Below are positions 1 through 64,000 of a DNA stretch of 64,000 bases, piece by piece. How positions within the stretch are numbered: position 1 is the stretch's first letter; each line of letters begins with the position of its first letter. The translations under genes were made by a program, and so were the position numbers. The notes below the pieces were generated by a model, which made no database searches, had not been told where the DNA came from, and saw only the letters and a program-made list of their open reading frames with translations. The stretch spans positions 186,001 to 250,000 of the forward strand of contig NZ_JACHGR010000006.1 of NCBI RefSeq assembly GCF_014202415.1, in the 5' to 3' direction. The stretch is from Tolumonas osonensis (GTDB lineage: Bacteria > Pseudomonadota > Gammaproteobacteria > Enterobacterales > Aeromonadaceae).

Positions 1-531
1 AACACCGGCGGCGCAAGCTGTTACCGGAGCGCCCAGCGGACCTTTAAAACCGAAATTAATCGAGACATGGCCCGCAGCCATATTCACCAGAAATGAAGGA
101 ATAGTGAACGGCGACAAACGGCGAGGGCCTTTGGTATCGGTCGTACGGACCGCATCGACGATGGCAGGAAAACCGCCGATCCCGGAAGCGATGATGGTCG
201 CAGTACGTTCCTGTTCTTCCGGCGTATTGGCGACCCAGCCCGCTTGCGCTAATGCTTCTTTGGCGGCGGCAATAGCGAACATGATGAAACGATCCATCTT
301 CTTCTGTTCTTTTACCGGGATCACGTCATCAGGATTAAAGCCGGCTTCCGCATCTTCTTCCTGAGACGGAACAACACCGCCCACTTTAGCCGGCAGGTCG
401 GCAGTGACTGATTCGGCCAGCCGGCGTAAACCGGATTGTCCGGCCAGCAAACGTTGCCAGACTGTTTCAGTACCGCAACCCAGCGGAGTTACAGCGCCCA
501 TGCCAGTGACGACAATGCGACGTAATGTCAT
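1..531 (-). CDS. fabF: 3-oxoacyl-ACP synthase II (KAS II), 5' part only
   Basis: This is the N-terminal 177 codons of a thiolase-fold condensing enzyme that elongates fatty acids by condensing acyl-ACP with malonyl-ACP in the cytoplasm. The protein starts MTLRRIVVTGMGAVTPLG, carries the KEQKKMD and GPRRLSPF blocks of FabF enzymes, and reaches the active-site cysteine (VTACAAG, Cys173) just before the window edge, so the rest lies outside. Wording such as ASGIGGFPAI and NMAAGHVSI is typical of FabF rather than FabB. It has its own upstream region and no acpP or fabG visible beside it, so it may be a second KAS II copy. The start is the ATG at 531. Confidence 0.9.
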   Translation of the reverse strand, partial: MTLRRIVVTGMGAVTPLGCGTETVWQRLLAGQSGLRRLAESVTADLPAKVGGVVPSQEEDAEAGFNPDDVIPVKEQKKMDRFIMFAIAAAKEALAQAGWVANTPEEQERTATIIASGIGGFPAIVDAVRTTDTKGPRRLSPFTIPSFLVNMAAGHVSINFGFKGPLGAPVTACAAGV

Positions 532-861
532 GATAATGATTCCTCATGGTAATGCGCGTCAGGGGTAGCTTCATGACTATCACGTTGACGCTGATCACTT
601 TCATTATGCAAGTTAGTGTGAAACATGTTTAATTTGCGTACCTTGTTGCGTTTTTGTTATCGCAATAACCGCTTACCAAAATTATTGTGGTATCTCTTTA
701 TGACACCAGATGCATTTGCTATCGCGGATGGCGATAAATTTTCAGTATGACGGTGGATAGGGCTGTGAGCTCAGCCATCTGGAATAGCAGTCAGTAGATA
801 AGTATGGACTAATTTTTGTTCAGTGATGTTTCATTCGCTGTATTAAGGAGTAAGACCTTTT
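532..861. other. Intergenic region between divergent fabF and AKR genes
   Basis: About 330 bases without a gene. It must hold promoters for both flanking genes. A short inverted repeat, GTTAT-cgca-ATAAC, lies at 656-669. I see no RNA gene or clear operator otherwise. Confidence 0.5.
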
Positions 862-1905
862 ATGTGGCAAGCTTCAGAAAACAGATATAACTCAATGACA
901 TATCAGCGTTGTGGCCTCTCGGGGCTGTTACTGCCGGCAATTTCACTTGGTCTGTGGCACAACTTTGGTGAAGACACGCCGGATCACACCAAGCGGGCGA
1001 TTTGTCGTAAGGCATTTGATCTGGGGATCACGCATTTCGATCTGGCGAATAACTACGGTCCGCCACCGGGGTCTGCCGAAATTGCCTTTGGCAAGATTCT
1101 GAAAACCGATTTTGCCGCTTACCGGGATGAGCTGATCATCTCTTCCAAAGCCGGCTATGACATGTGGCCGGGGCCCTATGGTCAGTGGGGCAGCCGCAAG
1201 TATCTGATTGCCAGCTGTGACCAGAGTCTGAAACGGCTGGGGCTGGATTACGTCGATATTTTCTATTCGCATCGGTTTGATCCGTTGACGCCGCTGGAAG
1301 AAACCATGATGGCGCTGGATCATATTGTTCGTTCCGGCAGAGCGCAGTATGTCGGGATCTCGTCCTATAACTCGCAGCGCACCCGCGAAGCCGTCGCCAT
1401 TCTGAAAGATCTGGGAACGCCGTGTCTGATTCATCAACCCAGTTATTCCATGCTGAACCGCTGGGTGGAGGAGGATGGTCTGCTGGATACTCTGGATGAG
1501 CTGGGTGTCGGTTCGATCGTGTTTTCGCCGCTGGCGCAGGGGATGCTGACCGGGAAATACCTGAACGGTATTCCGGAAGGCAGCCGTGCAACGCAGCACA
1601 AATCGCTGAGAGAAAGCTTCCTGAGCGCGGAAACGCTGAGCCATATCCGCAAACTCAATGACATTGCCGAACGTCGTGGTCAGACACTGGCGCAGATGGC
1701 GTTGGCCTGGGTATTGCGCGGTGGCCGGGTAACATCAGCTTTGATTGGCGCCAGCCGACCGGAGCAGGTGGAGGATTGCGTCGGTGCCTTGGCGAACCGC
1801 GATTTCACCGAAGCAGAGCTGGCCGAAATAGACCTGTATGCGCTGGATGCTAACATCAATCTCTGGGCGGCATCGGCGGAGCGGCAGGGGCCACCCCGGA
1901 AGTAG
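862..1905 (+). CDS. gpr: Aldo/keto reductase, YghZ / L-glyceraldehyde 3-phosphate reductase type
   Basis: A 347-residue NADPH-dependent aldo/keto reductase closely resembling E. coli YghZ, which reduces L-glyceraldehyde 3-phosphate and methylglyoxal. Diagnostic stretches are SLGLWHNFG near the N-terminus, the catalytic FDLANNYGPPPGSAE block (Asp and Tyr of the tetrad), ISSKAGYDMWPGPYG with the catalytic Lys, and DYVDIFYSHR. The C-terminus has the cofactor-binding SALIGASRPEQ segment. The start at 862 has AAGGAG about ten bases upstream and matches the YghZ N-terminus; an internal Met at 898 is less likely. It is monocistronic and ends at a terminator. Detoxification of reactive aldehydes is the likely role. 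Confidence 0.9.
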   Translation: MWQASENRYNSMTYQRCGLSGLLLPAISLGLWHNFGEDTPDHTKRAICRKAFDLGITHFDLANNYGPPPGSAEIAFGKILKTDFAAYRDELIISSKAGYDMWPGPYGQWGSRKYLIASCDQSLKRLGLDYVDIFYSHRFDPLTPLEETMMALDHIVRSGRAQYVGISSYNSQRTREAVAILKDLGTPCLIHQPSYSMLNRWVEEDGLLDTLDELGVGSIVFSPLAQGMLTGKYLNGIPEGSRATQHKSLRESFLSAETLSHIRKLNDIAERRGQTLAQMALAWVLRGGRVTSALIGASRPEQVEDCVGALANRDFTEAELAEIDLYALDANINLWAASAERQGPPRK

Positions 1906-1920
1906 TTATCAGGAAAAACG

Positions 1921-1953
1921 AAGCCGGAAGTTTATTCCGGCTTTTTTGTTTTT
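1921..1953. terminator. Rho-independent terminator between convergent genes
   Basis: Perfect stem AAGCCGGAA / TTCCGGCTT with a 4-base loop, followed by a T-rich run on the + strand. It closes the aldo/keto reductase gene; the opposite-strand gene ends shortly after. Confidence 0.85.
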
Positions 1954-1965
1954 ATCTGCCCGCAG

Positions 1966-3642
1966 TTAATTCTTACCGCTGCGCCAGATGGAAATCAGCA
2001 CCCAGATTCCGCCACTGGCCGCTGCGATAAAGCCCAGTAGCCCTAGGGTGGACACTCCGCCGTCTGGATCGCTTCCAATGTCGGAGACAATGGCCGAGCC
2101 GATAATCAGGGCTGCCGTGATAATGCTGAGGGCAAGACGGCTGATGGCCCGATCAACTTTTTCACCAAATTGTTTGAGCGGGAGCACTTCCACCTGGATC
2201 TGCAATTTGCCCCGCCGGGCTGAACGCAACAGGCGGCTTAGATCTTTCGGCAGACTGGCGATCAGGGCCAGGGCATCGCTGAGTCCGCGCCAGCCCCGTC
2301 TGGCCAAGGCTTCGGGAGTGGAATGGGCGGCAAGTATCTGATCAAGGATGGGGGCTGCCGCACTGGTCATGTCAAAGGCAGGGTTCAGTTGCCGGCCGAC
2401 ACCCTCCAGTGTGATAAAGGCCTTGATCAACATGGCCAGATCAGCCGGGAGCATAAGCGCGTGATCACGCATGATGGTAACCAGTTCCGAGAGCATGCGT
2501 CCCAGATCCAGCTTCCGCAGTTGTACCCCGTGATATTGATCGACGAACGCATCAATTTCTGCCTGCAGTGTTTCGGCATCGGCATCCGTATTTTCGCTCC
2601 AGTCGAGCAGAATATCGGTCACCACGGCGGCATTCTGGTTCACCAGAGCGTGCAGCAGGATGGCCAGCTGATAGCGGCGATCCTCGGAGATTCGTCCCAC
2701 CATGCCGAAATCAATAAAGGCCAGCCGGTTGTCGGTCAGGTAGTAGATGTTTCCCTGATGCAGATCGGCATGGTAAAAACCGTCTTCCAGAATCATTTTC
2801 AGGATGGCATCGGTACCGCGTTGCGCCAGCAAAACCCGATCCAGCCCGGCGGCATCGAGTGCGGCTAGATCGCGGCCGGGAATACCGTCAATATAATCCT
2901 GGACATTGAGCCGCTCGCAGGTCCACTCCCAATAGATCCGGGGAATGACAATTTCAGGATGGTCCTCAAAGCTGGTGGCGATGCGCTCGGCGCTGCGTCC
3001 CTCGGCAGAAAAATCCAGCTCGCGGCGTAGTGACAGCGTGAATTGGCGTACCACCTCCCGGGGATGATAACGGCGCAGATCGGGCACTTCCGATTCCACG
3101 ATCTCGGCGAGTCGCTTGATAAGGCGCAAATCGGCTTCCACGAGCGGGCGGATCTCCGGGCGCCGTATTTTGAGAATGACCGGTGTGCCGTCGGTCAGCC
3201 AGGCCCGGTGAACCTGCGCCAGTGACGCGGCGGCCAGTGCGTCGGTTTCCAGCCGGGGAAAAATATTCTCCGGCGGTTCGCCCAGATCTTCGGTCAGCTG
3301 AGCGTGGAGCTCGGAGAAGGGTACGGCGACCGCGGCATCCTGCAGTTTGCTGAACTCGGCGATCCATTCCGGCGGAAACAGGTCGACACGGGTAGACAGG
3401 ATCTGTCCCAGTTTCACGAAGGTGGGGCCGAGTTCTTCGAGGGCCTGCCGGACACGGGCAGGGGATTCCAGATGGGCAAGATCGTCGGGCACATGCCAGT
3501 GCAGGGCCCGGCCGGCCCGCTCCAGCACACCGGCGAGTCCGGTCCGGCGTACCAGATCGCCGAAACCGAACCGGATCAGGACGGACGCGATATCATGTAA
3601 CCGTCCGAGATCGCGGACTGCGCTGATCGCCTGCCACAGCAT
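1966..3642 (-). CDS. ABC1/AarF/UbiB-family atypical protein kinase, membrane anchored
   Basis: A 558-residue member of the UbiB/ADCK kinase-like family. Visible signatures are the family-specific KxGQ loop (FVKLGQILSTR, about residue 75), the alanine-rich nucleotide loop (AAASLAQVH), the VILKIRRP lysine, the HADLHQGN catalytic-like loop and the FIDFG metal loop. Two hydrophobic segments near the C-terminus (SIITAALIIG; LGLLGFIAAASGGIWVLI) would anchor it in the inner membrane. Canonical UbiB supports ubiquinone synthesis, but there is no ubiE/ubiJ context here, so this is probably a paralogue of unknown substrate. It overlaps the upstream coiled-coil gene by one base (TAATG), which implies translational coupling. 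Confidence 0.85.
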   Translation of the reverse strand: MLWQAISAVRDLGRLHDIASVLIRFGFGDLVRRTGLAGVLERAGRALHWHVPDDLAHLESPARVRQALEELGPTFVKLGQILSTRVDLFPPEWIAEFSKLQDAAVAVPFSELHAQLTEDLGEPPENIFPRLETDALAAASLAQVHRAWLTDGTPVILKIRRPEIRPLVEADLRLIKRLAEIVESEVPDLRRYHPREVVRQFTLSLRRELDFSAEGRSAERIATSFEDHPEIVIPRIYWEWTCERLNVQDYIDGIPGRDLAALDAAGLDRVLLAQRGTDAILKMILEDGFYHADLHQGNIYYLTDNRLAFIDFGMVGRISEDRRYQLAILLHALVNQNAAVVTDILLDWSENTDADAETLQAEIDAFVDQYHGVQLRKLDLGRMLSELVTIMRDHALMLPADLAMLIKAFITLEGVGRQLNPAFDMTSAAAPILDQILAAHSTPEALARRGWRGLSDALALIASLPKDLSRLLRSARRGKLQIQVEVLPLKQFGEKVDRAISRLALSIITAALIIGSAIVSDIGSDPDGGVSTLGLLGFIAAASGGIWVLISIWRSGKN

Positions 3643-4547
3643 TACTTGCCTCTGCCAGAGGAACGCGGAGCGGGTTTCTTGTCAGGTTTTGCCTGCAACT
3701 GAGCCGCGACACCTTTTAGTACCCCGGACACAATACCGGCGAACAGGGCGCCTTCTTTCCGCAGTGTTTGCGCGCCGGCCGACATCTGCTCCCGGGAGGT
3801 ATCGACAAGAACATGCGCCAGCCGGGATACCGCCGATTCGACCTTCTGCCCGACGGCGGTACCGCTGTTTTGGGCGTGTTGTACCAGATCATGCAGCGTG
3901 GCCTGTGCGGTGCCGGTGGCGTTCCGGGCGGCGGTACTGATGGTTTCAATAAACAGGGATTCGAGCGTTGCGAGATCATCAATCGTTTTCTTCAGGCCTT
4001 GCCGAGAAAATTCACTGCTCCGGTTTGCCGCTTCCTGCAGTGCCAGCTGAGTGGCTTCGGCCGCTGCAGCCAGGGCATCATCCAGCCCCTGCATGGCGTC
4101 TTTCAGCAGTTTGGCCTCATGTTCACCACGGCCGGAAGCACCTTGCTGTGCGCCTTTTATCACAGTGTTGATGATCTGTTTGAGAGCTTCAGGCTCCAAC
4201 TTGGCGCCGGCGAAGGCATTCAGTGTGATGGCCCGGACCCGGTCGGAAATAGAGGCAGTATCATTTTCCAGCACGGACTGAATCAGGTGTTCGACCTCCT
4301 TCGCGGTGGCTGCGATTTTCTGTGCAGTTTCCTGTTGCTGCAGGGCCTGGTCGACTTCAGCCTCGGCCTCCAGCCAGTCTTCTTCAGTATTACCATCGGT
4401 AAAACCGCGTTTCTCGGCCCGGAAATAGGCTGCTTCGGCGATCATCCGGCAACGTTCTTCTTCTGTCACCGACGGTGCGGGTTCGACGATCGGTTCTGGT
4501 ATGCTGCGCTTCACCGGCTTTGCCGGACTGGATTTAGGTTTACGCAT
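3642..4547 (-). CDS. Alanine-rich coiled-coil protein with DUF2934-like N-terminus
   Basis: A 301-residue protein without signal peptide. After a Lys/Pro-rich tail, residues about 30-70 (RMIAEAAYFRAEKRGF...DWLEAEAEVDQ) resemble the DUF2934 motif. The remainder is Ala/Gln/Glu-rich amphipathic helix reminiscent of phasins or DUF6781 proteins, ending in a basic tail (KPDKKPAPRSSGRGK). The function is unknown. The ATG at 4547 is preferred over an in-frame GTG at 4553 because AGGAGA lies seven bases upstream of the ATG. It is the first gene of a two-gene operon with the ABC1 kinase, suggesting a partner or substrate relationship (inference). Confidence 0.7.
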   Translation of the reverse strand: MRKPKSSPAKPVKRSIPEPIVEPAPSVTEEERCRMIAEAAYFRAEKRGFTDGNTEEDWLEAEAEVDQALQQQETAQKIAATAKEVEHLIQSVLENDTASISDRVRAITLNAFAGAKLEPEALKQIINTVIKGAQQGASGRGEHEAKLLKDAMQGLDDALAAAAEATQLALQEAANRSSEFSRQGLKKTIDDLATLESLFIETISTAARNATGTAQATLHDLVQHAQNSGTAVGQKVESAVSRLAHVLVDTSREQMSAGAQTLRKEGALFAGIVSGVLKGVAAQLQAKPDKKPAPRSSGRGK

Positions 4548-4654
4548 GATCACATCTCCTGAATATCTATCAGTCGCAACTCAATGAATGTCTAATAAAA
4601 AGTCTAGATGTTGCAAACCTCTACATCAAACTTCAGCCGAATATTGTCTGCAGG

Positions 4655-7600
4655 TTATCGCCTTGCATCCGGATGGAAGGCTTCCGCTGAATAGAGCGCC
4701 ATGCCTTCATACGTCGTCCATTTTTGATCCACCACTTTTTGTGCGATCTCCATCAGCCGTTGTGCTTCCTCAGGATGCAGTTGCAGCAGTGTCTGGTAGC
4801 GGCTTTCATATTTGCGATACTCATAGAGCGGTATCGTCGGCCGCAGGCTATCCAGCGTGAAGGGGTTCCGGCCCTGTTCCCGCAATATGGGGTTATAGCG
4901 GATTAATGGCCAATGGCCGGAAGCGATCGCACGTTTTTGCTGAATCAAGCCGGTTCGCATATCGATACCGTGGGCAATGCAGTGGCTGTACGCAATGATG
5001 AGTGATGGCCCCGGATAGGCTTCCGCTTCCCGCATCGCCTGAAGAGCCTGTTGCGGATTGGCGCCAAAGGCTATCCGGGCGACATACACATTCCCGTAGG
5101 CGATCGCCTGTAATGCCATATCCTTTTTCGCCATGGTTTTGCCGCCTGCCGCAAATTTGGCGACGGCACCCAGCGGCGTCGATTTCGACATCTGGCCGCC
5201 GGTATTGGAATAGACCTCGGTATCCATCACCAGGATATTGATGTCTTTGCCGGAAGCGATCACATGGTCTAAGCCTGAGGAGCCAATATCATAGGCCCAG
5301 CCATCGCCGCCAATGATCCAGACTGAACGTCTGATCAGATGATCGAGCAGACTTTGCAGATTAAGTACGGCTTCCGAATGGTCATTGGCTAATAGCTCAC
5401 GGACCCGCAGTAAACGTTCACGTTGCTGCTGGATCTGCGATTCGACCTGTTGCGGGGCGTTGATGATCTGTTCTATCAGTTCAGTGCCAAGTTGCTGCGT
5501 CATGGTTCTCAGTGCGGTTGATGCCTGAGTCCGGTGATGATCGGCGGTCAGACGAAAACCCAGACCAAACTCGGCGTTATCTTCGAACAGTGAATTTGAC
5601 CAGGCCGGGCCTTTGCCTTCGCTGTTTTTTGCCCACGGTGTAGTGGGCAGATTCCCGCCATAGATGGATGAGCAGCCTGTGGCGTTGGCTACCATCATCC
5701 GGTCACCAAATAACTGTGTGAGCGCTTTCAGATAGGGCGTTTCGCCGCAACCGGCGCAGGCACCGGAAAACTCGAAAAGCGGTTCTAAAAACTGCACTCC
5801 GCGTATGGTTGAAAAATCAATGGCCGCGCGTTTTGGCCAGGGTAATGAATTGAACCAGCCAAGGGCGCGTTTTTCCCGTTCCAGAATTGGCAGTTTGTCG
5901 GCCATGTTAATGGCACGGTGGTTGGCATCGTCAGCCCGGACCGGACAGGCTTCAACACAGAGACCACAGCCGGTGCAATCTTCCGGATAAACCTGCAGGG
6001 TATACAGCGTATCCGGGAATCCACGGGCGCTGATAGGAGCCCATTTTGCACCTTCCGGGGCATTTTCCACCAAATCCTTATGATAAAACTTGGCTCGGAT
6101 GGCTGCGTGTGGGCAGACGAAAGAGCAGTTGCCGCACTGAATGCACAGATCTTCACGCCAATCCGGAATTTCCAGCGCGATATTGCGTTTTTCCCACTGG
6201 CTGGTTGCTGTCGGATAAGTGCCGTCGGCCGGTAACAGTGAAACTGGTATCCGGTCACCGCGTTCCTGCAGCATCTCTGCGGTGACTTCGTGGACAAAGG
6301 ACGACGTGTTATCGGGTATTTTCCATGCCGCGGCAGCGATACCGGTGAATTGCTCAGAAATGGGTATCTGATACAGGTGTGCCAGGGTGACATCGACCGC
6401 TTCAAAGTTTTTCTCAATGACGGACCGTCCTTTTTTGCGGTACGTCTTTTCGATGCTTTTCTTAATCAGTTTTATGGCCTGTTCTTTTGGCATCACATTA
6501 GACAGTGCAAAAAAACAGGTCTGCATGATGGTATTAATGCGCGTACCCATGCCGGTGCTGCGTGCAACCTCCGCGGCATTAATCACATAGAACTTTATTT
6601 GCTTCTGCCATATCTGTTTTTGCACATGCTTTGGCAGACGAGCCCAGGTTTCATCCGCAGGGTAGGGACTGTTGAGAAGAAACGTGGCACCGGGTTCGGC
6701 ATAACGTAATAAATCCAGCGACTCGACGAAATTGAACTGATGGCAGCCGATGAAATTTGCGGATGTGATGAGATAAGGCGCGTCTATCGGTTCCGGGCCA
6801 AAGCGCAAATGGGAAACGGTTCTTGAGCCTGATTTTTTCGAGTCATAGACAAAGTAACCTTGGGCAAAATATCCGGGCAATTCACCGATAATCTTTATGC
6901 TGTTTTTGTTTGCTCCGACCGTACCATCGGCTCCCAGTCCAAAGAACAGGGCGCGTACCTGATTTGCTGGTTCTGTCTGCCACGATTCATTCCAGGGTAA
7001 ACTCAGATGTGTGACGTCGTCGGTAATCCCTATCGTAAAGAAGTCATTGGCGGTGACTTTTTGCTGCTCTTCAAAAACCGCTTTGACCATCGCTGGTGTG
7101 AATTCTTTTGACGAAAGCCCGTAGCGGCCTCCGCTGATTTTTGGCAGTTGTCCGAATTGTTTATGCTGCACCGCGGAGACGAACGCGGCGACCGTATCCT
7201 GATACAGCGGTTCGCCGTTTGAGCCGGGTTCCTTGGTTCTGTCCAGCACAGTGACAAATTTTGTTGTTTCCGGAAAGGCGTTAATGAAGTGTTTGACGGG
7301 GAAAGGGCGATATAAGTGCACCGTCACGACACCGAATTTGCTGCCACTGGCATTCAGCACGTCAACGGTTTGTTTTACTGTTGATGCGCCGGATCCCATG
7401 ATGACGATGACGTGTTCCGCATCCTCCGCGCCATGATATTCAACCAGGTGATATTGCCGTCCGGTCAGTTCAGCGAAACGTTTCATTGTTTGTTCAGCAA
7501 TGTCAGAGACATGGTCGTAAAACGCATTAACGGTTTCTCTGCTCTGGAAATAGGTATCAGGATTCTGTGCCGTGCCTCTCATGAACGGTTGATCCGGATT

Positions 7601-8245
7601 CAGCGCCCGGGCCCGATGCTCTCTGACCTGCTGATCACAGATCATCTGTTTTATCTGATCATCAGACAGCCGGGCGATTTTGTTTATTTCGTGCGACGTA
7701 CGGAAACCATCAAAAAAATGCAGGAACGGGATCCGGGTACTCAGTGTGACCGAGTGCGCAATCATCGCCATATCCTGCGCCTGCTGGACTGTGGCGGATG
7801 AAAGCAGGGCAAACCCTGTCGCTCTGGTCGCCATGACATCCTGATGATCACCAAAGATGGAAAGTCCCTGCGCCGCGAGTGAGCGCGCGGCCACATGAAA
7901 GACGGTCGATGTCAGTTCACCGGCAATTTTGTACATATTAGGGATCATCAGCATGAGACCCTGTGACGCTGTAAAGGTGGTACTCAGCGCGCCGGCCTGT
8001 AATGCGCCGTGGACAGCACCAGCAGCGCCGCCTTCATGTTGCATCTCGATGATTGTGGGAACATTTCCCCAGATATTAGGTATCAGTTGTGTTGACCATT
8101 CGTCCGCCAATTCCGCCATGGTCGAGGAGGGGGTGATCGGATAAATCGCACAGATTTCACTGACTTTATACGCCACCCAGGCTGCCGCCTCATTGCCGTC
8201 AATCATCACCATGTCAGAAACGGGTATTTCATGATGCTTGTTCAT
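4655..8245 (-). CDS. nifJ: Pyruvate:ferredoxin (flavodoxin) oxidoreductase
   Basis: A 1196-residue single-chain PFOR that oxidatively decarboxylates pyruvate with CoA to acetyl-CoA and CO2, passing two low-potential electrons to ferredoxin or flavodoxin. The N-terminus (AIYPITPSSTMAE) is the classic PFOR domain I. The middle has two 4Fe-4S ferredoxin motifs (CIQCGNCSFVCP and CTGCGLCVEACP), then GACAGCGETPYL with cysteines for the proximal cluster, and the TPP-binding WIIGGDGWAYDIG. Length is normal for NifJ. The ATG at 8245 is chosen because AGGAGGT sits seven bases upstream; a longer reading frame lacks this. The start overlaps the stop of the upstream flavoprotein gene (ATGA), so the two are coupled. 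It is oxygen-sensitive by family, pointing to fermentative metabolism. Confidence 0.95.
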   Translation of the reverse strand: MNKHHEIPVSDMVMIDGNEAAAWVAYKVSEICAIYPITPSSTMAELADEWSTQLIPNIWGNVPTIIEMQHEGGAAGAVHGALQAGALSTTFTASQGLMLMIPNMYKIAGELTSTVFHVAARSLAAQGLSIFGDHQDVMATRATGFALLSSATVQQAQDMAMIAHSVTLSTRIPFLHFFDGFRTSHEINKIARLSDDQIKQMICDQQVREHRARALNPDQPFMRGTAQNPDTYFQSRETVNAFYDHVSDIAEQTMKRFAELTGRQYHLVEYHGAEDAEHVIVIMGSGASTVKQTVDVLNASGSKFGVVTVHLYRPFPVKHFINAFPETTKFVTVLDRTKEPGSNGEPLYQDTVAAFVSAVQHKQFGQLPKISGGRYGLSSKEFTPAMVKAVFEEQQKVTANDFFTIGITDDVTHLSLPWNESWQTEPANQVRALFFGLGADGTVGANKNSIKIIGELPGYFAQGYFVYDSKKSGSRTVSHLRFGPEPIDAPYLITSANFIGCHQFNFVESLDLLRYAEPGATFLLNSPYPADETWARLPKHVQKQIWQKQIKFYVINAAEVARSTGMGTRINTIMQTCFFALSNVMPKEQAIKLIKKSIEKTYRKKGRSVIEKNFEAVDVTLAHLYQIPISEQFTGIAAAAWKIPDNTSSFVHEVTAEMLQERGDRIPVSLLPADGTYPTATSQWEKRNIALEIPDWREDLCIQCGNCSFVCPHAAIRAKFYHKDLVENAPEGAKWAPISARGFPDTLYTLQVYPEDCTGCGLCVEACPVRADDANHRAINMADKLPILEREKRALGWFNSLPWPKRAAIDFSTIRGVQFLEPLFEFSGACAGCGETPYLKALTQLFGDRMMVANATGCSSIYGGNLPTTPWAKNSEGKGPAWSNSLFEDNAEFGLGFRLTADHHRTQASTALRTMTQQLGTELIEQIINAPQQVESQIQQQRERLLRVRELLANDHSEAVLNLQSLLDHLIRRSVWIIGGDGWAYDIGSSGLDHVIASGKDINILVMDTEVYSNTGGQMSKSTPLGAVAKFAAGGKTMAKKDMALQAIAYGNVYVARIAFGANPQQALQAMREAEAYPGPSLIIAYSHCIAHGIDMRTGLIQQKRAIASGHWPLIRYNPILREQGRNPFTLDSLRPTIPLYEYRKYESRYQTLLQLHPEEAQRLMEIAQKVVDQKWTTYEGMALYSAEAFHPDARR

Positions 8246-9876
8246 TTCTGCACCTCCTCGCTGATCATTTCCATGGCATGACAGGGACACTGGTTATAGC
8301 AAGCACTGCAGCCGGTACATTTGTCGTAATCAATCCGGTATCCCGCCCCTTTACCCAGTTTGATAATGGCTTCTTCCGGGCAGGCGCCGTAGCAACCGTC
8401 GCACTCGAAACAGTTGCCACAGGAATAACAGCGTGCAGCTTCATAACGGGCCTGCGCCGGCGTCAAGCCACCAATAATTTCATCGAATCCTTCGCGTTCT
8501 TCAGGGGTGACCACCGGCTGGCTGCTTGCTTCTGCATCGGTGTCATACCAGAGATGCAGTTTGGAATAGGGCATGACGGGGTGTACGGCTGGTTTCTGGT
8601 AAGGCTGGTTCCTAAGCCAGCCATCGATATGCCGTGCGGCCTTTTTGCCATGCCCTGTTGCGACAGTGACAGTCCGTTCGGATGGCACCATATCCCCGCC
8701 GGCAAAAATGCCCGGGACACTGGTCATCATGTGTTCGTCAACGGTAACCACACCATCTTCATGCAATTGGATACCGGGTATACGTTCGATGACGGAAAGA
8801 TCCACGTTCTGCCCAAGTGCCAGGATCACACTATCCGCTTCCAGCGTTTCATACTTACCTGTCGGCTGAGGCTGTCCTTTGTCATCGACCGTCATTTCCT
8901 CAATGGTTAAGGTCGTACCATCGATATTCCGGATGGTGCGCAGCCAGTTAATGATCACGCCTTCTTCTATGGCTTCATCGGCTTCGAACTGATGCGCCGG
9001 CATATGCTCACGATCCCGGCGATAGATAATCACGGTCTCTTCTGCGCCCAGACGACGGGCGGTACGGGCTGCATCCATCGCGGTATTTCCGCCGCCATAG
9101 ATGGCGACACGGCGGCCTAGCTTGGGCACTTCGCCCCGTTCAACCGCGGAGAGGTAACTAACGGCGTCCAGAATTTTTCCGGCTTCGCGCGCCGGAATAT
9201 CGATACGTTTGGCTAAATGCGCGCCGATAGCCAGAAAAACGGCATCAAAGCCATTCTCTGTTTTAACCTTCAGTACATCGTCCACTTTCTGATTCAGTTT
9301 CAACGTAATGCCGGTATCCAGTATTTGTTGGATCTCCCGATCCAGTACATCCCGGGGCATCCGGTAAGCGGGTATGCCGAAGCGCATCATGCCACCGGCC
9401 ATCGGGCCTGCTTCATGAATTTCCACCTCATGACCGAGACGACGAAGTTGCCATGCACACGATAATCCGGAAGGTCCGGCACCAATAACCAGCACCTTTT
9501 TACCACTCGGGGGCGCATCAAATTTCGGTTTCCAGCCATGGAGCAGTGCCTGATCCCCGAGAAACCGTTCAACGGCATGAATACTGACAGACTGGTCAAC
9601 ATGCGTCCGGTTACAGGATGTTTCGCAAGGGTGATAGCAGACCCGGCCATGAACAGCTGGCATCGGGTTGTTGGCAATCAGGTGCTGCCAGGCTTCTTCA
9701 TAGCGCTCTGCTTGTGCCAGGGCGAGCCACGCCTGAATATTTTCACCCGCCGGACAGGCCTGGTTACAAGGTGGCAGCGAATTCTGGTAAATGGGACGAA
9801 TATGGCGGATAGGTCCGGTGCCTGTTTTACTGCTTAAATCAGGTGGCAACGTCATGTCCCGGCTGTGTTTTTTCAT
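8242..9876 (-). CDS. GltD-like NAD(P)H flavoprotein fused to C-terminal 2x[4Fe-4S] ferredoxin domain
   Basis: A 544-residue fusion. Residues about 30-110 form the Cys-rich Fer4_20 domain of glutamate synthase small-subunit relatives (CNQACPAGENIQAW; RVCYHPCETSCNR). Residues about 125-430 hold two dinucleotide folds (VLVIGAGPSGLSCAWQL for FAD; VAIYGGGNTAMDAARTA for NAD(P)H) and the GDM FAD loop. The C-terminus has ferredoxin motifs (CDGCYGACPEEAI; CTGCSACYNQCP) like a PorD subunit. Being first in the operon with nifJ, it probably moves electrons between ferredoxin and NAD(P). This is not a true gltD because there is no gltB and ferredoxin domains are fused. Confidence 0.88.
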   Translation of the reverse strand: MKKHSRDMTLPPDLSSKTGTGPIRHIRPIYQNSLPPCNQACPAGENIQAWLALAQAERYEEAWQHLIANNPMPAVHGRVCYHPCETSCNRTHVDQSVSIHAVERFLGDQALLHGWKPKFDAPPSGKKVLVIGAGPSGLSCAWQLRRLGHEVEIHEAGPMAGGMMRFGIPAYRMPRDVLDREIQQILDTGITLKLNQKVDDVLKVKTENGFDAVFLAIGAHLAKRIDIPAREAGKILDAVSYLSAVERGEVPKLGRRVAIYGGGNTAMDAARTARRLGAEETVIIYRRDREHMPAHQFEADEAIEEGVIINWLRTIRNIDGTTLTIEEMTVDDKGQPQPTGKYETLEADSVILALGQNVDLSVIERIPGIQLHEDGVVTVDEHMMTSVPGIFAGGDMVPSERTVTVATGHGKKAARHIDGWLRNQPYQKPAVHPVMPYSKLHLWYDTDAEASSQPVVTPEEREGFDEIIGGLTPAQARYEAARCYSCGNCFECDGCYGACPEEAIIKLGKGAGYRIDYDKCTGCSACYNQCPCHAMEMISEEVQK

Positions 9877-10083
9877 ATAAGCCCCTGTTGATGCAATTTT
9901 TAAGATGGCCGATCAGCAATATCAGTTTCTTAAGAAACTGTAGTTCATGGATCGTTAATCTTCATTGCATATATAAGGGATTACTCATGTATTAGCATGA
10001 AAGCACAAGTAATGGATCGGTGGTTATTTGAGCAGCTTTAACTATGCTTTATTCAGCCGCCGATAAACAAATAAGGTGAATGT
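9877..10083. other. Divergent promoter region of nifJ operon and multicopper oxidase
   Basis: A 207-base region with the two genes leaving in opposite directions. Apart from the 18-bp palindrome listed separately, it is AT-rich. The oxidase ribosome binding site AAGGTGA is at 10073-10079. No clear FNR or CueR box was recognised. Confidence 0.5.
9923..9940. promoter_or_regulatory. Perfect 18-bp palindrome, candidate operator
   Basis: CAGTTTCTTAAGAAACTG reads identically on both strands with no spacer. It lies 47 bases upstream of the flavoprotein-nifJ operon start and about 145 bases upstream of the oxidase. It has no T-run, so it is not a terminator. The regulator is unknown. Confidence 0.55.
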
Positions 10084-11553
10084 ATGTTATCTCGTTATCT
10101 TGGGATCCTGCTCCTGGGAGCGGGTTCAACCTTCTGGAGTTCGTTTCTCTCTGCGCAAGAATCAATGCACGGCATGATGATGCCAATGATGCGTGCGGAG
10201 GAAATCAAGGCACCGGTGCTGCCTCATGGCGCGGCTTTACAGGAAGTAGCCAAATTAGCGAACCAGAGTCAGCAACCCAATCTCTTTAAGGCGGATGTAA
10301 CTGCGGCACCTGCCGAAACCGAATTTGTCACCGGTAAAAAGACCACGGTCTGGGCATATAACGGGCGTGTTCCCGGCCCGCTGATTGAGGTACAGGAAGG
10401 CGATACGGTTGAGATCCGGCTCATTAATAAATTACCGCAGCCGACGACCATTCACTGGCATGGTCTGCCTATCCCGCCGGAACAGGATGGTAACCCTATG
10501 GATCCTGTCTTGCCCGGTAAAGAACTGATATACCGGTTTACGCTTCCGGAAGGCAGTGCCGGCACGTATTGGTATCACCCGCATCCGCATGAATATACCG
10601 CAGAGCAGGTTTTCCGGGGATTGGCGGCGCCGTTTATTGTCCGGGCAAAAAATGATCCGCTGAAAGATATTCCTGAACGCAATCTGATGATTTCGGATCT
10701 CAAGTTAACCCCGGATGGCGCGATTGCGGGAAATGACATGAACGACTGGATGAACGGCCGCGAAGGCCAGTTTGTGCTGGTGAATGGTCAGTATCATCCG
10801 GTGGTCGAGGTCAAAGGGACAGAGCGCTGGCGGATCTGGAATGCGACCAGCGCCCGGTATCTCAATCTGTCGCTTGGCGGACGTAAATTCACGCTGGTGG
10901 GCACCGATGGCGGATTACTGGAAAAGCCAGTTCGTGACCTGCAAACGCTGTTGCTGAGCCCGGCGGAACGCATTGAAATTATCGTGGATGCCGCGGGGCA
11001 GGAAGGCAAGGTCAGTCTGTTCGCAGAACCCTATAACCGGGGCAAAATGGGGCATGTCGCGGCTGAAAAACGTATTGATATCGCTGCAGTTAATTTGCTC
11101 GCAGGTCCATCTATCGCGATACCGGAGGTATTAAGGAAAATCGATGATCTGGGTGAAGCCAAAGCCATGAAGAAAATGGTCTTTAGCGAAGCCATGAGCA
11201 TGGCGAATGGCCGGCATATGATGCTGTTTCTCATCAATGGTAAATCCTTCGATATGCACCGCATTGATTTCATCAGTCGTCTGCACGAAACGGAACTGTG
11301 GGAGATCATCAATAACGCGGATATGGATCATCCGTTCCATGTCCATGGCACACAATTCCAGGTCGTGGAAACAGAACGAAATGGCGTCCGGACACCGGCG
11401 CCGTACCGGGCGTGGAAAGACACGGTGAATGTGCGGCGCGGGGAAACGGTCCGCATAAAAATCCGGCAGGATTTTCCGGGGTTAAGGATGCTGCACTGCC
11501 ATATTCTGGAACATGAAATGCTGGGGATGATGGCCATTCAGCAAGTCAAATAA
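10084..11553 (+). CDS. Periplasmic multicopper oxidase
   Basis: A 489-residue three-domain cupredoxin oxidase that couples one-electron oxidation of a substrate (metal ions or phenolics) to reduction of O2 to water. All copper motifs are present: HWHG (residues 124-127), HPHPH (165-169), HPFHVHG, and C-terminal HCHILEHEMLGMM with the type-1 Cys and Met ligand region. A hydrophobic signal sequence spans residues 1-24. The mature N-terminus begins with a Met-rich stretch (MHGMMMPMM, residues 28-36) that could bind Cu(I). It lacks the Met-rich insert of CueO as far as I can see, so CueO orthology is unproven. A hairpin follows the stop. Confidence 0.9.
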   Translation: MLSRYLGILLLGAGSTFWSSFLSAQESMHGMMMPMMRAEEIKAPVLPHGAALQEVAKLANQSQQPNLFKADVTAAPAETEFVTGKKTTVWAYNGRVPGPLIEVQEGDTVEIRLINKLPQPTTIHWHGLPIPPEQDGNPMDPVLPGKELIYRFTLPEGSAGTYWYHPHPHEYTAEQVFRGLAAPFIVRAKNDPLKDIPERNLMISDLKLTPDGAIAGNDMNDWMNGREGQFVLVNGQYHPVVEVKGTERWRIWNATSARYLNLSLGGRKFTLVGTDGGLLEKPVRDLQTLLLSPAERIEIIVDAAGQEGKVSLFAEPYNRGKMGHVAAEKRIDIAAVNLLAGPSIAIPEVLRKIDDLGEAKAMKKMVFSEAMSMANGRHMMLFLINGKSFDMHRIDFISRLHETELWEIINNADMDHPFHVHGTQFQVVETERNGVRTPAPYRAWKDTVNVRRGETVRIKIRQDFPGLRMLHCHILEHEMLGMMAIQQVK

Positions 11554-11560
11554 GTAAAAC

Positions 11561-11581
11561 TATCCTTGATTTTCAAGGATA
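11561..11581 (+). terminator. Hairpin after multicopper oxidase gene
   Basis: A perfect 9-bp stem TATCCTTGA / TCAAGGATA with a 3-base loop lies just after the oxidase stop. There is no T-run after it, so it is a weak terminator or an mRNA-end hairpin. Confidence 0.45.
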
Positions 11582-11621
11582 TTCAGGTTGAGATAATTTT
11601 CCGTTGCAGTAAAGGATTGAT

Positions 11622-12563
11622 ATGAACACCTCATCGTCTACGGAAAAGACCCGATTCCTGGCAAAAATTGATTGGCCCGGCTTGCTGATACTGACATTAC
11701 CGCCGTTATTCTGGGCCGGTAATTTTGTGGTAGGACGCGCAGTGAGGAATGATATTGCGCCGATGATATTATCCTTCGGACGCTGGCTCATTGCTCTGGT
11801 CTGTATCCTGCCGTTTGCCTGGAAGCCAATGTGGCGGGATCTGGCTTTATACTGGCAGCACCGCTGGCGGGTACTGGGCGTCTCGCTGGCCGGTGTCGCG
11901 GCGTTCAACTCGCTGGTTTATACCGGACTGCATACTACAACCGTGACCAACGGCATTTTGCTGAACTCGACTATTCCGATCCTCATTGTGCTCTTTGGGG
12001 TGATGTTCTATGCCCAGCGGCTGGCCCGGATACAGCTCGCCGGTCTGATTTTTTCCTTTGCGGGTGTTCTGACGATCATTCTGCACGGGGAGTGGCAACG
12101 GTTGCTGTCGCTGACATTCTCACGGGGTGATCTGATCGTCTTTTCTGCCATGGTGTGCTGGGCGTTATACACCTTGTGGCTGCGGGGATTGCCGGCTGAA
12201 ATAAACCGGATCGGCTTGATGGGTATGCAGATCGTGCTGGCGCTGATCGCCCTGTTTCCGTTTTATCTGTGGGAGCAGTCTGGCAGTGCGGGCTTTGTGT
12301 GGACATCAAATGCCGTTCTGGCCTTGGCCTATGTGGGCATATTCCCGTCGGTGGTTGCCTATCTGCTGTATAACATCGGGGTAGCCCGGGTCGGGCCTGT
12401 CAGAGCCGGGTTGTTTATCCACTTAATGCCAGTTTTCGGCACCATACTGTCGGTCGCATTCCTGGGTGAAGTGCTGCGTCATTATCACTTCATCGGTGCC
12501 GCCTCCATTTTCCTGGGGATCATTTTTGCCGGGGCCCGGGGCAGAAAAACAGCCAGCCGTTGA
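11622..12563 (+). CDS. EamA/DMT-family exporter
   Basis: A 313-residue polytopic inner-membrane protein with about ten hydrophobic helices arranged as two EamA repeats. The first repeat starts LLILTLPPLFWAGNFVVGR and the second RGDLIVFSAMVCWALYTLWLRGL; both are typical of RhaT/YdcZ-like drug/metabolite transporters that export amino acids or metabolites. AAAGGA precedes the ATG by about seven bases. It is separated from the oxidase by a hairpin and converges on the hydroxylase gene with only seven bases between stops. The substrate cannot be read from the sequence. Confidence 0.85.
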   Translation: MNTSSSTEKTRFLAKIDWPGLLILTLPPLFWAGNFVVGRAVRNDIAPMILSFGRWLIALVCILPFAWKPMWRDLALYWQHRWRVLGVSLAGVAAFNSLVYTGLHTTTVTNGILLNSTIPILIVLFGVMFYAQRLARIQLAGLIFSFAGVLTIILHGEWQRLLSLTFSRGDLIVFSAMVCWALYTLWLRGLPAEINRIGLMGMQIVLALIALFPFYLWEQSGSAGFVWTSNAVLALAYVGIFPSVVAYLLYNIGVARVGPVRAGLFIHLMPVFGTILSVAFLGEVLRHYHFIGAASIFLGIIFAGARGRKTASR

Positions 12564-12570
12564 TACCCGG

Positions 12571-13602
12571 TTATTCTTTTAGCTGCTGCGGCTGAGTGGT
12601 TGTACCTACTGGTCGCACCAGGCGCCAGAGCTTGAGGGCAGTGACCCAGAACGGACGCACGATCAGATTGTGCAGCTTCAGGTAACGCTCGTTATCCTGA
12701 GGCGCAACACCGAACTCCAGATGCTCGGGCTGCGGCGTGGTCACGTATAACGTGCCGAACATCCAGTCCCAGAGTGACAGATTGGTCCCGAAATTCCGGT
12801 TGAAATGACGCGGATCACGGCTGTGATGGATCTGGTGCTGCGCCGGGCTGTTAATGATATGTTCGATCTTCGGACCGAAGGAAAGCCAGATATGGCTATG
12901 ACGAAGATTGGCCGCAAGCGCATTAAAAATGAAGGTCAGGTAGCTGACACCAAACAGCGTGTATGCACTGACTTTCCCACCACATAGCCAGAAAAAAGTG
13001 CCGCCGAACAGGGCCAGACAAACACCTTTCAGCACCATTTCACTGAGCTTTTCAAAAAAATGAATACGGCTCGCGGTCGCCGGAACCATCACTACCGCAC
13101 TGTGATGGACTTTGTGGAACTCCCAGAGCCAGCGGCAATGGAACGCCCGGTGTAACCAGTAATGCGCAAAATCACTGACCAGAAACGCGCCGAAGCCATA
13201 CAGCAGCATCAATGCCATATTTTCACCGAGGCGGGGACGCGCGCCCCAGACCTGAGAAAGGAACTGGGTGACATCGCCACTTTTGAGTAGCTGGGGATCC
13301 AGCAGCGCCATCACCGGTACAATAAACAAGAGATGCAGCAGGGGACGGATAAAATAATAGACGTAATCGTTCAGTGCAGAGCGATGCAGCCAGACTTTCC
13401 GGCCGCCCAGAAAGCCCGGGAAATGATCCGCCTGGCTGTAACCTCGTTGCCGTTGCCAGCGGTAGACAAAGTAAGCCACAGACAAAGACACCACAAGAAA
13501 CGGCAAACCCAGACGGCCGTTCCAGTCAAAAAGTCCGCAAAACGTATTCCAGACCGGATTCCAGACATAGTGGGTGAGGGCATTGGTCAAATCTGGCGAC
13601 AT
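12571..13602 (-). CDS. Membrane fatty-acid hydroxylase / sterol desaturase family diiron enzyme
   Basis: A 343-residue integral membrane protein with the eight-histidine diiron signature of the fatty-acid hydroxylase superfamily: HYWLH (His147-His151), HKVHH (His163-167) and HQIHH (His256-260), plus an extra conserved-looking RHSH. Hydrophobic segments surround residues 33-48, 83-102, 130-148 and 190-230. It would insert a hydroxyl group or double bond into a lipid tail using O2. It follows the SDR and AKR genes on the same strand but has a strong Fur-box candidate in the 79-base gap, so it is probably transcribed on its own under iron control. The substrate is unknown. Confidence 0.85.
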   Translation of the reverse strand: MSPDLTNALTHYVWNPVWNTFCGLFDWNGRLGLPFLVVSLSVAYFVYRWQRQRGYSQADHFPGFLGGRKVWLHRSALNDYVYYFIRPLLHLLFIVPVMALLDPQLLKSGDVTQFLSQVWGARPRLGENMALMLLYGFGAFLVSDFAHYWLHRAFHCRWLWEFHKVHHSAVVMVPATASRIHFFEKLSEMVLKGVCLALFGGTFFWLCGGKVSAYTLFGVSYLTFIFNALAANLRHSHIWLSFGPKIEHIINSPAQHQIHHSRDPRHFNRNFGTNLSLWDWMFGTLYVTTPQPEHLEFGVAPQDNERYLKLHNLIVRPFWVTALKLWRLVRPVGTTTQPQQLKE

Positions 13603-13651
13603 ACTTTGGCGGTAACTTCATCAGTGGGCACATGCATGTCTGAATTTTAAA

Positions 13652-13666
13652 CGATAATAATTATCA
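13652..13666. promoter_or_regulatory. Fur box candidate
   Basis: CGATAAT-A-ATTATCA matches the 7-1-7 Fur motif TGATAATNATTATCA with one mismatch, at the outermost base. It lies 50 bases upstream of the diiron hydroxylase ATG, a promoter-overlapping distance, predicting repression when Fe(II) is plentiful. Confidence 0.65.
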
Positions 13667-13681
13667 GTACAATGCCAGCCG

Positions 13682-14509
13682 TTAACCAAATGTCTCTGGA
13701 TCAGGCCCCAGTCGCTGATTGCGATTCAGCGTTGACATTGTGGTCATATCCTCGGCATCCAGCGCAAAATTGAACACATTGACGTTTTCTTTAATCCGGC
13801 CCGGCGTGACGGACTTTGGAATCACGATCAGGCCATTATCCAGATGCCAGCGGATGATAACCTGAGCAGGTGTTTTACCGTGCTTTGCCGCAATCCGGGC
13901 AATGGTTTGATCACTGATTGCCTGATTCTGGGCCAACGGACTCCAGGATTCAGTCAGCATGCCGAGTTTTGAGTGCACTTGTCTTAAGTGCGATTGCTGC
14001 AGATAGGGGTGGAGTTCAATTTGGTTTAAAACAGGAACCACACCCGTTTCATCAATCAGGCACTGAAGGTTCGATTCGGTGAAATTTGAAACGCCAATTG
14101 AACGGATCAGACCTTCCTTACGCAGTTCGACCATGGTTTGCCAGGTTTCAACAAACAGATCACGGTGTGGCACCGGCCAGTGGATCAACAGTAAATCGAC
14201 ATAATCCAGGCCGAGTCGCTCCAGACTCTGCTGCAATGCCTGACGGGTGAGCATCTTGCCCTGCGCATCATTCCATACTTTGGTGGTAATGAAGACCGCT
14301 TCTCGCGGCAGAGCGCTTTCCCGGAAACCAGCACCGACGCCAGCTTCATTCCCGTAGATCGCAGCAGTATCAATATGTCGGTAACCGGCCAGCAGCGCTT
14401 CGCGTACCGCCATTGTTGTTTGTTCCGGACTGGCTTGCCAGACACCCAATCCGAGTTGAGGAATCTGGTTTCCGTCGTTTAACGAGATAAAAGGCGCGGT
14501 GGTAGTCAT
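13682..14509 (-). CDS. Aldo/keto reductase, DkgA-like (2,5-diketo-D-gluconate reductase family)
   Basis: A 275-residue NADPH-dependent AKR, the usual length for DkgA. The tetrad region DTAAIYGNEAGVG (Asp, Tyr), FITTKVWN (Lys) and LLLIHWPVP (His) are all visible. The C-terminus carries the cofactor segment VIPKSVTPGRIKEN. The start at 14509 has AAGGA upstream; a frame extension to 14566 overlaps the preceding gene and lacks support. It lies 31 bases after the SDR gene on the same strand, so the two form an operon divergent from a LysR regulator. The likely role is reduction of ketoaldoses or methylglyoxal. Confidence 0.87.
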   Translation of the reverse strand: MTTTAPFISLNDGNQIPQLGLGVWQASPEQTTMAVREALLAGYRHIDTAAIYGNEAGVGAGFRESALPREAVFITTKVWNDAQGKMLTRQALQQSLERLGLDYVDLLLIHWPVPHRDLFVETWQTMVELRKEGLIRSIGVSNFTESNLQCLIDETGVVPVLNQIELHPYLQQSHLRQVHSKLGMLTESWSPLAQNQAISDQTIARIAAKHGKTPAQVIIRWHLDNGLIVIPKSVTPGRIKENVNVFNFALDAEDMTTMSTLNRNQRLGPDPETFG

Positions 14510-14540
14510 TGTTTTATCCTTGCTTGTCATTGTGGGTTCA

Positions 14541-15389
14541 TCAAGCACCCTTGATGAATTCTGCAAACTTTGGTTTCCAATCCGGATGCCAGCGGGATAA
14601 AGCCGGACGATTATGGATTAAATCGTCAGCAGACCATTGCATTCGGCGCTGATCTAATTCTCGGGTGACTTCGTTGTCTTCACAAAAGATATAAAAGTCA
14701 CCGGCATTAATTCCCTGGACTAATCGCTCTGCAACCTGGGTTGCACTCCAGGGGGCTGCGGGTTTGAGTGAGTCAAAGGCGATTCCGGGAAAATTCATTG
14801 GTGTAAAGGTATACCCCGGAATCAACAGATGAGCCGTGATCTTGTCAGCAACTGTTACCCGTAATTCATGTGCCAGTTGTTCGGTCAGCACCCGTACCGC
14901 CGCTTTTGATACAGCATAAGCTGCATTGCCGGGTGGTGTCGTGATCCCTTCTTTAGAACCCAGATTCACGATGGCACTGTGACTTGGTTGTTGCTGTAAC
15001 GTTTTGATAAATCGCGTTTGCAACATCAAAAGAGCCCAGAAATTGACTTCCATGAGTGAGCGCCATTGCGCCAGATTTTCCCATGGACCTGCTCTGGAAA
15101 GGATTGCCGCATTGTTTATGAGAATACCGATTTCACCGGTTGACACGGCCACTTGATGCAGTTGATCCAGCACGGTTTCTGATGTGACATCCCCTGCAAC
15201 AGGGTGGATAGTCAATTCCGGAAATTTGGAGCGTAACCGATGAATGGCATCCATTAACGCAGACGCATTTTTATCTGAGAGCACCAGTTTCATGTTCTCC
15301 TGTGCCATTCGCTCTGCAAGGGCATAGCCAATTCCGACGGCGGCACCGGTGATCACGGCGACAGCATCTTTTCTGATGGCTGAGTGCAT
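14541..15389 (-). CDS. Short-chain dehydrogenase/reductase
   Basis: A 282-residue classical SDR: Rossmann motif TGAAVGIG near residue 15, DVTSE, NNAA, catalytic Ser in NLGSKEG and the YAVSK Tyr/Lys pair. The start at 15389 (MHSAIRKDAVAVITG) has AGGA at the proper distance; a longer frame to 15497 would run into the regulator's promoter. The C-terminal part (HNRPALSRWHPDWKPKF) suggests a subgroup with a family-specific tail. It is the first gene of the SDR-AKR pair and is probably controlled by the adjacent divergent LysR protein. The substrate is unknown. Confidence 0.85.
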   Translation of the reverse strand: MHSAIRKDAVAVITGAAVGIGYALAERMAQENMKLVLSDKNASALMDAIHRLRSKFPELTIHPVAGDVTSETVLDQLHQVAVSTGEIGILINNAAILSRAGPWENLAQWRSLMEVNFWALLMLQTRFIKTLQQQPSHSAIVNLGSKEGITTPPGNAAYAVSKAAVRVLTEQLAHELRVTVADKITAHLLIPGYTFTPMNFPGIAFDSLKPAAPWSATQVAERLVQGINAGDFYIFCEDNEVTRELDQRRMQWSADDLIHNRPALSRWHPDWKPKFAEFIKGA

Positions 15390-15508
15390 AAATTTTCCTA
15401 AAGATGTCTGCAATTGTTGAATTATTCTAATGATACCGAGAAATAGCGGGCTTATAATTGAGGGGATAAGCATGTTTCGTTTAGTTTTATTCAACAATCA
15501 GAGGGCTT

Positions 15509-16447
15509 ATGGCGCAGCGTCCTGTTTCTAAAATCTCCCGTGCGGATTTGGCGGATCTGAATTCTTTCCTCGTCGTTCACCGTCTGTGCAACTTCACTCA
15601 GGCAGCAAAGGAACTGGGTGTGACAACATCCGCACTCAGTCATTCCATCCGGAATCTTGAATCCCGTCTTGGCGTCAGGCTGTTAAACCGGACCAGCCGG
15701 ACGGTATCGCCCACCGAAGCCGGCAGCAGTCTGGCAAAGCGATTGGAGATTGGATTTTCAGAAATCGGCGACGCGTTGGCAGAGGTCAATCGCCACAGGG
15801 AAAGCCCGGCTGGACGCCTGCGTCTGAATGTACTCCATGATGGCGCTCATTTGGTTCTGGCAAAGTACTTGCCGGTTTATCTGAAAAAATATCCGGACAT
15901 GTCCGTCGAAGTAGCGGTAGAAGACAAAATGGTGGATATCGTTGCCGCAGGTTTTGATGCCGGCATCCGTTTCGGGGGAACCATTCCGGCTGATCTGGTC
16001 GCTGTCAAAATCAGTTCTCCCCTGAAATGGGTGGCGGTTGCTTCACCCGGCTATTTATACCGGAGAACCGCCCCTGTGATTCCGGAAGATCTTATGCATC
16101 ATAACTGTATACAAATGCGGACAGGGCAGGGGATCATTTATCGCTGGGATTTTGAAAAAGACGGTGATCACCGGGTCATTGATGTTCCGGGCCAGGTCTG
16201 TGTGAATGACACCAATCTGGTGCTTGATTTTGCCCGTGCCGGGGTAGGGATCGGTTATTGTCTCGAAGCCCGGGCAATGCCGTATCTTCAGATCGGAGAG
16301 CTACGGCGGGTGTTACCGGACTGGGCACCGACCGAACCGCCCATGTATCTGTATTATCCGGGGCACCGGAGCATTCCGCCCGGCTTGCATGAACTGATTG
16401 ATGTGATTCGGAATGAGCTTTCGAACTCGAAAGAATCCGGTAATTGA
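15509..16447 (+). CDS. LysR-family transcriptional regulator
   Basis: A 312-residue LTTR. The winged helix-turn-helix spans about residues 12-70 (FTQAAKELGVTTSALSHSIRNLESRLGVRLLNRTSRTV), and the rest is a type 2 periplasmic-binding-like effector domain. It is transcribed away from the SDR-AKR operon with 119 bases between the starts, the usual arrangement for autoregulation and control of the divergent genes. The effector is unknown. Confidence 0.9.
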   Translation: MAQRPVSKISRADLADLNSFLVVHRLCNFTQAAKELGVTTSALSHSIRNLESRLGVRLLNRTSRTVSPTEAGSSLAKRLEIGFSEIGDALAEVNRHRESPAGRLRLNVLHDGAHLVLAKYLPVYLKKYPDMSVEVAVEDKMVDIVAAGFDAGIRFGGTIPADLVAVKISSPLKWVAVASPGYLYRRTAPVIPEDLMHHNCIQMRTGQGIIYRWDFEKDGDHRVIDVPGQVCVNDTNLVLDFARAGVGIGYCLEARAMPYLQIGELRRVLPDWAPTEPPMYLYYPGHRSIPPGLHELIDVIRNELSNSKESGN

Positions 16448-16494
16448 TTGATTTGCCTGTTAGCTTAGGTCATGCCACTAAAGCCGCTTTAACG

Positions 16495-16518
16495 GCCCGT
16501 TTATTGATTTGAACGGGC
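16495..16518 (+). terminator. Weak hairpin after LysR gene
   Basis: GCCCGTT / AACGGGC stem with a 10-base loop, about 47 bases after the LysR stop. It is followed by A rather than T residues, so termination on this strand is doubtful. Confidence 0.3.
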
Positions 16519-16567
16519 AAAAAGACATTTTCTGATAAAATTTCGCCCTCCATCACACTTTCAAATG

Positions 16568-16592
16568 TTTTCATTTTGCTTTCGATATCGAA
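16568..16592. promoter_or_regulatory. GatR/AgaR-type operator candidate upstream of gatZ
   Basis: The segment contains TTTCATTTTGCTTTCG, spaced T-tracts with TTTC repeats like the DeoR-family AgaR/GatR sites, running into the perfect 12-bp palindrome TTCGATATCGAA (16581-16592). A related block occurs upstream of gatR. A possible promoter (TTGAAC at 16509, AT-rich -10 near 16534) lies just before it. Confidence 0.5.
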
Positions 16593-16643
16593 TGGTCAAT
16601 TATTTTCGCAACCAAAAGACAAAACGTTTCGAATGGAGTGAAA

Positions 16644-17909
16644 ATGAAAAGTCTAATCCAATCCCACAAATCAGGCAGTAACGTCGGGATTTGTTCTATC
16701 TGTTCTGCTCATCCCTTGGTTATTGAAGCGGGTCTGACGTTTGATCTGAACACCAACCGCAAAGTGTTGATCGAAGCGACATCCAACCAGGTGAATCAGT
16801 TCGGTGGTTACACCGGCATGAAACCAGTCGATTTCCGTGATTTTGTCTACGGGATCGCAGAGAAAGTCGGCTTCCCGAAAGAACGCATCATTCTGGGCGG
16901 CGACCATTTAGGCCCGAACTGCTGGCAGAGTGAACCTGCTCAGGAAGCCATGGAAAAATCAAAGATTCTGGTGGCTGAATACGTGAAGGCGGGCTTCACC
17001 AAAATTCACCTGGATGCCTCTATGTCCTGCGGTGATGACCCGGTTCCGCTGGATCCGCTGGTGGTAGCCGAACGCGCAGCTATTCTGTGTCAGGCCGCGG
17101 AAAATGCAGCGACCGCAGAACAAAAAGAGAAAATCTCTTATGTAGTCGGTACTGAAGTGCCGGTACCGGGTGGTGAAGCGCATGCAATTAACACGGTTCA
17201 TGTGACAACCGTACCGGATGCGGAAAGAACCATCACCAGCCATTATGAGTCATTTAAAAAATACGGTCTGACCGACGCGATTGACCGCATCATCGCGATT
17301 GTGGTTCAGCCGGGGGTGGAATTTGACCATTCCAACATCATTCATTACCAACGTGAAGAAGCGCAGCAACTTTCAAAATTCATTGAAGGTACGCCACTGG
17401 TGTATGAAGCGCACTCAACCGACTATCAAACGCCTGCCGCGTTCAAACAGCTGGTTGAAGATCACTTTGCGATTCTGAAAGTGGGCCCGGCGCTGACCTT
17501 CGCACTGCGTGAAGCCATTTTCGGTCTGTCATTGATTGAAAAAGAACTGGTCCCCGCCGAAGCGCAGTCACAAGTTGTGCAGGTGATCGACGCAGTGATG
17601 CAGGATGAGCCTGGCTACTGGAAAAAATACTACAACCCGGTTCATTCCAAGGCGCTGATCGATATTCACTTCAGCTTGTCTGACCGTATCCGCTATTACT
17701 GGCCGCATGAGCGTATTAATAAAGCGGTAGAAAAACTGATTGTGAACCTGAATGAAAAAGATATTCCGCTGGGTATGCTGAGTCAGTATTTCCCGATGCA
17801 ATATCAACGAGTGGTTGAAGGAGAATTAACACTGTCGGCAAAAAATATTATTCTCGATAAAATCCAGGATGTATTACGTGCTTACGCATTTGGTTGTGGT
17901 GGATATTAA
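16644..17909 (+). CDS. gatZ: D-tagatose-1,6-bisphosphate aldolase accessory subunit GatZ
   Basis: A 421-residue protein closely matching E. coli GatZ across its length as I remember it ([77 protein letters not shown]). GatZ is the non-catalytic partner needed for full activity and stability of the GatY aldolase. The ATG at 16644 is used; a GTG two codons earlier coincides with the GGAG ribosome binding site. It is first in the gatZABCDY operon, whereas E. coli starts with gatY. Confidence 0.93.
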
Positions 17910-17911
17910 TC

Positions 17912-18388
17912 ATGAAGAATATGCAGTTATTTGTCCGCGATAATATCTTCTTTGAAGATCATTTCGATGCATTGAAACATATCGGCGCCGCGATGTTAAA
18001 TGCCGGCGTGGTAAAGAATACCTATCCTCAGGCACTGCTGGATAGAGAAAAAGATTATCCAACTGGTATTGCACTTGAAGGTTATAGCATCGCTATTCCT
18101 CATTGCTCTGCGGATAATGCAATTAGTCCTGCCATTTATCTGATTAGACCAAATGCGCCGGTGCCATTTGATCAGGCAGATGATACAGGAAAAGTAAATG
18201 CACAACTAATCATTGCATTAATTGTGACTGATCCAAAAGACCAACTGGTTTTATTAAGAAACCTGTTTACAAATATCCAGGATTCGGACTTCTTCTATGC
18301 ATTATTAAATGCGGAAGATGAAGAGACTCTGGTTTCCACCTTTAAAAATAAAATATTCAATCAGGAAGGAGTTTGCCATGAAGCGTAA
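17912..18388 (+). CDS. gatA: Galactitol-specific PTS IIA component
   Basis: A 158-residue fructose/mannitol-type IIA domain. The phosphorylated histidine is His64 in SIAIPHCSA, which accepts phosphate from HPr and passes it to GatB. It starts two bases after the gatZ stop and ends inside gatB (11-base overlap). The coding DNA is noticeably more AT-rich than gatZ and gatC on either side. Family, length and neighbours agree on galactitol as substrate. Confidence 0.9.
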
Positions 18389-18659
18389 AGTAATCGTAGC
18401 TTGTGGTGGCGCTGTTGCAACATCAACTCTGGCAGCAGAGGAAATAAAGGACTTATGTAAAGAAAACAATATTGAATTGGAAGTGGTTCAATGTCGTGTA
18501 AATGAAATTGAAACTTATCTGGATGGTGTGGATTTAATTTGCACGACTGCAAAAGTAGATCGCACTTTTGGTGAAATTCCATTGGTACATGGCATGCCAT
18601 TCGTATCTGGTGTTGGAATTGATGCGCTGAAACAGAAAATCCTGACTATTTTGGGGTGA
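18378..18659 (+). CDS. gatB: Galactitol-specific PTS IIB component
   Basis: A 93-residue lactose/galactitol-type IIB protein with the phosphocysteine near the N-terminus ([13 protein letters not shown], Cys9). It transfers phosphate from GatA to the sugar bound by GatC. AAGGAG lies just before the ATG at 18378, inside the end of gatA, so the start chosen is well supported although the open frame extends further upstream. The following gene starts six bases after its stop. Confidence 0.92.
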
Positions 18660-18664
18660 TAGCC

Positions 18665-20029
18665 ATGTTTGCAGAAATTATGAAATATATTCTTGATCTC
18701 GGTCCAACGGTTATGTTGCCAATCGTGATCATGATTTTCTCAACCTTATTAGGCATGAAGGTTGGGGATGCGTTCAAATCAGGTCTTCATATCGGGATCG
18801 GTTTCGTCGGTATCGGGTTGGTCATCGGGCTGATGCTCGATTCCATCGGCCCGGCAGCGAAAGCGATGACGGAAACCTTCCACATTAACCTGAATGTGGT
18901 TGATGTGGGCTGGCCTGGTTCATCCCCAATGACCTGGGCATCACAGACGGCACTGATTTCTATCCCGATTGCGATCGCAGTGAACATTTTCATGCTGGTT
19001 ACCCGCATGACCCGTGTTGTAAACGTTGATATCTGGAACATCTGGCATATGACGTTTACTGGAGCCTTGCTGCACATTGCAACTGGTAACTACTGGATCG
19101 GTATTGGTGGGGTGGTTGTTCACGCGGCGTTTGTTTACAAACTGGGTGACTGGTTCTCGAAAGATACCAAAAACTTCTTTGATCTGGACGGCATTGCCAT
19201 TCCGCACGGCTCATCTGCCTACCTTGGCCCGATTGCTGTGCTGGTGGACACCATCATCGAAAAAATTCCGGGTCTGAACAAAATCCACTTCAGTGCGGAT
19301 GATATTCAGAAGAAATTCGGACCGTTCGGTGAGCCTGTGACAGTGGGTTTCGTGATGGGTATCGTGATTGGTCTGTTGGCTGGTTATGACCCGAAAGCAG
19401 TGGCTCAATTAGCGGTGAAAACTGCGGCAGTCATGTTACTGATGCCACGCGTAATCAAACCAATCATGGACGGTTTAACACCAATCGCTAAACACGCCCG
19501 TAAACGCTTACAGGCTAAATTCGGTGGTGAAGGTTTCCTGATCGGTCTGGATCCTGCGTTATTACTGGGTCACAACTCGGTTATATCAGCAAGCCTGCTG
19601 TTCATCCCGCTGACAATTCTGGTTGCGATTTTAGTGCCGGGTAACCAGGTACTGCCATTCGGTGACCTGGCGACGGTAGGTTTCTTCGTTGCGATGGCAG
19701 TTGCGGTGCATAACGGTAACCTTTTCAGAACCATCATTTCAGGCGTGATCATTATGTCTATCACCCTGTGGATTGCGACCCAAACCATCGGTTTCCACAC
19801 CATTCTGGCTCAGAATGCAGGAACCCTGAAAGCCGGTGGACAAGTTGCATCAATGGACCAGGGCGGCTCACCAATCACCTATCTGCTGATTGAGTTGCTG
19901 ACCTTCAAGAACGTGATGGGCCTGATTGTGATTGGTTCCATCTATGGACTGGGCGTTCTGCTGACCTACATGCGTGCCAAAAAATACGAAAAAGAACAAG
20001 CACTACAGGCTGCTAGCTCTGCTGCCTAA
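18665..20029 (+). CDS. gatC: Galactitol-specific PTS IIC membrane permease
   Basis: A 454-residue polytopic IIC protein that imports galactitol with phosphorylation to galactitol 1-phosphate. Long stretches match GatC of E. coli from memory: DLGPTVMLPIVI at the start, HIGIGFVGIGLVIGLMLDSIGPA, VDVGWPGSSPMTWAS, GIAIPHGSSAY, FGPFGEPVTVGFVMG and LIGLDPALLLGH. The ATG at 18665 gives the same N-terminus as known GatC; a GTG at 18656 overlapping the gatB stop is less likely. Confidence 0.95.
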   Translation: MFAEIMKYILDLGPTVMLPIVIMIFSTLLGMKVGDAFKSGLHIGIGFVGIGLVIGLMLDSIGPAAKAMTETFHINLNVVDVGWPGSSPMTWASQTALISIPIAIAVNIFMLVTRMTRVVNVDIWNIWHMTFTGALLHIATGNYWIGIGGVVVHAAFVYKLGDWFSKDTKNFFDLDGIAIPHGSSAYLGPIAVLVDTIIEKIPGLNKIHFSADDIQKKFGPFGEPVTVGFVMGIVIGLLAGYDPKAVAQLAVKTAAVMLLMPRVIKPIMDGLTPIAKHARKRLQAKFGGEGFLIGLDPALLLGHNSVISASLLFIPLTILVAILVPGNQVLPFGDLATVGFFVAMAVAVHNGNLFRTIISGVIIMSITLWIATQTIGFHTILAQNAGTLKAGGQVASMDQGGSPITYLLIELLTFKNVMGLIVIGSIYGLGVLLTYMRAKKYEKEQALQAASSAA

Positions 20030-20036
20030 TTGATAA

Positions 20037-20059
20037 ACCGGGGGGGTTATCCCTCCGGT
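20037..20059 (+). promoter_or_regulatory. GC-rich hairpin between gatC and gatD
   Basis: ACCGGGGGGG, loop TTAT, CCCTCCGGT forms a strong stem with one mismatch or bulge, eight bases after the gatC stop and just before the gatD ribosome binding site. There is no T-run. It may shield the 3' end of the PTS part of the mRNA or modulate gatD translation (inference). Confidence 0.5.
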
Positions 20060-20080
20060 ACTTCTGGTTGGAGATTTATG

Positions 20081-21130
20081 ATGAAAGCTGTATTAGTCAA
20101 TAAAGACAGCACATTAACTGTCGGCGATATTGAAAAACCATCATTAGATGAAATAAATAATGTTCTGGTAAAAGTAAATTATTCCGGATTATGTGGTTCA
20201 GATATTCCACGTGTCTTTGAAGAAGGCGCTCATTTTTATCCGATTGTTTTAGGTCATGAATTCAGCGGGGTTGTTGAATCGGTTGGCAGTAATGTTGCGA
20301 AATATAAAGCAGGGGATAAAGTTTGCTGTGTACCATTAAAGCCATGTTTTGACTGCCCTGAATGTCAGCAAGGTCTTTATTCACTCTGCAAAAACTACAC
20401 ATTTATTGGTTCACGTCGTCAGGGGGGTAATGCAGAATATGTCGCAATACCTGAGTCAACCGTATATAAACTGCCTGAATATGTTAATTTAAAGCAGGGT
20501 GCCTTTTTCGAGCCAATTACTGTTAGTCTGCATGGCATGTTGTTGTGCGGTGGTTGCCAGGATAAAAATGTTATTATTCTGGGTGTGGGTACAATCGGTT
20601 TATTGGCGCTGCAAGCTGCAAAAGCAATGGGTGCCAGAAATGTCATTGCGATTGATTTAAATAATGAACGTTTGAAATTGGCAAAAGAGTTAGGGGCCAA
20701 TATTGTTATCAACTCTGGTGAAATGAGCCCGGAAGAAATTTTTAACGTCTTGAACGAATATCGTTTTGGTCAGTTAATTCTGGAGACTGCAGGTGTCCCG
20801 CAAACGGTAAAACTGGCAATTAAAATTGCCGGCCCACGTGCGCAAATCTCACTGATTGGCACGCTGCATAAAGACCTGTCATTAACTTATGGCGAATTTG
20901 GCCAGATCCTGCGCAAAGAATTGGAAATCAAAGGCAGCTGGATGAATTATTCCGCGCCTTATCCTGGCAAAGAATGGGATCTGGCGGCTGAATTCTTTGG
21001 CAAAGGTCAGATTGAAATTGAACCACTTATTCAACATTGCGGAAACGTTCACTCTTATTCGGAAGAAGTCAGTTCGCTGAATGGCAAACCGATGAACGGA
21101 AAAATTCTGCTGAGTTTTGAGGAGAAATAA
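20081..21130 (+). CDS. gatD: Galactitol-1-phosphate 5-dehydrogenase
   Basis: A 349-residue medium-chain, zinc-dependent dehydrogenase that oxidises galactitol 1-phosphate to D-tagatose 6-phosphate with NAD. Catalytic zinc region GLCGSD and GHEFSG, structural zinc cysteines CFDCPECQQGLYSLC, and Rossmann motif GVGTIGLLALQ are present. ILETAGVPQTVKLA and GSWMNYSAPYPGKEWD match GatD. Two adjacent ATGs occur at 20078 and 20081; spacing from TTGGAG favours the second. It is followed by gatY after one base. Confidence 0.93.
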   Translation: MKAVLVNKDSTLTVGDIEKPSLDEINNVLVKVNYSGLCGSDIPRVFEEGAHFYPIVLGHEFSGVVESVGSNVAKYKAGDKVCCVPLKPCFDCPECQQGLYSLCKNYTFIGSRRQGGNAEYVAIPESTVYKLPEYVNLKQGAFFEPITVSLHGMLLCGGCQDKNVIILGVGTIGLLALQAAKAMGARNVIAIDLNNERLKLAKELGANIVINSGEMSPEEIFNVLNEYRFGQLILETAGVPQTVKLAIKIAGPRAQISLIGTLHKDLSLTYGEFGQILRKELEIKGSWMNYSAPYPGKEWDLAAEFFGKGQIEIEPLIQHCGNVHSYSEEVSSLNGKPMNGKILLSFEEK

Positions 21131-21131
21131 A

Positions 21132-21989
21132 ATGCCTTTAATGAACAGTAAATATTTACTCGAACGTGCCCGTAAAGAAGGGTTTGCGGTTCCGGCGTTT
21201 AATATTCATAACCTTGAAACATTGCAGGTGGTTCTGGATACCGCCAAAGAGATGCAGTCACCGGTGATCATTGCCGGCACTCCCGGTACCTACAAGCATA
21301 CCGGGGTCAGTGAGCTGGTGAGCATGATGGAGTCGGCGTGCGCCAGCCGTAATATGCGGGCCATCCTTCATCTGGATCATCATCAGGACATTCCGGATAT
21401 TGCTGCCAAGCTCAATGCAGGTATCCGTTCTGTCATGTATGACGGTTCGCACTTCCCGTTTGAAGAGAACGTTGCCAACACGCTCAAGGTTGCTCAGTTA
21501 TGTCATGAGATGGGGGCTAGCCTGGAAGCGGAACTGGGGATGCTCGGTGGTCAGGAAGACGATCTGATCATTGATGCCGCTTCTGCCTGTCTGACCGACC
21601 CGGATGCGGCGGTCGAATTTGTCAGTCGCACCGGGATTGATTCACTGGCGGTGGCCATTGGTACGGCGCATGGTATGTATAAATCGGTACCGAAACTGGC
21701 CTATCCGATCCTGGAAAAAATTGCGGCGAAAGTATCTATTCCGCTGGTGCTGCATGGGGCTTCCGGTATTCCTGACGAAGACATCAGAAAGTGCATTTCC
21801 ATGGGCATTGCCAAAGTGAACGTGGCGACCGAACTGAAAATAGGTTTTGCCGGTGCGCTGAAACATTACTTTGAAGTCCATCCGGAAGGGAATGACCCGC
21901 GCGATTACATGGCAGTGGCCAAACAGGCGATGCGGGAGATTGTGCTGAGTAAAATCAACGTTTGTGGAAGCGCAGGCAAGAGTCTCTGA
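21132..21989 (+). CDS. gatY: D-tagatose-1,6-bisphosphate aldolase catalytic subunit
   Basis: A 285-residue class II, zinc-dependent aldolase that splits tagatose 1,6-bisphosphate into glyceraldehyde 3-phosphate and dihydroxyacetone phosphate. Signatures are VPAFNIHNLETLQVV, the metal-binding HLDHHQD, EAELGMLGGQEDD, GIDSLAVAIGTAHGMY and LVLHGASG. It ends the structural operon and is directly followed by a strong terminator. The upstream GAGGAG is the end of gatD. The downstream position of gatY differs from the E. coli gatYZABCD order. Confidence 0.93.
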   Translation: MPLMNSKYLLERARKEGFAVPAFNIHNLETLQVVLDTAKEMQSPVIIAGTPGTYKHTGVSELVSMMESACASRNMRAILHLDHHQDIPDIAAKLNAGIRSVMYDGSHFPFEENVANTLKVAQLCHEMGASLEAELGMLGGQEDDLIIDAASACLTDPDAAVEFVSRTGIDSLAVAIGTAHGMYKSVPKLAYPILEKIAAKVSIPLVLHGASGIPDEDIRKCISMGIAKVNVATELKIGFAGALKHYFEVHPEGNDPRDYMAVAKQAMREIVLSKINVCGSAGKSL

Positions 21990-22017
21990 TAAAAGTGTGT
22001 CCGCCCATGGGGGCTTT

Positions 22018-22043
22018 AACACCGGGAAACCGGTGTTTTTTTT
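22018..22043 (+). terminator. Rho-independent terminator after gatY
   Basis: Perfect stem AACACCGG / CCGGTGTT with a short loop, followed by a run of T residues. It separates the gatZABCDY operon from gatR. Confidence 0.9.
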
Positions 22044-22094
22044 CAGAAAGTGAGATAACTCTCAAACCCGTATTTTCCGGATATTTACTTTTGC

Positions 22095-22130
22095 CTTTCA
22101 TTTGATTTCGAATAAACTGGAAAAATGAAA
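22095..22130. promoter_or_regulatory. GatR/AgaR-type operator candidate upstream of gatR
   Basis: CTTTCATTTGATTTCGAA at 22095-22112 is closely related to the block upstream of gatZ. TTTCATTT (22096-22103) and AAATGAAA (22123-22130) also form an inverted pair. The position, 20 to 55 bases before the gatR start, suggests autoregulation. Confidence 0.5.
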
Positions 22131-22149
22131 ATAACAGGTGATTGTCGCT

Positions 22150-22932
22150 ATGAACGCTAACGAACGCAGACAACGAATTTTAGAACAGCTGAATGAGAAA
22201 GGAACCGTACAGGTTACCGAGCTGGCAGAACAGTTTCAGATCTCGGAAGTCACCATCCGGACGGATCTCCGCATTCTGGAAGAGCAGGGCTTTCTGATTC
22301 GTTTTCACGGTGGCGCCAATCTGACGTCGATGCTGACCTTCCGGGCTGAAAGCAAACCGGATACAGAAACAGTGCTGGAAGATCGGTATTCATTAGCGCA
22401 GACACCCAAATCAAGAATCGCGAAGCAGGCCAGTTCACTGGTATTTCCGGGGGCGTCCGTCATTCTGGATAGCGGTAGCACCACGCTGCTTATCGCCGAA
22501 GAACTGGTGAAAACCGGCAATATCACCGTGATCACCAATAGTCTTCCGGCGGCAGATGTCCTGTCTGCCAACAAGGATATCACCCTGGTTTTGTGCGGTG
22601 GCACGCTGCGTCATAAAACCCGCTCGCTGCACGGCGCTATTGCTGAGGCCGCTTTAACTGGCGTAACCGCTGATTTCCTGTTTGTCGGCGCGGATGGCAT
22701 TGATCCGGTGAACGGGATCACCACCTTCAATGAAGGTTACGCAATTAGTGCCGTGATGGCGAAAGCAGCGAAAAAAGTGATCGCAGTGGTCGACTCCACC
22801 AAATATGGCCGCAGCGGTTTTAATCAGGTGCTGCGGATTGATCAGATCGACTGCCTGATCACAGATGATGGCCTTGATGACAACGCCCGTGTCGCGCTGC
22901 AAAAAGCAGGGTTAAGCGTCATTCTCGTCTAA
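22150..22932 (+). CDS. gatR: DeoR-family repressor of the galactitol operon
   Basis: A 260-residue DeoR-type regulator. The N-terminal helix-turn-helix (ERRQRILEQLNEKGTVQVTELAEQFQISEVTIRTDLRILEE) is followed by the sugar-phosphate-sensing domain with ILDSGSTT and VGADGID. It most resembles AgaR/GatR/SrlR proteins that release DNA on binding a sugar phosphate. AGGTG precedes the ATG at 22150. The location directly after gatY and the shared upstream motif support control of the gat genes. An FGGY kinase follows after 37 bases. Confidence 0.85.
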   Translation: MNANERRQRILEQLNEKGTVQVTELAEQFQISEVTIRTDLRILEEQGFLIRFHGGANLTSMLTFRAESKPDTETVLEDRYSLAQTPKSRIAKQASSLVFPGASVILDSGSTTLLIAEELVKTGNITVITNSLPAADVLSANKDITLVLCGGTLRHKTRSLHGAIAEAALTGVTADFLFVGADGIDPVNGITTFNEGYAISAVMAKAAKKVIAVVDSTKYGRSGFNQVLRIDQIDCLITDDGLDDNARVALQKAGLSVILV

Positions 22933-22969
22933 AATTTGGTTTAACGGTCTGTTTCTTTGGTTATTCATT

Positions 22970-24466
22970 GTGTTTATTGGTATTGATTGCGGTACGCAAA
23001 GTACAAAAGCCATTGTCTGGAATAGCCATACAAAAAAAATCATCGGAACGGGGGCGGCAAAATACCCGGTTCTGATGTATCGGCCCGGCTGTCAGGAACA
23101 AAAGGCGGACTGGTGGATTGACGCGCTCATCAAGGCCGTCAGGGAAGCCATCTCCGCGGCAAATATCAATCCCAAAGTGGTCAAAGCGATAGGCGTATCC
23201 GGCCAGCAGCATGGCCTGGTTGCCCTGGACCCGCATGATCAGGTTATCCGGGATGTTAAGTTATGGTGTGACACCGAAGGGACACAGGCCCTTGAGAAGT
23301 TTGAATCGAAACAGGTTTATCCTTTGCACAAGGAACTCGGCATTCATGTGCCGGTCGCTTTCACGATTGCCAAACTACTCTGGCTGAAACAGACAGAACC
23401 CCACGAGTTTGCCCGCATCAGAAAAGTATTGCTCCCGCACGAATATATCAATTTCTGGTTCACCGGAAACTACCGGGCTGAAGCCGGGGATGCTTCCGGG
23501 ACGGGCTATTTCAATACGCATACCCGGAGATGGAGCCAGTCGGTTCTTTATCAGCTGAACTTTCATCATGACTTTGTTCTGCCGGAGTTGATTCAATCCC
23601 ACGAACCCTACGGCGTCATCAGACCGGAAATTGCGGATCTGTTTGGTTTTAACCGTCAGGTCATCATCTCCAGCGGCGGGGGTGATAACATGATGGCCGC
23701 TATCGGAACAGGTAATACCTCGGAAAACAAGTTAACCATCAGCCTGGGGACTTCCGGGACTGCCTACAGTCATACCTTCAATCAGATTGATACCGAAAAA
23801 TACCCGGATATCAATGCGTTCTGTTCATCGACCAATGGCTATCTCCCTCTGATCAGTACCATGAACGTTACCAGTGCGACAGAAAAGTTCCGTGCTTTAT
23901 TTCAGATCGATCTGGCAACGTTCGAAGGCGCCATCAGTTCAGCACCGATAGGTTCAGCAGGGATCCGTGTTCTGCCTTATCTGAATGGTGCTCGTTTGCC
24001 CAATCAGCCGCATGCAAAAGCCTCCATTCATGGATTAAGCATGATGAACATGAGCAGAGAAAATATCCTGCGAGCGCTGGTGGAAGGCATTACCTACAAT
24101 CTGGTATCGGGCATCCGGCTATTCAGAAAAAACGGAATGCGTTTCCAGTCGGCGACCCTGGTTGGCGGCGGGGCAAACAGTCCTTGCTGGCGACAAATGA
24201 TGGCCGATATCACCGGTCTGGAAATCAGGGTACCGCAAGAAACCGAAGCTGCCGCACTGGGGGCCGCATTACAGGCGCAATGGTGTTACTTATGCAGTTC
24301 CGGCCAATATTACGGAATACAGGATTTATGCGACGATTCGATCCGGTTTAATCCTGAGCGCCATACCGTTTCCGTGCCCGCCCACCAACAGGTCTACCGG
24401 CAACTGTTCCAGGAATATATGTATTTGGTGAACAATCATTTTGGCAATCATGAACTGTCAAAATGA
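22970..24466 (+). CDS. FGGY-family carbohydrate kinase, xylulokinase-like
   Basis: A 498-residue sugar kinase. The N-terminal phosphate-binding segment GIDCGTQSTKAIVW, the xylulokinase-like GVSGQQHGLVALD, WCDTEGTQA and the C-terminal LVGGGANSPCWRQMMADI with TEAAALGAA are typical. It phosphorylates a ketose or polyol with ATP. The only start near the domain boundary is a GTG at 22970, with a poor ribosome binding site. The position after gatR suggests a role for a related sugar (xylulose, tagatose or another ketose), but I cannot fix the substrate. The gat operon itself has no PfkB-type tagatose-6-phosphate kinase. Confidence 0.85.
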   Translation: MFIGIDCGTQSTKAIVWNSHTKKIIGTGAAKYPVLMYRPGCQEQKADWWIDALIKAVREAISAANINPKVVKAIGVSGQQHGLVALDPHDQVIRDVKLWCDTEGTQALEKFESKQVYPLHKELGIHVPVAFTIAKLLWLKQTEPHEFARIRKVLLPHEYINFWFTGNYRAEAGDASGTGYFNTHTRRWSQSVLYQLNFHHDFVLPELIQSHEPYGVIRPEIADLFGFNRQVIISSGGGDNMMAAIGTGNTSENKLTISLGTSGTAYSHTFNQIDTEKYPDINAFCSSTNGYLPLISTMNVTSATEKFRALFQIDLATFEGAISSAPIGSAGIRVLPYLNGARLPNQPHAKASIHGLSMMNMSRENILRALVEGITYNLVSGIRLFRKNGMRFQSATLVGGGANSPCWRQMMADITGLEIRVPQETEAAALGAALQAQWCYLCSSGQYYGIQDLCDDSIRFNPERHTVSVPAHQQVYRQLFQEYMYLVNNHFGNHELSK

Positions 24467-24579
24467 CGCTTATCCTCCAAAATACAAAAACATGCTTGGC
24501 TAAATCATCACCGGTTGCTTTAATTAGCGACAGCAGGAAATCACGAGTTTCAGTGACGCATAAGGTGCGATGTCATGCT

Positions 24580-25935
24580 ATGAAAGCAACTCCTCATGTC
24601 CCACCCTACAATTTCACCGACTTATTGCTGGATGCGGTATGTGTCGTTGATCGTGACGGCTATTTCCTGTTTGTCAGTGCCGCCAGTGAAAGGATTTTTG
24701 GCTATAAACCGGATGAAATGATTGGCAAGCCCATGATTGATTTTGTATATCCGGGTGATCGGGAAAGAACCCTGAATGCCGTGACTGAAATTCTTAATGG
24801 TGAACATAAGCCGCATTTTGAAAATCGTTATGTGCGGAAAGATGGCAAAATAGTTCATATCATGTGGTCTGCCCGCTGGTCTGAATCGGAACAGGTGAGG
24901 GTGGCTGTTGCCCGTGATGTCACCGAACGGAAACGCGCCGAATCAATGCAGGCCGCCGTTTATGCCATCTCAGAAGCTGCCAATTCACCCGGTAATCTGA
25001 ATTCCTTATTTCAGCGTATTCACGAAGTTGTGGACGAACTGCTGCTGGCGACTGATTTTATGGTCGGCCTTTATGATGCAGAAAAAAACGAGTTAAGCTT
25101 TCCTTATTGCGCGCATCCAGACAGCGATTTATCGCTATCAACCCGGGTGCTCGAGATTATCGTAAAGCAGGTTATTCATACCGGGCGGTCCTTGCTATTA
25201 ACACCTGAAACTATCGCTGCAATTTTACCGTCATTAGTCTTTGATACTGGACCTAAGACATCAAACTGGCTGATCGCACCTATCAAATCATCGAATGGAA
25301 TGATGGGGGCGTTGCTCGTGATGAGCTCTGATAACAACATGCGTTTTACGGAACAGGATCGGGAATTGCTCCAGTTTGTATCCATCCAGGTAGCTGCTGC
25401 TATTGAACGCAAGCGAATGCTCACCCGGTTGGAATATATGGCGCAATTCGATCAGTTGACACATCTTCCAAACCGGATACTTTTTCTGGATCGCCTGCAA
25501 AACGCGTTAATCATCGCCCGCAGAGAACAAAAAATGCTGGCGGTGTTCTATCTGGATCTGGATAAATTCAAGCAGGTCAATGACACATTTGGTCATGCAA
25601 CAGGGGATCAGTTGTTGTCTGAGGTATCACGCCGCCTGACTCTGTGTGTACGTGAATCGGATACGGTCGGGCGCATCGGCGGCGATGAATTTGTCATTCT
25701 GGCCAATCATATCAAGCACGCGAGCGATGTTGACGTCATCAAAAACAAAATCAGAGCCGCATTATCTCACCCGTATGAGCTGGATAAGGCTCAATTGCAG
25801 ATCCTTCCCAGTATTGGCTGTGCCATTTATCCGGAACATGGCGAGAACGAAAGTGAACTGATTCATTATGCTGATTGCGCAATGTATCAGGCCAAAAAAG
25901 AACAAATGGCATTGTCCTTAACGTCAAAACCCTAA
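24580..25935 (+). CDS. PAS-GAF-GGDEF diguanylate cyclase
   Basis: A 451-residue cytoplasmic c-di-GMP synthase. A PAS domain (about residues 12-120; FGYKPDEMIGKPMIDFV) is followed by a GAF-like sensor (about 130-285) and a GGDEF domain (about 300-450) with the intact active site IGGDEF. An RxxD product-inhibition site (RESD) lies five residues ahead. There is no EAL domain or membrane segment. The start is uncertain: the ATG at 24580 follows AAGGTG, but an ATG at 24463 overlaps the kinase stop (ATGA) and adds 39 basic residues. The 3' end carries a 23-bp sequence repeated at 30748. Confidence 0.85.
   Translation: MKATPHVPPYNFTDLLLDAVCVVDRDGYFLFVSAASERIFGYKPDEMIGKPMIDFVYPGDRERTLNAVTEILNGEHKPHFENRYVRKDGKIVHIMWSARWSESEQVRVAVARDVTERKRAESMQAAVYAISEAANSPGNLNSLFQRIHEVVDELLLATDFMVGLYDAEKNELSFPYCAHPDSDLSLSTRVLEIIVKQVIHTGRSLLLTPETIAAILPSLVFDTGPKTSNWLIAPIKSSNGMMGALLVMSSDNNMRFTEQDRELLQFVSIQVAAAIERKRMLTRLEYMAQFDQLTHLPNRILFLDRLQNALIIARREQKMLAVFYLDLDKFKQVNDTFGHATGDQLLSEVSRRLTLCVRESDTVGRIGGDEFVILANHIKHASDVDVIKNKIRAALSHPYELDKAQLQILPSIGCAIYPEHGENESELIHYADCAMYQAKKEQMALSLTSKP
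25881..25903 (+). repeat. 23-bp direct repeat, left copy (inside GGDEF gene)
   Basis: Starts AATGTATCAGGCC and ends AAAAAAGAAC; identical to 30748-30770. It encodes the MYQAKKE end of the GGDEF domain. Sequence on both sides of the two copies differs. Confidence 0.85.
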
Positions 25936-26111
25936 CCGCGTTCCGTCATGTTGCATGAAATGGTGCTCATTTCTGGTTGGTATTTCTGAAAGGGAATCGT
26001 GACCAGTATCATCAATATGTATATTAAATATATCTTTATTAGCTTTTTAAGATTCAATTAATAGTTCAGGTCTAGCATTCAATCAGACGTTAGATGTTAG
26101 CCGGAGCAGTT

Positions 26112-26753
26112 ATGAAGCCTGTCAATGCGCCTTACCAGTTATCGTTGGCTAAAAGCAGTCACCAATATTCACACTTGCAACAATTTATACAGGACCAATA
26201 TCTCCACGAATTTAATGCGACGATACCTCATTTTTTGCCTGTATTGCTTGGACTTTACCGGGCTGACGGTCAGTTAGTCAGCGCTTGCGGATTAAATCCG
26301 GCACATCTGAACAATCTTTATTTAGAGCACTACCTGGATGCGCCAATTGAGCAAGTAGTGGCGAACCAGCACGGCATCGATATGGATCGGTCTCAAATAA
26401 TCGAAATTGGTAATTTTGCCGCGGTTGAAGCGGGTGCCTCGCGGATCATGTTTGCAGCACTGTGCCTGTTACTCAGAAAGAGTCATCTGGACTATGTGGC
26501 GTTTACCGGCACGAACAAGATCCGCAATATCTTTCAGCGTCTGCATATTAATCCGGTGGAACTGTCTCCGGCTTTACCTGAACGACTGGGGGAGGATGCC
26601 AATGCCTGGGGGGAATATTACCGTAATCATCCACTGGTCATGATTGGTGATGTGAACGCTGGTTATCAGACTCTGTGTGAAAACAGTCTGTTATTTTCCT
26701 TGTTTGGTGCTGTGCCTTCTTTGTTTTCTGAAACAGTGAGGACATCGGCATGA
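26112..26753 (+). CDS. Thermostable-hemolysin family protein (acyltransferase-like)
   Basis: A 213-residue soluble protein resembling the T_hemolysin family, named after the Vibrio delta-hemolysin. Recognisable stretches are HFLPVLLGLYRADGQLVSACGL, YLDAPIEQ, IIEIGNFAA and YVAFTGTNKIRNIFQRL. I recall members looking distantly like acyltransferases such as AHL synthases; this is family memory, not shown here. There is no signal peptide, which argues against a simple secreted toxin. The ATG at 26112 has GGAG five bases upstream. It is the first gene of five with overlapping stops and starts; the next gene overlaps by ATGA, so it likely acts with the acyl ligase. Confidence 0.75.
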   Translation: MKPVNAPYQLSLAKSSHQYSHLQQFIQDQYLHEFNATIPHFLPVLLGLYRADGQLVSACGLNPAHLNNLYLEHYLDAPIEQVVANQHGIDMDRSQIIEIGNFAAVEAGASRIMFAALCLLLRKSHLDYVAFTGTNKIRNIFQRLHINPVELSPALPERLGEDANAWGEYYRNHPLVMIGDVNAGYQTLCENSLLFSLFGAVPSLFSETVRTSA

Positions 26754-28189
26754 ACCTGTTTGAGCAAATCAGTCAGATTGCCGCCGAAGATCCACATCGT
26801 CCGGCATTATATGATAGCCACCGGACGCTCACTTATGCCGTGCTTGAGCATGAAATTCATCAATTATCTGATCAACTGAAAGCGCTGAAAATATCCCGCC
26901 TGGCGCTGCAAACAGATAACGGTATTGACTGGGCATTAGTTGATCTCGCCTGTATGTTCTCCGGTATCGTCGTGATTCCTGTTCCCTTGTTTTTCAGTGA
27001 GGAACAACAAAACTGGCTATTGGAAACGAGCGGAGCTGATGCGCTGGCTGGTCCGTCAAAAGCAGGCTGGGTATCATCACAATTGGCCTCTTTACCATTG
27101 CAACGCTGCCAGCCGGAAGCAGTGCCTTCCATTCCTGAAGGTACAGCAAAAATCACCTATACCTCAGGGACAACCGGGCACCCCAAAGGGGTTTGTCTGA
27201 GTTTCAGTCATCTGATGAATGTCTGTCAGTCAATCACAGAACGCATCCGGTCTGCTGATATCAGACAGCATCTCACTTTACTACCGTTATCTACGTTGCT
27301 GGAGAATATAACCGGACTGTATGTGCCTTTACTGACCGGAGCCAGCAGTTGTATTCCTTCTCTGACCGAGGTAGGGCTGACCGGTTCCAGCCAGTTTTCA
27401 CCGCCGGTTTTCGCTCAGGCACTAAAGAGATGGCAGCCGCATAGTCTGGTGCTGGTACCCGAATTACTCAGAATGCTGGTTGCTATGTGCAGTGCTGACA
27501 GTTCACTGGCATCCAGCCTGCGTTTTGTTGCCGTGGGTGGCGGGAAAGTCGCGGCGGATTTAATTCATAAAGCACGTCAGTCGGGCTTACCTGTTTATGA
27601 AGGTTATGGCCTTTCGGAATGTGGATCTGTAGTGGCATTAAATTCGCCTGATCATGATCTCCCCGGCGCAGTGGGATTACCGCTTCGTCATTGTCATGCT
27701 GTCATCAGTGACGATGGTGAAGTCTTGGTTAATGGTGCGCCTATGCTCGGCTATCTCGGCGACTCATCCTCTCATGAGCAGATAGCCACCGGTGATTTAG
27801 GCCATATAGACGAGCAGGGCTTTTTGCATATAACCGGCCGCAGGAAAAATGTGCAGATCACGGCTTTTGGACGCAATTTTTCGCCGGAATGGATAGAAGC
27901 AGAGGCGCAGATTTACCCGTCAATAACTCGCATCGTCGTATTCGGAGATGCCTTACCAGCCAACATTGCCATCGTACAAACAACACCCGGACAGGAAAAA
28001 CAGCTGCCCGCGCATATAGCTCATCTCAATACCCATTTACCAGACTATGCACGGATTCATCATTATATCGAAGCCGAACTGACCGCTGCGTCCGGTTTAA
28101 TAACCAGTAATGGCCGGCCGAAACGGCAAAAGATTCTGGATATATATCAGACACAGATTGCTCAGATTTTCGCAGGAGATCCAATATGA
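26750..28189 (+). CDS. AMP-dependent acyl-CoA synthetase / acyl-acid ligase
   Basis: A 479-residue adenylate-forming enzyme that activates a carboxylic acid as acyl-AMP and passes it to CoA or another acceptor. The ATP-binding loop YTSGTTGHPKG, the A5 motif YGLSECGS, the hinge region GRRKNVQITAFGRNFSP and the C-terminal catalytic lysine region GRPKRQKI are all visible. It is shorter than typical FadD (about 560). Lack of a CoA-ligase partner such as fadE nearby and tight coupling to a diiron oxidase suggest a dedicated biosynthetic substrate, probably a fatty or aryl acid (inference). Confidence 0.85.
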   Translation: MNLFEQISQIAAEDPHRPALYDSHRTLTYAVLEHEIHQLSDQLKALKISRLALQTDNGIDWALVDLACMFSGIVVIPVPLFFSEEQQNWLLETSGADALAGPSKAGWVSSQLASLPLQRCQPEAVPSIPEGTAKITYTSGTTGHPKGVCLSFSHLMNVCQSITERIRSADIRQHLTLLPLSTLLENITGLYVPLLTGASSCIPSLTEVGLTGSSQFSPPVFAQALKRWQPHSLVLVPELLRMLVAMCSADSSLASSLRFVAVGGGKVAADLIHKARQSGLPVYEGYGLSECGSVVALNSPDHDLPGAVGLPLRHCHAVISDDGEVLVNGAPMLGYLGDSSSHEQIATGDLGHIDEQGFLHITGRRKNVQITAFGRNFSPEWIEAEAQIYPSITRIVVFGDALPANIAIVQTTPGQEKQLPAHIAHLNTHLPDYARIHHYIEAELTAASGLITSNGRPKRQKILDIYQTQIAQIFAGDPI

Positions 28190-28842
28190 CCTTTTACCAG
28201 CAACTTCAGGATAGCACCGCGCGTGAACGCGATTATTTATTAAGTGCACCGATCATCGAAGCTTGCCGCACCGGCGATATCAACAAGGAAATGTACATTG
28301 CTTTCCTGAAACAGGCCTATTACCACGTGCGTCATACCGTTCCGTTACTGATGGCAACCGGAGGAAAGTTACCTCAGGATTATGAGTGGGTACGTGGCGC
28401 AATTGCAGAATACATTGCTGAAGAATATGGTCATCAGGAATGGATATTAAACGATATCCGGGCATGTGGTAGCGATGCGGAATCTGTCAGAACAGGTCAG
28501 CCGGGATTATCAATTGAACTGATGGTAGCATTTCTTTATGACCAGATAACCCGCTTAAATCCCATGGGATTTTTTGGCATGGTGCAGGTGCTGGAGGGGA
28601 CCAGCGTCGCTATTGCACTCAACGTCGCCGAACAACTGAAAAAGGGTCTTAGCTTACCGTCCAATGCAATGAGTTATCTCAGCTCTCATGGTGCACTTGA
28701 TCAGGAACATCTGCGCTTTTTTGAGTCATTGATGAATAAAGTGGAAAAACCGGAAGATCAGCAAGCGATCATCCATTCCGCAAAAGTCGTCTACCGGCTC
28801 TATGGCAACATGTTACGTGAAATAACAGGGCATCTCGCATGA
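28186..28842 (+). CDS. Heme-oxygenase-like diiron oxidase (HDO; TenA/PqqC-like fold)
   Basis: A 218-residue helical protein usually labelled TenA-like or 'iron-containing redox enzyme'. It carries a full set of predicted diiron ligands in HDO order: E80-x2-H83 (EYGH), E137 (QVLEGTS) and H168-x3-D172-x2-H175 (HGALDQEH). This spacing is the same as I recall for UndA, which makes terminal alkenes from fatty acids. TenA's active-site cysteine is not evident. It overlaps both neighbours by ATGA. The prediction is O2-dependent oxidation of the acid activated by, or supplied with, the adjacent ligase; the product is unknown. Confidence 0.78.
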   Translation: MTFYQQLQDSTARERDYLLSAPIIEACRTGDINKEMYIAFLKQAYYHVRHTVPLLMATGGKLPQDYEWVRGAIAEYIAEEYGHQEWILNDIRACGSDAESVRTGQPGLSIELMVAFLYDQITRLNPMGFFGMVQVLEGTSVAIALNVAEQLKKGLSLPSNAMSYLSSHGALDQEHLRFFESLMNKVEKPEDQQAIIHSAKVVYRLYGNMLREITGHLA

Positions 28843-29645
28843 AACTGGAAAATGCAAAAATATTGATAACCGGCGCCAGTGGTGGCATCGGAAAAGCGCT
28901 CTCTCATGCGTTGGCAGAGCAAAATGCTTTTCTGGTGCTGCATGGTCGTAATGAAAGCCAGCTTGAACAACTGAAGGGATCATTACCTTATCCGGAGCGT
29001 CATCAAATCATCGTCGCTGATCTTACTCAGACAGCGGACCGGGCCGCGTTGCTGCAACATCCGGCGCTGAATGCAGGGATCGATGTACTGATTAACAATG
29101 CGGGCACAAATGAATTCGCCTGGCTGGAAGATCAGACAGAAACCCAGATTGAGCGCCAGTTATATGTGAACGTTCAGGCTCCGGTTTTACTGACCAAAGC
29201 CATGTTGCCGCATTTAAACAAACCGGCCCTGATCATGAATATAGGCTCAAGTCTGGGCAGTATTGGTTATCCGGGTTACAGCGTTTACTGTGCGACCAAG
29301 TTTGCTATCCGCGGTTTTAGCGAGGCGCTGAACAGAGAATTAGCCGGTAGCGGAATTAAAGTGCTCTACTTTGCTCCCCGGGCGACGCAAACCTCGATCA
29401 ATTCCGATGCCGTTAATGAAATGAACAAAGAACTGGGCACTAAAAGCGACACCGCCGAGTCAGTTGCCCGTGAAGTCGTGACGGCTTTGCAAAAAGAGAT
29501 AAAACGTCGTTGGCTGGGCTGGCCGGAAGGCTTGTTTGTCCGCATCAATGGGCTCATACCGCAACTGGTTGATAACGCCATTATCAAACAATTGCCTGTT
29601 ATTGCTAAATTTGCCCGTGTTGGCTTTCAAAAAGGAACTCACTGA
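28839..29645 (+). CDS. Short-chain dehydrogenase/reductase of the hemolysin/HDO operon
   Basis: A 268-residue classical SDR: TGASGGIG cofactor loop, VADLTQ, LINNAGTNEF, Ser in NIGSSLGS and YCATK catalytic Tyr/Lys. A hydrophobic C-terminal stretch (LFVRINGLIPQLVDNAIIKQLPVIAKFARVG) resembles SDRs acting on lipids at the membrane. The start overlaps the HDO stop by ATGA and its stop shares one base with the next ATG. It presumably reduces or oxidises the pathway intermediate. Confidence 0.85.
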   Translation: MKLENAKILITGASGGIGKALSHALAEQNAFLVLHGRNESQLEQLKGSLPYPERHQIIVADLTQTADRAALLQHPALNAGIDVLINNAGTNEFAWLEDQTETQIERQLYVNVQAPVLLTKAMLPHLNKPALIMNIGSSLGSIGYPGYSVYCATKFAIRGFSEALNRELAGSGIKVLYFAPRATQTSINSDAVNEMNKELGTKSDTAESVAREVVTALQKEIKRRWLGWPEGLFVRINGLIPQLVDNAIIKQLPVIAKFARVGFQKGTH

Positions 29646-30262
29646 TGAAAAAATACTTATTTTTAATGGGATTAGTGAGTGTTGCAGCACCACAAGTCCA
29701 TGCGGCTGATGCACTGATTCGGATACAGGACCAGTGGAGTGTTTGCCAGTATCAGGTAGAAAAAGACGCAAAAGAAGGTTGTCTGGAAACATTGAGTAAA
29801 GAGGCAAGCCAGCAGAGTCTGCAGAATAAATCACGTGTCGATTTACTGATCTGGTCTGCCATCGTAAAAAGTAGCTGGGCTGGCGCTAAAGGTGGCTTAG
29901 ACGCACTCTCTTTGGTGAAAGAAGCTAAAGGTGAACTTGAACAGGCTTTGGCCCGGGATCCCAAATCGTTAAATGGTTCGGCTTATACCAGTCTCGGTAC
30001 ACTTTATTATCAGGTTCCGGGATGGCCGATCGGTTTTGGTGACAACAAACAAGCCGAGCAGTTATTAAAACAGGCGCTGGCAATTAATCCTGACGGTATT
30101 GATCCTAATTTCTTTTACGGCGATTTCTTGCTGGAACAAGGCCGTAAAAAAGAAGCAAAAATTTACCTGACAAAAGCCCTTAATGCCCCGGAACGTATCG
30201 GCCGTGAGCTTGCGGATAAAGGCCGGAAACAGGAAATTCAGGACAGGTTGTCTGAATTGTAA
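29645..30262 (+). CDS. Periplasmic TPR-like protein
   Basis: A 205-residue exported protein. The signal peptide MKKYLFLMGLVSVAAPQVHA ends with a standard signal-peptidase I site. The mature part has TPR-like helices (GELEQALARDPKSLNGSAYTSLGTLYYQVPGW; AEQLLKQALAINPDGIDPNFFYGDFLLEQGRKKEAKIYLTKAL). It is the last gene of the operon and overlaps the SDR by one base. Such proteins scaffold partners; here it may help export or place the product in the envelope (inference). Confidence 0.75.
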   Translation: MKKYLFLMGLVSVAAPQVHAADALIRIQDQWSVCQYQVEKDAKEGCLETLSKEASQQSLQNKSRVDLLIWSAIVKSSWAGAKGGLDALSLVKEAKGELEQALARDPKSLNGSAYTSLGTLYYQVPGWPIGFGDNKQAEQLLKQALAINPDGIDPNFFYGDFLLEQGRKKEAKIYLTKALNAPERIGRELADKGRKQEIQDRLSEL

Positions 30263-30281
30263 TCAGCAGTTAAACGATAGA

Positions 30282-30473
30282 TTATAAATCTTTAACTAAA
30301 AGCCCTGATTTCAGGGCTTTTTTGAATCTCCACTCGCTCACCAGACACTGCTTACTCACTTCTCCGACATCAACAGCACGGGCGGCTTCCGGATCGCCGT
30401 GCCTTGTCCTGCTTTGTCCGACCGCCACACAACCCCAAAACTCCTCGTCTGAATCTCTTTTGGCGATAGTCAT
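30282..30473 (-). CDS. Doubtful 63-residue reading frame
   Basis: The frame starts MTIAKRDSDEEFWGCVAVGQ and its last dozen codons read through the bidirectional terminator (RFKKALKSGLLVKDL), which argues against a real protein. The GC-rich middle (RHGDPEAARAVDVGEVSKQCLVSEWRF) has a flavour I associate with short predicted proteins seen repeatedly beside terminators in related bacteria, so it may instead be a copy of a dispersed non-coding element. The ribosome binding site is weak. Kept only to flag the stretch. Confidence 0.2.
   Translation of the reverse strand: MTIAKRDSDEEFWGCVAVGQSRTRHGDPEAARAVDVGEVSKQCLVSEWRFKKALKSGLLVKDL
30297..30324 (+). terminator. Rho-independent terminator after TPR gene
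   Basis: Stem AAGCCCTGA / TCAGGGCTT with a small loop and a T-run on the + strand; it is also A-flanked on the other side, so it could work in both directions. Confidence 0.88.
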
Positions 30474-30520
30474 TCATTTAGCCTGGCGTCAAACGTTAGC
30501 AGTCCAGATTAAATACGTGA

Positions 30521-30685
30521 ATGGCATCTCAAGCAGAAAAAGTTGAACTCGTGAGTACGCATGGTGCAGGCGACTGCTTCATGGGTATGTTTTGTGCGTC
30601 TATGATAAATGGATGCTCACTCGAAGAATCTGTTTCTAGGGCAAATAAGGCTGCGGCAATACACGTATCCCGCAAGTCACATTAA
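30521..30685 (+). pseudogene. Relic of a PfkB-family sugar kinase (C-terminal end)
   Basis: The frame encodes 54 residues including STHGAGDCFMGMF, the GAGD anion-hole/catalytic-Asp motif of ribokinase-like kinases, and a following helix (EESVSRANKAAAIHVSR). A stop codon immediately precedes the ATG at 30521, so the N-terminal roughly 240 residues of a normal kinase are absent. It sits in 560 bases of otherwise non-coding DNA and is most simply a deletion remnant. Confidence 0.7.
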
Positions 30686-30747
30686 TAATGTTTATTAAGT
30701 AATATCTGAATAAAACATTTATTAAATTATATTTGATAGTTTTAATT

Positions 30748-30770
30748 AATGTATCAGGCCAAAAAAGAAC
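30748..30770 (+). repeat. 23-bp direct repeat, right copy
   Basis: Identical to 25881-25903. Here it lies outside any gene and belongs to the GGDEF-tail relic that ends at 30781. Confidence 0.85.
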
Positions 30771-30781
30771 GGGACAATTAA
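30749..30781 (+). pseudogene. Relic of a GGDEF-domain gene 3' end
   Basis: Reads MYQAKKERDN then stop, the usual C-terminal end of a GGDEF domain (A-M-Y-x-A-K). An in-frame TAA lies just upstream and no other part of the domain is visible. Only ten codons remain, but they share 23 identical bases with the intact cyclase gene at 25.9 kb. Confidence 0.5.
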
Positions 30782-30807
30782 AAAGCCATCTGCAAATGAG
30801 ATGGCTT
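30782..30807 (-). terminator. Terminator after NmrA-like gene
   Basis: AGCCATCT / AGATGGCT stem with a 7-base loop, followed on the minus strand by a T-run, 20 bases after the stop of the NmrA-like gene. Confidence 0.75.
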
Positions 30808-30826
30808 CTTGGTCCGTTATTCCAGC

Positions 30827-31663
30827 TTATTTGAACAACGCGATATGGTCCTCAATATACGTTTGCAGAGTGCGTGGTGCGTGCCCCGTCAATGTTTCAA
30901 CCGCATCGGTGGTTAATGCAGTCCAGCCTTCACGGACGGGATAGAAGATCGACGCCAGGAAACTGGCGTAATCTTTTGGTACGCCAACACTCGTCAGAAT
31001 ACCCACGAAAGTTTCATCATCAATGGCCTGATATTGAATAGCGTGGCCAGAGGCTCTGGACAATTGTTCAGCCGCATCCGCATAACTCAATGCTTCCGGG
31101 CCGGTCAGATTGAATGCATTGCCATCAAACTTTGCGGTTGTTAATGCTGCAGCGGCAGATTCAGCAATATCACGCACATCAATAAAGCTGGATTGACCTT
31201 GCGCAGCAGGCACGGCGATAACGCCTTGCTTGATTCCTGCCAGCCAGAAGGTATGGAAATTGTCAGAGAACCAGTTAGGACGCAGGATCACAAACGGTAC
31301 ACCAGAACGTTCAACTTTTAACTCCAGCTGGCGGTAGGGAATACTGTCATCAGCATCGACACCCAGTACCGATTGCAGCACAATTTTTACGCCTTTTTTA
31401 ATGGCGACATCTAACACGGGGGTGACTAAAGAAACCACATCGATATAACCGGTTGGCACCATGACATAAACACGATTCACCCCCTCAAATGCCTTATCAA
31501 TCGTCGACAGGTCGGTGAAATCAAAGACTACACTTTCGGCACCAGCAACGGCCTTGCCAGTACGGGAAGCGGCTTTTACTTTTTCCCCTTTTGCTACTAA
31601 TGCTTCGATCAATGGTTTGCCAATATTGCCGGTTGCGCCCAGAACCAGAATTTTATTTGTCAT
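30827..31663 (-). CDS. NmrA-like NAD(P)-binding oxidoreductase (QorB type)
   Basis: A 278-residue atypical SDR. It starts with the glycine motif VLGATGNIGKPL, has VVFDFTDLSTI and RVYVMVP, and a central RQLELKVERSGVPFVILRPNWF as in NmrA/QorB proteins. Relatives bind NADP(H) and act as redox sensors or quinone reductases. GGAG precedes the ATG. It is divergent from a LysR gene with 130 bases between the starts, so that regulator is likely to control it. Confidence 0.82.
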   Translation of the reverse strand: MTNKILVLGATGNIGKPLIEALVAKGEKVKAASRTGKAVAGAESVVFDFTDLSTIDKAFEGVNRVYVMVPTGYIDVVSLVTPVLDVAIKKGVKIVLQSVLGVDADDSIPYRQLELKVERSGVPFVILRPNWFSDNFHTFWLAGIKQGVIAVPAAQGQSSFIDVRDIAESAAAALTTAKFDGNAFNLTGPEALSYADAAEQLSRASGHAIQYQAIDDETFVGILTSVGVPKDYASFLASIFYPVREGWTALTTDAVETLTGHAPRTLQTYIEDHIALFK

Positions 31664-31793
31664 GATGAACTCCGTTTATTTAATAAGTGATTAACTATTT
31701 TGAGAATTAACCTGATGGGATGAAGTCTATTGGATATTGAAATGAGCAAATAGAAGTATATAGTTGACAGTTTGTTGCATAAATTAAGCATAT

Positions 31794-32708
31794 ATGGATA
31801 AGTTCACTGCCATTAAGGTGTTTCTTGAAACCGTAGAGCGTGGCAGCGTGTCTGCCGCAGCAGAGCATCTGGATATGTCGCGGGCGATGGCATCGCGTTA
31901 TGTTGCGTACATGGAGGAATGGGCAGGAGCCCGGTTATTGCACCGTACTACCCGTAAACTTACTCTCACAACAGCGGGTACGCAGATGCTGCCGCTTTGT
32001 CGCGAAATGCTGAAATTGGCTGAAAATATGGAAGCCACAGTTGCTGAGCGGGAAGGGGAGCCTCGGGGACAATTACGGATCACCACCAGTGCGGTATTTG
32101 CGCATCCTCACATGACGGATGCTGTTGTGGCTTATCTTGCGCAATATCCGGCGACGAGCATTGATTTGCAAGTGGTGGATCGCACCGTTAATCTGATTGA
32201 AGAACGAATCGATTTGGCGATTCGTATTACCAACAATCTTGATCCCAATTTAATTGCCCGCAAAATTGGCATGTGTCGTTCTGTTTTATGCGCTTCGCCT
32301 GATTACTTACATAAACGAGGCACACCCGCTTCCGCGCAAGATTTAACCCAGCACAACTGTTTAACCTATGCGTATTTCGGCCAGAGTCTATGGCAATTTG
32401 AACATGACGGACTACCTGTTTCCGTGCCGGTACAAGGTAATTTCAGTGCGAATGAAGCGTTAGTATTGCAGCAGGCAGCAGTAACCGGATGCGGGATCAC
32501 GATGCTGCCTACCTTTGCTGCCAGTAGCTTGATTAAACAGGGGAAATTAGTTCCTGTGTTACCGGAGTATAAAATGGCGGATATGGGTATCTATGCCGTT
32601 TATGCATCACGCAAACAGATGTCGCAAGCCGTGCGCACGATGATTGATTTTCTGGTAGCTCGTTTTGGTGAGAATTCTCATTGGGATAGAGACAGCTTCT
32701 TATGTTAA
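31794..32708 (+). CDS. LysR-family regulator divergent from NmrA-like gene
   Basis: A 304-residue LTTR with an N-terminal helix-turn-helix (FLETVERGSVSAAAEHLDMSRAMASRYVAYMEEWAGARLLHRTTRKL) of the DsdC/PecT-like CrgA subgroup and a C-terminal effector domain. The ribosome binding site is weak. It probably regulates itself and the divergent NmrA-like reductase. A second LysR gene follows 41 bases downstream. Confidence 0.88.
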   Translation: MDKFTAIKVFLETVERGSVSAAAEHLDMSRAMASRYVAYMEEWAGARLLHRTTRKLTLTTAGTQMLPLCREMLKLAENMEATVAEREGEPRGQLRITTSAVFAHPHMTDAVVAYLAQYPATSIDLQVVDRTVNLIEERIDLAIRITNNLDPNLIARKIGMCRSVLCASPDYLHKRGTPASAQDLTQHNCLTYAYFGQSLWQFEHDGLPVSVPVQGNFSANEALVLQQAAVTGCGITMLPTFAASSLIKQGKLVPVLPEYKMADMGIYAVYASRKQMSQAVRTMIDFLVARFGENSHWDRDSFLC

Positions 32709-32749
32709 TACCGGATAAACAATCGTATATTATTCAAAATTAATGTCCG

Positions 32750-33652
32750 GTGACTGCGGTGCTGAAAGAAAATATAAATGATCTGTTATCGTTCCTGGTG
32801 GTTGCGCAGGAGCGGAGTTTCACCAAGGCTGCGGCCAAACTCGGTATTTCCCAGTCTGCACTCAGTCACACCATCAAGGCATTGGAAGAGCGGCTCAATT
32901 TGCGGTTGCTGAACCGGACAACGCGTAGTGTTGCGCTGACCGAAGCTGGAGAGCGACTGGTGCAGACGTTAGCGCCCCGCCTGGAAGAAATCGAAGAAGA
33001 ATTAGTCGTACTGAATGACGAACAAAACGGGCCATCCGGAAAAATCAGAATTTCCTCTCCGGAATATGCCGCACATTATGTGTTGTGGCCTGTGCTGGAA
33101 AAATTTCTGCCGCAATATCCGGATATTCATGTCGAAGTGATTATTGAAAACAGTTTTACGGATATTGTCAGCGAACGCTATGACGCCGGTATTCGTTTAG
33201 GCGAGCAAATCGCCAAGGATATGATTGCGGTAAAAATTTCGCCGGAAATGAAAATGGCCGTGGTCGCTTCACCGGAATATTTTAAGCAGGCGGCCGTTCC
33301 CGAGATCCCGGAAGATTTACGCCAGCATAAATGTATCAACATCAAACCGTCTGCGGCGCGTGGTGCCTATGCCTGGGAGTTCAAAAAAGATGACCGGGAA
33401 ATCAATGTCAAAGTAGAAGGCCAGTTAACCTTTAATACGTCTTTGCAGTCACTCAGAGCGGCACTGGCCGGTTTGGGTCTGGCCTATCTGCCAGATGATC
33501 TGGTTCAGGAGTATGTTGAACGGGGCGAGCTGGTCCGGGTGTTGGAATCATGGTGTCCGGTTTTTGACGGGTTTCATATTTATTACCCGAGTCGCAGACA
33601 GCATAAGAAGGCGTTTGCGTTGCTGATAGACGCGCTGCGGTACAACCGGTGA
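32750..33652 (+). CDS. LysR-family transcriptional regulator
   Basis: A 300-residue LTTR. The HTH region (FTKAAAKLGISQSALSHTIKALEERLNLRLLNRTTRSV) is clearly related to that of the LysR protein at 15.5 kb, and both effector domains share the AGFDAGIRFG/RYDAGIRLG block, so the two are paralogues. It starts with GTG. It is not divergent from any gene; its target may be distant or the 15.5-kb paralogue's kind of AKR/SDR genes. Confidence 0.87.
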   Translation: MTAVLKENINDLLSFLVVAQERSFTKAAAKLGISQSALSHTIKALEERLNLRLLNRTTRSVALTEAGERLVQTLAPRLEEIEEELVVLNDEQNGPSGKIRISSPEYAAHYVLWPVLEKFLPQYPDIHVEVIIENSFTDIVSERYDAGIRLGEQIAKDMIAVKISPEMKMAVVASPEYFKQAAVPEIPEDLRQHKCINIKPSAARGAYAWEFKKDDREINVKVEGQLTFNTSLQSLRAALAGLGLAYLPDDLVQEYVERGELVRVLESWCPVFDGFHIYYPSRRQHKKAFALLIDALRYNR

Positions 33653-33695
33653 GGTTGCGCCGCAACGGCATCGGCATTTTCCGTGGAGTGGCGGC

Positions 33696-34847
33696 TTATT
33701 GCCACCACTGACTAAACCGCTGGGCCGGATTATCCTGTTCCACTAATTCGCCGATCATCGGCGTCAGCAGACGGTAGGATTTCCCCTGACTGGCTTTTGA
33801 GACCCGGTTGAGCGGGTCATTCCACGGGTGATGTGCCAGTTTGAATTTACTGTTATGTGAAGGCAGCATGGCGCGGGCATTCAGATCTTCCGCCGCCTGA
33901 GCCGTCTCTTCGGGCATCATATGGATGAAGCGCCAGTTTTCGTTGTATTGTCCGCATTCCAGAATGGCCAGATCAAAATGGCCAAACCGTTCACCAATCG
34001 CCTTGAAGTGGGGGCCATAACCACTATCGCCACCAACATAAATATTATGACCGGGAGTAATAATCGCAAAAGAACCCCAGAGCGTTTTGTTTTTTGCCAG
34101 TAAACGCCCGGAGAAATGCCGGGTCGGCAGGATATGGATACTGATATCTTTTTCCGGCTGGATAACGCTGTTCCAGTCGCCCTCGTGAATGATGGCTTTG
34201 TTAAACCCCCACTGCTCAAAATAGTTACCCACGCCCAGCGGCGTAATGATCTGTCTGATTTTCGACTTGAGGCCGGTGACGGTCGGATAATCGAGATGAT
34301 CCCAGTGATCGTGCGTAATCAGAAGATAATCAATCTCCGGGATATCACCCGTGGTGTAAATGTTACTGCCTTTGAACGTCCGGTTGGTGGCCGGAACCGG
34401 GGAGGCGTTATCACTGAAAACCGGATCAACCAGAAAACGTTTTCCATTCACTTGCAGGAAGTAAGAGGAATGTCCCATCCAGACCACGACATTCTGCGCT
34501 TTATCCAGCGCATGCAGGTCGGTCTTCTTCGATGGTAACGCTATCGCCGGGATCGCGTTTTCATCTTTACCGAACAGAAACTGAGCCAGCGCGACAAAAC
34601 GGTTCTGTTCCCCGGTCAGAGTCGGGGTATACACCTGGTTGCTGAATTCACCATCGGCAAACGGGGAGGTCAGTTTCCGGTTCCGGAATTCTGCCTCATC
34701 AGGCACCTGACCGAACTGGGGCTGTCTTGTATAAAGATAAGCCGCAGGAATAAGCATGAACAGCGTTGTCAGTAATACGATGAACATTTTGTTCCGGGTC
34801 CTGTTAGCTGATTTACTGATTGCGATTGGAATGCGGGGATCTGACAT
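33696..34847 (-). CDS. Membrane-anchored MBL-fold metallohydrolase (NAPE-PLD/UlaG-like)
   Basis: A 383-residue metallo-beta-lactamase-fold hydrolase. An N-terminal segment (MFIVLLTTLFMLIPAAYLY) anchors it in the membrane. Metal ligands are THDHWDHLD, the later PTRHFSG and GGDSGYGPHF, and a C-terminal SHNSKFKLAHHPW. Family members include N-acylphosphatidylethanolamine phospholipase D and lactonases such as UlaG. The start is uncertain: 34847 (MSDPRIPI) and 34787 (MFIVLL) are both possible, neither with a strong ribosome binding site. Confidence 0.8.
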   Translation of the reverse strand: MSDPRIPIAISKSANRTRNKMFIVLLTTLFMLIPAAYLYTRQPQFGQVPDEAEFRNRKLTSPFADGEFSNQVYTPTLTGEQNRFVALAQFLFGKDENAIPAIALPSKKTDLHALDKAQNVVVWMGHSSYFLQVNGKRFLVDPVFSDNASPVPATNRTFKGSNIYTTGDIPEIDYLLITHDHWDHLDYPTVTGLKSKIRQIITPLGVGNYFEQWGFNKAIIHEGDWNSVIQPEKDISIHILPTRHFSGRLLAKNKTLWGSFAIITPGHNIYVGGDSGYGPHFKAIGERFGHFDLAILECGQYNENWRFIHMMPEETAQAAEDLNARAMLPSHNSKFKLAHHPWNDPLNRVSKASQGKSYRLLTPMIGELVEQDNPAQRFSQWWQ

Positions 34848-35122
34848 GATGAGATAAAACGTCTTGTAAAAGAGTAAATTTAGCACCGGATTGGAAGGAT
34901 GATTATCCTTTTAATACTGATAGCCCTTATGAATTAGATTCATAACTGACATCGTTAGCTTCTTTCCCGTCCTGCATCTCTTCCGCCCTTCATGCCCTCC
35001 GTCCTTCAAGTTAGTGCGGATAGATATATGAATCATCCTCATAAGATTAATGCTATTTATCGCTATTAATTGTGGTGTTTTGCCGTGTGACAATTAAAAA
35101 GAGAAAAACGGCGAGGTATCCA

Positions 35123-36364
35123 ATGTCAGAAATTCAGGCTGAATTTACAACTTCCGGCGTCATCAAGACTGAAGCACCGGCAACGCAGGATCTCTGGGTT
35201 CTGGTCGTGTTAAGTCTGCTGATGTCCTTTTCTTCTGTATCAACCGATCTTTATTTACCCGCGATGCCGGTGATCAGCCAGGATCTGCAGGCCTTTTCCG
35301 GTGGTGTCGAATTGACGATTTCCGCGTTTCTGATCGGATTTAGTTCAGGACAATTGCTGTGGGGACCGTTGGGAGATCGTTATGGGCGGAAGATGCCGAT
35401 CTTTGCCGGCTTAATCCTGTTTGTGCTGGGGGCTGCCGGTTGTGCTATGTCGGAAACCATCTATCAGATGATTGGCTGGCGTATTGTGCAGGCGCTGGGA
35501 GCCTGTGCCGGGCCGGTGCTGGCCAGAGCCATGATCCGGGATTTGTATGGCCGGGAAAAATCCGCGCAGATGTTATCCACGCTGGTACTGATTATGGGGA
35601 TCGCGCCATTGATCGGGCCGCTGGTGGGCGGGCAGATCCTGGCGGTCTCTTCATGGCATGCCATTTTCTGGACACTGGTGTTGGTCGGTTGCATCTCCAT
35701 TATTGCCTTATTCACTGTACCGGAAACGCTCACCGGCGAGAAACGGACGCAAGAGCCGCTGTCTGCCGCATTCAGGGATTATTTCATACAACTGCGTAAC
35801 CCGGTGCTGCTGGGTTATGTGGCATCCGGTGCGTTCTTTTACGTCGGGATCTATGCTTTTGTCGCCGGCAGCCCGTTTGCCTATATCGATTACTACCATC
35901 TGGATGCGCAAGCCTATGGGCTGCTGTTTGGCGCCAATATTATTGGCATCATGGGCGTGAACCTGGTCAATTCACGCCTGGTCATGAAATTAGGGGTGGA
36001 TCGTCTGTTCTATATCGGAACCTGGTTTTCCGCCGTTGCCGGCGTGGCGCTGGCGGTCAATGCCTGGTCTGGCTGGGGTGGCGTCGCCGGGCTGGCCGTG
36101 CCGATCTTTGTATTCACGTCGATGAACGGGCTGATTGTGGCCAATTCGGTGGCGGGTGCACTGGATACCGCGCCGCACAAGGCGGGCACAACCTCATCCC
36201 TGATTGGAGCCCTGCATTACGGTTCCGGCGTGATCAGTGCCGCGATCCTGGGGCTGTTAACAGACGGAACACCCTGGACCATGGGATTGCTCGTGGGCAT
36301 AGCCGGGGTGGGGAGTCTGGTTTCTGCCACGCTGCTGCGTCGTTTTATCCGGAAAACAGCATGA
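35123..36364 (+). CDS. Bcr/CflA-type MFS multidrug efflux pump
   Basis: A 413-residue twelve-helix MFS transporter. Helix 1 has STDLYLPAMP, the family signature of Bcr/CflA drug exporters, and loop 2-3 has GPLGDRYGRKMP. RAMIRDLYGREKSAQML in helix 4-5 also matches. GAGG lies six bases before the ATG at 35123. It would expel antibiotics or metabolites by proton antiport. Its stop overlaps the start of an AraC gene (ATGA), an unusual pump-then-regulator operon. Confidence 0.87.
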   Translation: MSEIQAEFTTSGVIKTEAPATQDLWVLVVLSLLMSFSSVSTDLYLPAMPVISQDLQAFSGGVELTISAFLIGFSSGQLLWGPLGDRYGRKMPIFAGLILFVLGAAGCAMSETIYQMIGWRIVQALGACAGPVLARAMIRDLYGREKSAQMLSTLVLIMGIAPLIGPLVGGQILAVSSWHAIFWTLVLVGCISIIALFTVPETLTGEKRTQEPLSAAFRDYFIQLRNPVLLGYVASGAFFYVGIYAFVAGSPFAYIDYYHLDAQAYGLLFGANIIGIMGVNLVNSRLVMKLGVDRLFYIGTWFSAVAGVALAVNAWSGWGGVAGLAVPIFVFTSMNGLIVANSVAGALDTAPHKAGTTSSLIGALHYGSGVISAAILGLLTDGTPWTMGLLVGIAGVGSLVSATLLRRFIRKTA

Positions 36365-37362
36365 AAACAGTCGCCAATATTTTAACTCAGTGGAAATTTA
36401 AAGCGCTGGCAAATGGCGGCATTGATGTCGCTGCCATGCTGCACAAATGCAATATCAGTAATTACGAGTTAAATAGAGCCAATGGCCGAATTCCGCAGGT
36501 TCAGCATTACAGCCTGATGCTGGAAACATTAAAATATAATGATGCTTTTCTTTCCAGGCAGATTTCAATTGACCGGTTTTATCAGCTTTTTCCGGATTTG
36601 TTTGGTTTGTGCCTGAATGAATCCTCTGCATATAAAGCGATTGCTAGTTTCATAAAATATCGTGCCATCATGGGCGATTGCGATATTTGTGAAATGAAAA
36701 GCAATCATGATGAAATCATGATTGAATATCGAAATGAAGGGCCGCCACAACTTGGCAATGGCTCGGCTGTAGGAAATTTTATTTTATTTCGCAATATATT
36801 AAGAGAATATCTGCCGGACATGTCTGTTCAAGCTGGTTTTGTGGGTAATCCTGTCACATCAGAAAAAGTGGTCAGTGATTGCTTCCAATCAAAGTGTCTG
36901 TTTAATCAGAGTACAAATTTTTTATTGATCGGCAGTCAAAGTTTGCACGAGCGAAATGTATTTTTTAATGAAAGGCTGCATCGGCTGCAAAAGGACACCG
37001 CCGAAAGTGTCTGTTCAGAATTGAAACAATCGAAATCATTTTCTCATACTATCACCGAACTCATTGAATCTATTATTAACTCGAATACCGCAGAGGGTGA
37101 TAAGACTATTTTTGATGATGTCTGTAATACGTTAAAACAAAGCCGGTGGACGATTAACCGGCGGTTACGAGAAGAAAACACCTGCTTTACCGATCTTTTA
37201 AAAAGAGTCCGCTTTAACGTGGCATGCAGGCTGTTGGCTGAAACCGATAAAAGTATTCAGGAGATAAGTGACTCCATGTTTTTCTCGTCTCCGGCTATAT
37301 TTTCCAGATTTTTCAGTCTGCATGCGAATATGTCACCAGTAAAATACAGAAACAGAAAATAG
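36361..37362 (+). CDS. AraC-family regulator, OruR/ArgR-like
   Basis: A 333-residue protein whose N-terminal 200 residues resemble the arabinose-binding-like domain of OruR/VqsM regulators, with a C-terminal AraC helix-turn-helix pair (QSRWTINRRLREENTCFTDLLKRVRFNVACRLLAETDKSIQEISDSMFFSSPAIFSRFF). The ATG overlaps the pump stop. The DNA is visibly more AT-rich than the upstream pump gene, hinting at a different origin. It probably regulates the pump. Confidence 0.85.
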   Translation: MKTVANILTQWKFKALANGGIDVAAMLHKCNISNYELNRANGRIPQVQHYSLMLETLKYNDAFLSRQISIDRFYQLFPDLFGLCLNESSAYKAIASFIKYRAIMGDCDICEMKSNHDEIMIEYRNEGPPQLGNGSAVGNFILFRNILREYLPDMSVQAGFVGNPVTSEKVVSDCFQSKCLFNQSTNFLLIGSQSLHERNVFFNERLHRLQKDTAESVCSELKQSKSFSHTITELIESIINSNTAEGDKTIFDDVCNTLKQSRWTINRRLREENTCFTDLLKRVRFNVACRLLAETDKSIQEISDSMFFSSPAIFSRFFSLHANMSPVKYRNRK

Positions 37363-37398
37363 CTTTTTATTTCCCTGTATATGATTTTCCATATCTTG

Positions 37399-37430
37399 GT
37401 CATCCGGAATAAGTCCGGATGGCCTTTTTT
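37399..37430 (+). terminator. Rho-independent terminator after AraC gene
   Basis: CATCCGGA / TCCGGATG stem with a 5-base loop, extended by G-C pairs and ending in six T residues. Confidence 0.88.
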
Positions 37431-37667
37431 ATATTAACGATTAATGAAAATTTTGATCTGTATCTGCACTGTGATCCTGATCTTGTTTTTAATTGTTGCT
37501 CCAAAATGATAAAAACTGCTCCGCCATGAAAAGAATCGCCCCCTGATGATGAATTAATATGGCCTTGAAATTGTTTCAGGCCGGTTATTCAACAGGCTAT
37601 CGCTATAAAACATTTTATATACGGATATGCAATTATCTGAATATTAAAATATAAAGGAATACTGACG
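37431..37667. other. Promoter region of GH3 gene
   Basis: About 240 AT-rich bases upstream of the GH3 lipoprotein. AAGGA sits about 12 bases before its start. A half CRP-like TGTGATC occurs near 37470. No palindromic operator was recognised. Confidence 0.4.
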
Positions 37668-40184
37668 ATGACGATGCAAAAAACAAAGCTGACTACATTG
37701 GCTATCGTGATTTCGACGCTATTAGGGGGTGTCGCTGGCTGTAATAATGATTCAAACGATAAAAAGGATGCATCTCAATCAACAGTGAAAGACGATGCTT
37801 ATTACAAATCACTGGCCGAAGGCATGGTGGCCAAAATGACGGCCGACGAAAAGATTAATATGCTGATCGGCCCTGGCTATACCACCACCCCTGCCAGCAA
37901 TGGTACAAGAACATTCGGCACTGATTATTCCAAGATAGCCAATGTTAAAAAGATAGTTCCGGGTGCTGCCGGATATATTAACGGTGTTTACAATGAAACG
38001 AGCGGCCTTGATATTCCAGCGGCCAAGCTGGTTGATGGTCCGGCAGGGATTCGTATTTACCCGACACGTGAGGGTCAGGAAGGGTTAGAACCTGAATCCG
38101 GTACTTATTATGCGACTGCTTTCCCGACCGGAACATTATTAGCATCAACCTGGAACGCGGAATTGGCGAAAGAGGTGGGTGAAGCGGCTGGTAATGAAGC
38201 AAAAGAATATGGCGTTGATTTCTGGCTCGCACCTGGCCTGAATATTCAGCGGAACCCGCTAAACGGACGTAACTTTGAATATTATTCCGAAGATCCGCTT
38301 ATTTCGGGTGTCATCGCCGCTGCTGTGGTCGAAGGTGCTCAGAGCGAGGGTATTGGCGCAACGATTAAACATTTCGCTGCCAATAACTCGGAAACCAACC
38401 GCAGAACTGTCAATGCGGTTGTCACACCACGTGCATTGCGTGAAATTTACCTGCGTGGTTTTGAATATGCCGTGGAGAAATCGCATCCGTGGGCATTAAT
38501 GACCTCCTATAACTCGATTAACGGCGTCAACGCAGGCGAACGAACAGATCTGATTACGAATATCTTGCGCGATGAATGGGGTTTCAAAGGTTTTGCGATG
38601 AGCGATTGGTGGTCAGGCTGGGATCCGGTGGCGCTGGTAAAAGCGGGTACTGATGTCATTCAGCCCGGTGGTGCCTATCGTATCTTCCGGGGTGCTGACT
38701 GGCTGACCGTCTTGCAGGATGCTTACAAGAATAACCAGTTGAGTGAGGACATCATCAACCGGGATGTCGTGCGCACCTTAACGCAGGTTCTCAAAGCGCC
38801 ATCAGGACAGAATTACCCATATTCCAATAACCCGGATTTGAATGCTCATGCTCAGATTGCCAAACAGGCGGCGGAAGAAGGCATGGTCTTGCTGAAAAAT
38901 GACGGTTCAGTATTGCCTGTTGCAACGTCACAGAAACTGGCTTCGTTCGGTATTGGACAGATTAATACCTTCAAGGGCGGTACGGGGAGTGGTGATGTAC
39001 ATTCACCCTATATCCGCAACATTTATGATGGTCTGGCAGAAAAATATGCCATTGATTCAGAAATAGGCTCGTTCTATCAGGAATTCTTTAACGCGAATAA
39101 AACAGCCTCAACCGATGTGTTTGGTGTTTCGGAAGTTATTAGCTGTCCGGAACCTGACGTTTCGGTTGAGCAAATCAATGCAGCTGCTTTATCCAGTGAC
39201 GTTGCGGTGATTACGATTTCACGTAATGCCGGCGAAGGCACTGATCGCACTGCAGCAGAAGGCGACTACCTGTTAACTGCGACTGAAACAGCGTTAATCG
39301 ATAATGTATCAACGGCATTCCATGCTCAAAGCAAGAAAGTGGTCGTGATTCTGAATATCGGCGGTGTTATTGATACTACGGCATGGAAAGACAAAGTCGA
39401 CGGTATTCTGCTGGCTTATCAGCTGGGTCAGGAGGCGGGTAATGCGATTGCCGATATTATCGCTGGTGTCGTCAGCCCGAGCGGTAAGCTGGCGCAGACG
39501 TTCCCTGCCAGCTATGAGGATGTGCCTTCATCGGCGACCTTCCCGGGTGTGACGGAAAGTACCTATGACAACGCCGGTCCTGTTGATCCTAATGTGGATA
39601 CCTCAATCACACCGAAAGTGGCGGATTATAACCAGTACTATAACGAAGACATTTATGTCGGTTACCGTTATTACCATACCTTTAATAAGGGAGTCGCGTA
39701 TCCGTTCGGTTTCGGTCTGTCCTACACTACATTTAGCTTTGGCAACTCTGCTGTATCAGCGAATACCTTGAGTCAGGGTAAAACTGGCAGTGTGACCATC
39801 ACGACCAACGTGACGAATACGGGTGCGGTAGCAGGGAAAGAGGTTGCTCAGGTTTATGTCAACGCGCCGGAAGTGAAGCTGAAAAAACCAGAGATTGAGC
39901 TGAAGGCCTTTGCTAAAACTGACAAGCTGGAATCTGGCTCTGCGCAGCAACTGACATTCAATATTTCAGCTGAAACACTGGCCAGTTTTGATGAGGCCCA
40001 TAATCAGTGGATTGTCGAACCGGGCGTTTATAAGGTTTACGTAGCCTCATCGTCGGATGTGTCTGCGGTTGAACCAATCACTTTCTCGGTTGATAAAGAG
40101 ATCGTGGTAGAAAATACAACCCCGGGTGCGTTGCAGCTACAACCTAACTTTGCGAATAAGTCTTTTGTTACTGTCAGTGAATAA
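37668..40184 (+). CDS. GH3 beta-glycosidase lipoprotein
   Basis: An 838-residue exported glycoside hydrolase. The N-terminus is a lipoprotein signal with lipobox LGGVAGC, so it is membrane-anchored in the periplasm or on the surface. The GH3 (alpha/beta)8 domain has KHFAANN for substrate binding and the nucleophile Asp313 in FAMSDWWSG. A second alpha/beta domain and a fibronectin-III-like domain (about 690-800; VTNTGAVAGKEVAQVYV) follow. GH3 members are beta-glucosidases, beta-xylosidases or arabinosidases. The nearby arabinoside genes suggest hemicellulose oligosaccharides as substrate, but this is inference. Confidence 0.87.
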   Translation: MTMQKTKLTTLAIVISTLLGGVAGCNNDSNDKKDASQSTVKDDAYYKSLAEGMVAKMTADEKINMLIGPGYTTTPASNGTRTFGTDYSKIANVKKIVPGAAGYINGVYNETSGLDIPAAKLVDGPAGIRIYPTREGQEGLEPESGTYYATAFPTGTLLASTWNAELAKEVGEAAGNEAKEYGVDFWLAPGLNIQRNPLNGRNFEYYSEDPLISGVIAAAVVEGAQSEGIGATIKHFAANNSETNRRTVNAVVTPRALREIYLRGFEYAVEKSHPWALMTSYNSINGVNAGERTDLITNILRDEWGFKGFAMSDWWSGWDPVALVKAGTDVIQPGGAYRIFRGADWLTVLQDAYKNNQLSEDIINRDVVRTLTQVLKAPSGQNYPYSNNPDLNAHAQIAKQAAEEGMVLLKNDGSVLPVATSQKLASFGIGQINTFKGGTGSGDVHSPYIRNIYDGLAEKYAIDSEIGSFYQEFFNANKTASTDVFGVSEVISCPEPDVSVEQINAAALSSDVAVITISRNAGEGTDRTAAEGDYLLTATETALIDNVSTAFHAQSKKVVVILNIGGVIDTTAWKDKVDGILLAYQLGQEAGNAIADIIAGVVSPSGKLAQTFPASYEDVPSSATFPGVTESTYDNAGPVDPNVDTSITPKVADYNQYYNEDIYVGYRYYHTFNKGVAYPFGFGLSYTTFSFGNSAVSANTLSQGKTGSVTITTNVTNTGAVAGKEVAQVYVNAPEVKLKKPEIELKAFAKTDKLESGSAQQLTFNISAETLASFDEAHNQWIVEPGVYKVYVASSSDVSAVEPITFSVDKEIVVENTTPGALQLQPNFANKSFVTVSE

Positions 40185-40202
40185 GATAACTCTTTAGCCC
40201 TT

Positions 40203-40233
40203 GGTGAACCCACAACATGGGTTCACCTTTTTT
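40203..40233. terminator. Rho-independent terminator between GH3 gene and trxC
   Basis: Perfect 9-bp stem GGTGAACCC / GGGTTCACC, 7-base loop, then six T residues on the + strand. The two genes converge here. Confidence 0.92.
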
Positions 40234-40238
40234 ATTCT

Positions 40239-40694
40239 TTACGTCCTGATCCCCGCCAGTTGCTGCTGCAACCACTGCTGAAACTGGTTCTTTGGTAACG
40301 CACCGGATAAGCGCGTGATTTCCCGTCCCTCATAAAACAACATCAGGGTAGGAATGGAACGGATCTGGTAACGGGCTGCGGTCTGCTGATGTTCCTGCGT
40401 ATCCAGTTTGATAAAACAGACCTGCGTTGCCATTTCAGCGGCGACCTGACTGAACGCCGGGGCAAATGACTGACAGGGGCCGCACCAGGGCGCCCAGAAA
40501 TCAACCACTACCGGTAAACCGGTGTTCTCGATGAAGCGTTGGAAATTCTTGTCATTGGCATTGATGGGTTTTCCGGTAAGCAGCGGTTCCCGGCATTTGC
40601 CGCAGACGGGCTGATCACCCAGCCGGTTTGACGGTACACGATTAATGACCCCGCAATGTGGGCAAACGAGTTGCACCGGCGATGAGTTGGTCAT
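40239..40694 (-). CDS. trxC: Thioredoxin 2
   Basis: A 151-residue thioredoxin with an N-terminal zinc-ribbon: CPHCG and CGKCR (two CxxC pairs) precede the thioredoxin fold with the WCGPC redox site. This extra domain defines TrxC. It reduces disulfides in the cytoplasm under oxidative stress. Two ATGs lie at 40697 and 40694; AGGAGG leaves five bases before the second, so 40694 is preferred. Strand and function set it apart from the surrounding glycoside-use genes. Confidence 0.93.
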   Translation of the reverse strand: MTNSSPVQLVCPHCGVINRVPSNRLGDQPVCGKCREPLLTGKPINANDKNFQRFIENTGLPVVVDFWAPWCGPCQSFAPAFSQVAAEMATQVCFIKLDTQEHQQTAARYQIRSIPTLMLFYEGREITRLSGALPKNQFQQWLQQQLAGIRT

Positions 40695-40735
40695 CATAAC
40701 CTCCTGATGCGATAGCGATGATTAATATATAAGTG

Positions 40736-40773
40736 CGAACGTATGACGTTTCAAGTGAAAGTCATAATGTTCG
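40736..40773. promoter_or_regulatory. Imperfect 38-bp inverted repeat upstream of trxC
   Basis: CGAAC..ATGAC.TTTCA / TGAAA.GTCAT..GTTCG: three paired blocks with small bulges around a 2-base centre, about 42 bases upstream of the trxC start. It could be an operator or a transcript hairpin. Confidence 0.45.
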
Positions 40774-41104
40774 TAAAACATTCCGCCTTGCTGGTTTAAT
40801 CCCTGTTTTTTGTGGCCTTTCCGGTAATCTGGTACGTCACATAATTCCCTTTGAATCCCTTTTTTGGGTTTTCCCGGAAATATGGATTTTTCGACTGAGC
40901 ACAATTTCCCCCAGCTTCTTTTGCCCGCATTTTTATTCGGCATATCCTCCGTAGCGTGTGTTTTTTCACCAGTAATTGTGATTTGTCTCCTGTTTCTGAA
41001 AACACAGGATTGCTGAGAAAACAAGTTAATTAACATTATTACTAATAATTATTAGTTGCTGGTTTCGGGCAATTCCGACTGCAAGTTTACGATTGGAGCA
41101 GGTC
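40774..41104. other. Upstream region of arabinofuranosidase operon
   Basis: About 330 bases without a credible gene. A long frame on the minus strand here has no ribosome binding site and no family resemblance. The AT-rich right end holds the 16-bp palindrome listed separately. Confidence 0.4.
41041..41056. promoter_or_regulatory. Perfect 16-bp palindrome upstream of GH51 gene
   Basis: ACTAATAATTATTAGT is self-complementary and lies 49 bases before the arabinofuranosidase ATG. It is a candidate operator, perhaps for the LacI-type regulator of the locus, though it lacks the usual central CG. Confidence 0.4.
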
Positions 41105-42616
41105 ATGGAAGTCTTGGTTACAGTAAACAAAAACTCTGTCATATCCGAAGTTGATAAACGAATCTTCGGTTCGTTTATCGAACACATGGGGCGTGCGATA
41201 TATTCTGGTATTTACGAGCCTGAACATGCGTCTGCCAATCAGGACGGATTCCGGGGTGATGTGATTGAACTGGTGAAGGAGTTGCAGGTTCCGATCGTCC
41301 GTTATCCGGGCGGGAATTTTGTTTCTGCCTATAACTGGGAAGACGGTATCGGACCGAAAGAACAGCGACCAACCCGCCTGGATCTGGCGTGGCACTCCAG
41401 TGAATCGAATCAGATCGGTATTCATGAATTTGCTGGCTGGGCTGAAACCGTCGGCAGCGACATGATGCTGGCGGTGAATCTGGGATCACGGGGGCTCAGT
41501 GATGCCCGCAATTTTCTGGAATATGTAAATCATCCGAAAGGATCGTACTGGTCTGATCTCCGTCGTCAGAATGGCCGTGAACAACCTTGGGGTGTCAAAA
41601 CCTGGTGTCTGGGCAATGAAATGGATGGCCCATGGCAGATCGGTCAGAAAACGGCAGATGAATATGGCCGGATTGCTTATGAAACCGCGAAAGCCATGCG
41701 GGCGTTTGACCGGAATCTGGAACTGGTGGTGTGCGGTTCTTCCAATCCCGATATGCCGACATTCCCGGAGTGGGAAAAGACTGTGCTGGAACACACCTAT
41801 GACGCGGTCGATTACATCTCGCTGCATATGTATTTCAAAAATCACGAACGCAATACCGCCAAATTTCTGGCGCAATCGCTGCGTATGGAACGCTACATCG
41901 ATACCGTCGCTTCAACCATCAATTATGTGAAAGCGAAGAAGCATTCCGACAAACAGATCTATATCAGTTTTGATGAGTGGAACGTCTGGTATCACTCCGA
42001 GGAACATGACAAAAAAATATTGTCAGGGCAGGAAGGCTGGCCGCATGCACCCGCAATTCTGGAAGATATTTATAACTTTGAAGATGCGTTGCTGGTCGCT
42101 TGTCTGATCAACAGTTTTATCCGTAAAAGCGACATCGTCAAAATTGCCTGTCTGGCGCAGCTGGTGAACGTCATTGCACCGATCATGACAGAAAAGAACG
42201 GCGCGGCCTGGCGACAGACCATTTTTCATCCGTTCATGCTGGCATCACGGCATGCACGCGGCAACGCGCTGCAGTTAGACATTCACAGCCCTGGCTATGC
42301 GGTGGAATGGGCAAGTAACGTGCCTTATATCGATATGTCTGCGGTTTACAATGAGGAAGAGAAGACACTCAGCCTGTTCATTGTTAACCGCCACGAGAGT
42401 GAACACATCGCTCTTCGTACCGAATTTCAGCAATTTCAGAATTTGCACGTCAGTGCGCATCAGATTCTTAGTGGTCACGATCTGCAAAGCTGCAACTCCA
42501 GCCAGTTTCCAGATCGTATCCGACCCGATAAAGGCGAGGCTCTGGTTATCGACAATCATCAGATTGAGATCTCAGTTGCGCCTCTTTCCTATCATTTCAT
42601 CCAGTTAAAGGAATGA
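41105..42616 (+). CDS. abfA: GH51 alpha-L-arabinofuranosidase
   Basis: A 503-residue cytoplasmic enzyme (no signal peptide) that removes terminal L-arabinofuranosyl residues from imported oligosaccharides. GH51 signatures are GSFIEHMGRAIYSGIYEP, VRYPGGNFVSAYNWEDGIGP, the acid/base Glu172 in GNEMDGPW and nucleophile Glu291 in FDEWNVWY. These positions nearly equal those of the characterised Geobacillus AbfA. GGAG lies before the ATG at 41105. It opens an operon with a sugar ABC importer whose ATPase gene follows after five bases. Confidence 0.92.
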   Translation: MEVLVTVNKNSVISEVDKRIFGSFIEHMGRAIYSGIYEPEHASANQDGFRGDVIELVKELQVPIVRYPGGNFVSAYNWEDGIGPKEQRPTRLDLAWHSSESNQIGIHEFAGWAETVGSDMMLAVNLGSRGLSDARNFLEYVNHPKGSYWSDLRRQNGREQPWGVKTWCLGNEMDGPWQIGQKTADEYGRIAYETAKAMRAFDRNLELVVCGSSNPDMPTFPEWEKTVLEHTYDAVDYISLHMYFKNHERNTAKFLAQSLRMERYIDTVASTINYVKAKKHSDKQIYISFDEWNVWYHSEEHDKKILSGQEGWPHAPAILEDIYNFEDALLVACLINSFIRKSDIVKIACLAQLVNVIAPIMTEKNGAAWRQTIFHPFMLASRHARGNALQLDIHSPGYAVEWASNVPYIDMSAVYNEEEKTLSLFIVNRHESEHIALRTEFQQFQNLHVSAHQILSGHDLQSCNSSQFPDRIRPDKGEALVIDNHQIEISVAPLSYHFIQLKE

Positions 42617-42621
42617 CCGTT

Positions 42622-43719
42622 ATGTCATCGGCTATCGAAATTAGAAATTTAACCAAGCGTTACAATGATCTGACGATTTTGAATGACATATCTTTCTCGA
42701 TCGAACCGAGCGAGTTCATTGTCTTTTTAGGCCCGTCAGGCTGCGGCAAATCCACGTTGCTGCGCATGATCGCCGGTCTGGAAAGCATCAGTGACGGCGA
42801 GATCTGGATGGATCAGAACCGCCTTGATGTACTGCCGCCCGGTAAGCGCAATGTGTCGATGGTGTTCCAGAACTATGCGTTATATCCGCATATGACGGTG
42901 GAAGACAACATGGCGTTTGGGCTGAAAAACATTGGCACTGACCCGGATGTGATCCGTACCCGGATCAAATCCGCCGCCGAAATGCTGGAAATGACGCACC
43001 TGCTGAAGCGTAAACCCGCAGAGCTTTCCGGCGGTCAGCGGCAGCGTGTCGCGATCGGGCGGGCCATTGTCAGAGAGCCGAAGGCGTTCCTGTTTGACGA
43101 ACCTCTTTCCAACCTGGATGCCGCACTGCGTGGCCGCACCCGTATTGAGCTGGCGCAACTGCATCAGCGCGTCAAAGCCACCATGATTTTCGTTACCCAC
43201 GATCAGGTGGAAGCGATGACGCTGGCGGATCGTATCGTGGTGCTGAATAACACCCGGATTGAACAGATCGGTACCCCGATCGAAATCTACCAGCGACCTG
43301 CCTCGAAGTTTGTGGCCGGTTTTGTTGGTACGCCTGCCATGAACTTCGTCAATGTGACGGCACTAAGCAATGACGGTGGCGCCACCACGGTGCATATCGA
43401 CGGCATGAAGCCGATCGCAACCCGCATTGATTACGCAAAACTGCCGGACCCGCATGCCTGTTTTGAACTGGGAGTACGGGCAGAAGATATTGATCTGGTT
43501 GATGAATCGCAGGCCGAAGTCAGTGGCATCGTTTCGTTTGTGGAACGGTTAGGGGAACGTACGCTGCTGTATGTCCGCCTGGCTGACGGTCGGATGCTGA
43601 TTGCCGATACCGATGGCAAATCGCAGATCAGTTCCGGTGAAACAGTGCATCTGAAAATGAACAAAGTTGCGGTTCATCTGTTTGACGCCAACGGTGTCGC
43701 TTACCACGGAGAAGCATGA
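42622..43719 (+). CDS. Sugar ABC transporter ATP-binding protein (MalK/UgpC type)
   Basis: A 365-residue ATPase. Walker A GPSGCGKST, Q-loop FQNYALYPHM, signature LSGGQRQRVAIGRA, Walker B AFLFDEPLSNLD and H-loop VTHDQ are all present, followed by a C-terminal TOBE/OB regulatory domain as in MalK and UgpC. The ATG at 42622 follows AAGGA by nine bases. A dedicated ATPase inside the operon is less common than sharing one among carbohydrate uptake systems. It energises the two permeases that follow. Confidence 0.92.
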   Translation: MSSAIEIRNLTKRYNDLTILNDISFSIEPSEFIVFLGPSGCGKSTLLRMIAGLESISDGEIWMDQNRLDVLPPGKRNVSMVFQNYALYPHMTVEDNMAFGLKNIGTDPDVIRTRIKSAAEMLEMTHLLKRKPAELSGGQRQRVAIGRAIVREPKAFLFDEPLSNLDAALRGRTRIELAQLHQRVKATMIFVTHDQVEAMTLADRIVVLNNTRIEQIGTPIEIYQRPASKFVAGFVGTPAMNFVNVTALSNDGGATTVHIDGMKPIATRIDYAKLPDPHACFELGVRAEDIDLVDESQAEVSGIVSFVERLGERTLLYVRLADGRMLIADTDGKSQISSGETVHLKMNKVAVHLFDANGVAYHGEA

Positions 43720-44597
43720 TGAGAGATCAAGTCCGTAGGGGTGAGTGGCTGAATCTGGCCTTCATCCTGCCGTATCTGCTGGTGTTTATCGCGATGATCC
43801 TGATCCCGCTGGTATGGGGGATCAGCCTGAGCTTTGAAAAAGTGGATCTGTTTGGTTCGGGCCGTTTTGTCGGTCTGGCCAATTATCAGCGGTTACTCAG
43901 CGACAAGATTTTTCTGCAGACCGTCACGAATACGCTCTATTTTGTGCTGCTGACGGTGCCGGCTCTGGTCGTACTGGGTCTGTTTCTGGCGATTGCGCTG
44001 AATAAACAGACCTGGGTTGCCGCCAGTCTGCGTGGGATCTTTTTCTCCTCGACCATCCTGTCGGTCACGGTGGTCACGCTGATCTGGCGCATCGTCTTTA
44101 TCCCGAATGACGGGCTGATGGCGAACATCTTTACGAAATTGGGACTGGAGCCGATCGCCTTCTTGTCCGACCCCAACTGGTCACTGATTGCGGTCGCGGT
44201 CGCCACGGTCTGGTGGTGTCTGGGTCTGCCGATGATGCTGTTTATCGCTGCGTTACAGCAGATCCCGAAAGAGATTTACGAAGCAGCCGCGCTGGATAAC
44301 GCCAGCCGCTGGACTGTGTTCTTCCGGATCACGATCCCATCCATCATGCGCACCATTGTCCTGGTCGTCATTATTGAAATCGTCATGCAGTTTCAATTGT
44401 TCGGACAGGCACTGCTCATGACCAACGGCGGCCCGAACAACTCGTCACGGTCGATGGTGATGTTCATTTATGACGTTGGTTTCCGCCGCTGGGATATCGG
44501 CCTTGCTGCTGCCGCGTCTCAGATCCTGTTCGCCGTCATTCTGGTGGCCGCGATGGCACAGTTTTTTGTCTCCAGCCGTTCAAAGAGGAATGCCTGA
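43719..44597 (+). CDS. Sugar ABC transporter permease 1 (MalF-like)
   Basis: A 292-residue inner-membrane subunit with six predicted helices and the EAA coupling loop EIYEAAALDNASRWTVFFRITIPS that docks on the ATPase. The start overlaps the ATPase stop by one base (TGATG); another ATG at 43716 is possible. It forms the translocation channel with the next gene product. Confidence 0.9.
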   Translation: MRDQVRRGEWLNLAFILPYLLVFIAMILIPLVWGISLSFEKVDLFGSGRFVGLANYQRLLSDKIFLQTVTNTLYFVLLTVPALVVLGLFLAIALNKQTWVAASLRGIFFSSTILSVTVVTLIWRIVFIPNDGLMANIFTKLGLEPIAFLSDPNWSLIAVAVATVWWCLGLPMMLFIAALQQIPKEIYEAAALDNASRWTVFFRITIPSIMRTIVLVVIIEIVMQFQLFGQALLMTNGGPNNSSRSMVMFIYDVGFRRWDIGLAAAASQILFAVILVAAMAQFFVSSRSKRNA

Positions 44598-45502
44598 TGT
44601 CACAAGCCAAAGTTATGAATTCAGGTCTTCAGATGCGTGCTTCTGATACCGACAAACAATTAGTGACCCATAACCCGGGGGTGACCAAAACCAGCAGAGC
44701 CGTGCTGATCTTTACCGTGCTGCTGTCGCTGGTGATGCTGGCGCCGTTCCTGTGGACGCTGGGGCTGTCATTCAAATCGAACCAGGAACTGATGATGGGG
44801 ACGGAAACGGTGTTCCGTTTCCCTTACACGCTGAAGAACTATCTGAACATTATGGAGAGTTCTGCGGTATTCGGCTGGCTGAAGAACAGTCTGATTGTCT
44901 CCGGTTGTATGACGCTGGGCGTGCTGGCTCTGTCCTCTCTGACTGGCTATGCGTTTGCCCGTCTGGAGTTTCCGTTCAAACGGGTGCTGTTTGTGGTGAT
45001 CCTGATGGGGCTGGCCGTGCCGGAACAGGCGGTGATCATTGCCCGTCATCAGCTGTTCAGTCAGTTAGGTCTGCATAACACCTATCTGGGGCTGATTTTA
45101 CCGGGTTTATCGGCACCATTTGGCGTGTTCCTGATGACGCAGTTTTTCAAAGCGATCCCGAAAGAGATTGATGAAGCCGCCTTACTGGACAATGCCTCCC
45201 GTTTCAAAATCTTCTGGAAGGTGTTGCTCCCGTTGACGCTGCCGGCACAGGCGACGCTGGGCATCCTGACGTTTCTGACTTCCTGGAACGACTATTTCTG
45301 GCCGCTGATTTCCGCGACGCAGAAAGAGATGTTCACGCTGACGGTGGGTATCGCGTCATCACAATCCAATTTCGCACAGAGTGAAGGGCTGGGCTTCCTC
45401 TCTTCGCAGGCCATTTTCTCGGCGATCCCGATCATTCTTGTCTACATCTTTTTCCAGAAACACATAGTGACCGCTGTGTCGGGAGGTGCTGTGAAACAGT
45501 GA
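44597..45502 (+). CDS. Sugar ABC transporter permease 2 (MalG-like)
   Basis: A 301-residue partner permease. It has a cytoplasmic N-terminal extension of about 30 residues, six helices and the EAA loop EIDEAALLDNASRFKIFWKVLLPLTLP. The start shares one base with the previous stop. PLISATQKEMFTLTVGIA in the last loop is typical of CUT1-family MalG proteins. Confidence 0.9.
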   Translation: MSQAKVMNSGLQMRASDTDKQLVTHNPGVTKTSRAVLIFTVLLSLVMLAPFLWTLGLSFKSNQELMMGTETVFRFPYTLKNYLNIMESSAVFGWLKNSLIVSGCMTLGVLALSSLTGYAFARLEFPFKRVLFVVILMGLAVPEQAVIIARHQLFSQLGLHNTYLGLILPGLSAPFGVFLMTQFFKAIPKEIDEAALLDNASRFKIFWKVLLPLTLPAQATLGILTFLTSWNDYFWPLISATQKEMFTLTVGIASSQSNFAQSEGLGFLSSQAIFSAIPIILVYIFFQKHIVTAVSGGAVKQ

Positions 45503-45599
45503 CAGACATGATGAATCAATGCCGTAACTAAAGAATGCAGTAACAGAACAACACAACAACGAATATGAGAGATGATCTCGTTCAGGAAAGGAATGAATA

Positions 45600-46913
45600 A
45601 TGAAACATTCACGCGTTTTTGTTTGCATGACCCTGGCTTCGTTACTGAATGCATCCAGTGCATTTGCCGCAACCCAGTTACACCTGCAGCGTTTCTTTGG
45701 CGCCTGTGATGCCGAATACGGCAAAAGCACCGACGTCAGTGCCGCGGAAGGCGAATGCGGCATCATGACCACGCTGATCAATAAATTCAGTGCCGAGCAT
45801 CCGGATATTGAAGTCAAAGTCTCCACGGTGGAATGGCCGGGTTACGATCAGCTGACCGCGCAGATGGCATCAAGAACGCCGCCTGATCTGGTGACAATGC
45901 ACAATTCCGTAATTGCCGATTACCAGTCGCGTGAGTTGATCCTGCCAATCGACGATATTCTGGCAAAGGCGCAAGTCGACAAATCGATCTTTACGTCAAC
46001 GGCGCAGAACGGCGTAGTGCGCGCTGACAAGATGTATGGTCTGCCGATTGATACCTGGACCATGCTGTATCACATCAATACCAAGTTAATGAAGCAAGCC
46101 GGGCTGATGGATGCTTCCGGGAAACCGATCCTGCCCACCACGCCGGATGAATTGCTGAAACAGGCAAGACAGTTCAAACAGGCGACCGGCAAACCGTATT
46201 TCGTGCAGATTTTGTCGAATGAAACCGCCGCCTACGCGCGTCTTTTCTATACTTATCTGTTCCAGCAAGGCGCTGAAATATTTAAAGATCCGACGCACAT
46301 ACAACTCCGCACGCCGGAAGCAAAAAATATTGTAAGCTTGTTCAAACAAATCTATGACGAAGGTCTGACCACTAAAAACATGGATTATCCGGCGACTGTG
46401 TCAGCGTTTTCCAACGGGGAAGGCGGTATATTGCTGAATGGTAACTGGTTGCTCGGTACCTACGATGCAGAATCGCATAAGGCGAAAAGTGCACTGTATG
46501 AGAGCTATGCCGCAATGCCTTACCCTCAGTTGTATAAGGCAAAAGCAGCCACTTATGTAGATGGTCACTCCTGGGTCATGCCAAACAAGGAACACAGCCC
46601 GGATGAACTGGCCGCTATCGGGGCCTTCTATAAATTCATGGCTGAAAATGACTTCCAGTGGTCGCGTACCGGCCATTTGCCAAGCGTCAAAGCCGTGCTG
46701 GAAAAACCGGAGTTTCAGGCACTGCCGCAGCGTACCAACCTGATGGAAGTGACCAAAATCGGTACTGGTTTACCAAGCCAGGTTGAACGGCAGTTCGCCA
46801 TTCAGGACATCATTGGCGAAGAGCTGGCGGCCGCCATTACCGGCGCCAAAGAAGTCGATGCTGCGCTGGCGGACGCCGAGTCCCGGGTCAACGAAATGCT
46901 GGCCAACTTGTAG
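45600..46913 (+). CDS. Sugar ABC transporter substrate-binding protein
   Basis: A 437-residue periplasmic CUT1-type binding protein. A signal peptide (MKHSRVFVCMTLASLLNASSAFA) precedes a bilobal domain with IEVKVSTVEWPGYDQLTAQMASRTPPDLVTMH. AAAGGA lies just before the ATG. It completes the importer for the product of extracellular hemicellulose cleavage, most likely arabinose-bearing oligosaccharides given the GH51 and GH43 neighbours. Confidence 0.9.
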   Translation: MKHSRVFVCMTLASLLNASSAFAATQLHLQRFFGACDAEYGKSTDVSAAEGECGIMTTLINKFSAEHPDIEVKVSTVEWPGYDQLTAQMASRTPPDLVTMHNSVIADYQSRELILPIDDILAKAQVDKSIFTSTAQNGVVRADKMYGLPIDTWTMLYHINTKLMKQAGLMDASGKPILPTTPDELLKQARQFKQATGKPYFVQILSNETAAYARLFYTYLFQQGAEIFKDPTHIQLRTPEAKNIVSLFKQIYDEGLTTKNMDYPATVSAFSNGEGGILLNGNWLLGTYDAESHKAKSALYESYAAMPYPQLYKAKAATYVDGHSWVMPNKEHSPDELAAIGAFYKFMAENDFQWSRTGHLPSVKAVLEKPEFQALPQRTNLMEVTKIGTGLPSQVERQFAIQDIIGEELAAAITGAKEVDAALADAESRVNEMLANL

Positions 46914-46987
46914 TCAACGAAGGATGGTCTGACCCGGTTTGTTTCGGGTTCTGAATCGGATTTTAGCGGTAGAGTGATAGGCAGAAT

Positions 46988-47986
46988 ATGCGTAAGAAGA
47001 AAGTAACAATGAGCGATATTGCCACCGAAGTTGGGGTATCTCAGCCGACGGTGTCCGCTATCCTGAATGGCTCTGACAGCATTAAAGTGTCGGAAGCCAC
47101 ACGCATAAAAGTGCTGAATAAAGCCAGGGAACTGGGCTATGCACTGAAACAGAATATCCGCCACAGCAATATGCATCCGCGTATTGCGCTGGTGGTGAAT
47201 AGTCTGAACATGCATGACCCGTTCATCAACGCTGTCTCTGCCGCTAAAACCAGAGCCTGGGAGCTCGATTACCTGCTGGTGGTCTTCGATTACGAAGAGG
47301 ACGAAGAGCTAAGACAGGCCATCTTTTCCGAGATAAAAGAAGACGACTATCAGGGGATGATCTTTGCTTCGAATACACCGAAGTCGATACCGCCTCTGGA
47401 CGATGCACCGCCGATCCCGACGGTCATGCTGAACTGTTTTTGCGATGTTCCCAGCACGATTACGGCGGTTGTCGCCGCCGATTTTTTGGGAGGTTACCGG
47501 GCGACCAGTCATCTGATTTCCCGGAATTACCGCTATATCGCCATGATCACCGGGGAGAGCTGGTCTGAGTCATCTATCCAGCGACAAAAGGGCTATCAGC
47601 AGGCGCTGGTGAATGCCGATATTCCGGCCAATCTGGACTGGATTGTCGAAGGCAACTGGTCGGTCAAGCAAAGTTATCTGGAAACGCTCCGTCTTCTGGA
47701 GTTAACCCCCAGACCGGAGGCAATATTTTGCGCCAGTGACTTAATGGCGGTGGGTTGTTATCAGGCTATCGCGAAAAAAGGTCTGACTATCCCGGACGAT
47801 ATTGCGGTGATGGGATATGACAACCAGCTTTTAGCCAGTGAACTGACCCCGGGATTAAGCTCGATTGATCTGCCTTATGACGAGATGGGCCGGAAAGCGG
47901 TCGAGCTGATTTGCAAGGTGTCGCCGGAAGAGGCATTACCGCTGATAAAGATTGAAGGTGAGTTATATATCCGTGAATCGACATAA
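46988..47986 (+). CDS. LacI-family repressor of the arabinoside locus
   Basis: A 332-residue regulator. The N-terminal HTH (VTMSDIATEVGVSQPTVSAILNGSDSIKVSEATRIKVLNKARELGY) and hinge are followed by a sugar-binding core (IFCASDLMAVGCYQAIAKKG; DIAVMGYDNQ). It sits inside the cluster between the transporter and GH43 genes and so probably senses the imported sugar. No certain operator was recognised near it. Confidence 0.9.
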   Translation: MRKKKVTMSDIATEVGVSQPTVSAILNGSDSIKVSEATRIKVLNKARELGYALKQNIRHSNMHPRIALVVNSLNMHDPFINAVSAAKTRAWELDYLLVVFDYEEDEELRQAIFSEIKEDDYQGMIFASNTPKSIPPLDDAPPIPTVMLNCFCDVPSTITAVVAADFLGGYRATSHLISRNYRYIAMITGESWSESSIQRQKGYQQALVNADIPANLDWIVEGNWSVKQSYLETLRLLELTPRPEAIFCASDLMAVGCYQAIAKKGLTIPDDIAVMGYDNQLLASELTPGLSSIDLPYDEMGRKAVELICKVSPEEALPLIKIEGELYIREST

Positions 47987-48113
47987 ACGGTAGATCAACT
48001 CACTTTTAAATCAGGTTTTAGTTCCATTTTTTGCGTCTTTATCTGACGAGGGATTGGTGCGCGCTGAATTTCATCTGTTTTTTATTTTTGTTTCAGGCAA
48101 CGGAGTTATCAAC

Positions 48114-49073
48114 ATGAAAATTATGAACCCGGTTATTGAACAAAGGGCTGATCCGCATATTTATCTGCATACGGATGGTTATTATTATTTCACTGCCTCC
48201 GTTCCGGAATACGATCGTATTGAATTAAGACGCTCAAAGGAATTGGCGGAATTAAGCACGACGAACGAGATTATTACGGCATGGCAAAAACCGGAGCAAG
48301 GTCCGTACAGTGATCTGATCTGGGCGCCGGAAATTCATTATATTAATCACCACTGGTATATCTATTTTGCCGCCGCGCCAAACCGGGAAATCAAGGACGC
48401 TGCGTTTCAGCATCGGATGTATGTAATTGGCAATGAAAGTGAAAACCCGCTGGAAGGGAAATGGTGCTTTTTAGGTCAGGTCGACTCAGGGATTGACGCA
48501 TTTTGTCTGGATGCCACCACCTTCACCCATGACGAAAAGCTTTATTATGTGTGGGCACAGAAACATCCGGATATCCGGGGTAATTCAAGTCTTTATATTG
48601 CTCAGATGAAGAGCCCGACAGAACTACTGTCTGAACCGGTCTTGTTGAGCAAACCGGAATTTGACTGGGAAACCCGCGGTTTTTGGGTTAATGAAGGTCC
48701 ATCAGTGCTTAAACGTCATGGCCGGATCTTTATCAGTTATTCCGCCAGTGCCACCGATGAAAACTATTGTATGGGGCTGTTATACGCGGATCAGAATGCC
48801 GATCTGCTGAATCCGGCAAGTTGGCACAAGCACTCGGAGCCGGTATTTCAGACATCATGGGAAAAACGTATTTTCGGGCCGGGGCATAATAGTTTCACCC
48901 AAACGAAAGACGGAAAACAGGATTTACTGGTCTATCACGCCCGGAATTATACCGAAATCGAAGGCGACCCATTATGGGATCCGAATCGTCATACCTGTAT
49001 TCAGACTTTAAGCTGGAATAAGGACGGGTTTCCGGTGTTTGGATCGCCGCAAACGGAGTTCTCGATAGAGTGA
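48114..49073 (+). CDS. GH43 family glycosidase (arabinosidase/xylosidase), cytoplasmic
   Basis: A 319-residue five-bladed beta-propeller enzyme without signal peptide. Probable catalytic residues are the base Asp13 (RADPHIYL), the pKa-modulating Asp133 (CLDATTF) and the acid Glu194 (NEGPSVL). WAPEIHYI is a family blade motif. The ATG at 48114 has GGAG eight bases upstream. It would trim arabinose or xylose from oligosaccharides inside the cell, working with the GH51 enzyme. Confidence 0.9.
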   Translation: MKIMNPVIEQRADPHIYLHTDGYYYFTASVPEYDRIELRRSKELAELSTTNEIITAWQKPEQGPYSDLIWAPEIHYINHHWYIYFAAAPNREIKDAAFQHRMYVIGNESENPLEGKWCFLGQVDSGIDAFCLDATTFTHDEKLYYVWAQKHPDIRGNSSLYIAQMKSPTELLSEPVLLSKPEFDWETRGFWVNEGPSVLKRHGRIFISYSASATDENYCMGLLYADQNADLLNPASWHKHSEPVFQTSWEKRIFGPGHNSFTQTKDGKQDLLVYHARNYTEIEGDPLWDPNRHTCIQTLSWNKDGFPVFGSPQTEFSIE

Positions 49074-49087
49074 TTGCGCATGCAACC

Positions 49088-49116
49088 GGCGGCACTGATA
49101 TAACAGGCGTGCCGCC
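49088..49116. terminator. GC-rich hairpin between convergent GH43 and GNAT genes
   Basis: GGCGGCAC / GTGCCGCC stem, 13-base loop, no T-run. It may be a terminator for one of the converging genes. Confidence 0.4.
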
Positions 49117-49122
49117 TGGCTG

Positions 49123-49623
49123 CTAACTGGTTGCCTTGAACCCTTCATGAAAGGCAATGAAGCCTTGGGGAATTTTTTCACTGAAGGGCAGGATCATGAA
49201 ATATTCTTGCGGGATGCCTTCATGCACCAGTTCCGGATAATTTTTGAAACCGAAACGCTGGTAATAGGCCGGCTCGCCAACCAGTGCACAGCCTTGTCCG
49301 CCCAGTGCTTTCAACTGAGATAAGCCTTCGTTCAGCAGCGCTTTGCCAATGCCTTGCTGCTGATAGTCAGGTAATACGGAAATCGGCCCCAGACCATACC
49401 AGCCTGTCGTGCCATCAGACATCGTGACTGGCGAGAAGGCCGCATGACCGACAACCCGTCCATCCAGTTCCGCCACAAGCGAGAGGGTCAGCGCCCCGGC
49501 GTTCCGCAATGCGTTGATGATGAATTGTTCCGTATGAAAACTGAACGGATGATCTTTGAACGCCGCGATCGAGACTTCAGAAATGGCATCAAAATCCGCC
49601 GGTGTTTCTTTTCGTATGATCAT
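49123..49623 (-). CDS. GNAT-family N-acetyltransferase (YhbS-like)
   Basis: A 166-residue acetyltransferase: MIIRKETPADFDAISEV at the start, acetyl-CoA loop LPDYQQQGIGKALL and the YhbS-like GEPAYYQRFGFKNY. The ATG at 49623 follows a G-rich ribosome binding site; the longer open frame reads back into the amidinohydrolase gene and its terminator and is not real. The acceptor substrate is unknown. Confidence 0.88.
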   Translation of the reverse strand: MIIRKETPADFDAISEVSIAAFKDHPFSFHTEQFIINALRNAGALTLSLVAELDGRVVGHAAFSPVTMSDGTTGWYGLGPISVLPDYQQQGIGKALLNEGLSQLKALGGQGCALVGEPAYYQRFGFKNYPELVHEGIPQEYFMILPFSEKIPQGFIAFHEGFKATS

Positions 49624-49730
49624 GTTGCCCCCCGGTAAATGGGAACACGTAATCTTATGAGTATGGCTGATTTTGTATTCCTGGATGGGATAAGTACCCT
49701 CTAATTCAATTACTGTTTCCGGGTTACATA

Positions 49731-49760
49731 AATCAAAAGGACGACGCTTGGGTCGTCCTT
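49731..49760 (-). terminator. Terminator after amidinohydrolase gene
   Basis: AAGGACGAC / GTCGTCCTT perfect stem with a 6-base loop, followed on the minus strand by a T-rich run, about 20 bases after the stop. Confidence 0.88.
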
Positions 49761-49778
49761 GCTCTGTCGGAATAGATA

Positions 49779-50681
49779 CTAATCGCGACGTAACGGCTGG
49801 CACATGCAATGTATGCCACCACCACCTTTGGTGATCATGCTGATATCCGGGTCGAATACCGTCAGACCATGCGCCAGACACTGCGCTTTCAGTTTCTTGC
49901 TTTCTGCGGGTAACAGCACACGTTCATTACCTAATGACACAATATTGCAGCCAAGTTCCATCGCATCTTTATAAGGCACATCGATAAACTCGATGTTCTT
50001 CTGTTTCAGCCAAATGAGCACATCATCGGGTAACACTTCCCGGCATACCGCTGCCAGCTTATCTGCCACCATGACACACTGAACGTCCATATGCAGGAAA
50101 TGTGGATCAAATCGTCCGATTTTGAATTCCCAGCCTTCTTTTTCAAACCAGCCTTTTACCTGTTCCGCCCCGGCCAAACTGGTGCGTTCTCCCGAACAGC
50201 CGCACAGCACGGCGCCGGGTTCAATCAGCATAAAATCACCGCCTTCAAATGTACCGGCGCTGACAACGTCAAAAATGGGGATCTCTTTTTCCCGATAAAA
50301 GTTAAGTACAGACACCCATTCTGCACGTCGCCATGGGCTATACATCTGGCACACAATCGGACCCCACGGTGTCATTACCGATGAGTCGCGCGCGTAGATA
50401 GAGTAGGGCTGGTCAGCCTGCGGTGGAAGAATGTGCACATTCACATCGGCCTGACGATAAACATCCAGCATTTCCTGATATTGTGCTTTGGCAATAGCAG
50501 CATCAAACTGCACACCATCCCGCATGTGGCGGCGTGATGTTGCATTGCCGTCCCGCCATGAAAAATGCTCAATAGAGCCGACCAAGACTTCGCGTAATGT
50601 ACCCGTCTCAGAGGTGATGCCCCATTCTTTCAGCACGGGAGTACCGCCATTAAGTGAGCGGGATTGTAAAAATCCTTTCAT
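49779..50681 (-). CDS. Amidinotransferase/DDAH-family guanidino hydrolase
   Basis: A 300-residue pentein-fold enzyme. The likely catalytic Cys292 sits in GGGGIHCMCQ, with Asp-rich YARDSSV, EGGDF (Asp/Glu) and HMDVQC (His) forming the rest of the site. Members such as dimethylarginine dimethylaminohydrolase turn guanidino groups into ureido groups. The nearby C294 makes two adjacent cysteines. AAGGAAG precedes the start, which overlaps the stop of the upstream hydrolase (ATGA). The substrate cannot be read from the sequence. Confidence 0.85.
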   Translation of the reverse strand: MKGFLQSRSLNGGTPVLKEWGITSETGTLREVLVGSIEHFSWRDGNATSRRHMRDGVQFDAAIAKAQYQEMLDVYRQADVNVHILPPQADQPYSIYARDSSVMTPWGPIVCQMYSPWRRAEWVSVLNFYREKEIPIFDVVSAGTFEGGDFMLIEPGAVLCGCSGERTSLAGAEQVKGWFEKEGWEFKIGRFDPHFLHMDVQCVMVADKLAAVCREVLPDDVLIWLKQKNIEFIDVPYKDAMELGCNIVSLGNERVLLPAESKKLKAQCLAHGLTVFDPDISMITKGGGGIHCMCQPLRRD

Positions 50682-51934
50682 ATAACTTCCTTCTGATGGA
50701 TGTCAGGGGCTGCCAGCCGGAGTACAGCGTGAAGCAATACGTTGGCGCCCTTGGTTAGCTGTTCTGGTGAGGCATATTCCAGTTCGTTATGAGAAATGCC
50801 GTCTTTACAAGGAATGAAGATCATGCCGACCGGTGCAACCCGCGACAGATATACCGAGTCGTGCCCGGCGCCGGAGACAATTGGCTGGGCGGTATAACCC
50901 AGTTGCTGGCTGGCGCGGGTGATGGCATCAATACACTGCGGATTAAACTGAACCGCCGGAGAGTGCCAGACCGGGGTGACTGACACAGCAACAGCACCAT
51001 GGCATTCTGCACAAATTGATTGAAATTCTGCTGTCATGGTTTCCAGTGCGGACTGCTCGGGATGACGCAAATCCACAGAAAAAATCACCTGTGCCGGTAC
51101 GGTATTGCGGGCTCCAGGCAGGGTTTTAATATCGCCGATGGTTAAGCGAGACTGTTCGCCATGACGTGCGGCGAGCGCATAAAGACTGCTGAGTAACGGC
51201 GCGAGAGCCGCCACTGGATCGCGTCGCATTGTCATTGGCGTTGGCCCGGCGTGAGTAGTTTCACCAGTCAGTGTGACGTCAAACCAGTTCATTCCCTGCA
51301 CACCGGTGACAATACCGATGTCGCGGTACTGATTCTCCAGGATCGGCCCTTGCTCAATGTGTAATTCCAGTGCGGCAGCGATTGGAAAAGGGCGGCATGG
51401 TATGTCACCCCATTGTGCTGTTTCCATCAGGGCATCGTAGACGGTGATACCGGATTTATCTGCAGATTGATGCATGCTGGCCTGATCAAGCGCACCACTG
51501 AATACACCGGAGCCCATCATGGCTGGTGCAAAACGAGCGCCTTCTTCATTGGTCCAGACAGCAATTTCCAGTGGATGTCGTGTTGTGATGCCAGCTTCGC
51601 GCAGCGTGGTCATCACTTCCAGCGCAGCTAACACACCATAGACACCATCGTAATGACCGCCGGTAGGCTGAGTATCAAGATGTGAACTCATCAGAATCGC
51701 TGGACAAGTATTATCTTGTCCCGGCCAGCGCACAAACAGGTTTCCCATCTGATCCCGGCGAACCTTCCCGCCAATCTGGGAACTCCAGTCCAGGAACAAC
51801 TGCCGGCCTCGTTTATCTTCATCGGTCAGCGCCTGACGATTAGAGCCTCCTTTCGGGGTCATACCGATATCCGCCATAGCATTAAGATGTTCCAGCAAAC
51901 GGGTCTGATTGATAGCAAGTTGGGATAAATTCAT
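50678..51934 (-). CDS. Zn-dependent N-carbamoyl-L-amino-acid / allantoate amidohydrolase
   Basis: A 418-residue M20-family dinuclear hydrolase. Metal ligands appear in SSHLDT, GGHYDGVYG, NEEGARF, ELHIEQGP and SHNELEYA. It cleaves ureido (N-carbamoyl) groups from amino acids, releasing ammonia and CO2. It is translationally coupled to the downstream amidinohydrolase, so a two-step path guanidino to ureido to amine is plausible. The ribosome binding site is weak (GATGAG). Confidence 0.88.
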   Translation of the reverse strand: MNLSQLAINQTRLLEHLNAMADIGMTPKGGSNRQALTDEDKRGRQLFLDWSSQIGGKVRRDQMGNLFVRWPGQDNTCPAILMSSHLDTQPTGGHYDGVYGVLAALEVMTTLREAGITTRHPLEIAVWTNEEGARFAPAMMGSGVFSGALDQASMHQSADKSGITVYDALMETAQWGDIPCRPFPIAAALELHIEQGPILENQYRDIGIVTGVQGMNWFDVTLTGETTHAGPTPMTMRRDPVAALAPLLSSLYALAARHGEQSRLTIGDIKTLPGARNTVPAQVIFSVDLRHPEQSALETMTAEFQSICAECHGAVAVSVTPVWHSPAVQFNPQCIDAITRASQQLGYTAQPIVSGAGHDSVYLSRVAPVGMIFIPCKDGISHNELEYASPEQLTKGANVLLHAVLRLAAPDIHQKEVI

Positions 51935-52023
51935 GATGCACTCATCTTAAGAATCATGCTGTCATGCTAGCTAACAGGGTGAGTGGTGGGTATCACCCTG
52001 TTGAGGTATAAGAAACCAAGAAA

Positions 52024-52824
52024 TCAGGCAGGAATATCGTTTAAAATTTCTTCAAATAACTGTGACAGTAATTCCTTCTGCGATTCCACATTCAGTTTGG
52101 CGTAGATATTTTTGCGGTGAACCCGCTCTGTTTCCGGAGAGATGGAAAGCACTTGAGCAGCTTCTTTGCTGGAATAACCGCGAATAAGCAGTTGCATGAC
52201 GTCCTGTTCGCGTGCAGTGAGTTTGTCGTTACCATAATTCAGCAGCCGTTGTTTTAATGCTGCGTGTGAAGTTTGCTGCGGATGACGCTCGGTATGCCGC
52301 CGCTGATCGTCAAGTTGTATGGTTGCCTGCAAAATCGGGGATAACGCTTTTAATTTATCCAATACCCGCTGATTAAAGCTGGAGAGTGACCGGGTGCGGC
52401 CCAGTGATAACAGGTAACTGTATTGCTCTTGTCCTTGTACCACAAAACAGACCTCATCGATCAGTCGTGACGGCCGGAAATAATCATCGTAATAGGCACT
52501 GTCATAGAAGTCTTCCGGTGCGATTTCGCTCAATGTGACGAATCCGTTTTTTCCCTGCATGCAGTAGTCGTAGAAGGGACTGAGCAAATAGGCGCCCTGA
52601 ATATAGCGCTCCCAGACGCTGAGATCGGTATTGGCAAACGAAGAACTTAAGACAACAGGGGCGGCGCTGGGGTGATACATCAGCATGACATAGTCATCAA
52701 AACTGGTGGCACTGCGCAGCAAATAGGTCAGCTTGTCGATAAAACTATCCTGCCCGACAGCAAGAATGACATCAGCCACACCATGGATTAACGAATGATC
52801 ATTTAATGAATTACGCGTGCTCAT
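52024..52824 (-). CDS. LuxR-type transcriptional regulator
   Basis: A 266-residue regulator with a C-terminal LuxR helix-turn-helix (LTAREQDVMQLLIRGYSSKEAAQVLSISPETERVHRKNIYAKL). The N-terminal domain is not a response-regulator receiver or a recognisable autoinducer domain and may bind a small molecule. The ATG at 52824 is the best start; a TTG-started frame reaching 52893 is unlikely. It lies 89 bases before the carbamoylase gene on the same strand and probably controls this cluster. Confidence 0.82.
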   Translation of the reverse strand: MSTRNSLNDHSLIHGVADVILAVGQDSFIDKLTYLLRSATSFDDYVMLMYHPSAAPVVLSSSFANTDLSVWERYIQGAYLLSPFYDYCMQGKNGFVTLSEIAPEDFYDSAYYDDYFRPSRLIDEVCFVVQGQEQYSYLLSLGRTRSLSSFNQRVLDKLKALSPILQATIQLDDQRRHTERHPQQTSHAALKQRLLNYGNDKLTAREQDVMQLLIRGYSSKEAAQVLSISPETERVHRKNIYAKLNVESQKELLSQLFEEILNDIPA

Positions 52825-52973
52825 TTGCGATAAAGAAACCACTGATGACTCCGGGAGAGATAGTATATAGCGGATAGCAACGCGATACGGCAATCAATAA
52901 CAAATTGATGAACAGGAAAAAAGATGACCGAAAGCAGTGATTCCGGTCATCAAAGGATGATATCGAAAAGGGA

Positions 52974-54011
52974 TTATTTCGCGGCCCAGGCGTTAAAGCG
53001 ACGCTCCAGTTCTTCACCGTGATCCAGCCAGAAGGTGGCATCAATGGCTACTGCGTTTTTCATATTGTCGACAGACGTTGGCAATTGCGCTGCCAGTTCC
53101 GGGGTCAGCATGGTTGCTGCTTTTTTGTTGGTAGGGCCATAGGGAACGATCTTGGCGTATTCCACCTGTTTTTCCGGCTGCACTGCACTTGCTATAAATT
53201 TCAGGGCCAGATCTTTTTTCGGTGAACCTTTCGGTATAGCCCAGTAATCCTGCTCGTAAGTGTTGGTGTCCCAAGCCATTTTCAGCGAAGGATTGCCTTC
53301 CTTGATCGCATTGGTTATCCGGCCATTATAAGCGGTTGTCATAATGACATCGCCGGATACCAGATATTGTGGAGCCTGAGCACCGGCTTCCCACCACTGG
53401 ATATTCGGTTTCAGCTCGTCCAATTTCTTAAACGCACGTTCAACACCTTCGGAAGTAGCTAACACCTTGTAAACATCGGCCGGCTTGACGCCATCAGCCT
53501 GTAATGCGGCTTCCAGTGCATATTTGGCTGTTTTGCGTAGTCCGCGTTTGCCCGGGTATTTTTTGGTGTCCCAGAAGTCAGCCCAAGAGGTGGGAGCGGT
53601 CTTTAGTTTGTTGCTGTCATAGGCGACAACCGTAGACCAGACAAACATCCCGACACCACATTTTACAGCTGAACCGGGCAGAAAATCGGTTTTCGCACCA
53701 ACGACTTTGTAGTCGATTTTTTCAAACAGGCCTTCATCACATCCGCGCTGAACTTCGGACAGTTCAACTTCGACGGCATCCCATGAAACACTCTTTGATT
53801 CAACCATGGCTTTGATTTTTGCCATTTCGCCGTTGTATTCACCAGCGATGACCTTGATGCCGGTTTCTTTGGTAAATGGTTCATAATAGGCTTTCGTCTG
53901 TGCGTCCTTGTTGGCGCCACCAAAGGAGATAACGGATAAATCATCCGCCAGCACGGCATGAGATAAGGCGAAGCCCGTCATTAACGTCAATAATTTCAAA
54001 GAAGTATTCAT
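52974..54011 (-). CDS. Polyamine-type ABC substrate-binding protein (PotD-like)
   Basis: A 345-residue periplasmic protein with signal peptide (MNTSLKLLTLMTGFALSHAVLA) and the PotD/PotF-like fold (LSVISFGGANKDAQTKAYYEPFTKETGIKVI; YNGRITNAIKEGNP). AAGGA precedes the ATG at 54011. No permease or ATPase gene is adjacent, so it must work with a distant ABC module. The neighbouring guanidino enzymes suggest a cationic guanidino compound or polyamine as ligand. Confidence 0.88.
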   Translation of the reverse strand: MNTSLKLLTLMTGFALSHAVLADDLSVISFGGANKDAQTKAYYEPFTKETGIKVIAGEYNGEMAKIKAMVESKSVSWDAVEVELSEVQRGCDEGLFEKIDYKVVGAKTDFLPGSAVKCGVGMFVWSTVVAYDSNKLKTAPTSWADFWDTKKYPGKRGLRKTAKYALEAALQADGVKPADVYKVLATSEGVERAFKKLDELKPNIQWWEAGAQAPQYLVSGDVIMTTAYNGRITNAIKEGNPSLKMAWDTNTYEQDYWAIPKGSPKKDLALKFIASAVQPEKQVEYAKIVPYGPTNKKAATMLTPELAAQLPTSVDNMKNAVAIDATFWLDHGEELERRFNAWAAK

Positions 54012-54191
54012 CTTGGTGTCCTTGCCTTTGATGTGTTCTCTAACTGGTTGATTCATCGTCTTTTATTGAAGCACGATGTGAAGATAACATCAGCAGACAG
54101 GATTTATATATACCCCAATTGTGGTATCTGGATTTGATTGGAAATCTTTTTTATTGATTATGAATTGTGACGTCCATAGATCATTTCTCCC

Positions 54192-54644
54192 TCACAGCGG
54201 AAAAATCCTATCCTGCACGACATCTTTCATCACCAATGTCGACGTTAAGCGCAGCACGCTCGGTAATGAAGATAACTGCTCGTCGTAGAGTTTCTGAAAG
54301 GCAATCAGGTCGTGGGTGACCACATACAGAAAGTAGTCCGGATCACCAAAAAGGCGCTGAGCCTGAATGACTTCCGGTATTTGTACGACTGAATTTTCGA
54401 AGGCTTCGACGGCCTTGTGATCGCCTTCCCGTAAAGTGACAAAAACGATCGCCGAGAAATTAAAGCCAAGATGCCGGGGATCAAGTCGTGCTTTGTAGCC
54501 GGTAATGGTGCCGGATTCTTCCAGTGCTTTTACCCTGCGATGGCAGGGCGAAAGGCTTAAACCGACCCGCTCGGCTAAATCGGTGATAGACAGGCGCCCA
54601 TCCATTTGAAGCTCAGCAAGGATCTTGCGGTCAATCTTGTCCAT
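54192..54644 (-). CDS. Lrp/AsnC-family regulator
   Basis: A 150-residue feast/famine regulator: N-terminal HTH (DKIDRKILAELQMDGRLSITDLAERVGLSLSPCHRRVKALEESG) and RAM effector-binding domain (LFGDPDYFLYVVTHDL). It is divergent from a LysE exporter gene, the usual pairing for amino-acid-induced export. Confidence 0.92.
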   Translation of the reverse strand: MDKIDRKILAELQMDGRLSITDLAERVGLSLSPCHRRVKALEESGTITGYKARLDPRHLGFNFSAIVFVTLREGDHKAVEAFENSVVQIPEVIQAQRLFGDPDYFLYVVTHDLIAFQKLYDEQLSSLPSVLRLTSTLVMKDVVQDRIFPL

Positions 54645-54781
54645 TGAGGAAAATCTTCCATTCTGATGATTGTTTCAGCAATTATTTGAAAGCACATTCT
54701 GCTGTGTGAACGATATTATTCCACGTATCGGTTTGTAGTTGGAAGAATTTCCTTCATCAGTGTTTTTTGACGGTAGGCTAT

Positions 54782-55399
54782 ATGGAATCAAGTCTGTTTG
54801 CTGCATTTTGGATGGTTTCAATCCTTTTTATCATCACGCCCGGCATTGATTGGGCATATACGATTGCGGCGGGTATCCAGGGACGCGTCGTTATTCCGGC
54901 GGTCACCGGTTTATTGCTGGGCCATTTCCTGGCCACTGTGATTGTGGCTGGTGGCGTGGGTGTGATTGTGGCCAGTAATCCAATCATTCTGACCGGATTA
55001 ACCCTGCTCGGTGCCGCTTATCTCTTTTGGGTTGGTATTGATATGTTGCGGCATCCGGCGACGCCAGCTGCTCAGGAAATACAGGAAAGCAGAACGGGTA
55101 AAAACTGGTTTCTCAAAGGGGCCTGTGTGAGCGGACTTAATCCCAAAGTGTTTCTGCTGTTTCTGGCGCTTTTACCCCAATTTACCGATCCGAAAGGGGT
55201 ATGGCCCGTCTCGGTTCAGATCATGGCGCTGGGCTTGGTCCACATCATCAGTTGCGCGTGTGTTTATTTATTGGTCGGATACTTTTCACAGGCAATTCTG
55301 CGAACCCGTCCCGGCGCCAGTAAACTTGTGTCCCAGATCTCGGGCGTCGCGATGATCTTCATTGCCTCCGGTCTGGTGGCTGAAAAGTTCATCTTCTGA
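54782..55399 (+). CDS. LysE/RhtB-family amino-acid exporter
   Basis: A 205-residue membrane protein with six hydrophobic helices. The family block FIITPGIDWAYTIAAG and the loop CVSGLNPKVFLLFLALLPQF are visible. It is divergent from Lrp and is followed after 24 bases by the PanB-like gene, so the two genes may be co-expressed under Lrp control. Confidence 0.88.
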   Translation: MESSLFAAFWMVSILFIITPGIDWAYTIAAGIQGRVVIPAVTGLLLGHFLATVIVAGGVGVIVASNPIILTGLTLLGAAYLFWVGIDMLRHPATPAAQEIQESRTGKNWFLKGACVSGLNPKVFLLFLALLPQFTDPKGVWPVSVQIMALGLVHIISCACVYLLVGYFSQAILRTRPGASKLVSQISGVAMIFIASGLVAEKFIF

Positions 55400-55423
55400 A
55401 AGTGGTTTATCAAAGGAACGGCA

Positions 55424-56269
55424 ATGGCTGAACAATTATCACCTTATGGAAATAATCCGGTATCTATGTCAACGGTTAGCAGAGTGAGAATCCCTCATCT
55501 CCAACAGATGAAAGAGGCGGGAAAGAAATGGGCGATGCTGACCGCTTATGACATGTACACGGCCGCTATTTTCGAGGAAGCGGGGATCCCCGTACTTTTA
55601 ATCGGAGATTCTGCTTCAAATAACGTACTTGGTAATGACTCATCGCTCCCTATTACCGTGGATGAGCTTCTTCCTCTGGTTCGGGCTGTATCAACATCAA
55701 CACGTAGACCATTGATTATTGCCGATTTACCATTTGGTTCTTACCAGGCATCACCGGAGCAATGTTTTCACACTGCGGTTCGTTTTATGAAAGAAGGTGG
55801 TGCGCATGCGGTGAAGCTTGAAGGTGGCATCGGGATGGTTCCTCAGGCAGAGATGCTGGCCCGGTCAGGCATTCCTGTAATGGCGCATATCGGTTTTACC
55901 CCACAGGCTGAGCATCAGCTGGGCGGCTACAGAGTTCAGGGACGTGGCGATAATGCCCGGACGTTGATTGAGGCGGCAAAAGCGTTTGAAGCAGCAGGTG
56001 CATTTGCACTTCTGATTGAAATGGTTCCGGGTGAGATTGCGGCTGAAATCACCCGTTCGGTTTCCATTCCAACCGTGGGTATTGGTGCCGGTAATCAATG
56101 CGATGCGCAGGTTTTAGTCTGGCAGGACATGGCCGGACTGCGCAGCGGCAAGTTACCTAGATTTGTAAAACAATACGCCGATATGCGGACTTTGCTTTTA
56201 AATGCGGCAAAGGAATATGCGTCTGAAGTAGAAACTAGCATCTTTCCGGGGCCAGAACATACGTTCTAG
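55424..56269 (+). CDS. panB: 3-methyl-2-oxobutanoate hydroxymethyltransferase (PanB), actinobacterial-like
   Basis: A 281-residue TIM-barrel ketopantoate synthase. Family blocks are [43 protein letters not shown] and [19 protein letters not shown]. The N-terminal YGNNP..., KWAMLTAYD and C-terminal FPGPEHTF are closer to my memory of the mycobacterial protein than of E. coli PanB, hinting at horizontal transfer or a distant paralogue. There is no panC beside it. AAAGGAA precedes the ATG. Confidence 0.85.
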
Positions 56270-56296
56270 TCACACAGCGTCAGGTTACGATAACGG

Positions 56297-56323
56297 GGGG
56301 ATATACGCAGTCGGCATATCCCC
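56297..56323. terminator. Hairpin between convergent panB and phzF genes
   Basis: GGGGATAT / ATATCCCC stem with an 11-base loop followed by AATTTCTT; probably a bidirectional terminator. Confidence 0.5.
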
Positions 56324-56372
56324 AATTTCTTGTCCAGATGGCGCTGCATCCGTTGATGATGCCATTAGACAA

Positions 56373-57248
56373 CTAATAATTGAGTGTGCCGGAGATACAG
56401 GTCACGGCACAACCGCCCACATAGATTTTTCCGCCGGCTAACTTCAGCGTTAATTCCCCCTTTCTACCCAGTATTTTCCCCTGTGAAGAACGGATAAGCG
56501 GCTCTTCTGTGACGCAAATTGAGTGATGGTGCATAAACGCGGCAACGCTGCCGTTACCACTGCCACAGACAGGATCTTCGTTGACACCACAAGCCGGCGC
56601 AAATGAACGCACTTCAATGTGCGCATCAGAATCCGGAGTGTACCGGCCATAGATACAAACACCGGTGATCCCCAGGTTTCTATCATGTTCCCGTAAGGCT
56701 TCATAATCTGGCATGGTTGAAAGTACAGACTGGGCGTCTTTTACCTGAGCCACAATCCAGCGGGCTCCCACATCGACCAATGCCGGTGTGAAATCTTTAT
56801 CTATAGCGCAACCGAGGATGGATTCCAGAGCCTGCGTTTGTGCTTCGATCAGCGGCGTAATAGCCGGTTCCGGCAGCTCAAAGGAGATCGAGAGATTGCC
56901 ATCAGCAGTTGGTTCAACCGTTAAGGCGACCAGTCCGGCTCCACATTCCTGAGTCAAACAACCATTCTTGGGGGCGATCACTCCAGCTTCAATCAGCGCA
57001 TATGCCGTCCCGATTGTTGGATGACCGGCAAAAGGCAGTTCGCTGCCTGGGGTAAAAATACGAACCTGATAGTCAGCCGCCGGATTGGTGGCAGGCAGAA
57101 CAAAGGTTGTTTCTGACAGATTGGTCCATCTGGCGATGGCTTGCATTTGTTCTGTGGATAATCCGCGTGCATCCATTACCACCGCAACAGGATTACCTTT
57201 AAATGGGGTTGTTGTAAAAACATCAACTTGTTTGAATGGTACGGCCAT
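56373..57248 (-). CDS. PhzF-family isomerase
   Basis: A 291-residue two-domain diaminopimelate-epimerase-like fold: KQVDVFTTTPFKGNPVAVV start, catalytic Glu in NLSETTFVLP, IFTPGSELPFAGHPTIGTA and EDPVCGSGNGSVAAF. Members isomerise small acids; no phenazine genes surround it, so this is a generic PhzF-like enzyme. GGAGAC precedes the ATG. It is divergent from the MocR regulator. Confidence 0.9.
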   Translation of the reverse strand: MAVPFKQVDVFTTTPFKGNPVAVVMDARGLSTEQMQAIARWTNLSETTFVLPATNPAADYQVRIFTPGSELPFAGHPTIGTAYALIEAGVIAPKNGCLTQECGAGLVALTVEPTADGNLSISFELPEPAITPLIEAQTQALESILGCAIDKDFTPALVDVGARWIVAQVKDAQSVLSTMPDYEALREHDRNLGITGVCIYGRYTPDSDAHIEVRSFAPACGVNEDPVCGSGNGSVAAFMHHHSICVTEEPLIRSSQGKILGRKGELTLKLAGGKIYVGGCAVTCISGTLNY

Positions 57249-57426
57249 GAATGTCTCCTTTTCCGACAGGCTGAATCGTCTGATATTACAAATAGCGGAA
57301 ACGTTGTAACAGAATCAGTTTTCTGATTTTGACAGGACACAGTTCATCGGTGGATGTTTTCTGATTAACTTATATCACTTGATGCACTAAGCTATCTGTG
57401 TCTGAAAAATTCATAAAATTTAAATA

Positions 57427-58854
57427 ATGATGTACAGATACGCTGAGCTTGCTGACACAATGGCAGATGAAATTGCCCGTGGCTTATGGTTACCCGGGAC
57501 ACGATTTCCTTCCATACGGGCGAGCGCTTCCCGTTTTCATGTTGGTATCAATACCGTTAAAAGTGCATACCGGTTACTTGAAGATCGGGGGCTGATTATT
57601 GCCCGGCCTCAATCCGGCTATTTCGTTTGTGAACAGGCGCCTGTACTGAGTGATTCGGGGTTTTCATCAGTGGCAGGTGAAAAAATCTCTCTCAGTGGCG
57701 TCAGCCGATTGCTTTCAATCATCTTGTCACATCAACAACAGGGCGATTGTATTGATTTGGCTTTGGCCTGTCCTTCCGGGGAAAAATATTATCCTGCCGA
57801 TAAACTCAGAAAACTGACGGCTGCAGTTCTGCGTTCAGAATCACAACTGATGACAACTTATGTTTTACCTCCCGGTTCTGAGCGATTACGCCAACAAATT
57901 GCCCGGCGGGGATACCGGTTGGGAATGGCGTTAAAAGCAGAAGATATTCTGCTGACACACGGTACGACGGAAGCGCTCAGTCTGGCAATCCGGGCTGTCA
58001 CCAAACCTGGCGACATCATCGCGGTGGAAACACCCACCTTTTACAATTTGTATCCGGCAATCCGGGATCTCGGGCGTGAAATTCTGGAAATTGAAACGTC
58101 GACTCATACAGGCCTGTGTCTGGACACACTGCAGCAGTATCTTGAACAGAAAAAGGTTTCAGCCGTGATCACGATACCGACGGGACATAATCCGCTAGGT
58201 TTTACGATGCCGGTAGAAAATCGGAAGCGGCTGGCTGCAATGGCGGCATATCACTCAGTCCCGGTCATCGAAGATGCGATGTATGCCGAGCTTCAATATA
58301 CATCTGGAATGGTTCCAAATATAAAGGCGTTTGATTTCGATGGCTGGGTGCTTGCTTGTGCCAGCTATACGAAAACAATCGCGCCAGACTACCGGGTCGG
58401 CTGGCTGGAAGCGGGAAGATTCCGGGATATCGCCATGCAACTCAAATTTACGTCCAGTGTGGGGGAGTCCGTCTTATTGACGGAATCACTCGGTAAGTTC
58501 TTGGAGAATGGCGGATATGATCATCATCTCCGAAAGATTTGTCAGTTTTATGCGGCTCAAATTGATCGAATGAGAGCCTTGATTATGAGGTATTTTCCCA
58601 AGGGAACATTGGTTAGTCGACCGCAGGCGGGGTTTGTTTTATGGCTGGAACTGCCGGCGTCGGTCGATACGCTGGTGTTGTTTCATCAGGCGTTGGAAGA
58701 AAAAATCATCTGCATGCCCGGCGTTCTCTGTTCCGGGGGCAAACGATATCAAAACTGTCTGCGTATGGCTGTTTGTTTTGATCTCACGCCAGCGGTCGTG
58801 CAGGGGATTGCAAGACTTGGCTCGCTTGCAACTCAGCAGATCCAATCATTGTGA
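57427..58854 (+). CDS. MocR-family regulator (GntR HTH fused to aminotransferase-like domain)
   Basis: A 475-residue fusion of a GntR winged helix (residues 1-75; GTRFPSIRASASRFHVGINTVKSAYRLLEDRGLI) with a PLP-type aminotransferase fold (about 100-470). TKTIAPDYRVGW contains the expected PLP lysine. Such proteins sense PLP or amino acids. It is divergent from phzF and is followed closely by the GFA gene. There is no obvious ribosome binding site before the ATG pair. Confidence 0.9.
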   Translation: MMYRYAELADTMADEIARGLWLPGTRFPSIRASASRFHVGINTVKSAYRLLEDRGLIIARPQSGYFVCEQAPVLSDSGFSSVAGEKISLSGVSRLLSIILSHQQQGDCIDLALACPSGEKYYPADKLRKLTAAVLRSESQLMTTYVLPPGSERLRQQIARRGYRLGMALKAEDILLTHGTTEALSLAIRAVTKPGDIIAVETPTFYNLYPAIRDLGREILEIETSTHTGLCLDTLQQYLEQKKVSAVITIPTGHNPLGFTMPVENRKRLAAMAAYHSVPVIEDAMYAELQYTSGMVPNIKAFDFDGWVLACASYTKTIAPDYRVGWLEAGRFRDIAMQLKFTSSVGESVLLTESLGKFLENGGYDHHLRKICQFYAAQIDRMRALIMRYFPKGTLVSRPQAGFVLWLELPASVDTLVLFHQALEEKIICMPGVLCSGGKRYQNCLRMAVCFDLTPAVVQGIARLGSLATQQIQSL

Positions 58855-58891
58855 ATGTAATACTCACCGTAACTTTTCATCAGGAATAACC

Positions 58892-59311
58892 ATGAAGTCT
58901 TATTATGGGAAATGTGCCTGTGGCAATGCGGAATATTCTATTACGCTGCCACAGGATTTGAGTTGTTATACACCGCGAGCCTGTGACTGTGATTTCTGTA
59001 CAAGCCGGAAGGTGGAATATTTGTCCGATTCGGCCGGAAGGATCGAAATCAGGAGTGTGCTGCCCTTGCAGCGTCTAAAACAGGGCTCGAATCAGGCGAC
59101 GTTTCTGAGTTGCCCCACATGCGCAACGATACTGGGTGTTGCCTATATCACCGATAAGGTCAGTGTCGGGGCGGTCAATGCGACCTGCCTGGTCGATAAA
59201 GCAGCATTGCAACCAGCGATATCCGCCTCGCCAAAACAGCTGACGGCAGAAGAAAAAGTAGCGAGATGGTTGATGTTGTGGAGCTCGTTGAAAATAACAG
59301 AACATGAGTGA
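58892..59311 (+). CDS. GFA-family zinc-binding protein
   Basis: A 139-residue protein of the glutathione-dependent formaldehyde-activating enzyme-like family. Zinc cysteines appear in YGKCACGNAEY, CDCDFC and LSCPTCATI. The true substrate of most members is unknown. It begins 37 bases after the MocR gene; AGGAATAACC precedes the ATG. Confidence 0.85.
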   Translation: MKSYYGKCACGNAEYSITLPQDLSCYTPRACDCDFCTSRKVEYLSDSAGRIEIRSVLPLQRLKQGSNQATFLSCPTCATILGVAYITDKVSVGAVNATCLVDKAALQPAISASPKQLTAEEKVARWLMLWSSLKITEHE

Positions 59312-59315
59312 ACGG

Positions 59316-59337
59316 AAGGGCTGCGAAGGCAGCCCTT
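59316..59337. terminator. Hairpin between convergent GFA and LysE genes
   Basis: Perfect 9-bp stem AAGGGCTGC / GCAGCCCTT with a 4-base loop, eight bases from the LysE stop. No long T-run. Confidence 0.55.
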
Positions 59338-59344
59338 GCGGGAG

Positions 59345-59971
59345 CTATTTGTTGCTGAAGATCAGTTTCAAACCCAGTAACGCCATCACGGAGCCCGCGG
59401 TGGTGTCGAAGAAGGTTTTGAATTTCAGATAGGTTTTTCTTGGCGCTTCCGACGACAGAACAAAAGCGACAATCACATACCAGCCGGCATCAATGCAGAA
59501 GGCGAGGGCCGGGATAATAAAATAAAAGGCCGCCGGAATGGTTTGCGGCAATAAGGCCGAATAAACACTCGCAAACACAATGGCTGTTTTCGGGTTACTT
59601 AACTGCGTCAGCAAACCAAACGAGACGGTTTTACGCAAAGACATGCTGGTGATTTCAGCATTGAGTTCATGACTCATCGGCAGACGGGCGGAACGTAATG
59701 TTTTCACCGCCAGATAAATCAGATATAACCCGCCCAGCACTTTCAATGCCCAGAACGCAAAAGGCACTGCAATAAAGATGGCCTGCAAGCCCATCAGCGC
59801 CAGCACAGTAAAAATCAGCGAACCCAATCCCATACCGAGCGCGGTCGCAAGGCCATGATTTCGTGACAACGCAATCGAGTTACGCGCAACGAATAAAAAG
59901 CTCGGACCAGGACTCATTGCACCGGCCATTAACGCGCCGGTAATGGCTAATAACGACATTGAGCTTTGCAT
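59345..59971 (-). CDS. LysE/RhtB-family exporter
   Basis: A 208-residue six-helix protein: MAGAMSPGPSFLFVARNSIALSRNHGLATALGMGLG is the canonical RhtB N-terminal signature, and LLTQLSNPKTAIVFASVYSALLPQ the second. It exports small amino acids or their derivatives. It is the second LysE-type gene in this 5-kb stretch. Confidence 0.9.
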   Translation of the reverse strand: MQSSMSLLAITGALMAGAMSPGPSFLFVARNSIALSRNHGLATALGMGLGSLIFTVLALMGLQAIFIAVPFAFWALKVLGGLYLIYLAVKTLRSARLPMSHELNAEITSMSLRKTVSFGLLTQLSNPKTAIVFASVYSALLPQTIPAAFYFIIPALAFCIDAGWYVIVAFVLSSEAPRKTYLKFKTFFDTTAGSVMALLGLKLIFSNK

Positions 59972-60094
59972 GATTTACCTCATGAACACGCAGGGATATA
60001 TAAAGCAGGACTCCCCATTGACTGCAGAAATTAGCCATGGGGACAAGCAGAGAATAACGCATCGCTGTGGTCAGTGGTATAAGAGTTTTCGTCG

Positions 60095-61051
60095 TCAGCT
60101 CGTACTTTGCAGGGGCATGATCCGTTTTATCCGGAATGATTTCAGCACCCCCAGCATCAGTATCATCACGCCGATCATCGTCAGGAGTGACGGGAATTCC
60201 TGTCGTAACAAGAAGGCGTAGGTTAGCCCGGCCAGTGTTTCAAATACGATCAATTGCCCGGCCAGCGCCGTTGGTAATCGCTGGCTGGCCTGGTTCCAGC
60301 ACAATGTTCCTAACCATGAGCACAATAATCCGATCGTGGACATCAGCGCGATGAATACCCAGGGTCTTGGCCCCAGGGGCATATCGAACGAGGGCTGGAC
60401 CAGTTGTAACTGATACCAGACTAAGCCATAACCCAGGATTGCCAGGGGGAGGGTGGCGATGCCTTGTGCCGTAGCCCACGTGACAGGGCTTTTAGTGGTG
60501 TTGACGCGCAACCAGTTGGCATTGCGCATGGGATACCATGTCCAGCACGCAACCGCCATGAACGCAAACGCGATACCGGAAAGATACGTCGGCACGTCAT
60601 AGCCGTGGGTCTTTCCCTGAAGCTCGGCCAGATTGACACAGACTAATCCTGCCAGGACCAGTGCCAGCGAAGGCAGCAGATCGCGCCAGGCAAATTTGCC
60701 ATCCCGGTGGCTATAGCTGATATTTGAACAGATCGTCACCACAACGGGTAACACCCCGATGATCATGGATGAGATCGGCACGCCGATCTGTTGTATCGCG
60801 CTGGATAAAAAGAAGTAATAAAGCAGATTTCCGATCGCGGCAAGTTTCAGTGCCTCAAGCCAGTCAGCGCGATTCAGCGCAGACAACCGCCTTCTGTCCT
60901 GCCACGCCAGAGGTAAACAGATCAGGCCAAACGCCAGATAACGGCCAACAGACTGCAAAGCCGCAGGGTATTCGGGAATGAGTACCGGACCAATAAAAAT
61001 CAGACCCCACATTGCTCCTGCCGCCAGAGCAAACAACACGCCAGTAAACAT
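60095..61051 (-). CDS. EamA/DMT-family transporter
   Basis: A 318-residue ten-helix exporter with two EamA repeats (ALAAGAMWGLIFIGPVLIPEYPA; IAFAFMAVACWTWYPMRN). It follows an AraC gene on the same strand with a 66-base gap and may be its target. The substrate is unknown. Confidence 0.85.
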   Translation of the reverse strand: MFTGVLFALAAGAMWGLIFIGPVLIPEYPAALQSVGRYLAFGLICLPLAWQDRRRLSALNRADWLEALKLAAIGNLLYYFFLSSAIQQIGVPISSMIIGVLPVVVTICSNISYSHRDGKFAWRDLLPSLALVLAGLVCVNLAELQGKTHGYDVPTYLSGIAFAFMAVACWTWYPMRNANWLRVNTTKSPVTWATAQGIATLPLAILGYGLVWYQLQLVQPSFDMPLGPRPWVFIALMSTIGLLCSWLGTLCWNQASQRLPTALAGQLIVFETLAGLTYAFLLRQEFPSLLTMIGVMILMLGVLKSFRIKRIMPLQSTS

Positions 61052-61117
61052 TAATCCAACCTGCTTCTATTCATAAATGCCGGGTAGCATAGGGGAATCA
61101 TGGCCAAAATTCTTGTA

Positions 61118-61954
61118 TCAGATTGCGGTCTGGCGACAAACCGATTTCTGATATCTGGCAGGCGTGGTGCCATACCGGCGCGTAAAAGCCCGGATCAGAT
61201 GGGATTGATCGGTCAGGCCGGTTTCTGCCGCAACGGTAGCAGACGACACACCGAGAGACAGCAATTGTTTGGCCTTGAACAGACGGTAAGCCATCAGCAT
61301 TTGTTGTGGGGTGACATGATATTGCATCTGAAACTGCCGTAAAAAATGGTACGGGCTCAAATTCACCAGGGAAGCCAGTTCCGGCAGCGTAATGCGCTGC
61401 GCAAGATGTTCACGCAGATAGTCTTTCACGCAATCCAGCCGGTGTCTGGGCCCGGGTTGCGCGGTGTGGCCGGCACAAGTGTATTGGCGGATGAGTGAAC
61501 CGAGCGACGCTAACAGGCACTCCGAGGCCAATGAATCAGAGGATTGCCAGATTTGGCTCAGAAGCGAGGAAAGCGTACGGGCGCAGGCCGGATCATGCCG
61601 GAGAACGTCCTTAAACCACAAGCTGCGCATCCCCGTCATGCTTTCCAGCGTTGCCGGGTCGATATAGATCATCTGATAGCGCCAGCCATTTTCCGTTTCG
61701 GCATGGCCGGTGTGCAGTTCATCCGGGTTCATCAAAACAACACTCCCGGTTGACGCGACATATTCCGAGCCCCGGTAGCGGAAACGTTCGGCCCCGTGGA
61801 TCACGGTACCTATCCCAAACGCTTCATGGGTATGAGGCTCGAAAGTGTGCTGTTCTATATGTGCGCGGTAAAGCTCAATGGCCGGGTGGTCAGCAAGAAT
61901 ACGAAACTGTGCCTGATCTTTTTTCGATTCAAATGTCTCTGGTACACCCTGCAT
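61118..61954 (-). CDS. AraC-family regulator with cupin sensor
   Basis: A 278-residue protein: N-terminal AraC cupin (IEQHTFEPHTHEAFGIGTVIHGAERFRYRG) and two C-terminal helix-turn-helix motifs (LPELASLVNLSPYHFLRQFQMQYHVTPQQMLM; VAAETGLTDQSHLIRAFTRRYGTTPARYQK). The ATG at 61954 has AGGGA upstream; a GTG at 61969 is less supported. It probably regulates the adjacent EamA exporter. Confidence 0.88.
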   Translation of the reverse strand: MQGVPETFESKKDQAQFRILADHPAIELYRAHIEQHTFEPHTHEAFGIGTVIHGAERFRYRGSEYVASTGSVVLMNPDELHTGHAETENGWRYQMIYIDPATLESMTGMRSLWFKDVLRHDPACARTLSSLLSQIWQSSDSLASECLLASLGSLIRQYTCAGHTAQPGPRHRLDCVKDYLREHLAQRITLPELASLVNLSPYHFLRQFQMQYHVTPQQMLMAYRLFKAKQLLSLGVSSATVAAETGLTDQSHLIRAFTRRYGTTPARYQKSVCRQTAI

Positions 61955-62025
61955 GACGAATCCCTGCACAAAATAAGGACGTGGTGATAGGCGTCGAGTC
62001 AGCGACTACCGGGCGTCACATGAAA

Positions 62026-62238
62026 TCAGGCTGCCACGATTTTGTATTCGGTGCTCATGACTTCAATAATATCGCCAGAGACGATTTTCTTGCGTTTTTG
62101 GGTTTCCACCAGTCCGTTCACCAAAACCAGACCATCTTCGATCATGGCTTTTGCTTCGCCACCACTAGCGGCAAGGTTTTCAAATTTCAGGATTTTGAAC
62201 AATTCAACCGGCTCACGGGTAATCACGATTTCTTTCAT
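62026..62238 (-). CDS. ybcJ: Small S4-domain RNA-binding protein (YbcJ-like)
   Basis: A 70-residue protein consisting of one S4 RNA-binding domain (ILKFENLAASGGEAKAMIEDGLVLVNGLVETQKRKKI). Size and layout match E. coli YbcJ, a small conserved RNA-binding protein of unclear role. The ATG at 62238 is chosen because it aligns with the YbcJ start and AGGAAA is upstream. It is a single-gene unit. Confidence 0.87.
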   Translation of the reverse strand: MKEIVITREPVELFKILKFENLAASGGEAKAMIEDGLVLVNGLVETQKRKKIVSGDIIEVMSTEYKIVAA

Positions 62239-62271
62239 TAATGCGTTTTCCTGTTTGCAGAAAATAATCAC

Positions 62272-62597
62272 TGTCAGTGCGAACGCAGTTTATACCACAT
62301 TAGCGCCACATTCCGGAGCTTCTGCCGGTGAGTTTCACAGGCTTTGCCTGTCCCTCTTATGTAATCGATTACATATTATGCGTGGTTAATCCACAGAATA
62401 CGTGTAAATTTAAGGGATAACAGCCTGCGAGGCGTGATGCGCTTTGATCCGGAATTTGTGTTTTGTGTTAGAAAAGTCAGTAAAAATTATGACTTTGTCG
62501 TCATGAAACAGGACAATGGCCTCACTATTAGCGGAAGACCTCTTTCTGCATTGAATTAAACAGTAAACGTTGAATTATAAGTGGAGACACATTTTTT
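62272..62597. other. Divergent control region of ybcJ-like and galR-like genes
   Basis: About 325 bases without a gene. It holds the GalR-type palindrome at 62358-62375; the rest is AT-rich promoter DNA. GTGGAGACAC precedes the repressor ATG at 62598. Confidence 0.5.
62358..62375. promoter_or_regulatory. GalR/LacI-type operator
   Basis: TATGTAATCGATTACATA is a perfect 18-bp palindrome with the GTAANCGNTTAC core used by GalR/GalS. It is 223 bases upstream of the repressor gene and supports autoregulation. Confidence 0.7.
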
Positions 62598-63602
62598 ATG
62601 GCGACCATCAAGGATGTAGCCCGTCTGGCGGGCGTATCGGTGGCAACTGTTTCCCGTGTGTTGAATAACTCATCGCAAACCAGTCCCGAATCGCGGGAAG
62701 CGGTGAAAAAAGCCATGGATGAACTGAAATATCATCCGAATGCCAATGCACGGGCACTTTCACATCAGGGCAATGAAACGCTGGGTATTGTGGTAGCGGA
62801 TGTGTCATCACCGTTTTTCGGCATTATGGTCAAAGCGGTCGATCAGGTTGCTTACGATACCGGTAATTTTTTGCTGGTCGGTAATGGTTATCATGATGCC
62901 AAACGGGAACGTAAAGCCATCGAACAACTGTTACGTCACCAATGTGCCGGCATTGTGGTGCATGCGATGAAGCTGTCCGATGAAGAGCTGGCGCATTTTA
63001 TGGACCATGTGCCAGGCATGGTGATTATCAGCCGTACTGTGCCGGGCTATGAGTCCCGCTGCGTAAATCTGGACAACCGGTTTGGTGCTGCGCTGGCAAC
63101 GAATCACCTGATACAACAAGGACATAGGTCAATTGCTTACATTGGTTCCATGCAGCAGATTGCTGATGCGATTGAGCGGCAGCAAGGCTACACGGATGCG
63201 TTAATCCAGAATGGTATTCCGGTTGATGAGCGACTGATCATTCAAAGTTCGCCGGATGAGCTGGGCGGGGAACGGGCGGTCATTGAGTTATTGAATCAGG
63301 GAAGAAAGATGACAGGCATTGTCTGTTATAACGATCCGATAGCTGTAGGCGCATTATCCACGTTGATAGATAACGATATTAAAGTACCGAATCAGATATC
63401 GGTCATCGGTTTTGACGACGTTCTGATCAATTATCTGCAACCCCGCTTAACCACAATCCGCTATCCGGTCGTGGAGATGGCTAGACAGGCAGCCAGACTG
63501 GCAATCGCATTAGCGCATGGTGAGCCAGCACCGGATGTCACCAATCTGTTTACTCCGACTCTGGTGCGTCGTTATTCGGTTGCACCCGCCGTATCATCCT
63601 AG
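62598..63602 (+). CDS. galR: GalR/GalS-type LacI-family repressor
   Basis: A 334-residue LacI-family protein. It starts MATIKDVARLAGVSVATVSRVLNNSSQTSPESREAV, identical in style to GalR/GalS, and has the GQQ-less core ETLGIVVADVSSPFFGIMVKAV, NLDNRFGAALATNHL and QISVIGFDDVLI. Length is slightly below E. coli GalR/GalS. Palindromes with the GalR core lie upstream and near the window end. The E. coli galS-mglBAC order would predict galactose transport genes just outside (inference). Confidence 0.85.
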   Translation: MATIKDVARLAGVSVATVSRVLNNSSQTSPESREAVKKAMDELKYHPNANARALSHQGNETLGIVVADVSSPFFGIMVKAVDQVAYDTGNFLLVGNGYHDAKRERKAIEQLLRHQCAGIVVHAMKLSDEELAHFMDHVPGMVIISRTVPGYESRCVNLDNRFGAALATNHLIQQGHRSIAYIGSMQQIADAIERQQGYTDALIQNGIPVDERLIIQSSPDELGGERAVIELLNQGRKMTGIVCYNDPIAVGALSTLIDNDIKVPNQISVIGFDDVLINYLQPRLTTIRYPVVEMARQAARLAIALAHGEPAPDVTNLFTPTLVRRYSVAPAVSS

Positions 63603-63867
63603 TTTTTATCTTACCCTTGTGACAGGGTTGTATGGAAACGATGCCATGTGAGCGCGCTTTTCGGCGGCTCTATGGCATGGTTAGCATGAACTCATAATCA
63701 CTCTCCGCCTTTGTTAGCGTAATCTTATATTTGCCCTCAGTGTTTTTGTTTTAAAATCCTTAAATTTCATAAAGTTATTGGTTTTTTGCGCTGTTTGCAC
63801 CTTCCTGTTTTTACTTTCTTGCCGATTTTGATGTATGTCACGTTTGCTGACATCTTTTGCGTTTGAA

Positions 63868-63883
63868 TTTGATGATTATCACA
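63868..63883. promoter_or_regulatory. CRP site candidate
   Basis: TTTGA-TGATTA-TCACA fits the TGTGA-N6-TCACA CRP consensus with one mismatch, within AT-rich flanks and about 50 bases before the GalR-like operator. Confidence 0.55.
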
Positions 63884-63933
63884 TTTAAAGGCAAGACACA
63901 TATCTATTCGGCGTCCTGTTTATATAGGATTGC

Positions 63934-63945
63934 GTAATCGTTTAC
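63934..63945. promoter_or_regulatory. GalR-type operator near window end
   Basis: GTAATCGTTTAC has the GTAANCGNTTAC core; a related half (GTAAACGGG) follows at 63956. Together with the upstream CRP-like site it looks like a galactose-regulated promoter. Confidence 0.6.
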
Positions 63946-64000
63946 ATGGAAGTTTGTAAACGGGTTCGGCGATCATCCCTGTGAAAATATTTGCTGGCGC

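Follow-up and report, generated by a model that had tools for sequence, protein, structure and literature searches.

An operon of five co-directional genes in the window (the whole 64,000-nucleotide stretch of Tolumonas osonensis DNA that we analysed) is widespread and little-studied, and we give about an even chance to the reading that it encodes a short pathway that builds an oxidised N-acyl amino acid or N-acyl amine. The earlier note matched the set to no natural-product or lipid pathway; the open-access full-text literature, a scope that most subscription papers lie outside, likewise yielded no pathway name or product. The operon and its surroundings comprise:

26112..26753, + strand: TH, the 'thermostable hemolysin' (PF12261); T_hemolysin Pfam match at 2.3e-63, LuxI/FeeM profile match, GGAG before the ATG
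26750..28189, + strand: ACS, adenylate-forming acyl ligase; Pfam AMP-binding (PF00501), 4.5e-49
28186..28842, + strand: HDO, heme-oxygenase-like dimetal oxidase; Pfam Haem_oxygenas_2 (PF14518), 8.4e-31
28839..29645, + strand: SDR, short-chain dehydrogenase/reductase; Pfam adh_short, 2.8e-40
29645..30262, + strand: TPR protein, probably periplasmic; TPR_19, 5.6e-11, signal-like N-terminus by eye
30298..30323, + strand: intrinsic terminator of the operon; hairpin of -15.5 kcal/mol, z -4.71
24463..25935, + strand: PAS-GAF-GGDEF protein (Pfam), a possible partner outside the general set

The five genes (26112..30262) overlap at successive junctions by 4, 4, 4 and 1 bases and share one terminator, which confirms the tightly coupled operon described in the earlier note. 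The segment 30290-30330 folds at -15.5 kcal/mol, whereas its shuffled versions average -5.14 and none of 200 does as well; this hairpin is missing from the list given by the consensus scan and was detected by folding instead. A second in-frame ATG for TH lies at 26094, and GGAG directly precedes the ATG at 26112. We claim no promoter because the promoter scan of the window gave fewer sites than shuffled sequence. Base composition led us to reject a recent foreign origin (48.0% GC in the operon, 47.4 and 47.5% in the 10-kb flanks).

The gene-neighbourhood check that the earlier note had suggested found the set conserved, with all five genes together in 28 of the 37 other class genomes that have TH, so co-occurrence across genomes is not rare. 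TH is present in 38 of 369 class genomes, about a tenth. Both TH and HDO are found in 34 of these 369 genomes, TH without HDO in 4 and HDO without TH in 6; the corresponding counts among 299 phylum genomes are 65, 2 and 12, and HDO lies one gene's length beyond TH in 60 of the 67 phylum genomes with TH. The order TH-ACS-HDO-SDR-TPR, which is more than chance, holds in 85 of 93 loci with five separate ORFs, chosen in part by HDO similarity (TPR and SDR are swapped in six, and two have a second TPR gene). Correlations of gene distances (0.55-0.83; 100 loci) are confounded by species history and hence carry no weight. Another genome of the genus (L063) has a block 92% identical to 24472-30321, spanning the PAS-GAF-GGDEF gene and the operon. 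TH is also found on plasmids: 51 records matched in one search, and regions of seven records from this and one other search, one of them unannotated, were inspected.

A 2CSK_N kinase and an OmpR-type regulator adjoin the operon in 27 of the 37 other class genomes with TH; the pair is absent from the window. In the window's genome, no gene resembles the operon-linked kinase from end to end. The best match spans residues 187-474 of 478 at 33% and scores 137 bits, less than any of the 66 other downstream-linked kinases, the lowest of which reaches 143 bits. Clusters of cupredoxins and of FTR1-type permeases each occur at 19 of 119 loci, mostly downstream, and one locus (L069) is flanked by cytochromes, a two-component pair and a metal-transporting ATPase gene.

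The label of TH is secure at the family level, with 213.6 bits against a curated T_hemolysin cut-off of 27. Profile comparison matches TH to the LuxI family (22 sequences; 95.0% and 94.8% probability, E 4e-8 and 5e-8) and to the FeeM family (25 sequences; 95.4% and 95.6%, E about 1e-8), values that drop on strict subsets to 8-10% for the 4 strongest LuxI sequences and 37-70% for 7 FeeM sequences. Reversed profiles gave at most 0.7% and unrelated profiles 0.2-0.6%; the Acetyltransf_5 profile gave 28-32% as a strict subset and 5-6% with all 28 sequences. TH has no Pfam match to LuxI (PF00765), FeeM/NAS (PF21926, PF13444) or GNAT families (0 of 39 members at E up to 10, with filters that drop weak matches), and a PDB sequence search with TH returned 0 chains. 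In the LuxI-type Glu...Arg motif the Glu is present in 113 of 113 sequences, and Asn takes the place of the Arg in 93 of them. No signal peptide is evident by eye in TH, as the earlier note held, and two homologues are likewise described as having none (PMC4046660). TH is thus likely a cytoplasmic, remote relative of the LuxI/FeeM N-acyltransferases, and the "toxin" is probably an enzyme; the acyltransferase-like character proposed in the earlier note gains backing from the profile match.

ACS is an ANL-type acyl ligase by its AMP-binding domain. Ligases of this type are expected to use a Lys in the A10 motif for adenylation; the corresponding position (residue 456 in the window's protein) is Arg in 93 and Lys in 13 of 108 aligned members, and therefore the activity of ACS may be unusual. 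Despite an NRPS adenylation domain among the PDB matches of ACS, we rejected amino-acid adenylation, as no FDxS-like Asp, the motif looked for in that reaction, was found by eye. In 9 of the 80 named loci, and also in L295, ACS and HDO form one fused protein, and therefore HDO would act close to the acyl-activation step. The fusion would also be compatible with an HDO step on the activated acid that precedes TH.

The putative metal ligands of HDO, assigned by spacing to MboA, are 3 His and 3 Glu/Asp: E80 (conserved in 112 of 113), H83 (113 of 113), and E137, H168, D172 and H175 (113 of 114 each). This is the same six-ligand set as in MboA (E86, H89, E143, H172, D176, H181; PMC13185094). HDO shares its fold family with MboA, CADD and UndA. 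Its best PDB sequence match is 3dde, of unknown function; CADD and MboA match far more weakly and UndA is not among the matches at E up to 1, so free-standing hydrocarbon synthesis by a UndA-like HDO was rejected. Enzymes of this kind act mostly on amino-acid-derived substrates (PMC13185094).

Outside the operon, HDO relatives adjoin FeeM/GNAT genes in four of eight informative loci (a FeeM or Acetyltransf_5 gene in L163, L286, L287 and L290); these FeeM-adjoining relatives are distant from the operon HDO, at about 30% identity. Among the other loci, L164 has a GH3-type ligase and KAS III beside the HDO relative, L288 solely an acyltransferase/AMP-binding ORF nearby, and L162 and L289 no FeeM/GNAT neighbour. 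The HDO-only matches in G224, G531, G539, G557 and G561 (phylum) and G019, G022 and G170 (class) lie outside this set of neighbourhoods.

At four loci (L071, Acinetobacter p4 and two Streptomyces plasmids) TH and ACS occur without HDO and with TauD, an unrelated iron oxygenase. The TauD proteins form one family, with 38-41% identity between three genera, and are unfused to ACS at all four loci. A PDB search with the Acinetobacter TauD gave 0 matches, and one with a Streptomyces TauD gave five weak matches, three of them not oxygenases. Gene content suggests that TauD stands in for HDO at these loci. Of the remaining operon products, SDR retains N111, S137, Y150 and K154 in 113 of 113 sequences, and the N-terminus of the TPR protein resembles a Sec signal by eye (MKKYLFLMGLVSVAAPQVHA-AD), which would probably direct it to the periplasm.

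The profile match of TH, the FeeM neighbours of HDO relatives, the ACS-HDO fusions, the TauD exchange, the linked presence of the genes and the precedents below lead us to favour an oxidised N-acyl product. We infer its reactions, substrates, step order and kinase control as follows. ACS would activate a fatty (or other) carboxylic acid, and TH, as a cytoplasmic LuxI/FeeM-superfamily enzyme rather than a toxin that forms pores, would transfer the acyl group onto an amine that is probably an amino acid. HDO, with O2 and two metal ions, would oxidise the amide by hydroxylation, desaturation or oxidative decarboxylation; SDR would bring the product into another redox state, and the TPR protein in the periplasm would help carry or place it. 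A small-molecule product and its envelope placement, both raised in the earlier note, would fit this scheme. The sensor kinase and OmpR-type regulator probably control the operon in most sampled relatives. Hemolysis once credited to the TH protein would be an effect of the amphiphilic product, as with ChoA.

The order of steps could differ: HDO, like UndA or a desaturase, might first oxidise the activated or free fatty acid and TH then transfer the oxidised acyl group, still giving an amide or ester. The fusions, the ACS-HDO gene order and the fatty-acid substrates of UndA (PMC13108848) speak for this order; however, we consider it unlikely, given that no ligase gene of ACS type was found adjoining the FeeM-HDO pairs, that the TauD replacement is unfused in four cases and that UndA is missing from the PDB matches of HDO at E up to 1. 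A true protein hemolysin, modified or delivered by the other gene products, is suggested by the family name and by a V. cholerae homologue for which PMC4046660 relates a report of hemolysis in lysates and supernatants. We rejected this reading as very improbable because no signal is seen by eye and the constant neighbours, Streptomyces included, are enzymes of small-molecule metabolism; the ChoA precedent also argues against it.

Fatty-acid degradation by beta-oxidation has been proposed for a Pseudomonas alcaligenes AVO110 gene run with matching annotations, which is induced 38- to 389-fold in fungal exudate (PMC8304167), and growth in that exudate requires fadD (PMC8304167, PMC6344628). The AMP-binding ligase and SDR would suit such a role, but acyl-CoA dehydrogenase, hydratase and thiolase are absent from the five genes and from the annotated recurring neighbour clusters, and with these remaining enzymes missing we rejected beta-oxidation, the least credible of the readings weighed here. 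Neither HDO nor TH is known to take part in that pathway. The cupredoxin and FTR1-type permease clusters and the flanks of L069 raise instead a metal-binding product with regulators that sense iron or copper. Isonitrile metallophore clusters have NRPS, carrier protein and thioesterase with a ligase and TauD. These three are absent from the conserved set and the annotated recurring neighbours here, metal-related neighbours occur at a minority of loci, and iron may simply serve HDO; we regard a metal-binding product as improbable.

More speculatively, the oxidised N-acyl product could be the signal of a new signalling system, the complete seven-gene unit found in most sampled relatives, an extension we think rather doubtful. 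TH with HDO or TauD would make an oxidised lipid amide; the 2CSK_N kinase and OmpR-type regulator would respond to this amide, or to what it does to the envelope, and boost the output of the operon; and through the O2-dependent step the signal would reflect oxygen or iron besides cell density. The Tolumonas lineage would have lost the kinase pair, the GGDEF protein travelling with the operon instead.

Virulence surveys list members of the TH family among the toxins; one such survey does so for 564 of 565 Aeromonas caviae genomes (PMC11165597). Should TH be an N-acyltransferase, these entries are misleading, and roughly one in ten of the sampled class genomes encodes a metabolite that has been overlooked. 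If HDO and TauD, two unrelated iron oxygenases, do share one pathway position, they would offer a good opportunity to probe the capabilities of both. A TauD-type TH is up 184-fold in an rsmA mutant (PMC4046660), and this, with the induction in AVO110 (PMC8304167), points to a regulated, ecological role.

Several described systems resemble the operon in part. Serratia ATCC 39006 or1352-1355, likened here by description, combines TH with an AMP-ligase and an iron oxygenase, but has TauD for HDO and a Bcr/CflA exporter, and the available part of its account names no SDR or TPR protein (PMC4046660). The FeeM/NAS clusters for N-acyl amino acids (thalassotalic acids, stieleriacines, tyrazolones) likewise combine an N-acyl synthase and an oxidase that depends on O2, a desaturase in the N-acyl tyrosine clusters; unlike the operon, as far as their description extends, they have a nitroreductase-family oxidase and a ThiF-like protein and no ligase-HDO pair (PMC12479983). 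ChoA shares with TH, as do other COG3176 N-acyltransferases, the hemolysin label. Modelled on LasI, it synthesises commendamide, an N-acyl glycine with a lytic effect on red cells that the purified ChoA protein did not show, so that no protein toxin is needed (PMC5643525). ChoA differs in its Pfam family and in its motif, where its Arg is Asn in TH, and the available part of its report describes no dimetal oxidase with it (PMC5643525). The Vibrio delta-VPH locus, in print a hemolysin and not a pathway, has TH, HDO and kinase in one locus range, as in relatives of the operon, although the window has no kinase pair: in V. parahaemolyticus, VP1729 (thermostable hemolysin), VP1731 (iron-containing redox enzyme) and VP1735 (histidine kinase) are linked in a predicted interaction network (PMC10469919). 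The similar neighbours that the earlier note placed at the Vibrio delta-hemolysin gene fit these data, and four Vibrio loci (L096, L101, L118 and L151) carry the same five genes.

The five genes of the operon lie on the + strand of the window sequence, with successive overlaps of 4, 4, 4 and 1 bases. Their products match the Pfam families T_hemolysin ['thermostable hemolysin' protein (TH); PF12261], AMP-binding [adenylate-forming acyl ligase (ACS)], Haem_oxygenas_2 [heme-oxygenase-like dimetal oxidase (HDO)], adh_short [short-chain dehydrogenase/reductase (SDR)] and TPR (putative periplasmic TPR protein), and folding places a terminator behind them:

about 30298-30323, hairpin terminator at the end of the five-gene operon

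A PAS-GAF-GGDEF gene (24463-25935) lies directly upstream. In L063, a locus of the same genus, this gene and the operon form a single 92% identical block (window 24472-30321) between different flanks. A 54-aa reading frame beside the operon (30521-30685) matches the PfkB sugar kinase profile only at its end (positions 246-293 of 302) and, from this partial match, is probably a gene remnant.

PF12261 is present in 38 of the 369 genomes sampled from the Gammaproteobacteria. The surroundings of the other 37 TH genes (at most 18.5 kb each, sampled by TH alone) contain the full five-gene set in 28 cases, with ACS in 35, HDO in 32, SDR in 34 and TPR in 31. Among the nine incomplete loci, contig ends cut L038 and L046; L042, L069 and L070 lack TPR (the HDO of L070 is in pieces); L051 lacks HDO; L071 carries TauD, an iron oxygenase unrelated to HDO, in its place; L066 has TH alone and L073 has TH and a TPR gene. 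Four of the 11 genomes of the genus, including that of the window, have TH; the window TH shares 95, 52 and 50% identity with the other three copies.

Among 299 Pseudomonadota genomes, TH was found in 67, HDO (query from L163, a locus without an adjoining TH) in 77, and both in 65. HDO lies 1.49-1.84 kb downstream of TH on the same strand in 60 of the 67 TH genomes, a spacing that matches the size of the ligase gene; for the remaining five genomes with both, TH and HDO are on separate contigs. Fisher tests of co-occurrence gave odds ratios of ~460 (class) and 596 (phylum), with p-values that overstate independence because the genomes are related.

An HDO-profile scan, with selection by HDO similarity, provided 80 named loci among at least 584 relatives, from Aeromonas, Vibrio, Pseudomonas, Marinobacter, Alteromonas, Polynucleobacter and other genera. 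Five separate genes are present in 63 of the 80, and a further eight have all five, with a single reading frame encoding both ACS and HDO; a ninth such fusion (L113) has no TPR match. The last eight comprise loci cut by contig ends (L088, L089, L093, L128, L137, L149), L127 without a TPR match and L138 without a TH match; L088, a Tolumonas sp. contig, carries TH-ACS-HDO. The operon is found also on plasmids, one conjugative from V. parahaemolyticus and one mobilizable from Citrobacter, where the last gene encodes the TPR protein. L067 and L124 contain a tandem pair of TPR genes inside the operon, and radical SAM and PNPOx-type genes stand between ACS and HDO in L047 (4624-6074).

Neighbor clusters, built by single linkage and hence loose, place an OmpR-type regulator in 86 and a 2CSK_N kinase in 85 of 119 loci (some of which represent one contig twice, e.g. 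L045 and L143), mostly directly downstream; the median distance of the regulator is 42 bases. Both occur in 27 of the 37 TH-sampled loci and at least one in 29. The pair was not found near the operon in the window, nor a full-length match to the operon-linked kinase in the window's genome. Cupredoxin and FTR1-type permease clusters are each found, mostly downstream, in 19 of the 119 loci (e.g. L102, L106). Cytochrome b561 genes near the operon (L299, L084, L085, L099, L127, L140) and HchA on the Vibrio plasmid carrying the operon raise the possibility of an oxidative-stress context.

Profile comparison of TH with LuxI- and FeeM-family hits gave ~95% probability (reversed controls no more than 0.7%); with the strongest members only, values were 8 to 70%, and Acetyltransf_5 gave 5 to 32%. 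TH showed no consistent fit to a second Pfam family and had no match among PDB chains. Homology of TH to the LuxI/FeeM families is likely rather than proven. A Glu invariant in TH (113/113) aligns with the LuxI-motif Glu; the LuxI-motif Arg three residues later is Asn in 93 of 113. At ACS residue 456 (about 28115-28117), a Lys is expected near the acyl-ligase C-terminus, yet 93 of 108 relatives have Arg.

We inspected ten HDO relatives without adjoining TH (L162-L164, L286-L292). L291 and L292 turned out to be regular operons truncated at the end of a contig. Four of the remaining eight adjoin a FeeM/Acetyltransf_5 gene (PF13444 only in L287; PF13444 reached, FeeM below cut-off, in L286). One, L164, has KAS III, a GH3-type ligase and HDO in a row (8089-11780), possibly another small-molecule cluster; another has an ORF nearby that combines MFS, acyltransferase and AMP-binding domains, and the last two show none of these neighbors. 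A TauD/TfdA oxygenase accompanies TH and ACS in L071, Acinetobacter p4 and two Streptomyces plasmids; Streptomyces plasmid records with TH number 21. The Streptomyces linear plasmids L301 and L302 carry TH-ACS-TauD-MFS exporter with several ketosynthase genes around. A plasmid search for HDO at E 1e-20 had no Acinetobacter or Streptomyces record among its matches.

In the proposed pathway, ACS would activate an acid, TH would form an amide from it, HDO or TauD would oxidize the amide, SDR would adjust the redox state and the TPR protein would serve in the periplasm. Part of the TPR protein resembles the sterol carrier BstC (2.8e-10; 7.3e-10 in a profile search, where designed TPR proteins score higher); this resemblance weakly supports a hydrophobic ligand.

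The operon parts are members of known superfamilies. Our search of the open-access literature found no description of the five-gene set as a pathway and no named product, and a term search for 'hemolysin' in a 2026 HDO mini-review found nothing (PMC13108848). One report lists a P. alcaligenes AVO110 gene run, equated here with the operon by annotation and order only, of ligase, ligase/iron-containing redox enzyme, SDR, TPR and response regulator, up 389, 373, 318, 107 and 38-fold, respectively, in fungal exudate (PMC8304167). For the hemolysin label on TH, ChoA offers a precedent: red cells were lysed by its product commendamide and not by the purified protein (PMC5643525).
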